Origin: a virus
Virus record (IMG/VR): IMGVR_UViG_3300019884_000012
Location: 1-25,051 of that record
Length of the DNA: 25,051 nucleotides
Reading direction: 5' to 3' (one strand)
Positions 1 through 25,051 of this stretch are shown here, piece after piece. The notes beneath the pieces were generated by a model. It made no database searches. It was given only the letters and a program-made list of their open reading frames with translations, and was not told the DNA's origin. The first letter of the stretch is position 1. The number at the start of each line of letters is the position of its first letter. A program made the position numbers and the translations under genes.

Positions 1-93
1 GAACCCGTGGCGATGTGCCCATCTTTGGATGAACCTGATACGGGTATTGATCCAGATTCTTTCTCTGAACCATTCAATCCTAAACTTAGGCAT
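1..93 (-). CDS. Small protein, start only (cut by window edge)
   Basis: An ATG at position 93 opens a leftward frame that stays open to the window edge, giving 31 residues beginning MPKFRIEWFRERIW. The start sits directly after the TAA of the membrane protein gene at 94-279, and a GGGAGG ribosome-binding site lies about nine bases upstream inside that gene. The visible part is rich in Arg, Trp and Ile and therefore strongly basic. The product is not recognised. It continues the leftward operon of small genes. Confidence 0.6.
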   Translation of the reverse strand, partial: MPKFRIEWFRERIWINTRIRFIQRWAHRHGF

Positions 94-279
94 TTAGCCG
101 AACCTCCCGCTGTCATAGTAACTCTTGCCTTTCCTTCTAACCATGCCTTTATTCTGACGCTTCCATTCCTTATCCTCACGTACTCGATACGCTTTCGCAC
201 GATAGTACGTCCAGTTACATAACTGAACTATCAGGAACAGCGCCATAAATGTGACAACCACAATGATATCCGAATCCAT
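94..279 (-). CDS. Small single-pass membrane protein
   Basis: This encodes 61 residues from the ATG at 279. That start is preferred over upstream in-frame starts because a GGGGGTG ribosome-binding site lies just before it. Residues about 4-23 (DIIVVVTFMALFLIVQLCNW) form one clear transmembrane helix. A strongly basic tail of about 35 residues (YRAKAYRVREDKEWKRQNKG) follows, so the topology is predicted to be N-out, C-in. The function is unknown; small inner-membrane proteins of phages often act in host takeover, exclusion or lysis timing, but nothing here decides between these. A candidate promoter lies upstream at 357-385. Confidence 0.65.
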   Translation of the reverse strand: MDSDIIVVVTFMALFLIVQLCNWTYYRAKAYRVREDKEWKRQNKGMVRRKGKSYYDSGRFG

Positions 280-334
280 AGCACCCCCGTTAAGAACATC
301 GTGCCATATGTTACATAGTGGTCGTTCTTTAAAA

Positions 335-348
335 AGCCCCACAGGGCT
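335..348 (-). terminator. Short GC hairpin followed by a T-run (leftward)
   Basis: On the minus strand AGCCC, a TGTG loop and GGGCT are followed by TTTTT, the form of a small intrinsic terminator. It lies 34 bases beyond the stop of the gene at 382-732. It also falls only a few bases downstream of the predicted start point of the promoter at 357-385, so it could be either a terminator for the upstream operon or an attenuator for that promoter. The stem has only five pairs, so strength is uncertain. Confidence 0.4.
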
Positions 349-356
349 ATCTACTC

Positions 357-385
357 ATTGTAGCATACGGTCAGGCTGAAGTCAA
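357..385 (-). promoter_or_regulatory. Leftward sigma70-type promoter (P1)
   Basis: Reading the minus strand, TTGACT (380-385) is separated by exactly 17 bases from TACAAT (357-362). Each hexamer matches the vegetative consensus at five of six positions. It lies between the gene ending at 382 and the membrane protein gene starting at 279. The same arrangement recurs at 6996-7024 and 7752-7780, which raises confidence that all three are real. Confidence 0.6.
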
Positions 386-732
386 GTGCGGGGATCGGGC
401 TTAGGATACGTTCGCCTACAACTCACCTTCAGCAACCTACATACTTGTCCACGATAACGTCTGATTCCTGACCGCATTTCCACACCATGTTTAACACGCG
501 GGAATCTAAGATGAATCAACTCATGCGTGAAATCATCAATGCTCTGTGGATGCGGTGCTCTCTTTCTTAGGTCACGACAAGCAAACCTAGGCATCCAAAC
601 TTCAGCACGATACGGTGGTCTGAATACCAGCACGTATGCGTTAGCACTCGCGGTCCACTCAATCGGACAGTGAACACTCACTGCTGGCTTACCTGTGAAC
701 ATCAGCGCAGCGTAAGTGAGAATCTCAACCAC
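382..732 (-). CDS. HELxH metallopeptidase-like small protein
   Basis: This encodes 116 residues from a GTG start at 732, preceded by AAGGAG at nine bases. Residues about 69-83 read DDFTHELIHLRFPRVKHG, which contains the HExxH zinc-binding motif of gluzincin-type peptidases plus a further His a few residues on. This resembles the HELxH-L-P-HG pattern of minimal WLM/SprT/YgjP-like peptidases. The N-terminal part is predicted to form beta strands. Known enzymes of this type are small zinc-dependent proteases. Activity here is inferred only from the motif, and a third ligand is not certain. The start overlaps the end of the preceding gene by eight bases (GTGGTTGA), so translation is probably coupled. 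Confidence 0.65.
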   Translation of the reverse strand: MVEILTYAALMFTGKPAVSVHCPIEWTASANAYVLVFRPPYRAEVWMPRFACRDLRKRAPHPQSIDDFTHELIHLRFPRVKHGVEMRSGIRRYRGQVCRLLKVSCRRTYPKPDPRT

Positions 733-907
733 TTATCTCTGCTCCTTTAGTAATGAACTCTGACTCATTGAGCATAGTTTCCACCAAAACAGCCAACTGA
801 CCCTTTGGCGAAGGTTGATCGCCTTCGTGGACTGTCTCTTCCACTACTTCCTTACACAAATCCTTCAGTACGTGATATCTAGGTTCGCTGATTTCTATAC
901 GCCTCAC
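725..907 (-). CDS. Small acidic protein, unknown
   Basis: This is about 60 residues if it begins at the GTG at 907, which forms a GTGA overlap with the stop of the preceding gene. A TTG at 922 would add five residues. The visible sequence (RRIEISEPRYHVLKDLCKEV, then a Glu-rich stretch and a Leu/Val helix) suggests a small helical protein. No family is recognised. The stop overlaps the GTG of the HELxH protein gene, placing it firmly in the leftward operon. Confidence 0.55.
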   Translation of the reverse strand: MRRIEISEPRYHVLKDLCKEVVEETVHEGDQPSPKGQLAVLVETMLNESEFITKGAEISG

Positions 908-1089
908 GATGTAACTCGCCAAAACTCAATGCTGACCAGTTCATCCGTCTTAATCAGCCTGTGCCTCTTAATCTTCTCCAGGGCTTTGGTGAATCCTGAG
1001 TTGATGTTCTTTGCGTAGACTTCCATGAAATCTGTAATTGTAACTCCATGCCTGTCTTGCAGCTTGTATCTGAACTCAAGTAGTTTCAT
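904..1089 (-). CDS. Small basic protein, unknown
   Basis: This encodes 61 residues from the ATG at 1089, beginning MKLLEFRYKLQDRHGVTITDF. It starts 14 bases inside the preceding gene and has only a weak ribosome-binding site, so it probably depends on translational coupling. The middle is Lys/Arg-rich (KALEKIKRHRLIKTDELVSI) and probably helical, followed by a beta-like end. The function is not recognised. Confidence 0.55.
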   Translation of the reverse strand: MKLLEFRYKLQDRHGVTITDFMEVYAKNINSGFTKALEKIKRHRLIKTDELVSIEFWRVTS

Positions 1090-1315
1090 CGTCCCACTGA
1101 CTACCCTTCTTGAACCCCTTTAGAGTGACGCCGTACTCGTAGCTTACCATTCCAGTGTTGATATCGGGGGACAATTCCCGTTCGACGAGAGCTAGAGCAT
1201 CTTCCAAGTTGTCTGTTTCGTAGAAGATACCATGATCTGACTCACCCTGCCACGAAGAAACTTCGTACTTGCTCTCATGTACTTTATTCAGGACCAGACC
1301 GTTATCTGCGCTCAT
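1076..1315 (-). CDS. MSADNG-family small protein, copy 1
   Basis: This encodes 79 residues from the ATG at 1315, with AAGGAGG ten bases upstream. It is a clear paralogue of the gene at 1469-1690. Both begin MSADNGL, carry WQGES near residue 23-28, have an EAL/DAL helix, then E-x-SPD, and end SYEYG-x-x-L-x-GFK. I recall similar small proteins in actinobacteriophages, but a database search was not possible. Its start overlaps the stop of the 54-residue gene between the two paralogues by ATGA. The function is unknown; the two copies may come from a local duplication. Confidence 0.7.
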   Translation of the reverse strand: MSADNGLVLNKVHESKYEVSSWQGESDHGIFYETDNLEDALALVERELSPDINTGMVSYEYGVTLKGFKKGSQWDDETT

Positions 1316-1476
1316 TCGTCCTCATCCTCCTTTGTCCAACCGTCGAACCAGTTCCAACCTTTAGTACCTGGATCTTCGCAGTGAGCCTGTGCCTCTTCAA
1401 GAGTCAGTCCAGTAAGCACTACTTCGTTCTCACCATCCTGACGAAATCGAATGATCTTGTAGGTTGGCTCACTCAT
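1312..1476 (-). CDS. 54-residue conserved-looking protein
   Basis: A leftward frame from the ATG at 1476 to the TGA at 1312-1314 encodes 54 residues, below common length cut-offs. It starts MSEPTYKIIRFRQDGENE, has a helix LTLEEAQAHCEDP, and ends with an aromatic acidic tail (GWNWFDGWTKEDEDE). The IIRF strand plus LTLEEAQAHC-x-DP signature is one I associate with small actinophage proteins. GGGAGG lies ten bases upstream. It overlaps both neighbours (8 bases at its start, 4 at its stop) and sits between the two MSADNG paralogues. The function is unknown. Confidence 0.75.
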   Translation of the reverse strand: MSEPTYKIIRFRQDGENEVVLTGLTLEEAQAHCEDPGTKGWNWFDGWTKEDEDE

Positions 1477-1690
1477 TCTTGAAGCCTCCCAGGTATAGCC
1501 CGTATTCGTAACTAGGCATACCCATAGGGTCAGGGCTCATTTCATTCTCAGCGAAGATAAGAGCCTCCATCACGTCATTACTAGTGAAGATGATCTCACC
1601 CTCACTCTCTCCCTGCCAAGCGAGTACCTGAAACTGGTCAGCATAGTCGCTCTTGACCCGCTTCAGAGTAAGACCGTTATCTGCGCTCAT
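1469..1690 (-). CDS. MSADNG-family small protein, copy 2
   Basis: This encodes 73 residues from the ATG at 1690, with AAAGGTGG upstream. It is a paralogue of the protein at 1076-1315. Shared blocks are MSADNGL, WQGESE/D, a helix (VMEALIFAENE), SPD and SYEYG-GF. This copy is shorter at the C-terminus. The start overlaps the stop of the preceding gene (ATGA). Nothing in the sequence assigns a function; the lack of Cys clusters or membrane segments suggests a soluble cytoplasmic protein. Confidence 0.7.
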   Translation of the reverse strand: MSADNGLTLKRVKSDYADQFQVLAWQGESEGEIIFTSNDVMEALIFAENEMSPDPMGMPSYEYGLYLGGFKNE

Positions 1691-1923
1691 TCTTCCACCT
1701 TTCTGAGATTGCCGACGTCTACTGCCAGAACACTGACGAAAATCTGCTCTTTGCCACCACTCTCGTAAAGATACCGTGGACGGTCAAGCGCAATCAAAGC
1801 AGCCACTTGTGGTTTATCATCAGCCTTAGATTGCCGCATGTAGAATCCCCATCCGATGATGGTGCCAGTATCTTTACTGACACTGTCCAGCACCACCCAA
1901 TCACCATACTTAAACCCGTTCAT
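1687..1923 (-). CDS. Small beta-rich protein, unknown
   Basis: This encodes 78 residues starting at the ATG at 1923, which shares a base with the TGA of the upstream gene (TGATG). A GTG at 1932 would add three residues. The sequence alternates hydrophobic and polar residues (YGDWVVLDS, DTGTIIGWGFY, VAALIALDRPRYLY, EQIFVSVLAVDVGNL), which fits a small SH3- or KOW-like beta barrel. That fold is only an inference. The function is unknown. Confidence 0.55.
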   Translation of the reverse strand: MNGFKYGDWVVLDSVSKDTGTIIGWGFYMRQSKADDKPQVAALIALDRPRYLYESGGKEQIFVSVLAVDVGNLRKVEE

Positions 1924-2195
1924 CAGTGACACCTTTCCTTAACAGCGTCAATGATCACGTCATAGCGGCGCACCCATTCCTTGTGCCACTCAACATTACC
2001 ACCCGTTTTAATCTGTTCAGGCGTGGCACGACCGGATTCAATGTAGATGATCCAATCGTTGTGAATCCTGTGCGCTTCACTAGCATACCTTGTGGCATCA
2101 TCGCACTGAACTTCCATGCGCGCGCTCGCCATAGGCGACAAGACCAGCGCAAACAGAATAATGACTACTAAGTAGCCATGAATAAGGGTCTTCAT
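1923..2195 (-). CDS. Small secreted protein with signal peptide
   Basis: This encodes 90 residues from the ATG at 2195, which overlaps the preceding stop as TAATG. Residues 1-25 form a classical signal peptide: MKTLIHG, a hydrophobic core (YLVVIILFALVLSP), then MASA as a likely signal peptidase site. The mature part is about 65 residues, mostly helical, with Cys near each end (EVQCDD and KERCH) that could form a disulfide. Export by a phage accessory gene suggests an action at the cell envelope, such as superinfection exclusion, but this is inference. Confidence 0.65.
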   Translation of the reverse strand: MKTLIHGYLVVIILFALVLSPMASARMEVQCDDATRYASEAHRIHNDWIIYIESGRATPEQIKTGGNVEWHKEWVRRYDVIIDAVKERCH

Positions 2196-2533
2196 TAATA
2201 ATCCTCCATCGCCATATCCATCAGCGACTTGTCGTGACCAGGCAACTTACCTTGGTCGATACCAAACTCAGTTGAGTCCCAATGCCATCCTGAGAAGTGC
2301 CAGACGACTTTGGGTTCCTTACCTGCCTCAACTTCCCAGACCAGAATCCGATCATCCTCAGGATCAGGAACTAGGATTTCTTCGGCATCCTCCTCGTAAC
2401 CCGACACGTAATCCTTAGCAGGCTTGCCGTAACCCTTCTCTTCAGCCAGATACTCCAGCGCCGTATCCAAGCTATCGGTAGCCCAAGGCGGGTCTTCCAA
2501 ATCACCCTTAAACTCTATTACGTAAACTTTCAT
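2195..2533 (-). CDS. Acidic protein, unknown
   Basis: This encodes 112 residues from the ATG at 2533. It is strongly acidic, with stretches such as YEEDAEEILVPDPEDD. It begins with a beta strand (MKVYVIEFKG), followed by a helix (DTALEYLAEEKG) and Trp-rich strands (VWHFSGWHWD). The strong negative charge could suggest DNA mimicry or binding to a basic partner, but nothing confirms this. The start overlaps the preceding stop by ATGA, and the stop overlaps the next start by TAATG. Confidence 0.6.
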   Translation of the reverse strand: MKVYVIEFKGDLEDPPWATDSLDTALEYLAEEKGYGKPAKDYVSGYEEDAEEILVPDPEDDRILVWEVEAGKEPKVVWHFSGWHWDSTEFGIDQGKLPGHDKSLMDMAMEDY

Positions 2534-2706
2534 CCCTGTAGCCTTTCAATCTCATTATCAAGCTGCCGCAACCACTCTCGCATATCAAGAGCGGCACGCT
2601 TAATTTCCGTATGGTCCACGATCAGAGCGACTTTTTCTTGGTCTGCACCGTGACTGTGGAACCACCGCTTAGGCACATACGTATCCGTCTTGAAAACAGA
2701 CGCCAT
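2530..2706 (-). CDS. 58-residue protein, unknown
   Basis: The ATG at 2706 (MASVFKTDTYVPKRWFHSHG) is preferred over an in-frame ATG at 2724. It overlaps the preceding stop as TAATG and has GGAGGG about nine bases upstream. The C-terminal half is a probable amphipathic helix (EIKRAALDMREWLRQLDNEI). No family is recognised. Confidence 0.6.
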   Translation of the reverse strand: MASVFKTDTYVPKRWFHSHGADQEKVALIVDHTEIKRAALDMREWLRQLDNEIERLQG

Positions 2707-3044
2707 TATTTGTACTCCCTCCATGCGCGAAGAACATCACCAGGCTTAAGCACGAAGTCATGATCCCTAGTACGCTGGAACCTATGCTCTTGCTTAAGTG
2801 TCTGTTGACCCTTCTTAATCAGTGGAATGTCCCAATCCAGATAGTAGATAGGAGTCCACGCAAAGTCCACGTAGATACCTTCTGGGAGATCACCAAACGT
2901 CTTACCATCCTGATACTCAGTCTCAGGCGCAGCTTCCTTAACTGCCGCCGTGTACATACAACCGAGCGTAAAGTAATCCCATCCCCAAGGCGGGTTAAGC
3001 GTCTCACCATCCCGTTTAATCTCTGTGACTAGCGGCATCTTCAT
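2706..3044 (-). CDS. Conserved-looking soluble protein, unknown
   Basis: This encodes 112 residues from the ATG at 3044, with GGTGGTG just upstream; a second ATG lies two codons later. It starts MKMPLVTEIKRDGETLNPPW and contains many aromatic residues (WGWDYFTLGCMY, FAWTPIYYLDW). It ends with a basic segment and VLKPGDVLRAWREYK. It overlaps the preceding gene by 29 bases. The DGETLNPPW start resembles the PPWATDSL segment of the gene at 2195-2533 only in passing. The function is unknown. Confidence 0.55.
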   Translation of the reverse strand: MKMPLVTEIKRDGETLNPPWGWDYFTLGCMYTAAVKEAAPETEYQDGKTFGDLPEGIYVDFAWTPIYYLDWDIPLIKKGQQTLKQEHRFQRTRDHDFVLKPGDVLRAWREYK

Positions 3045-3213
3045 TCACCACCTGAATTAGCACTTGCCCTAGTCTATCGTCGGGGAAGAACACTGACAAT
3101 GCCCTCTCCCGCAAAAGCTTGACAATATCTTCATCTGTGAGTGATACTGCGACAGACGCTAGATAAGTAATTCCACCTAGAGTATCGTGGTTTACCTGTT
3201 CGATCTTGCCCAT
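3016..3213 (-). CDS. 65-residue protein, unknown
   Basis: The ATG at 3213 (MGKIEQVNHDTLGGITYLAS) overlaps the preceding TGA as TGATG, so it is preferred over the in-frame start at 3240. The protein has a helix with acidic residues (LTDEDIVKLLRERALSVFFP) and ends NEDAASHRD. No family is recognised. Confidence 0.55.
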   Translation of the reverse strand: MGKIEQVNHDTLGGITYLASVAVSLTDEDIVKLLRERALSVFFPDDRLGQVLIQVVNEDAASHRD

Positions 3214-3476
3214 CAGTGACCACACCCTATCTGGCCGCAACCATGACAGAACTCATCTTCATCCAGTTCTGTCAGATCATCCTTATCAACTTCAAAGACA
3301 CAATCATCCCCGACCATCACCATCTGTACTAGACTATCGTGGTCGTATTCGATACCAGTCCACTCATAGTCCTCATCCCGAACCTTGACAGGGCCGAGCG
3401 TGTACCATGCGATACCGGGAGAGTCTGCAACCTTGTAGTACTTGCTGGTATCAGCTGTAGATTGCATGATTTTCAT
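3213..3476 (-). CDS. Acidic protein with C-terminal Cys/His cluster
   Basis: This encodes 87 residues from the ATG at 3476; a nearby in-frame ATG at 3467 is possible because AAAGGA is very close to the first. The C-terminus reads EFCHGCGQIGCGH, a C-x2-C-x4-C-x-H cluster that could bind one zinc ion. The preceding region is very acidic (VDKDDLTELDEDE). I recall such endings in other actinophage proteins but could not check. The function is unknown; a small metal-binding or protein-docking role is possible. Confidence 0.6.
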   Translation of the reverse strand: MKIMQSTADTSKYYKVADSPGIAWYTLGPVKVRDEDYEWTGIEYDHDSLVQMVMVGDDCVFEVDKDDLTELDEDEFCHGCGQIGCGH

Positions 3477-3624
3477 AGTCCTTTTCGATTACGATGACTT
3501 CATCGTCATCATCGATATGATCGTTGGCCTGTTCTTCGGCATGACCAAAATCATCTGCATCAAAGAACATCGACCAGCGACTGCCATCGCGGACGTGTCT
3601 TATCTTGACTTCATACTTTTCCAT
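3451..3624 (-). CDS. 57-residue acidic protein, unknown
   Basis: The start at 3624 (MEKYEVKIRHVRDGSRW) has GGGGAGG ten bases upstream and is preferred over a farther in-frame ATG at 3654. The protein contains an acidic run (HIDDDDEVIVIEKDYENH) between two strand-like segments. It overlaps the next gene by 26 bases. The function is unknown. Confidence 0.55.
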   Translation of the reverse strand: MEKYEVKIRHVRDGSRWSMFFDADDFGHAEEQANDHIDDDDEVIVIEKDYENHAIYS

Positions 3625-3626
3625 TC

Positions 3627-4049
3627 TTATCGAGCCTCCCCGCTTTCTGGGCAAGAACAGGCATCCTTCATTTGTGGATACCCACCAGTGATTTCTGGAC
3701 CCATATCAATGTATCCCGTTTCGATGTAAGTTTCTTCAAAATTCTCACTACCTCGAAAGTCAATCTTGCCATAACGACCTGAGGTAATCCTTGCATCAGG
3801 GTAGAACTGAAAGATCCGTCGGTAGAAATCACGGTGTCCATGCCAACAGACAGCATAAACTTTCTTGCCTTCTTGTTGCCATCCCTGGCTTGTGCGCTGA
3901 TAGGGATTCTCTGATCCATCTTCAGGTGGTAGCAGCCTTCCCTCAACACGGCAGCCAGCACCATTAGACACGTCCCTACCCTCGAACCTACAGCCGATCT
4001 GCTTTGCATACATTTCGACGTTCTTCATGGGTACGTCAAATATCTTCAT
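3627..4049 (-). CDS. Conserved-looking Cys-containing protein, unknown
   Basis: This encodes 140 residues from the ATG at 4049, which overlaps the preceding TGA by ATGA. The first 70 residues include IGCRFEGRDVSNGAGCRVEG. The second half has the segment VCWHGHRDFYRRIFQFYPDA followed by YRGxxxFEE-like elements (DFRGSENFEETYIETGYIDMG). From memory this resembles an uncharacterised family in Streptomyces phages, but that is unverified. The C-terminus DACSCPESGEAR may be disordered. This is the longest gene of the leftward accessory operon. Confidence 0.65.
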   Translation of the reverse strand: MKIFDVPMKNVEMYAKQIGCRFEGRDVSNGAGCRVEGRLLPPEDGSENPYQRTSQGWQQEGKKVYAVCWHGHRDFYRRIFQFYPDARITSGRYGKIDFRGSENFEETYIETGYIDMGPEITGGYPQMKDACSCPESGEAR

Positions 4050-4234
4050 CCGAATCCCAATACCTTTGCAGCCAACTTATTACGAGGATTCCTCTCGTAC
4101 TCTATCTCGGCAGTATCTCGCAAATCCTCGAGATATGCGCAGAATTCTAGGTAGTAGTGCTTGTGCCTATCATCGTCTGACAGCCCAGCAGCTACACCTT
4201 GTAGATATCCCAATATAAATGAGATTGTTTTCAT
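4046..4234 (-). CDS. 62-residue helical protein, unknown
   Basis: This encodes 62 residues from the ATG at 4234, sharing its first base with the TAA of the preceding gene (TAATG) and preceded by GGGAG. It begins with a mildly hydrophobic segment (MKTISFILGYLQGVAAGL) that could be a short membrane-associated helix. A charged helix (DRHKHYYLEFCAYLEDLRDT) follows. No family is recognised. Confidence 0.55.
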   Translation of the reverse strand: MKTISFILGYLQGVAAGLSDDDRHKHYYLEFCAYLEDLRDTAEIEYERNPRNKLAAKVLGFG

Positions 4235-4416
4235 TACTCTCCCTGCTTTGCTTCGTAAAACTCGATCATTCTTTCGGTGCCGTACTCATCTACCAATTCT
4301 TGACTGATCCTCAGCCAGTCAGAACGACTCCACGTAAGCTTATCCAGCCGCAGCAACTCAAAGTCCTTCTGCGCCACACAAGTCTCACAACTACATGTTT
4401 GACCACACATAATCAT
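4234..4416 (-). CDS. Small protein with N-terminal Cys cluster
   Basis: This encodes 60 residues from the ATG at 4416, overlapping the preceding stop (TGATG). The N-terminus MIMCGQTCSCETC places four Cys within ten residues, suggesting a metal site. The rest is helical (DWLRISQELVDEYGTERMIE). In-frame sequence upstream of 4416 is unlikely to be coding because it lies inside the preceding gene. The function is unknown. Confidence 0.55.
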   Translation of the reverse strand: MIMCGQTCSCETCVAQKDFELLRLDKLTWSRSDWLRISQELVDEYGTERMIEFYEAKQGE

Positions 4417-4634
4417 CAGTCCTGTGCGGGACAACCCCGCATACAAGGCTGACCAACTTGTGCTCCGCAATCATTACACGGAACAGGATATGGCTGAATC
4501 TTTACGCGCTCTGGATGGATTACCTTGTTGAGAATACAGTTCATCCAGGCGATTCCGGCTATAGTAGCGATACCAATGCTTGTCTCAGCAATTGCTACTT
4601 CCATGCGCTCTTCATGTGTGAGCAGCTTAGCCAT
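4416..4634 (-). CDS. Membrane-associated small protein with CxxCGA zinc-knuckle
   Basis: This encodes 72 residues from the second ATG of an ATGATG pair, with AAGGAGG upstream. Residues about 14-36 (AIAETSIGIATIAGIAWMNCIL) are hydrophobic enough for a membrane helix. The C-terminus carries VPCNDCGAQVGQPCMRGC. This matches the CxxCGAxxGxPC knuckle that I recognise from several actinobacterial and actinophage small proteins, where it is taken to be a zinc site. The function is unknown. Confidence 0.6.
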   Translation of the reverse strand: MAKLLTHEERMEVAIAETSIGIATIAGIAWMNCILNKVIHPERVKIQPYPVPCNDCGAQVGQPCMRGCPAQD

Positions 4635-4830
4635 CATCCTCCTCCTTCCACTCTAGGATAGTCCAGAGGATCGCCTTTCGCACTTCCTGATCAAAACTCT
4701 TAGCACGAATCAAGATAGCATTGACTTCCACGATACCCTCGCCGTGTACGTGGTAGGCATCCCAGGCATCACTAAAAGTCTTCTCACGATCGGATGCCCT
4801 AGAAACCTCACTTGTTTTTACTGGCATCAT
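4627..4830 (-). CDS. First gene of the leftward small-gene operon, unknown
   Basis: This encodes 67 residues from the ATG at 4830 (or the adjacent ATG at 4827), with GGGAG seven to ten bases upstream. It is soluble and mixed-charge, with a probable C-terminal helix (EVRKAILWTILEWKEEDDG). It is the first gene after the inverted-repeat region. I see no good promoter immediately upstream, so transcription may come through from farther right. No family is recognised. Confidence 0.55.
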   Translation of the reverse strand: MMPVKTSEVSRASDREKTFSDAWDAYHVHGEGIVEVNAILIRAKSFDQEVRKAILWTILEWKEEDDG

Positions 4831-4858
4831 CGCATTCTCCCGTTCATTAGAATTAGGT

Positions 4859-4930
4859 GGAGGTTAGGCTCCTACTAACCGGGCCTGTCCACCCGAGGCG
4901 ACTCTTATCGTATTCGGTCACCTAACCTCC
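4859..4930. repeat. Inverted-repeat element E1
   Basis: GGAGGTTAGG (4859-4868) and CCTAACCTCC (4921-4930) are perfect 10-base inverted repeats enclosing 52 bases. The span of 72 bases suggested a tRNA, but no T-arm, anticodon arm or CCA could be fitted on either strand. A small CGGG/CCCG hairpin is possible in the loop. Confidence 0.65.
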
Positions 4931-5077
4931 CCGCTACGCTAATATGACACTTCAGGCTCACCATCCACTGTTGGATAGCTGCTCACATGCCCTCACTAGC
5001 GTTATTGTTGTGGTGAGACACAACGCACGCCAACTGCCATACTAGCGTAGCGGGCAGATTAGATTTTATGGAGGTTA
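4921..5077. repeat. Inverted-repeat element E2 (bipartite stem)
   Basis: The inner arms CCGCTACGCTA (4931-4941) and TAGCGTAGCGG (5043-5053) are perfectly complementary. The flanking outer arms TAACCTCC (4923-4930) and GGAGGTTA (5070-5077) can also pair, leaving a 16-base bulge on the right. The 101-base loop contains a GTTGTG/CACAAC hairpin and an ATCCA/TGGAT hairpin. The outer left arm is the same sequence that pairs in E1, so E1 and full E2 exclude each other. Confidence 0.6.
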
Positions 5078-5112
5078 AGCATCTTGTGGTTCTGCATAAT
5101 TGCCTAACCTCC
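5070..5112. repeat. Inverted-repeat element E3
   Basis: GGAGGTTA-a-GC (5070-5080) and GC-c-TAACCTCC (5102-5112) pair with one mismatch around a 21-base loop. Both arms are shared with neighbouring elements: the left with E2 and the right with E4. Confidence 0.55.
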
Positions 5113-5218
5113 CTAAGCTAGTGGAGGGGATTGAGAGTCGCAGCCATCACTTAGATGCCGTATGCGTTCCGAATACGGACTTCATCTCACCCATTGTCCA
5201 CTAGCTTAGGCAGGTTAG
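5104..5218. repeat. Inverted-repeat element E4 (115 bp)
   Basis: CTAACCT-C-CCTAAGCTAGTGGA (5104-5125) pairs with TCCACTAGCTTAGG-C-AGGTTAG (5197-5218). This gives 21 pairs interrupted by one C.C mismatch. The 71-base loop holds a second hairpin (CCGTATGCG, TTC, CGAATACGG with one mismatch) extended by AGATG/CATCT. The element ends nine bases before the stop codon (5228) of the next leftward gene. The layout of outer stem, C.C mismatch and inner stem recurs in E5 and E6. Confidence 0.7.
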
Positions 5219-5227
5219 TTACCCGCC

Positions 5228-5443
5228 TTAGTCTCTCAAATTCACGTCCAAGATTTTCCATGCGTGCTTAGGAAAATACTCAAATGCATTAAACATAACA
5301 ACATTTACGCTTGTAGCGAACACTGTTACGTCAGCCCAAAGCATACCGGGACTACTACCTCTAGGCGCAATCCTTACTTTGTAGAAATGACGCCTGGGTG
5401 TCTTGAGTGGTAGTCTTACCCTTGTACTAGATTCACTGTGCAT
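5228..5443 (-). CDS. Small basic protein between repeat elements
   Basis: This encodes 71 residues from the second ATG of an ATGATG pair (5446/5443), with AGGAGG six bases upstream. It starts MHSESSTRVRLPLKTPRRHF, is basic, and continues with a beta-like hydrophobic stretch (MLWADVTVFATSVNVVMFNAF). No family is recognised. It is flanked by inverted-repeat elements on both sides, E4 after its stop and a smaller stem plus E5 before its start, so it forms one unit of the gene-element array. Confidence 0.55.
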   Translation of the reverse strand: MHSESSTRVRLPLKTPRRHFYKVRIAPRGSSPGMLWADVTVFATSVNVVMFNAFEYFPKHAWKILDVNLRD

Positions 5444-5465
5444 CATTAGCCTCCTAGTTGTGAGA

Positions 5466-5531
5466 TAGCTAAGCAGGGGACGTGTAGACAACCTGCTCTC
5501 CCACGGAACCATCTACATCATTACTTAGCTA
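5466..5531. repeat. Inverted repeat with pseudoknot potential (E4b)
   Basis: TAGCTAAG (5466-5473) and CTTAGCTA (5524-5531) are 8-base inverted repeats. Inside, AGCAGG (5472-5477) pairs with CCTGCT (5492-5497). Within that hairpin's loop, TGTAGA (5483-5488) pairs with TCTACA (5512-5517), giving the geometry of an H-type pseudoknot. The right arm is shared with element E5. Confidence 0.45.
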
Positions 5532-5645
5532 CCCTGAACTACACTAACCCTGAGACTCTATTTCAGCAACCCTCAGCGTTCCGATTCCGGGGCAGGCGCC
5601 TTTATTAGCTATTGCACCCGATTAGTGTAGTTCAGGCTAGCTAAG
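5524..5645. repeat. Inverted-repeat element E5 (122 bp)
   Basis: CTTAGCTA-C-CCTGAACTACACTAA (5524-5547) pairs with TTAGTGTAGTTCAGG-C-TAGCTAAG (5622-5645). This is 23 pairs with a single C.C mismatch between an 8-base outer and a 15-base inner stem. The 74-base loop contains a CTGAG/CTCAG hairpin and the palindrome AGGCGCCT. The right end merges into the stop codon of the next leftward gene (TAG at 5646-5648). Confidence 0.7.
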
Positions 5646-5651
5646 CTAGCC
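5635..5651. repeat. 17-bp palindromic repeat, copy 1
   Basis: GGCTAGCTAAGCTAGCC is palindromic except at its centre and is repeated exactly at 5985-6001, 350 bp away. This copy includes the stop codon of the gene at 5646-5867. The two copies bracket one gene plus element E6. Confidence 0.6.
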
Positions 5652-5867
5652 ACCTACTCTTTCACGTCTGTGACGCATTTCGTGAAACTCTGGAAACTCT
5701 GTGAACATCTGATATTGATGCACAATATCCTTAGTAGCACTAAGGATATGACCTTCTGCGCCATTCAACAGAACAGCACTATCTCTACCGTAGTGCCTAT
5801 GATCCGTAAATTCATCCGTGAACTCTGTGAGTAGTCCTTGCAGTTCCTTTAATCTTTCAACTGTCAT
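5646..5867 (-). CDS. 73-residue protein in the gene-element array
   Basis: The ATG at 5867 has GGGAGG seven bases upstream. The sequence is MTVERLKELQGLLTEFTDEF, then a His-rich helix (HRHYGRDSAVLL) and an aromatic tail (QYQMFTEFPEFHEMRHRRE). It looks like a soluble helical protein. No family is recognised. It lies between element E5 (directly after its stop) and E6 (upstream of its start), within a 350-bp unit bounded by exact 17-bp repeats. Confidence 0.55.
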   Translation of the reverse strand: MTVERLKELQGLLTEFTDEFTDHRHYGRDSAVLLNGAEGHILSATKDIVHQYQMFTEFPEFHEMRHRRERVGG

Positions 5868-5881
5868 TCTTTCCTCCCGTT

Positions 5882-5996
5882 GCTTAGCTACCCTAAGCTA
5901 GTGAGTTACCGCAATACAGGCACGTTACCCATCGGCGGTTGAGTAGTCAGACTCGTCAGCGACTCACTGCTACTCACTAGCTTAGGCTAGCTAAGC
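5882..5996. repeat. Inverted-repeat element E6 (115 bp)
   Basis: GCTTAGCTA-C-CCTAAGCTAGTGAGT (5882-5906) pairs with ACTCACTAGCTTAGG-C-TAGCTAAGC (5972-5996). This is 24 pairs and again one C.C mismatch at the same relative place. The inner arm shares CCCTAAGCTAGTG with E4 and the outer arm is shared with E5. The 65-base loop holds an ACCGC/GCGGT hairpin (5908-5912 with 5935-5939). The element ends seven bases before the stop codon of the leftward gene at 6003. Confidence 0.7.
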
Positions 5997-6001
5997 TAGC
6001 C
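5985..6001. repeat. 17-bp palindromic repeat, copy 2
   Basis: This is an exact second copy of GGCTAGCTAAGCTAGCC (first copy 5635-5651), directly next to the stop codon of the gene at 6003-6101. Direct repeats flanking a single gene and its element would allow loss or gain of the unit by recombination. Confidence 0.6.
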
Positions 6002-6002
6002 G

Positions 6003-6101
6003 TTAGTTCTTGACGATGTAATGCCTTACTTCACCATCTTCGAGAGTTACTCGATAAACAGTGAACTCCTTAACTTCTAGGATTATTTCGGACTTAGCCA
6101 C
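6003..6101 (-). CDS. 32-residue protein overlapping the secreted protein gene
   Basis: A GTG at 6101 opens a frame of 32 residues: AKSEIILEVKEFTVYRV then TLEDGEVRHYIVKN. The pattern of two strands and an acidic turn looks like real coding sequence rather than a shadow. The start overlaps the stop of the secreted protein gene by eight bases (GTGGCTAA), and TAAGG lies nine bases upstream. Alternatively the frame may be longer and start inside the upstream gene, but the upstream part looks like the shadow of the signal peptide. The function is unknown. Confidence 0.4.
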   Translation of the reverse strand: MAKSEIILEVKEFTVYRVTLEDGEVRHYIVKN

Positions 6102-6282
6102 GCTTGTAGACCTTACGGACACTTGCGCGGATATCGCGATCCCTGCGATCAAGCGGGAACTGATAAACGACGTTGTGCAGACTCCTAAGAGTAGGACTGA
6201 TAGGAGCAGTCTGGGCACTAGCGGTATTAGGCGCAATAACTGCCGTTGCTGCAATAACCAGTGTTGCAATTGCCCTACGCAT
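6094..6282 (-). CDS. Small secreted protein with signal peptide
   Basis: This encodes 62 residues from the ATG at 6282, with GGAGG ten bases upstream. Residues 1-23 are a textbook signal peptide: MRRA, a hydrophobic core (IATLVIAATAVIAP), then NTASA before a likely cleavage site. The mature part of about 39 residues begins QTAPISPTLRSL and is basic at its end (DRRDRDIRASVRKVYKRG). Export suggests a periplasmic, cell-surface or membrane-directed role. It sits between element E6 and the E7-E9 cluster. Confidence 0.6.
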   Translation of the reverse strand: MRRAIATLVIAATAVIAPNTASAQTAPISPTLRSLHNVVYQFPLDRRDRDIRASVRKVYKRG

Positions 6283-6300
6283 TGTTTTACTACCTCCGTT

Positions 6301-6400
6301 GTTAGGTTACTGAGCTAGCAAAAGCAACTACACGGTCGTCTTATAGGTTGCAACCATGCAACTATGCGGTCGTCTTACATTGCTAGCTTAGTAACCTAAC
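6301..6400. repeat. Inverted-repeat element E7
   Basis: The arms at 6301-6321 and 6380-6400 are 21 bases long and complementary except for one G.T pair, which would be a G.U wobble in plus-strand RNA. The 58-base loop contains a near-perfect direct repeat (GCAACTACACGGTCGTCTTA at 6324-6343 and GCAACTATGCGGTCGTCTTA at 6358-6377) separated by the palindrome GGTTGCAACC (6346-6355). Confidence 0.65.
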
Positions 6401-6470
6401 GATTGCTAGCCGGGCCTTGCACCCCGTCCAAGTCAATTCGCTAGATTGGTCAATCGTTAGGTTACTAAGC
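6386..6470. repeat. Inverted-repeat element E8
   Basis: GCTTAGTAACCTAACGATTG (6386-6405) is a perfect 20-base inverted repeat of the sequence at 6451-6470, with a 45-base loop. Its left arm overlaps the right arm of E7 and its right arm overlaps the left arm of E9, so the three stems cannot all form together. Confidence 0.65.
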
Positions 6471-6562
6471 CAGTCACCAGAATTGGATAGCTAATCCCAT
6501 TCCACCGTTGCTAGCAAAACAGCTTCAGCATCTGGCATTGCATTGACTGGCTTAGTAACCTA
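6458..6562. repeat. Inverted-repeat element E9
   Basis: TAGGTTACTAAGCCAGTCA (6458-6476) and TGACTGGCTTAGTAACCTA (6544-6562) are perfect 19-base inverted repeats around a 67-base loop. The element lies about 45 bases beyond the stop of the leftward gene at 6608. Confidence 0.65.
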
Positions 6563-6607
6563 GTCGCAACCTACGCAAGTAGATTACTGACTAGATTACT
6601 CTTTGTG

Positions 6608-6946
6608 CTACGCAGCAGCAGTAGCCTGCGCAGCGACTCGCTCGATATGCAGAATGAAAACCTCATCACCCTGACGCTTAACGAGGATAGGACCCTCAGG
6701 ATTCTCTTCAGAAACGAGGATTCCAGCCTCAGTAGCGACACCGCGAAAGCCCTGATAGAGAGCCGAAGCTTTCTTATCCTTGAACTCCAGCGGCCACACC
6801 TCGCGAGGATCAACACCAGCCTCATCCGACTCGACAAACTGAGTCAGCTTAGGCTTGTAGACATTCCGCGCCCGACCCGCCATAAGCTCAGCAATACGCT
6901 CAGGCGAAAGACCCGTCATGCCACCATTGCCATTAGTACCGGCCAT
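6608..6946 (-). CDS. LSPE-motif protein A, unknown
   Basis: This encodes 112 residues from the ATG at 6946, with GGAGG nine bases upstream; longer in-frame starts would lie upstream of the promoter at 6996-7024. The N-terminus has a Gly/Asn-rich linker (MAGTNGNGGMT) followed by GLSPERIAELMAGRARN. That helix is also present as GLSPEKIQSLMSGARKK in the gene at 7454-7720. The rest includes DPREVWPLEFKDKKASALYQ and a beta-rich end (EGPILVKRQGDEVFILHIERV). The function is unknown. It is led by the strongest promoter in the window, so high early expression is expected. Confidence 0.65.
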   Translation of the reverse strand: MAGTNGNGGMTGLSPERIAELMAGRARNVYKPKLTQFVESDEAGVDPREVWPLEFKDKKASALYQGFRGVATEAGILVSEENPEGPILVKRQGDEVFILHIERVAAQATAAA

Positions 6947-6995
6947 AGTGTTTAGCCTCCCGTTGGATTGTATGTTCCTTACTTCCCTACTACCG

Positions 6996-7024
6996 ATTGT
7001 AGCAGGAGAAAGTCTCCATGTCAA
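6996..7024 (-). promoter_or_regulatory. Leftward sigma70-type promoter (P2)
   Basis: On the minus strand a perfect TTGACA (7019-7024) is followed after exactly 17 bases by TACAAT (6996-7001). Transcription would begin near 6989 and read into the LSPE-motif gene at 6608-6946. The -35 box lies in the loop, and the spacer in the stem, of the hairpin at 7001-7048. Confidence 0.7.
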
Positions 7025-7048
7025 GTTTCGTGGAGACTTTTTTCTGCT
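7001..7048. terminator. Long hairpin overlapping promoter P2
   Basis: The arms at 7001-7018 (AGCAGGAGAAAGTCTCCA) and 7031-7048 pair over 18 bases with two mismatches around a 12-base loop. On the plus strand the right arm includes TTTTTT. The hairpin touches the TAG stop (7047-7049) of the leftward gene at 7047-7211, so it may terminate that transcript. At the same time it encloses the -35 box and spacer of P2. A combined terminator, promoter and operator role is plausible but inferred. Confidence 0.5.
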
Positions 7049-7211
7049 AAACGGCCAACTCTCTCCCGTTCTTGAAAACCTTAGCGATGTAGTTACCTTG
7101 ACTGTTAGAACTACGCCACCGCAACGCAAACCTAGCGCCATCCGTGACAGAGGGAAAATCCCTAGTCAGGATACTACTAGCACCAGCAATGGTGTATTTA
7201 ACCGTTACCAT
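7047..7211 (-). CDS. 54-residue basic protein, unknown
   Basis: The ATG at 7211 (MVTVKYTIAGASSILTRDF) has AGGAAGG about seven bases upstream and is preferred over the in-frame start at 7229. The protein looks like a compact alpha/beta unit: a strand, a helix (SVTDGARFALRWRSS) and a strand (NYIAKVFKNGRELAV). No family is recognised. The stop codon abuts the long hairpin that carries P2. Confidence 0.6.
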   Translation of the reverse strand: MVTVKYTIAGASSILTRDFPSVTDGARFALRWRSSNSQGNYIAKVFKNGRELAV

Positions 7212-7334
7212 GTGTATCCTTCCTGCCATCCGTAACCGTCGTGCTAGGCGTGTTGGGTGGATGGCGCAACTTCAGTGACTTTATACGTATCCGAAGCCAT
7301 CTTTATCATCTTATGTAACTCTCTCTAGTACTTA

Positions 7335-7451
7335 TCCCGGAGTAATTGACTTTACCAGCTTCATACTACTCCGTAATTTCCCCCTCTCCCGCCAGTGTAG
7401 AGATGCTAAGGTTGAGAGGAACACCTGTTCGTCTCCTGCCCTACTCCGGGA
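7335..7451. repeat. Inverted-repeat element E10 (117 bp)
   Basis: TCCCGGAGTA (7335-7344) and TACTCCGGGA (7442-7451) are perfect 10-base inverted repeats enclosing 97 bases. An internal TACTCCG (7367-7373) offers an alternative partner for CGGAGTA (7338-7344). The right end is two bases from the stop codon of the leftward gene at 7454. This repeats the placement of elements E4-E6. A further short inverted repeat, GATGGC/GCCATC, lies at 7260-7301. Confidence 0.55.
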
Positions 7452-7453
7452 GA

Positions 7454-7720
7454 TTACTGACAATACAAAACTACGTCGTCTTGCCAGTTAGGCGCGTAAA
7501 ACCGCCTACCATTCGGAGCGGGGTATGTGCGACCCTTGCGACTTCTTCGTGCAGTGCCGGTTTTTCCTTCAAAAGCTCCGACTCCATTATTCAGGTCGCG
7601 CAGTGATACTTTTTCTAGCCCGGATTCTGTACGAATCAGAGCAAAGCCTTTCTGTGCGGGGTTTTTCTTACGAGCCCCCGACATTAGACTTTGAATCTTT
7701 TCGGGGCTAAGTCCTTCCAT
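7454..7720 (-). CDS. LSPE-motif protein B, unknown
   Basis: This encodes 88 residues from the ATG at 7720, with AAAGGGG nine bases upstream. A longer in-frame start at 7780 lies at the -35 box of promoter P3 and is rejected. The N-terminus MEGLSPEKIQSLMSGARKK matches the start of the protein at 6608-6946. The middle is KGFALIRTESGLEKVSLRDL. The end is very basic and aromatic (ARRSRKGRTYPAPNGRRFYA), so nucleic-acid binding is possible. The function is unknown. Confidence 0.65.
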   Translation of the reverse strand: MEGLSPEKIQSLMSGARKKNPAQKGFALIRTESGLEKVSLRDLNNGVGAFEGKTGTARRSRKGRTYPAPNGRRFYAPNWQDDVVLYCQ

Positions 7721-7751
7721 GTATGTTATCCCCTTTCCTTTCCTACACTCC

Positions 7752-7780
7752 ATTTTACAGTACGAATACTGTAAAGTCAA
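7752..7780 (-). promoter_or_regulatory. Leftward promoter (P3) with internal palindromic operator
   Basis: On the minus strand TTGACT (7775-7780), 17 bases, and TAAAAT (7752-7757) form a near-consensus promoter for the gene at 7454-7720. A perfect palindrome, TTTACAGTA-CGAA-TACTGTAAA (7754-7775), fills the spacer and reaches into both hexamers. A repressor bound there would block polymerase. The half-site ACTGTAAAG also occurs at 8326-8334 in the divergent control region. Confidence 0.7.
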
Positions 7781-7790
7781 GTCTAGGAGC

Positions 7791-7823
7791 AGGGTATAGG
7801 GCGGAATATCCGCCCTATACCCT
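7791..7823. terminator. Perfect 15-bp hairpin after the gene at 7834
   Basis: AGGGTATAGGGCGGA (7791-7805) and TCCGCCCTATACCCT (7809-7823) are perfectly complementary with a three-base loop. The hairpin lies ten bases beyond the stop of the leftward gene at 7834-8232 and just before promoter P3. There is no T-run on either side. A hairpin-only terminator of the kind proposed for actinobacteria, or an RNA 3'-end stabiliser, is the best guess. Confidence 0.6.
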
Positions 7824-7833
7824 ACTATGTATG

Positions 7834-8232
7834 TCAGTCGTAGTCCTTTGTGGTGCCGATAATGTGTTGATACTTCAGAGTATCCGACTGTGGTGTCTCC
7901 ACCGCTGACGTAGTAGTGCTGGCGCGGCGTGAGGTAATATTCACTACCTCATTGACGCTAGGATCGTAGAGGTTCCGCCTGCGATATGTGCAACCGCTGC
8001 CCATATCATTCTCAGTACCCGGCGCGACACCAACTACACGCCCTGACTGACTCCAGAAGTCACGACTAGCGCGAACCTTCCGATTGTGATTAGGAACAAA
8101 GTCTGGCGGAAGATCACCACTGCCGACCTCGATGATGCGACTATCGAAAATCGAAGTAAACTCCTCGATCAGACGCTGATTCCTACGCTCCTGATCCTCC
8201 CGCTCGATCCGCCGTTTCTGACTGGCGTTCAT
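7834..8232 (-). CDS. 132-residue protein, unknown
   Basis: The ATG at 8232 has CGGAGGG seven to eight bases upstream. The N-terminus is a highly charged helix (MNASQKRRIEREDQERRNQR). The middle (SRDFWSQSGRVVGVAPGTEN) and a Thr/Ser-rich segment (ITSRRASTTTSAVETPQSD) look like a small folded domain and a linker. No family is recognised. It is the first leftward gene left of the divergent control region and ends at the perfect hairpin at 7791-7823. Confidence 0.6.
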   Translation of the reverse strand: MNASQKRRIEREDQERRNQRLIEEFTSIFDSRIIEVGSGDLPPDFVPNHNRKVRASRDFWSQSGRVVGVAPGTENDMGSGCTYRRRNLYDPSVNEVVNITSRRASTTTSAVETPQSDTLKYQHIIGTTKDYD

Positions 8233-8473
8233 TGTGCGTCCCTCCGTTCCTAGTGGACTATGTTTACTGCTCTAAGTTCAGTATGACAGACACAAGCATG
8301 ACAATCAAGAGAAATATGTAAAGAGACTGTAAAGATAATCAAGACATTGAAGCGGGTATATCCACCACTAACTGCGATCGCTGTTTTTGTTTCCGATAAT
8401 ATGTGTAACCGACTGACGACTGAGTAACGTAGGTACAATGCGGGCGTCACCCGACAAGGGGGAAACCTCAAGC
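8233..8473. promoter_or_regulatory. Divergent control region between early (left) and late (right) genes
   Basis: This is about 240 bases of AT-rich sequence with no convincing gene. Leftward, TTGATT (8303-8308), 17 bases and CATACT (8280-8285) form a weak promoter for the gene at 7834-8232. Rightward, TACAAT at 8434-8439 is a good -10 box, but the only -35 candidate (CTGACG at 8413-8418) is poor and too close, which suggests an activator-dependent late promoter. Two direct copies of TGTAAAGA (8317-8324 and 8328-8335) are 11 bases apart, one helical turn, and look like a regulator site. Confidence 0.4.
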
Positions 8474-8842
8474 ATGGAACCAGAATCCAATGAGTTTGAG
8501 GAACTTATGAAGGATGAGAGTCTCACTCAGGAATCCCTGAATGAGAAGCTTCAACAGTATCGTGCTGCTGTTGAACAGGAGTTTGAGTCGTCTGTAAAGA
8601 CCGACCCAGATAACCTGACTGAGCATATGCACGAGTTCTTCAAGCAAAACACAGCTCAGGCTGCTGCTCAGATCGTATGGCTGGCTCACAATGCTGAAAG
8701 CGAGTCTGTACGTAAAGACCTGCTTAAGTATATTGTCGATAGAGGTCTTGAGGATGCCAAGAAGGACGGCGATCCTATCATGGAAGCTCTAAGCAAGCTT
8801 CAGAAGGGTACCTCAAATAGCCACAGCGACACCACAAGCTGA
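8474..8842 (+). CDS. Putative small terminase subunit
   Basis: This encodes 122 residues from the ATG at 8474, with AAGGGGG 11 bases upstream. An in-frame ATG at 8438 overlaps the likely -10 box and is rejected. The protein is acidic and helical. The central segment (NTAQAAAQIVWLAHNAESES) and VRKDLLKYIVDRGLEDAKK resemble the helical part of small terminase subunits in actinophages. Small terminase recognises the packaging site and feeds DNA to the large subunit. The assignment rests mostly on position directly before the large terminase. The gene's last 26 bases overlap the inferred start of the large terminase. Confidence 0.5.
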   Translation: MEPESNEFEELMKDESLTQESLNEKLQQYRAAVEQEFESSVKTDPDNLTEHMHEFFKQNTAQAAAQIVWLAHNAESESVRKDLLKYIVDRGLEDAKKDGDPIMEALSKLQKGTSNSHSDTTS

Positions 8843-10262
8843 GCCTGGTGTAGATTTTCCCACGCTGCTCGATGCAATCGAGTTTAAGCCCCATTCCGAT
8901 GGACAGCGTGAGTATCTCTTTAGTGACGCAAGATTCAACATTCCTTGTTGTGGCCGACGTTGGGGAAAATCACAGGCCGCTGGCAGGAGAATGACGTACA
9001 AGTCGTTTGTGCCCGATTCGTATAACTGGATTGTTGGCCCGACTTACGGCCTGGGAGAGAAGGAGTTCCGCGTAGTCTGGAACGACTATGAGAAGTTGGG
9101 ACTCCTAAAACACTGCAAGAAGAGTTACGATGCCAAGCAAGGTAATATGCGTATTCTTACTCCGTGGAAGTCTGTAGTACAGGTAGTAAGCGCAGAGAAA
9201 CAGGCATCACTACTAGGAGAAGGACTTTCTCATGTCATCATGTCAGAGGCCGCCCAACACAGTCGATCTACGTGGGAGCAATATATTGAACCCGCCCTAT
9301 CCGACCTACGTGGATCAGCCGACTTTCCCTCCACTCCAAAGGGTTACAACTGGTATCACGGGGTATGGATGCTTGGACAAAGTTCGGCACCGAACAGTAC
9401 CTCTACACATCACCCTGATTATCGCAGTTGGAGCTTTCCTACTTGGACTAACGCCGTTCGTTATCCTGGTGGTCTAGAGAATGACGAGATTCAAAGAGTA
9501 AGACAGATCGTAAGTAAGATTTTCTTCGATCAGGAGTATGGCGCCAGCTTTACTGCTGTCACAGGGAGTATTTATGAAGAGTGGGAAGAGAGTCTCCACG
9601 TACAACCAGTCGTCTACAATCCTGCCCTCCCCAATTACCAAGCCTACGACTACGGATTCGTCAATCCGTTTGTGTGTCTGGATATACAAGTGGCAGCGGA
9701 CGAATCTGTTCACGTATGGCGTGAATACTATGGGCGCTATAAGTCAACAATGGAACATGGATACGCTCTAAGGGATAGGGAGAACCCACCTAAGTATAGA
9801 GTAGATGCAAGATGGGGCGATCCGCGTGGAGCAGACGAAGCTGCTACTCTTGCGCTCATCATCGGTTACATCGGCTCGTTTGATGTTCCGTGGAAACAGT
9901 CTGTAGAAGAGATTAGGCGTCGTCTGAAGGCTCGGCCGCAGCCTAGACTAGTAATTGATCCTAGTTGTACTAACCTCGTTCGTGAGATGCCACAGTTGCA
10001 TGTAAAGCCACTGGCTAGGAACTCACAGCAGGATCTAAATGAGCAGGGCGGCGATGGCAACCTTCAGCATAAGGTTGACGATCACTGTTGCGATGCTCTG
10101 AGATATTTCATTGGCCCACACTTTGTGGCTGGTGCTGGGTCCCATCTGACTGATGTATATGGAGAGAACTACACAGGTAGCGAAAGCTATGACGTGTTTA
10201 CAACTCTAACGGGAGACACATCGGTAATTCTTGATGAGGAGTTGAGTCTACGTGGGATTTAG
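8817..10262 (+). CDS. terL: Large terminase subunit (ATPase and nuclease), apparent ATA start
   Basis: This is the DNA-packaging motor. The frame is open from 8793, but its first ATG (8991) falls after the Walker A motif GRRWGKS (8952-8972), so the real start is upstream. No ATG, GTG or TTG exists there. The ATA at 8817 lies eight bases after AGAAGGG and is the best start, giving 481 residues. The Walker B-like strand is HVIMSEAA, with Ser where Asp is usual and the catalytic Glu kept. Nuclease motifs are visible as AYDYGFVNP, RWGDPRGADEAA and DDHCCDALRY. The C-terminus overlaps the portal start by 11 bases. The family call is very secure; the start codon is inferred. Confidence 0.9.
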   Translation: MATATPQAEPGVDFPTLLDAIEFKPHSDGQREYLFSDARFNIPCCGRRWGKSQAAGRRMTYKSFVPDSYNWIVGPTYGLGEKEFRVVWNDYEKLGLLKHCKKSYDAKQGNMRILTPWKSVVQVVSAEKQASLLGEGLSHVIMSEAAQHSRSTWEQYIEPALSDLRGSADFPSTPKGYNWYHGVWMLGQSSAPNSTSTHHPDYRSWSFPTWTNAVRYPGGLENDEIQRVRQIVSKIFFDQEYGASFTAVTGSIYEEWEESLHVQPVVYNPALPNYQAYDYGFVNPFVCLDIQVAADESVHVWREYYGRYKSTMEHGYALRDRENPPKYRVDARWGDPRGADEAATLALIIGYIGSFDVPWKQSVEEIRRRLKARPQPRLVIDPSCTNLVREMPQLHVKPLARNSQQDLNEQGGDGNLQHKVDDHCCDALRYFIGPHFVAGAGSHLTDVYGENYTGSESYDVFTTLTGDTSVILDEELSLRGI

Positions 10263-11724
10263 AGAGTGGGCAACGTCACCCGGCAGGCAATTCCAAGAAC
10301 GGGAGCCCGCACGTAAAGCCGCTAAGGGTGTAACGATGCAGGCGTCAGGTCAGATAGATCCGCCTGACATTGATAATGAGTCCGGTTCAGGGATGCCGGT
10401 AAGAATTAGAGAAATGGTGCCGGAGCTATCTTCGCCGTTCCAGCGTGCGAATGTCTACGCCAAAATGATGAATGATAGTGCTGTAGATGTAAGTATGCGA
10501 GTCTACAAGACTCCGGTACTAGGCTCAGAATTTTTCATGGAGCCTTACAGCGATGATCCGATGGATCAGGAGATTTCCGAATTCATCTGGGCTAACTTGG
10601 CTGGAGGCATGAGCGCACCCTTCTTGAATGCTTTGGAGGATATCCTCGCTATGTATGAGGATGGATACTCCGTACTTGAGAAGGTATACGAGCGCAGAGA
10701 ATGGTCACCAAAACGGGCACAGGCGAATACTCGTCAGTTTGTCATGCTTAAGAAGCTTGCTCCTAGACCCGCAGGAACCGTCAAGGAAATCATCTACGAT
10801 GATAATGGTGGTCCTGAGACGGTAGTGCATAATGCCATTCGTGCGGATGGTAAGGTAGAGGAAGTTGAGCTTGATATTTCAGACGTAGTGATTTTCACCT
10901 TTAACAGAAAGGGTGGTGATCTTCAGGGGAAGAGTCTACTGCGTACTGCGTACCCACACTGGTACTACAAGACGCATATGTACAAGATTGATGCGATTCA
11001 GAAGGAACGTTTCAGTCTCGGTGTCTTGAAGGGAAGATTGCTGCCAGGTTTTAGTCCTGGAGATAAAGCTGTTCTTAGACGGCTACTGCGGAATTACCGT
11101 ACTAACGAAGAAGCATTCATGCTGTTAACTCCCAACGTTGATGTTGAAGTTGAGTTCCCTCCCGGTACGCCAGTAGACGTGATGAAGTCCGCTAATCATC
11201 ATAATACGATGATTCTGTTTAATGTGCTGGCTCAGTTCCTTGGGTTGGGTACTACCTCAGAGGGTGGTGGGAGAGCTACAGCAGGTACGGGCGCTGATAT
11301 GTTCATGAAGAGTCTGCGGTTTGTTGCTAATCAGATTACGCAGGCTATCAACATGTACGTGATCCCGGAGCTAGTCGTATGGAATTTTCCAACAACAAAC
11401 TTCCCACAGCTACAGGTCAGGAACATCGGTGAGACACGCGATCTTCAGATGTTCGCCTCTGGCATGGCTAATCTCTTTGCTCAAGATGCCTTCACTAAGG
11501 GTCATCTTGATACAGAGAATTGGCTGAGGAAAATCTTCGACGCTCCTGCTATCTCAGAAGAAGCACATGCGGCTGGTATTAAACAGGCCGAACAAGCCGA
11601 TCCTAAGCTCAATGGTAATGGGACGACAACCGAAACCAGAGCAAGAGAAGCGATTCGGAGACAAGGAAATGTTAGAGGAGAAACTACCGGATACGTCGGT
11701 AAGCCCCCCAACGCAGCCAGTTAG
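10252..11724 (+). CDS. Portal protein (Mu gp29/DUF935-like)
   Basis: This encodes 490 residues from a GTG start at 10252, with GAGGAG ten bases upstream. The portal forms the dodecameric DNA channel at one capsid vertex. Recognisable segments are SSPFQRANVYAKMMNDSAVD near the N-terminus, ILAMYEDGYSVLEKVYERRE, FTFNRKGGDLQGKSLLRTAY, and a late helix-rich part including AQFLGLGTTSEGGGRATAGT and IPELVVWNFP. The order of these blocks fits the Mu-type portal family. Position directly after terminase supports it. The C-terminal tail (NGNGTTTETRAREA) is probably disordered. Confidence 0.88.
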   Translation: MGFREWATSPGRQFQEREPARKAAKGVTMQASGQIDPPDIDNESGSGMPVRIREMVPELSSPFQRANVYAKMMNDSAVDVSMRVYKTPVLGSEFFMEPYSDDPMDQEISEFIWANLAGGMSAPFLNALEDILAMYEDGYSVLEKVYERREWSPKRAQANTRQFVMLKKLAPRPAGTVKEIIYDDNGGPETVVHNAIRADGKVEEVELDISDVVIFTFNRKGGDLQGKSLLRTAYPHWYYKTHMYKIDAIQKERFSLGVLKGRLLPGFSPGDKAVLRRLLRNYRTNEEAFMLLTPNVDVEVEFPPGTPVDVMKSANHHNTMILFNVLAQFLGLGTTSEGGGRATAGTGADMFMKSLRFVANQITQAINMYVIPELVVWNFPTTNFPQLQVRNIGETRDLQMFASGMANLFAQDAFTKGHLDTENWLRKIFDAPAISEEAHAAGIKQAEQADPKLNGNGTTTETRAREAIRRQGNVRGETTGYVGKPPNAAS

Positions 11725-11908
11725 TTCTGATTTCAGAGTCGGGACATATTTTAACACTGGCGCGGGGTTGTACTATGTTGTCAAACTTACCGACAAAAAG
11801 GTCCTCATCGAGAATTGCTACACGAATCAAGTCAAGTGGCAAGATACCAAAGTCTTTAATAGAGCTAGGAAGGAGGTGATTCAGCTTAATGGAGACGATT
11901 CTAACTGA
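11669..11908 (+). CDS. Small protein between portal and protease
   Basis: The ATG at 11669 (MLEEKLPDTSVSPPTQPVSS) has CGGAG eight bases upstream and is preferred over an ATG at 11567 deep inside the portal gene. The product is 79 residues: a Pro/Ser-rich N-terminal linker, then a compact beta-like part (GTYFNTGAGLYYVVKLTDKK, NQVKWQDTKVFNRARKEV). The gene overlaps the end of the portal gene and the start of the protease gene. It may be a small virion or connector-related protein, but no family is recognised. Confidence 0.55.
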   Translation: MLEEKLPDTSVSPPTQPVSSDFRVGTYFNTGAGLYYVVKLTDKKVLIENCYTNQVKWQDTKVFNRARKEVIQLNGDDSN

Positions 11909-13256
11909 AGCACCTGTGCAGGCAGTTGAGGCAGACGGCCCGGTTTGGGTTGAAGCTATGCCTGCTCGGGTTTATAAGACTCCATTCTACGGTGATGTAC
12001 CTATTACTCCTGAGAAGTTGCAGAATTTCATCAAGAACTTCAAGGAGAACGTTCGTGGAGTGGATATCGCGGTTGACTTTGAACACGGTGAAGATCCTGC
12101 TAAGGGTAAAAAGGCTGCTGGATGGTACAAGGACTTCAAGATTGCGCCGTCTAGTAAAGACCCCAACTCAGTATCACTATGGGGTCAAGTTGAATTCACC
12201 GAGGAGGCAAAGTCAGAAATCAAAGACAATCAGTGGAAGTATCATTCACTAGATTGGCGTGACGAGTGGGAGGATACTGACGGAAATAAATACACAGACG
12301 TCATCTTTGGTGGCGGTCTAACGAACAGACCTGTTGCCAAGAATATTCTGCCGATTAACTTCAGTGAGAGCATGTGGGAAAGTCTGGATGATGATGGTAA
12401 GAAGCAGCTAGGTGAAGCTGTTCTCACTGCATTGGGAGAACATAAGGAAGTGGAGCATTCTGAGCCAGGTACAGGTAGTCCACCTGAGCCTAGGTTGGAC
12501 GATGAATCTGGTATCAATGATCCAGCTATCACGGAAGGTTGGCGGCGAGATACACCACCGCCTGAAGGAACACCGCAAGACCCACCACAGTCGAGAGGAG
12601 GTAGTAAAGTGGGAGCAGAGTTCGTTTTTGCTGAGAAGAATGCCCATGAGCTTTTGAACGTATTGGAGCTTCAGGGCGATGCAAAGCCTGATGAGGTTGT
12701 AACAAAGCTTAAGACAGTTGTTGGTGATCTTGCTGAGCTTAGGCAGAATCAGAGCGCAAGTGAGCAGGAGAAGCAGTTCTCTGAACAGTATCCTCAGTTC
12801 TGGGAAGAGCACAATAAGCTCATGAAGAAGAGTCGTGAGCATGAGGCCGTCAAGTTCTCTGAGTCGATTAAGCCTATTCGTAAGGCTGAAGGTATGGGAC
12901 TCAAGACAACTCATGAGGGTCTTAGTACTATGGCACTTGAGAAGGTCCAGGAAGTTCATATCAAGTTCGCTGAAGGTAGCGTTACTATGGAGGACTTTGA
13001 GGAGTGTCTCAGGACGATCATGAACGGCGGTATTGTTAAGTTCGGTGAACTCGGTAGTGGTAAGGACGAGGACAGCGTACCGGACGTCGATACCGATACG
13101 GCTTCTGGAGTTGTTGGAGCGAAGAAGGTATTCGCAGAAGTACTCCAGAAGGTTCAGAAGGAAAATCCTGACAAGACCTTTAGTGAACAGTACAAGATGG
13201 CTGCTGCGAAGCATCCTGATCTTGCTGCTGCCGCTAAGGTCAGTCTGCCTGGTTAG
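11889..13256 (+). CDS. Capsid maturation protease with C-terminal scaffold (Mu gpI-like)
   Basis: This encodes 455 residues from the ATG at 11889, after a full-length ribosome-binding site (AAGGAGGTGAT). Residues about 20-160 match the I-like protease of Mu-type phages: ARVYKTPFYGDVPITPEKLQ, VDIAVDFEHGEDPAKGKKAA, WGQVEFTEEAKSEI and a Trp-rich segment ending VIFGGGLTNRPVAKNILPIN. A Pro-rich linker (about 200-240) joins this to a charged helical scaffold region. Such proteases cleave scaffold and capsid proteins during maturation. An internal start at 12609 probably makes the scaffold alone. Confidence 0.82.
   Translation: METILTEAPVQAVEADGPVWVEAMPARVYKTPFYGDVPITPEKLQNFIKNFKENVRGVDIAVDFEHGEDPAKGKKAAGWYKDFKIAPSSKDPNSVSLWGQVEFTEEAKSEIKDNQWKYHSLDWRDEWEDTDGNKYTDVIFGGGLTNRPVAKNILPINFSESMWESLDDDGKKQLGEAVLTALGEHKEVEHSEPGTGSPPEPRLDDESGINDPAITEGWRRDTPPPEGTPQDPPQSRGGSKVGAEFVFAEKNAHELLNVLELQGDAKPDEVVTKLKTVVGDLAELRQNQSASEQEKQFSEQYPQFWEEHNKLMKKSREHEAVKFSESIKPIRKAEGMGLKTTHEGLSTMALEKVQEVHIKFAEGSVTMEDFEECLRTIMNGGIVKFGELGSGKDEDSVPDVDTDTASGVVGAKKVFAEVLQKVQKENPDKTFSEQYKMAAAKHPDLAAAAKVSLPG
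12609..13256 (+). CDS. Nested scaffold protein (internal in-frame start)
   Basis: Inside the protease gene and in the same frame, AGAGGAGG is followed after seven bases by GTG at 12609. This falls exactly where the linker ends and the helical scaffold region begins (VGAEFVFAEKNAHELLNVLE). The product would be 215 residues, rich in Glu and Lys and likely coiled-coil (ELRQNQSASEQEKQFSEQYP), ending in AAAKHPDLAAAAKVSLPG. The layout matches the nested protease/scaffold pairs of Mu (I/Z) and lambda (C/Nu3). It would supply most of the scaffold for procapsid assembly. Confidence 0.6.
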   Translation: MGAEFVFAEKNAHELLNVLELQGDAKPDEVVTKLKTVVGDLAELRQNQSASEQEKQFSEQYPQFWEEHNKLMKKSREHEAVKFSESIKPIRKAEGMGLKTTHEGLSTMALEKVQEVHIKFAEGSVTMEDFEECLRTIMNGGIVKFGELGSGKDEDSVPDVDTDTASGVVGAKKVFAEVLQKVQKENPDKTFSEQYKMAAAKHPDLAAAAKVSLPG

Positions 13257-13273
13257 TAAAGGGGGTGTGATAA

Positions 13274-13663
13274 ATGGCTCACGGTAACTTCGTTCTAGAT
13301 AAGGGTTATAACGCTGCTGCTGCTATTACTAAGTACAGAGCAGTGAAATACTCAGCTGCTGAGACAGTCACTCCTGTTACTGGCATTGCAGATGTTGTAG
13401 CAGGATGGGCACAGTTTGCAGTATCGGCTGCTGAAATTCTCAAGGGCAAGGGTTGCTCTACGAGAGTGATGGGCGTTACTGAGGCTGAAGCTGCTGGCGC
13501 TATTGCCATCGGTGCTAGGTGTCAGCTTGAAGCTGATGGTCGAGTAAGTGCTGTTGTTGCTGCATCCGGTAAGCGCATTGTTGGTACATGCGTCGGTCAC
13601 GCTGCTGGTGCCGCTGGTGAGCGGATTGCTATGCGGCTTGATCTTGAAGGCGCACTAGCCTAG
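13274..13663 (+). CDS. Capsid decoration (cement) protein
   Basis: This encodes 129 residues from the ATG at 13274, preceded by AAAGGGGGTG. The sequence is rich in Ala, Gly and Val and low in charge (ADVVAGWAQFAVSAAEILKG, GAIAIGARCQLEADGRVSAV), typical of small beta-barrel head decoration proteins (DUF2190-like). It lies directly before the major capsid gene, the usual place for these. Decoration proteins bind the mature capsid surface and stabilise it. Confidence 0.7.
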   Translation: MAHGNFVLDKGYNAAAAITKYRAVKYSAAETVTPVTGIADVVAGWAQFAVSAAEILKGKGCSTRVMGVTEAEAAGAIAIGARCQLEADGRVSAVVAASGKRIVGTCVGHAAGAAGERIAMRLDLEGALA

Positions 13664-13683
13664 AAAGGGGGTGTTTCTACTAA

Positions 13684-14691
13684 ATGTATGATCCTGGTAC
13701 ACTTTACCAAGACCCTATCCTGACCAACTTCTCTGTTGGTTATCAGGACCAGGCTCTCTATGGTGAGCGTATCCTTCCTGTTACTCCTGTTAGAACTCAG
13801 AGTGGTAGGTATCGCGTCTTTGATAGGTCGAACTGGCTGATTCATGAGTCTAGGCGTGAACCGGGTACGGTTGCTAACGAGATTCAGGGTGGGAAGTGGA
13901 GTGAGGACTTCTTCGCTACTGAAGAGCATTCACTTCAGGCTCCTATTCTTGATGAAGAAAGGCAGCAGCTTACTTCTCAGGGTGGACTTGCCAACGATGT
14001 ATTCGGTGGTGATCTTTCCATTGATCCTGAGTTGGATGCTACTGCTCTGGTTATGCGTTCGCTGCTGCTTGATCATGAGCTAGTGGTATCAACTCTAGTT
14101 CGTAATCCGGCGAACTACGGCGCACCTAATAAGATCACTCTTGTTGGTGCTTCGCAGTTTGACGATTACACTGGTGGCGAGGCTTCTACGTCTAACCCTG
14201 TTAGTGCGATCATGGTTGGTATGAGAGCCATCTATGCTGCTACTGGTCGTTACCCGAACACGCTGGCAGTTCCTGGTTTGGGTATGCAGTACATCGAGAA
14301 CCATCCTCGTGTTGTTGCTCGTTTCAAGAACTTCCAGTTGAGTGCTCCTGAGGCGTTCCGTATTCTTACGGGATTCGATGGAGTTATTCTCCCGGTTGAT
14401 TCGGTCTACAACGCTGCGGATCATATTGATGCTACTGAGGCAATTACTTCATTCTGGGGTAAGGACGTTTGGCTCGGTATCGTTGATCCTAACCCTGGTC
14501 AGAAGACGTTCACGTTTGGTAAGACGTTTGCACAAATCTACCCTGATGGTACTGTTCGGCCTACGGATAGATGGCGTGAGGAAGCTCGCAAGGCGGACGT
14601 CGTTCGTACTTCATACAAGTGGGATACGAAGATTGTTGCTGCTGGCGCAGGCTACCTGATCACAAACGCCTTCTCTGCCGGTGCTTTCTAA
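13684..14691 (+). CDS. Major capsid protein
   Basis: This encodes 335 residues from the ATG at 13684, again after AAAGGGGGTG. Position after protease/scaffold and decoration genes, length and composition fit the HK97-fold capsid subunit. Segments include YQDQALYGERILPVTPVRTQ, WSEDFFATEEHSLQAPILDE, MVGMRAIYAATGRYPNTLAV, IENHPRVVARFKNFQLSAPE and a C-terminal beta region ending ITNAFSAGAF. The strong ribosome-binding site fits its need for high expression. Confidence 0.88.
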   Translation: MYDPGTLYQDPILTNFSVGYQDQALYGERILPVTPVRTQSGRYRVFDRSNWLIHESRREPGTVANEIQGGKWSEDFFATEEHSLQAPILDEERQQLTSQGGLANDVFGGDLSIDPELDATALVMRSLLLDHELVVSTLVRNPANYGAPNKITLVGASQFDDYTGGEASTSNPVSAIMVGMRAIYAATGRYPNTLAVPGLGMQYIENHPRVVARFKNFQLSAPEAFRILTGFDGVILPVDSVYNAADHIDATEAITSFWGKDVWLGIVDPNPGQKTFTFGKTFAQIYPDGTVRPTDRWREEARKADVVRTSYKWDTKIVAAGAGYLITNAFSAGAF

Positions 14692-14713
14692 GATAGGGGG
14701 GTGACATAAACAG

Positions 14714-15061
14714 ATGACTTACTACGCATGGTCGCCTATTCCTACTGACCACAACGAATTCGGTCAGCCTACTAAGAGGATCGAAGTAGGAGATACGGTA
14801 ACTGCTGATAAGGTAGGAGTGTCGAAGGAAGAGTTCGAGTATCTGATCGAAGCTGGTGCAGTTCGTGAAGAGAAGTATCCTGAGGATCTCGCTCCTAATC
14901 AGTCTCCTAATGAGCTAGAGCGTCAGCAAAGAAGAGAAATGCTGCTTGGCAATCTAAGTCCTGAAGCTCGCGAAGAGTTGATGGAACAGATTGAAGAGGC
15001 TCGAACTGATCCTGAGACTGAAGAAGCAGTTAGTAGTGACAAAGGCGAGCCTGGTCAGTAA
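14714..15061 (+). CDS. Small head or connector-region protein
   Basis: This encodes 115 residues from the ATG at 14714, after ATAGGGGGGTGA. The N-terminal half (KRIEVGDTVTADKVGVSKEE, FEYLIEAGAVREE) is a small domain that resembles the 54-residue protein at 16637-16801. Both have an I/V-x-G-x-T turn, then a helix and LIxxG. The C-terminal half is acidic and helical (LSPEAREELMEQIEEARTDP). Similar genes often sit between capsid and connector genes, but no precise family is recognised. The stop shares a base with the next ATG (TAATG). Confidence 0.55.
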   Translation: MTYYAWSPIPTDHNEFGQPTKRIEVGDTVTADKVGVSKEEFEYLIEAGAVREEKYPEDLAPNQSPNELERQQRREMLLGNLSPEAREELMEQIEEARTDPETEEAVSSDKGEPGQ

Positions 15062-15537
15062 TGGCTGAGATTCTGGCTTCGCTAGATGATATTAATGCCC
15101 ATCTACCGGGTCGGGACACCGGAGGTACTACGTCGGGCTATCCTGTCGTCGTAGAAGCTACAGAAGAGAACACGTATATTCTACAAGTCAGTATAGCCCG
15201 AGTAGTCCGGGCCAATCTATCAAGTGTGGTGGACTCTGCCACCTTGATGGGTTGGAGTACTCCCGATGATACGCCAGATTCAGTAAGAGAGATCGCTGCA
15301 ATGCTCATTGCCAGCGATTTGTACTTCAATCATGCTTCACGTACCAATCTCACAATTGAGGAAAGAAACTTCGCTCAGTTATTGTATGACAGGGCGATGG
15401 TAATGATCCAAAAGATCCTCGACGGCATTATCGTGCTAGGACCTGAAGTACCTACCGAGACTGCTGCGATGAGCGAAGATGACTTCTGGCCTGTTGATGA
15501 CACTGACAGAGCCTTTACGATGAGTATGGACCTGTAG
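15061..15537 (+). CDS. Head-tail connector (DUF1320/gp36-like, putative)
   Basis: This encodes 158 residues from the ATG at 15061 (TAATG junction). It starts MAEILASLDDINAHLPGRDT and has a helical core (VSIARVVRANLSSVVDSATL, SVREIAAMLIASDLYFNHAS, FAQLLYDRAMVMIQKILDGI). This helical arrangement and the position after the capsid gene fit the adaptor proteins that attach below the portal, such as Mu gp36 or HK97 gp6. The assignment is by fold pattern and synteny. Confidence 0.65.
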   Translation: MAEILASLDDINAHLPGRDTGGTTSGYPVVVEATEENTYILQVSIARVVRANLSSVVDSATLMGWSTPDDTPDSVREIAAMLIASDLYFNHASRTNLTIEERNFAQLLYDRAMVMIQKILDGIIVLGPEVPTETAAMSEDDFWPVDDTDRAFTMSMDL

Positions 15538-15541
15538 CGTT

Positions 15542-16171
15542 ATGGCTGGTTCTGCTTTCGGTAAGATCGTAGTTGCCACCCAGATTGAATACGCGATACG
15601 CGACCTATTGAAACTCTACTTTCCCATGTATTTACGGGAGATAGAGAGAATTATGTCGTGGGAGAGAGAAGAGTTGCCTACACCACGCAACTATACCAAC
15701 AGGAATACGTTTGACGCCCTACCGGGCGAAGAACTGCCTAAGGTGGTTGTGATCAGTCCTGGACTACTAGAGCCTCCTGAAAGAGTTACAGGTGATGGAG
15801 ACTATAGAGCAACATGGCAGGTAGGTGTAGGAGTAGCTATCGCGGCCAGAACCGAGGAAGAAGCCGATTTCCAAGTTAAGATGTATGCAGCCGCAGTTAG
15901 AGGTATTGTGCTGCACAACAAAAGCATGGGTCGGGACGATATCGTCGGTGTCTACTGGCTGGATGAGAACTATGATGATCTGCCGATTGACGACCAACAC
16001 GCAAACTACAAAGCAGCCGGTAACTTTTTCGGTGTAGAGGTAGAGGGCACGATTAATACGTTCATGCGTCCTCCGCTTATTACAGAAGCTGCACAGGAAC
16101 TCGGAGAAATCGAGAAGGTTATCGTTACGTTTCCTGAAGTGCCCCATGAGGTTGTGACTGAAGAAGAATGA
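15542..16171 (+). CDS. Tail terminator-like protein (Mu gp37-like, putative)
   Basis: This encodes 209 residues from the ATG at 15542; the ribosome-binding site is weak. Segments include YAIRDLLKLYFPMYLREIER, LPKVVVISPGLLEPPERVTG, YRATWQVGVGVAIAARTEEE, AAVRGIVLHNKSMG and AGNFFGVEVEGTINTFMRPP. The last resembles the beta-strand pattern of tail terminator/tail completion proteins that cap the tail tube. The stop overlaps the start of the next gene. Synteny between connector and virion morphogenesis genes supports the role. Confidence 0.6.
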   Translation: MAGSAFGKIVVATQIEYAIRDLLKLYFPMYLREIERIMSWEREELPTPRNYTNRNTFDALPGEELPKVVVISPGLLEPPERVTGDGDYRATWQVGVGVAIAARTEEEADFQVKMYAAAVRGIVLHNKSMGRDDIVGVYWLDENYDDLPIDDQHANYKAAGNFFGVEVEGTINTFMRPPLITEAAQELGEIEKVIVTFPEVPHEVVTEEE

Positions 16172-16644
16172 GATTTGAAGTTGTAATCTTTGGCGACAAG
16201 GTGGTAGCCACTCAATTTACGCGCATGGGGCAGAGAGCGGCTAATGCTGCTCCTGCCCTGCGTAACGTGGGTGAGTATCTCATGCAGGTTACGGATACTC
16301 AATTCTCTTCTCAAGGTCGTAGGGGTGGAGGTTCGTGGGCAAGGCTGAGCCCACAGTGGTTGTTCAGAAAACAACGTCTAGGTCACGATCCACGTATTCT
16401 ACATATGAGTGGTGCCCTTAGGCGTAGTGTTACCAAATGGAACGCAAGAGGATCAACGCATCAGGTAACCGACACACAACTGATCTTTGGTACTAATCTG
16501 CCCTATGCTGGCAGACACCAGTTCGGTTATGAGACTACGCCTAAGCGTGAATTCCTGAAAGTAACTGACAGAGATAGAGTGCATATGAGAAACCTAATTC
16601 GTGACCATCTGATGGAAGCCTGGAGGGGTGGTAGACTTGCCTAA
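16168..16644 (+). CDS. Virion morphogenesis / tail completion protein (Mu gpG, P2 gpS-like)
   Basis: This encodes 158 residues from the ATG at 16168, overlapping the preceding stop (ATGA). It matches the family signature in order: FSSQGRRGGGSWARLSPQWL, then DPRILHMSGALRRSVTKW, then LIFGTNLPYAGRHQFGYETT, and KREFLKVTDRDR. Proteins of this family act in tail completion or head-tail joining. The very basic composition is typical. The end of the gene contains GGAGGGG, which acts as the ribosome-binding site for the next small gene. Confidence 0.75.
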   Translation: MRFEVVIFGDKVVATQFTRMGQRAANAAPALRNVGEYLMQVTDTQFSSQGRRGGGSWARLSPQWLFRKQRLGHDPRILHMSGALRRSVTKWNARGSTHQVTDTQLIFGTNLPYAGRHQFGYETTPKREFLKVTDRDRVHMRNLIRDHLMEAWRGGRLA

Positions 16645-16801
16645 CTTCAAAGTACCGCTCCATGTACCGACTGCTCAGCAGTTGGTTAGCGGTAGAACAG
16701 TAGCTCCGGGTGAAACCTTCAATCTTACTGCGAAAGAGATTGAAGAGAATCAGGAGCTAATTGATCAAGGAATGTTGATGAAAGCAGAAGGAAGGGGGTG
16801 A
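16637..16801 (+). CDS. 54-residue structural-region protein (TTG start)
   Basis: A TTG at 16637 lies eight bases after GGAGGGG and opens a 54-residue frame: PNFKVPLHVPTAQQLVSGRT, VAPGETFNLTAKEIEENQEL, IDQGMLMKAEGRG. A GTG three codons earlier is less well spaced. The pattern of two strands, a turn and a helix ending LIDQG resembles the N-terminal part of the protein at 14714-15061. It may be a small virion or assembly protein. The stop overlaps the AAGGGGGTGA ribosome-binding site of the sheath gene. Confidence 0.6.
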   Translation: MPNFKVPLHVPTAQQLVSGRTVAPGETFNLTAKEIEENQELIDQGMLMKAEGRG

Positions 16802-16808
16802 CAAGTAA

Positions 16809-18257
16809 ATGCCAAGACCCGGTACGAATCTAGTACTAAGAGAGACACCCCCGACCAGACAGGCTGCTACTGATACAGGAGTATGGTTTGTTGAGGGACT
16901 AACTGAGAAGGGTCCAGTTAATGAGGCTCTGTTGATTACGAGTCTTACCGAGTACGAACGCTACTACGGAGCAAGAGTTTCGTATGGTCACTTGTACGAT
17001 GCTCTTGACGTGTTCTTCCGTGAGGGAGGCAGTAGAGCGTATGTAGGCCGTCTCGTTGGACCTGCTGCACTAGCAGCCTCAGTTATCCTACAGAACTCTA
17101 CTCCCGCTAACACGCTGAAGGTCGCAGCTAAAAGCCCTGGCGAGTGGGGAAATGCTCTTAACGTACAAGTCCTAGCTGGTGGAGTAGGTGGCACGTTTGT
17201 CCTGCTTATTACACATGATACGCTGGGAGAACTAGAAAGGTCGCCCGATCTTCTTGATGAGGCTGCTGCAATTGAATGGGCTAGTAACAGTGACTACATC
17301 GTTGTTACTGATGAAGTAGCTGCGGGTGATCCCGCGGTTGGTGGCCCGTTCAATCTTGCGGGTGGTGTAGACGATCGTGCATCCATTCTGGACTCCCACT
17401 GGACTGCTGGCCTTGGACTGTTTGTGAAGGATCTAGGTCCTGGTCAGGTATCCATGCCTGGTAGGACTAGTTCTACGAATCATACTGCCTTGCAGAACCA
17501 TGCTCAGGCAAATAGTAGAGTTGCGCTTCTTGACTCAGTTAACAGTAATGTCAAGGCAACTCTACTTGCACAGGCTCAGGCATTGCAGCTTGCTAATGGT
17601 AAGTGGTCTGCGATCTTTGGACCTTGGCTCACATGCCCAGGGGTTATCCCTGGTACTGATAGAACAGTAGCTCCTTCTGCTCTTGTTGCAGGTGCTATTG
17701 CAAGGACAGACGCTGCTGGTGGTTCACCCAACACTCCGGCTGCTGGTGAGAATGGTCAGGCATTGTTCTGTAATGGACTTGCTGCTGGCCCGCTTACCGA
17801 TGCAGACCGTGAGGATCTAAACGAAGAGGGTCATAACGCCATCATCATGAAGTACGGTGGTGTTCGTATCTACGGTTGGCGTTCGCTTGCTGATCCTGTA
17901 TCAGAAAGTGGTTGGATCAACTTTGCGAATGTTCGTCTTGTCATGGAGATTGCATCCGTCGCAGATGCGATTGGTGAAGGCTATCTCTTCGACGAGGTTG
18001 ATGGACAGGCAAGAAAGATTGGTGAATATGGCGGTGCCCTAACTGGAATGCTTACTCCGTATTGGTCTATTGGTAGTCTCTACGGCCTGACGCCGGATGA
18101 AGCGTTCTTGGTTGATGTTGGTCCCGGTGTGAATACACCTACCACCATCGCCAATCTTGAACTCAGAGCAATCATCATGCTAAAGCCTTCTCCGTTTGCT
18201 GAAGAGATTACTCTTGAGCTGGTTAAGGCCCGCGTGACCGACGTTATTCCTACATAG
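16809..18257 (+). CDS. Contractile tail sheath protein
   Basis: This encodes 482 residues from the ATG at 16809, after AAGGGGGTGA. The N-terminal part (TGVWFVEGLTEKGPVNEALL, ITSLTEYERYYGARV, DALDVFFREGGSRAYVGRLV) is characteristic of tail sheath subunits. So are the mid-region AKSPGEWGNALNVQVLAGG and the C-terminal domain (YGGVRIYGWRSLADP, IANLELRAIIMLKPSPFAEE). Sheath subunits polymerise around the tube and contract during infection. Its presence shows a myovirus-type tail. Confidence 0.92.
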   Translation: MPRPGTNLVLRETPPTRQAATDTGVWFVEGLTEKGPVNEALLITSLTEYERYYGARVSYGHLYDALDVFFREGGSRAYVGRLVGPAALAASVILQNSTPANTLKVAAKSPGEWGNALNVQVLAGGVGGTFVLLITHDTLGELERSPDLLDEAAAIEWASNSDYIVVTDEVAAGDPAVGGPFNLAGGVDDRASILDSHWTAGLGLFVKDLGPGQVSMPGRTSSTNHTALQNHAQANSRVALLDSVNSNVKATLLAQAQALQLANGKWSAIFGPWLTCPGVIPGTDRTVAPSALVAGAIARTDAAGGSPNTPAAGENGQALFCNGLAAGPLTDADREDLNEEGHNAIIMKYGGVRIYGWRSLADPVSESGWINFANVRLVMEIASVADAIGEGYLFDEVDGQARKIGEYGGALTGMLTPYWSIGSLYGLTPDEAFLVDVGPGVNTPTTIANLELRAIIMLKPSPFAEEITLELVKARVTDVIPT

Positions 18258-18274
18258 AAGGGGGTGAATGAGTA

Positions 18275-18730
18275 ATGCCTACTATTCAGGGAACAAGGCA
18301 GGATACCTGGAATGTCACTGTTTCCGTTGAGGACGTGACTAATCCTAACAGACCGCTCATGCCCCTAGGTACATGGGATAAGAAGTCTGGTGGTGCAGTA
18401 GACTCGGAGGAATACAAGTACAATCCGGGTGCTATGGCTGAAGCAGTATCTCTCGGTGGTCGTAAGAATGTCGAGAATATTGTTGTCAGTCGTCTGTATC
18501 GTCTTGTCAGAGATCATGAAAATCTGTCAAGAAGGATGATTGCAGGTGTTGGTAAGGCCAGAGCGGTTGTCTCTCAGCATCCTCTGGATATTGATGGACA
18601 CGCCTTTGGTCGTCCTATCGTATGGAGTGGTACGCTTAAGCGTTGGACTCCACCGGAAGTGGATTCCGAAAGTTCGGATGCTGCATTGGTTGAAATGGAG
18701 ATTACTCCTGAAGGTCAGCCTGTAGCGTAA
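18275..18730 (+). CDS. Tail tube protein
   Basis: This encodes 151 residues from the ATG at 18275, with AAGGGGGTGA eight bases upstream; a closer ATG at 18268 is out of frame. The sequence (TRQDTWNVTVSVEDVTNPNR, LGTWDKKSGGAVDSEEYKYN, ENIVVSRLYRLVRDHENLSR) fits the small beta-barrel tube subunits of contractile tails. Position directly after the sheath gene supports this. Tubes form the channel for DNA delivery. Confidence 0.83.
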   Translation: MPTIQGTRQDTWNVTVSVEDVTNPNRPLMPLGTWDKKSGGAVDSEEYKYNPGAMAEAVSLGGRKNVENIVVSRLYRLVRDHENLSRRMIAGVGKARAVVSQHPLDIDGHAFGRPIVWSGTLKRWTPPEVDSESSDAALVEMEITPEGQPVA

Positions 18731-18749
18731 GATAACAAAGGAGAGAGAA

Positions 18750-19313
18750 ATGACTGATCTAGTAGACGAAGTTGATCCACTGGAGGAAACCCTAACTACT
18801 GATGAGGTTCCCTCCCCAAATGAGTCTCTTGCTGATCGCCTGCGAAGGAGTCGTAAGCAGGTTGCTGCGAATAAGACTCATGACGAAGATATCCCTGGTT
18901 ACGAGGGAGCGTTGTTCTGTCGCTATCGTTTGATGAGTGGCGACGAACTTGATGATATCCTGAAGAAAGCAAGACAGCGAACTAAGAATAGAGCTGAGAT
19001 TAACCTGATCGTTACACTTGACAACATCATCGAGTCTTGTGAGGAATTCTACGTTAGAGAGGGCGGCAAGGAGATTCCGCTGAGGGAGCATGAGACTTAT
19101 AAGGGACCTCGAGATTTCCCTGTTAAGTATGATGCGAACTTGGCGGAATATCTCCAATTTGCCAATGAGTTGCCTGATCCTCCGACAGCTAGAAGTGTTG
19201 TACTAGGTCTGTTTGGTGGCAATGACGTAGCAGCTTCTACACATGGCGCGAAGATTTCACGGTGGATGATGCAAGGTGGCTCTGAACTGGATATGATGCT
19301 GGGGGGGATTTAG
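18750..19313 (+). CDS. Tail assembly chaperone, short form (G-like)
   Basis: This encodes 187 residues from the ATG at 18750, with AAAGGAGAGAG upstream. It lies between tube and tape measure, the conserved place for tail assembly chaperones. Segments include YEGALFCRYRLMSGDELDDI, LIVTLDNIIESCEEFYVREG, DLDPP-type helix LQFANELPDPPTARSVVLGL and a final MMLGGI. The last codons are CTG GGG GGG ATT TAG, so the stop follows a run of seven G, which is a frameshift site. The short form is the majority product. Confidence 0.82.
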   Translation: MTDLVDEVDPLEETLTTDEVPSPNESLADRLRRSRKQVAANKTHDEDIPGYEGALFCRYRLMSGDELDDILKKARQRTKNRAEINLIVTLDNIIESCEEFYVREGGKEIPLREHETYKGPRDFPVKYDANLAEYLQFANELPDPPTARSVVLGLFGGNDVAASTHGAKISRWMMQGGSELDMMLGGI

Positions 19314-19510
19314 GGGGTATAGAGGTTGAAACCTCCGCAGCTATAGTGTTGGCAGGTATGCCTATTGACAAGTTCCTTGAGATGGAAGATGTGTTTATGA
19401 GGAACTTGTGGGTCGTGATTGCCAACAGGGTACTTGAAGTAAAAGACAAACAGCTTCAGGTGCTTGCTCGTAGAATCGCCAACGATGTATGGAGCGCGGT
19501 TAAGAAGTGA
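18750..19510 (+). CDS. Tail assembly chaperone, -1 frameshifted form (GT-like)
   Basis: A -1 slip on G-GGG-GGG (19301-19307) moves ribosomes past the TAG at 19311. They continue in the -1 frame from 19307 to the TGA at 19508-19510. The product is about 253 residues; the extension contains LAGMPIDKFLEMEDVFMRNL and IANRVLEVKDKQLQVLARRI. The extension has no good start of its own and ends in a GTGA overlap with the tape measure gene. This matches the lambda G/GT arrangement found across tailed phages. Efficiency cannot be judged from sequence. Confidence 0.8.
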
Positions 19511-21408
19511 GTACGCCTGAGAATCGCGTAGATATCCGAACGAGGCTGATCGGTATTCGTCAGTTCCTTCGGGACTCATATGCTGCCGCAACAGCCATGA
19601 ATCGTATGGGTGTTGCGGCAGATGCCGCCGGTGCGGGTATGAAACGCGCCACACACAACTCTTTTTTGTGGAATCAGGCACTCTTTACTCTTCATCGTTA
19701 CGTATACAACGCCACTCTTGCTATGACGGCCTTAGGTGTAGTAGCAGCGGGTACTGGTATCAAGTTCAATGCCAGCGTTGAACGTACTACAATTGCTCTG
19801 GAATACTTAACAGGAAGTGAGATTGAAGCTCAGGACCAGCTTAAAGAATTTCTGAGGATCGCGAGAGAAACGACTTTTCTGCCAAATCAGGTAATTGGTG
19901 CAGGACAGCAGCTTAGAGCATTCGGCTTTACTGCTGAGGAGACGAATAGAACCCTGCGAGCTACAGCAGCTTCTATTGCGGCGCTGAATCGTCCGCAAGC
20001 TGATATTGACAGGATCATCCTAGCTTTCGTTCAGATGAGAGCAAAGGGCAGATTGATGGGCGAGGAACTTAGGCAGTTGGCAAACGCCAATATTCCCGTC
20101 TACAAGTATCTAGCTGCTGCTTTCGGTGAAAATGTAACTCAGCTCAATAAAATTGGTGATGCTCGAATTCCAGCACAACAGGGTATTGAGGCGATTCTTG
20201 CTGGTCTAGAAAGAGACTACGGTGATATCAGTGAACGTATCGCTGGCACCACGTCTGGACAGTTTGAGATTCTGAAAGGCGATCTTCAAGCTATTTTGGG
20301 CGGCGGTACAATAACTATGTTCAATCAACTTGCTGGTGGTTTGCAGAGAGTCACGAATGTCACCGGAAAGATGTTCAATGCGGTAGTGGATAATCAAGCT
20401 ACTTTCTACGATTTGGTTAGAATTCTTGATGAGTCCACTGGTAACGCATATCATTTTGAGACCGCAGTAAGAACGACCCACGACACTTTGTTGGCTTTCA
20501 GAGATAGTGCCGGGTTGGCTATTAATGTGCTGACTCCGTTTGTCAAGTTGTTACTCTTAGCTACATGGGCAACTCTTGAGATTACGACAGCTGTGCTGGG
20601 TTTTATAAACCTCGGGGGCGAGCCACTTGTCTGGGTTTTGAGGCTTATCGTTGCTTGGATGGTTGCTGAGAGAATCGCACTCAAGCTGATCTTCCTATGG
20701 ACTAATAGGGCTACTGCGGCTAAGATTCTTTCTGTGTTCTGGAACAGAAGATTGGCAGCAGTAATACGTATTCTCACGTTCTGGAAGGGTGCAGAAACGA
20801 TTGCTACTCAGGTAAGCACAGTCGAGACTAGATGGAACACACTAGCTCAGAAACATGCGATGGTGATGGAGGCCCGTAGGGCTAGAATGTTGAAGGGTGC
20901 TATGGTGCCTACTCTTTGGACTGTCGTGGCGGCACAAATTGCGATGTTGGCTACCAATCCATTCTTCTGGCTTGCCGTTGCAGGTATCGCTCTAGCGGCT
21001 GCGCTGACTTTCCTATGGTTTAAGTTTGAAAGACTTAGGCCTATCATCGCAGGACTAATGCTTTTCCTGAGTCCGATGGTTCTCTTATTCTTGCTTCTGG
21101 CAGAGAACATAGAAAGAGTTGGTGCTGCGCTAGATAGTATCGGTGGTAAGTTTGATGCTCTAGAAAACTGGTTGCCTGATTGGGGTCAAATGTCAGGTCT
21201 GGATATCGCAGGTGCATTGTTTGGTGGCGGTGGCGGTGTTGAGCAAGTAGCTGCTCCTAGAGTTGCTCCGACTACGGGTGTCGCGGATTCAATGGCAGCT
21301 ATGGGTCTTGCTCTCGGACAGCTTGAAGCTGCGCCTGTCAATATCGACGGTAGAGAAGTTGCTGAAATCGTATTCAGGCACAAGAATGATAGGATCGCTC
21401 GTAGATAA
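19507..21408 (+). CDS. Tape measure protein
   Basis: This encodes 633 residues from a GTG at 19507 that overlaps the preceding stop (GTGA). The N-terminal region (about 70-240) matches the tape-measure N-terminal domain: ASVERTTIALEYLTGSEIEA, LRIARETTFLPNQVIGAGQQ, LRAFGFTAEETNRTLRATAA, GRLMGEELRQLANANIP. Several hydrophobic stretches (TPFVKLLLLATWATLEITTA, FFWLAVAGIALAAALTFLWF) are typical of the C-terminal half. At about 1.5 angstroms per residue the length predicts a tail near 95 nm. The C-terminus has a Gly-rich segment (FGGGGGVEQVAAP). Confidence 0.88.
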   Translation: MSTPENRVDIRTRLIGIRQFLRDSYAAATAMNRMGVAADAAGAGMKRATHNSFLWNQALFTLHRYVYNATLAMTALGVVAAGTGIKFNASVERTTIALEYLTGSEIEAQDQLKEFLRIARETTFLPNQVIGAGQQLRAFGFTAEETNRTLRATAASIAALNRPQADIDRIILAFVQMRAKGRLMGEELRQLANANIPVYKYLAAAFGENVTQLNKIGDARIPAQQGIEAILAGLERDYGDISERIAGTTSGQFEILKGDLQAILGGGTITMFNQLAGGLQRVTNVTGKMFNAVVDNQATFYDLVRILDESTGNAYHFETAVRTTHDTLLAFRDSAGLAINVLTPFVKLLLLATWATLEITTAVLGFINLGGEPLVWVLRLIVAWMVAERIALKLIFLWTNRATAAKILSVFWNRRLAAVIRILTFWKGAETIATQVSTVETRWNTLAQKHAMVMEARRARMLKGAMVPTLWTVVAAQIAMLATNPFFWLAVAGIALAAALTFLWFKFERLRPIIAGLMLFLSPMVLLFLLLAENIERVGAALDSIGGKFDALENWLPDWGQMSGLDIAGALFGGGGGVEQVAAPRVAPTTGVADSMAAMGLALGQLEAAPVNIDGREVAEIVFRHKNDRIARR

Positions 21409-21887
21409 TGGCTAGGGGAGAAATCACTATCAAGACTGTTAGTGCGCCTAAGCTGAGTGTTACTTGTTTGATGGGTGCTGATCCCCCCAAGCCAACGGGA
21501 GGATACGGGGGATGGGAAGTTGTACCTCGTCCTAGAAGAGTGGCTTTGACACAGTGGAGAGGTAGAGAACCGTTGCAGATGGAAGTACCTATCGTACTAG
21601 ATGGATGGAAGCAGAACGACTCCGTAGAGTACGACTGCACTAAGCTGGAGAGGATGGCACTCCCATATGTCAAAGAACCTCCGGCGGTTAAGCTAGTTGG
21701 TACAGCAGTTCCTCACAATGATCTTGATTGGATCATTCAGGACATTCAGTGGGGCGATGCGATGAAGATGACTAATGGGGATCGCGCTAGACAGGAAGCC
21801 GTCTTGATTGTGATTAGCAAAATCGATATTGATAAAGTGAGACTCACTGCTGCTGCCAAGACTAGGGCTAAGAAAGGCCGTAAGTAA
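21408..21887 (+). CDS. Baseplate/tail protein before the hub
   Basis: This encodes 159 residues from the ATG at 21408, with a TAATG junction to the tape measure. The sequence (ITIKTVSAPKLSVTCLMGAD, PLQMEVPIVLDGWKQNDSVE, PAVKLVGTAVPHNDLDWIIQ, DIQWGDAMKMTNGDRARQEA) looks beta-rich with a basic tail (AAAKTRAKKGRK). Position between tape measure and hub is where LysM- or gp53-like baseplate proteins usually lie in contractile-tail phages. No LysM signature is clear, so the role is inferred from order. Confidence 0.6.
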   Translation: MARGEITIKTVSAPKLSVTCLMGADPPKPTGGYGGWEVVPRPRRVALTQWRGREPLQMEVPIVLDGWKQNDSVEYDCTKLERMALPYVKEPPAVKLVGTAVPHNDLDWIIQDIQWGDAMKMTNGDRARQEAVLIVISKIDIDKVRLTAAAKTRAKKGRK

Positions 21888-23881
21888 TGGGCAAGTCTAT
21901 CAACAAGGTTCGGAATAAGCTTGCGCTCTCCAAGTTGGATAGCCAGCGCGAACTCATTTCCGAGGACTTGGATATCAGCCAGCTTGCGTTCATCACGCGC
22001 AAATTGCCCACGATGCGGTTTGATGAGTCGGTCACCAACGGAGAAGTGGTGAGGACTATTGAAGGTGCCTCTACCGTTGTTATGACGGTGAATGACCACT
22101 ATGGCCTGATTAAGCGGTCGGGTAGACTGGCACAGGCTGTTGATATCAAGATTGATGGACTCTGGTTCCGCCTGGTAAAGGTAAGAAAGCAGGGAGAGGA
22201 TATTCAGCTAACGTTTGAGAACAGAGAGATTGCTGTTCTACGTACCTATAATGAGCGGCGCGTTATCGGATGGGGTAAGATGCGACGCGCAAGGTTCATT
22301 CAGATTCTGGTGCAAGAAGTCAAAGAATTTCGGATTCCGTTTGAGTGTCCTGATCTTAAGAAGCCCAAGCAGGTTAAGAATAAAGCTGAGAAAGCTAAGG
22401 AACGTGCGCCCGGTTTTGGGTTTGGTGACTATCAGGAGCCTAAGTATGACGCGCCTGGTAAATTCGGACTGACCATCAAAGGACAGCAGGCATCTAGAAA
22501 TCAGCTTGACAACCTTGAGCAGATGCTAGATGTTGGTCTAGGTATGCTGCTTAAGCGTAAGCTTTTGGTCTGCGCTGTTATGACCGTAATTCAGGAAGCC
22601 TCAGCTAATAACCTTCCTTTTGGTCATTCTTCGTCTGTAGGTATGTTCCAGGAGATTGATATTTGGGGATCTGTTGCTGAACGTATGAATATTCCGAGAG
22701 CCTCCAAGCGGTTCTTCGATAAAGCTGTAGCATATGATAGAGTCAATCCTTCCGCAGAATATTGGGAAGTCTGTCAGGCAGCACAGCGCTCCGCATTTCC
22801 TAAGGCTTATGCTGCTCATAGGAAAGAAGCTGAGAGAATTGTTACAGCTTTTGGTGTCGCTGGTGGGGATCTTGGAACGGCGTCAGATGTTGCTGCTGCT
22901 AACTGGCAGGTTCCTATTGATGAATCTGATATCGACAAGTACCAATTCACTCGCGGTCGTTCTAAGATTCTCCCTGGTGGTAGGAGAGGATGGGAGAAGG
23001 AGGACTCTTGGGAGTGCATTCTTAGATTAGCTGCTGAGGTAAATTGGCGAGCCTTCGAAGTCAGTGGAACTGTCTACTTCACCACAGATACGCACCTATT
23101 CAAGAGTGCTCCCCGCATGAGGATAAGCGAAGAGTCGGATGGAGTTGATTGGATTGACTTCGATTACGATATTGGCAAGAAAAACGCTACCATTACTGTA
23201 ACAGCGCGCTTGAATAGATGGGCTGCGCCACCGGGTACTATTATTGAAATCTTTGATTCTGGCCCTGCTAATGGTAGGTGGCTAATCACCGAGATTCGTA
23301 GATCGCTGTTCGATCCTAAAGCTACGATCACTTGTAAGAAGCCTAGACCGAGACTGCCTGAGCCTAAGAAGGAAGATATCACAGGACTGTGGGACAATCA
23401 GGCAGATAGCAAGGAATACGTGCCATCGCCTGGATTTAGTGTTGATGCGCCTGGTAAACAGCCGACAGGGAAAACGCTGCGTGATGCTGTACTAAACAGT
23501 TCTCAGATCACGTTCTCCAGAACGTCACAGAAGAACGATATTGTGATGGGTCTGGTCAATGACCAGCTTTTGCAATTCTTGTTGGCATTCACTGAGGCTG
23601 GGTTCCCTGCAACAATTACGAGTCTTAGAAGTGACCACGGCAAGTATACTAGTGGTGGTCGAGTATCTGCACACTCAACTGGTAATGCTGTAGACATTGG
23701 AAACTACACAGATCGCACACAGGCCCGTACCAGACAGGCAATGAACTGGATCAGGTCTAATCAGGTCGTGTTGGGATTCAGTCAGCTTATCGGTCCCATT
23801 GATGAATTGGTAGTTCCCGTTGGACATTACGATAGTAGTACTCTTGAAGGTCATGACGATCACCTACACGTTGGTTGGTAG
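21887..23881 (+). CDS. Baseplate hub with lysozyme-like and M15 peptidase-like domains
   Basis: This encodes 664 residues. Residues 1-130 resemble the hub domain (RTIEGASTVVMTVNDHYGLI, IKIDGLWFRLVKVRKQGEDI). Residues about 225-320 are lysozyme/transglycosylase-like: VIQEASANN with Glu237, then SSSVGMFQEIDIWGS and CQAAQRSAFPKAYAAHRKEA. This variant is familiar from actinobacterial phages. Residues about 335-500 form another hub-like beta region. Residues about 540-664 match an M15-type zinc peptidase, with SAHSTGNAVD (His596, Asp603) and a final DDHLHVGW (His659/His661). The protein would hold the spike and degrade both glycan and peptide parts of the wall. Confidence 0.85.
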   Translation: MGKSINKVRNKLALSKLDSQRELISEDLDISQLAFITRKLPTMRFDESVTNGEVVRTIEGASTVVMTVNDHYGLIKRSGRLAQAVDIKIDGLWFRLVKVRKQGEDIQLTFENREIAVLRTYNERRVIGWGKMRRARFIQILVQEVKEFRIPFECPDLKKPKQVKNKAEKAKERAPGFGFGDYQEPKYDAPGKFGLTIKGQQASRNQLDNLEQMLDVGLGMLLKRKLLVCAVMTVIQEASANNLPFGHSSSVGMFQEIDIWGSVAERMNIPRASKRFFDKAVAYDRVNPSAEYWEVCQAAQRSAFPKAYAAHRKEAERIVTAFGVAGGDLGTASDVAAANWQVPIDESDIDKYQFTRGRSKILPGGRRGWEKEDSWECILRLAAEVNWRAFEVSGTVYFTTDTHLFKSAPRMRISEESDGVDWIDFDYDIGKKNATITVTARLNRWAAPPGTIIEIFDSGPANGRWLITEIRRSLFDPKATITCKKPRPRLPEPKKEDITGLWDNQADSKEYVPSPGFSVDAPGKQPTGKTLRDAVLNSSQITFSRTSQKNDIVMGLVNDQLLQFLLAFTEAGFPATITSLRSDHGKYTSGGRVSAHSTGNAVDIGNYTDRTQARTRQAMNWIRSNQVVLGFSQLIGPIDELVVPVGHYDSSTLEGHDDHLHVGW

Positions 23882-23883
23882 CG

Positions 23884-24567
23884 ATGAGTGAACTTTACGA
23901 AGAAGCCCCGATAGAGAACACACTCGATGGAGCCTGGCGCGGAACCATCGCAACTGATGCCGCCAACATGGATGATACGGTAGAAGTGCTTCTACGGTCA
24001 CATGATGGTAAGCACAGGTTCGGGCCGGCTCAGTGGGTTGCTAGAGGTCATGAGTTGCCTGAACGTGGTAATCAATGTCTTGTGGTTTTTGATGAGAAGT
24101 CCATGCCATACGTAATTGCGTGGTGGCCTTTTGATCCTGGTGCGGCTGCTGGCAGGTGTCATGTTAGGCGTAATACCAATCAGGAGATTAATTCTGGAGT
24201 TGCAGCAGCAGTTATATTTAATGTTCAAGTCACAGATGATTCCGATATGTGGGCACCAGCGCCGAATCCTACGAGAGTGTATATACCAACGACCAGGTGG
24301 TACGATATATTCGCCAATGTTAGATTTGAGGAACAAGTAGCTGGAAACTTCCGTCAATTGTCTGTGGTAAAAAATAATGCCTCCTCGTTTGCTATTGTTA
24401 ATGCTTCACCCACAGGTACGGTTCCCACCGTACTGACGCTGTCTGTGCCACATCTGTTTGTAGCAGGAGATTACGTGGAGTTGTATGCTAATCAAGACTC
24501 TGGTTCTCCGCTGGATATCGTTTACGACAACGATTACAGCATAGAATTCAAAGTGATAGGTAGATAA
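23884..24567 (+). CDS. Baseplate spike with C-terminal jelly-roll-like domain
   Basis: This encodes 227 residues from the ATG at 23884; an in-frame TTG at 23875 is less likely. The N-terminal part (ENTLDGAWRGTIATDAANMD, DTVEVLLRSHDGKHRFGPAQ, ERGNQCLVVFDEKSMPYVIA) fits the OB-fold of spike proteins. The C-terminal 130 residues (AAVIFNVQVTDDSDMW, TRVYIPTTRWYDIFANVRFE, LFVAGDYVELYANQDSGSPL) look like a C1q/TNF-type jelly roll. Such a domain could bind a cell-surface receptor. It directly follows the hub gene, which agrees with a spike role. Confidence 0.7.
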   Translation: MSELYEEAPIENTLDGAWRGTIATDAANMDDTVEVLLRSHDGKHRFGPAQWVARGHELPERGNQCLVVFDEKSMPYVIAWWPFDPGAAAGRCHVRRNTNQEINSGVAAAVIFNVQVTDDSDMWAPAPNPTRVYIPTTRWYDIFANVRFEEQVAGNFRQLSVVKNNASSFAIVNASPTGTVPTVLTLSVPHLFVAGDYVELYANQDSGSPLDIVYDNDYSIEFKVIGR

Positions 24568-24890
24568 TGCCTAAATACAACGCACCGCACATTTCGATCC
24601 CATTTCGCATTGACGGTACTAATGGTGCTGTTGCCGCTGAACAGGATTCCGAACGGGAAATCATGGATTGTGTGGAAGTGGTACTCAGATATCCTCAGGG
24701 GCATAGACCTGAGAAGCCTGAGTTTGGTATCCCCGATTTGACCTTCCACGAGCATCCAGATGAGCGTAGAATTCAGGAAGCTCTAGTTGTGTGGGAACCT
24801 AGGATTGAGATGGCAGTGAGTCAGCCAGTAGTAGATATAGTTGATGAGCTGCTTCAGAGGATCAGAATAGAGAGGGACACCAATGAGTGA
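24567..24890 (+). CDS. Baseplate wedge protein (gp25/GpW-like)
   Basis: This encodes 107 residues from the ATG at 24567 (TAATG junction). The sequence has the order of gp25-type lysozyme-fold wedge proteins: NGAVAAEQDSEREIMDCVEV, LRYPQGHRPEKPEFGIPDLT, then a helix DERRIQEALVVWEPRI. Its place between spike and baseplate J is standard in contractile-tail phages. Despite the fold name, these proteins are structural. Confidence 0.85.
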   Translation: MPKYNAPHISIPFRIDGTNGAVAAEQDSEREIMDCVEVVLRYPQGHRPEKPEFGIPDLTFHEHPDERRIQEALVVWEPRIEMAVSQPVVDIVDELLQRIRIERDTNE

Positions 24891-25051
24891 ACAGTATATT
24901 GAAGTACCGATCGAGACTGATCCTGCAATTCTAGAACAGGACAGTTTCGACTATTTTCAGGCGGTATTTCCCGAGTGGGTGCCTAACGATGCTAATGTAG
25001 AAACCATTCTAATTGAGGCTGTCGCTAAAATGACGGCGGAAGCTAGAGACG
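24883..25051 (+). CDS. Baseplate J-like protein, N-terminal part (cut by window end)
   Basis: The ATG at 24883 overlaps the preceding stop by eight bases, with GAGAGGG upstream. It opens a frame to the window end (56 residues). The text DSFDYFQAVFPEWVPNDANV and ETILIEAVAKMTAEARD matches the N-terminus of baseplate J / gp47-type wedge proteins, in which a phrase like FPxWxP and a helix LIEAxAxxxAExRD are usual. Confidence 0.8.
   Translation, partial: MSEQYIEVPIETDPAILEQDSFDYFQAVFPEWVPNDANVETILIEAVAKMTAEARD

Follow-up and report, generated by a model that had tools for sequence, protein, structure and literature searches.

Long inverted repeats lie between the small leftward genes at 4859-6562 of an uncultivated virus genome, and they raise the question of whether such elements act as DNA or as RNA, and what would read them. 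The window, that is, the whole stretch of DNA analysed, comprises 25,051 bp and is the entire virus record IMGVR_UViG_3300019884_000012. Rightward, it encodes a large terminase (8991-10262), a portal, a head protease, a major capsid protein (13684-14691), a tail sheath and a tape-measure protein. Based on the tail sheath and the other head and tail genes, the virus is a myovirus. Leftward, a block of small genes (30-140 aa) extends from about 8200 down to position 1, and the repeats are located inside this block, among five small genes, A to E. Hairpin elements are absent from the part of the block at 1-4600, where the leftward genes are mostly contiguous or overlapping. The features of the region, all on the minus strand, are:

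4627-4830, minus strand: small gene A (67 aa), the final gene of the stretch whose gaps hold hairpins
4859-4868/4921-4930, minus strand: weak 10-bp pairing (RNA z -3.2) of a lone arm, 4859-4868, with the first arm of element 1
4920-4949/5035-5064, minus strand: hairpin element 1, G.G mismatch on the transcript, loop 85 nt
5066-5081/5101-5116, minus strand: short cross-pairing hairpin (z -4.8), its second arm in common with element 2
5104-5125/5197-5218, minus strand: hairpin element 2, G.G mismatch, loop 71 nt
5228-5443, minus strand: small gene B (71 aa), without known homologue
5524-5549/5620-5645, minus strand: hairpin element 3, G.G mismatch, loop 70 nt
5646-5867, minus strand: small gene C (73 aa), without known homologue
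5882-5906/5972-5996, minus strand: hairpin element 4, G.G mismatch, loop 65 nt, ending 15 nt ahead of the gene C start codon
6094-6282, minus strand: small gene D (62 aa), without known homologue, with a start that by eye resembles a signal peptide
6299-6321/6380-6402, minus strand: hairpin element 5, A.C mismatch on the transcript, loop 58 nt
6383-6405/6451-6473, minus strand: alternative pairing (cross-pair) of element 5 arm 2 with element 6 arm 1, loop 45 nt
6458-6476/6544-6562, minus strand: hairpin element 6, perfect stem, loop 67 nt, with compensatory changes in its counterpart in the related contig G003
6608-6946, minus strand: gene E (112 aa), kept in related phages and nearly always followed by a hairpin
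6996-7024, minus strand: extended -10 promoter, TTGACA-17-TACAAT (11/12 to consensus), just upstream of gene E and driving E to A leftward

Searches with genes A to E against known phage or Pfam families returned nothing convincing, and for A to D no convincing homologue was present in the family libraries and loci searched. A nucleotide search of near and distant phages gave no matches. By capsid protein, the best matches among cultured phages were below 30% identity (about 25%, for example Arthrobacter Laroyevirus), and a search for the host in a genome collection with the same protein found a single distant contig (35%), which was uninformative.

A chain of hairpins with shared arms

An exact-seed scan of the window, with arms of at least 17 nt, detected seven inverted repeats in 4930-6562 and a weaker one at 7000-7049, which overlaps the promoter; nothing else was as strong. 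When ten shuffles of the window were scanned in the same way, nine gave none and one gave a single repeat. The seven strong stems are 19-30 bp long and lie between the small leftward genes at 4920-6562, with loops of 45-85 nt if wobbles and mismatches are allowed to lengthen the stems. As the leftward transcript, the strong elements folded with minimum free energy (MFE) z-scores of -6.3 to -7.9, and none of 200 shuffles was equally stable. The first-pass annotation had counted at least nine inverted repeats between these genes, and the seven strong stems, against zero or one in shuffles, bear it out, together with two weaker pairings. A tenth candidate pairing, at about 5464-5474/5524-5532, was no better than shuffles (z -0.97).

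The arms had also been described as alternating in orientation along the DNA, and this alternation is real. Segment 6380-6402 is the second arm of one hairpin and overlaps the first arm of the next, and the same holds for 6451-6476, so that each serves two neighbouring pairings. In 6299-6562, four arms give three pairings, which cannot all coexist; elements 5 and 6 with the cross-pair 6383-6473 are the clearest case. The arms alternate because neighbouring elements have core sequences in common, in the window even entire segments of arms, and therefore cross-pair. The weak pairing at 4859-4930 is probably another cross-pair. In our reading, the chain consists of canonical hairpins in tandem with additional cross-pairs; by MFE, the gap as a whole even favours the cross-pair in one arrangement.

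Recurrence in related phages

Related viral contigs, many of them 54-60 kb long, were gathered by capsid-based searches. The sample consisted of 46 such contigs, read in pieces, plus the window, with orientation set by the capsid gene. Three of the loci (L009, L084 and L134) belong to one record, and two pairs of contigs, G006/G007 and G047/G048, nearly duplicate each other; arms of the same sequence entered the counts a single time. In this sample, a strand-symmetric scan found 123 intergenic stems, compared to five in shuffles, and 94 of the 123 sit between two leftward genes. Outside the structural region there were 6.6 stems per 100 kb, and inside it 0.31. The same scan found no stems in T7, one Arthrobacter phage (Wheelbite, 50 kb) and nine unrelated viral loci. 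With a stricter score, at least one element was present in 21 of 47 records (fragments included, each set of duplicates taken as one) and in most of the long ones, and G027, G006, the window and G053 had six to eight each. Many gaps between leftward genes are without such a hairpin.

The hairpins have a common anatomy. In the 69 strong stems, length peaks at 22-23 positions, and across phages the arms are mostly 20-25 bp. In 30 stems a central mismatch could serve as the anchor, with an outer stem of mostly 6-9 bp and an inner stem of mostly 12-15 bp; the mismatch was G.G in 15, C.A in six and G.A in three. The core, as a consensus of the 5' arm, reads (C/U)(U/A)[G.G]CNURAGCUA. While the outer 7-9 bp differ among elements, recurrence is confined to this mid-stem core. 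Overall, 26 of the 69 strong stems contain G.G, compared to three with C.C, and some elements have no mismatch or no core.

The hairpins follow a stop codon and precede the next ribosome-binding site (RBS). Many stems begin 0-30 nt past the upstream stop codon, and an RBS and start codon follow within 60 nt in 25 of the 69 stems, compared to 49 of 392 shifted positions. Stem-to-start distances cluster at 13-18 nt, some gene-hairpin distances being uncertain with the simple purpose-written gene caller used. Runs of U right after the 69 stems were not enriched relative to shifted positions, and the hairpins are therefore not intrinsic terminators.

At orthologous sites, pairing and position are kept while the arm sequence changes quickly. 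Downstream (3') DNA of gene E homologues was chosen without reference to repeats, and a strong hairpin was found there in eight of the nine distinct homologues with flanking sequence, with mostly unrelated arms. Among pairs of leftward homologues with at most 75% identity, both members had a 3' hairpin in 53 cases, compared to 14 expected from the marginal rate, in a set of pairs that are not independent and are dominated by the gene E family; for rightward homologue pairs the numbers were eight and four. Comparison of 6458-6562 with its G003 counterpart revealed three compensatory pairs changed on both sides, of which one belongs to the main stem and the others to an apical stem, and four broken pairs, all outside the main stem. 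Between G014 and G015, the outer stem and the mismatch were kept and the inner arm was replaced; five to six two-sided changes preserve the pairing, and a small hairpin nearby adds four (total 10). The first-pass annotation had named arms varying without compensation, or gaps free of repeats, as the outcomes in relatives that would speak against its elements; the opposite was found, with the hairpin kept, compensatory pairs present and the excess of 53 over 14.

We conclude that the repeats are real and form a family of intercistronic RNA hairpins among uncultivated myoviruses of soil, of which no description was found in Rfam or in the literature searched. In Rfam, no family reached its gathering score, and the best match (E 0.43) was far under the cut-off. 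A scan of viral contigs with the exact core pattern returned nine contigs, all chance matches, lying mostly within predicted genes and lacking comparable stems; such a pattern search is unsuitable because the arms are too variable.

Selection on the leftward RNA

Stem detection treats both strands alike, and hence a strand bias cannot come from detection. In the leftward transcript of the 69 strong stems, G.U pairs outnumbered A.C (72 versus 30, p 4e-5) and G.G mismatches outnumbered C.C (28 versus 3, p 5e-6), with pairs treated as independent in both comparisons. These excesses on the transcript point to selection on the leftward RNA, and we are highly confident that the hairpins are selected at the RNA level. 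Among the roles that the first-pass annotation had listed, structured RNAs are thus supported by the strand-asymmetric wobbles and mismatches, by the compensatory changes and by the position between stop codon and RBS. Hairpin DNA sites for a phage protein, in turn, are disfavoured by the same asymmetries of G.U over A.C and G.G over C.C.

Promoters follow the same direction. In the records, extended -10 promoters of the host type numbered 89 leftward and two rightward, and the gene E promoter recurs at the equivalent place in G001 and G003. Judging from this promoter type, the elements are probably transcribed by the host RNA polymerase within early leftward mRNA.

Two DNA-level explanations have to be weighed against this asymmetry. 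First, the hairpins could be functionless by-products of template switching during replication, which would leave reverse-complement copies in non-coding gaps. Template switching can yield perfect stems and apparent compensatory changes (PMC8794818), and both the shared alternating arms and the arm swap between G014 and G015 resemble such events. However, a DNA process favours neither G.U over A.C nor G.G over C.C on one strand, and it would not keep the core and the position beside homologous genes across phages. Template switching as the sole cause is therefore disfavoured by the strand asymmetry, and we regard functionless by-products as improbable. As a source of new arms during replication it is plausible (PMC8794818).

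Second, the hairpins could be recombination sites, such as integron-like attC hairpins, with each small gene a cassette. The attC sites of integrons are imperfect inverted repeats with a variable top, R-box ends and extrahelical bases, and the elements described here are alike in outline: as inverted repeats they are long, imperfect and variable at the top, and they separate small codirectional genes. In contrast to attC, they have a 1x1 mismatch instead of extrahelical bases, and no recombinase gene accompanies them: the tyrosine recombinase domain PF00589 was absent from 18 records, several of them perhaps incomplete. GTTRRRY/RYYYAAC boxes were absent from the ends of most elements, and in the window only element 5 has them, by eye. 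Since the outer ends are not conserved, the mismatch is fixed and the asymmetry obeys RNA pairing rules, the recombination sites suggested by the first-pass annotation are disfavoured, and we consider a role of this kind highly improbable.

Repeats in bacterial genomes offer a further comparison. REP/BIME and Correia/NEMIS stem-loop repeats form alternating inverted units between genes and have conserved ends, and NEMIS hairpins have been reported as RNase III substrates. They are repeated families, whereas here the arms differ per element and the mid-stem core alone recurs; neither the conserved ends nor the conserved whole unit of MITE-like or REP/BIME elements was found. Among phages, cluster K mycobacteriophages carry the SAS/ESAS elements, a conserved 13-bp element overlapping the RBS with 17-bp imperfect inverted repeats upstream.

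Candidate processing sites for RNase III

What would read the hairpins? Our preferred reading, to which we give an even chance, is that they are intercistronic processing sites for the host RNase III, similar in function to those of T7. Host RNA polymerase would make a polycistronic RNA of the small genes from the extended -10 promoters, and in each gap the RNA would form a stem of some 20-25 bp, or two A-form turns, interrupted by a single central mismatch, usually G.G. Host RNase III would bind and cut this stem, so that the upstream message would end past its stop codon and the downstream one would begin with a short leader ahead of its RBS. Stem remnants may shield the new RNA ends. The arms would turn over fast, possibly via template switching, with pairing kept. 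In this model we infer the early timing, the cleavage by RNase III, the part played by the mismatch and the stabilisation. No recognisable RNase III domain is encoded by these phages, and therefore the host enzyme would act. Elements without mismatch or core, together with the many hairpin-free leftward gaps, were counted against the model, as was the different build of the T7 sites, with short loops and an internal loop in place of one mismatch in a long stem.

In T7, host RNase III cleaves five sites of the early mRNA (PMC4858673). The T7 sites (R0.5, R1, R1.1, R1.3 and others) are intercistronic, with several per small-gene operon, and the T7 gaps that we folded contain a stem of about 20 bp with a mid-stem interruption just ahead of the RBS; their inner sequence is conserved across the sites of one genome. 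The intercistronic placement, the several sites per operon, the interrupted stem and the conserved inner sequence are found here as well, including a stem of about two turns on the transcript strand and a position just upstream of the RBS within a small-gene operon. The form differs. T7 stems have an asymmetric internal loop and mostly short loops, neither of which is found here, where the stem is near-continuous with a 1x1 mismatch and another core. Moreover, the T7 genome gave no repeats at the threshold that yields eight in the window. The T7 sites would be similar in function, but they are not homologues of these hairpins. The first-pass statement that no phage element of this form has been described goes too far with regard to function, for which the T7 RNase III sites are an analogue, although one of different form.

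Long loops would be no obstacle, since RNase III of Bacillus subtilis cleaves intramolecular duplexes of 10-36 bp in which as many as 505 nt separate the cut sites (PMC11780869). These long-range sites, like the hairpins here, combine such duplexes with long intervening RNA, but they are chromosomal and scattered, do not form a tandem chain and have not been reported to contain a G.G core (PMC11780869). Between its cuts, RNase III of Escherichia coli prefers C-G/G-C (PMC11780869), and the AGCU centre of the core could supply this sequence.

The conserved G.G and sequence core are not a known requirement of RNase III, and another reader could be responsible. The strongest rival to RNase III is a specific phage or host RNA-binding protein that reads the G.G core, with the stem as an uncut binding platform for antitermination or translation control. 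The mismatch and core are conserved and equally oriented in different phages, as such a reader would have it. On the other hand, no candidate protein emerged, many elements per operon would be an odd design for antitermination, arm sequence beyond the core is free to vary, and G.G is missing from some elements. We see this as possible, if doubtful. Antitermination by RNA elements occurs in phage HK022, through its put RNA. A similarly doubtful idea is that of a dedicated phage RNA element family, in which a putative phage or host protein reads the G.G core for per-gene control or antitermination and neighbours switch between exclusive pairings.

The hairpins may also be uncut mRNA stabilisers, acting as a 3' barrier to exonucleases for the upstream gene and as a 5' barrier for the downstream gene. 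They are very stable and stand directly 3' of stop codons and 5' of the RBS, yet a plain stabiliser could do without a fixed mismatch and without a core, and its loop would usually be short. As a reading of its own we find this unlikely. The 3'-end stabilisers proposed in the first-pass annotation are nevertheless compatible with RNase III processing and perhaps part of its outcome, as processing may leave stabilising hairpins on the RNA products (PMC5371410).

If processing by RNase III is true, systematic intercistronic processing hairpins, best known in T7-type phages, would also occur in unrelated, uncultivated soil myoviruses, where a distinct conserved core sets them apart. Many fast-evolving stems with a common task would form a natural set for learning what RNase III, or another reader of double-stranded RNA, recognises. 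They are also a clear example of pairing and position being conserved and sequence not, and such elements escape both sequence searches and Rfam.

Two smaller observations concern other parts of the hairpins. RegB of T4 cuts at GGAG, and cutting of this type was rejected, as the 3' arm carries GGAG in some elements only. The loops across phages are long and variable, mostly 20-120 nt, and slightly more structured than shuffles, with a strand difference that is not significant; they are probably mostly filler.

Inverted repeats at the leftward promoters

Upstream of gene E, a small leftward gene conserved in related phages, lies an inverted repeat (window 7000-7049, minus strand) whose loop contains the leftward promoter's -35 box. 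Around this promoter the arm sequences vary while their complementarity is kept, as seen in the window and in the related viral records G001 and G003 (loci L126 and L134). Because the repeat is positioned upstream of the transcript start, it likely acts as an operator at the DNA level, with a repressor specificity that would be changing.

Two further features are found in the window:
7752-7780, minus strand, second promoter-like site, TTGACT-17-TAAAAT
7791-7823, perfect hairpin with a 15-bp stem and a 3-nt loop

The promoter-like site overlaps a palindrome, TTTACAGTA-TTCG-TACTGTAAA, which is likely a repressor operator. The hairpin is placed between the genes at 7454-7720 and 7834-8232, immediately upstream of the promoter at 7780.

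Counted over G001-G053, the related viral records, promoters of the extended -10 type (TTGAC-N15-TGNTANNNT) were leftward in 89 cases and rightward in two, and therefore the structural genes are probably served by a different promoter type or a phage factor.

Gene E copies and the end of an assembly

Gene E is duplicated in two of the related records, G006 (L138, L139) and G022 (L100, L102), and a hairpin follows three of these four copies, all but L102. The nearest relative is G001, with a terminase identity of 93%. Its contig (L126, position 1-97) stops within gene E, directly before the chain of intercistronic hairpins. Strong hairpins may break assemblies at this chain.

Other repeats in related phages

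G004, G005 and G008 carry a second type of inverted repeat, which has GCTAG/CTAGTAC arms and a loop almost constant at 31-34 nt; in G008 it is situated beneath a predicted rightward ORF. The repeats are located at:
L136, 802-865 and 1430-1491
L106, 313-374
L107, 213-395 and 2031-2115

The DNA of G014 and G015 (L088 1560-1960, L112 1-300) is about 90% identical apart from a small hairpin stem. There, CCACG/CGTGG is replaced by AGTGG/CCACT, the arms appearing as if swapped, possibly through a template-switch or inversion event.
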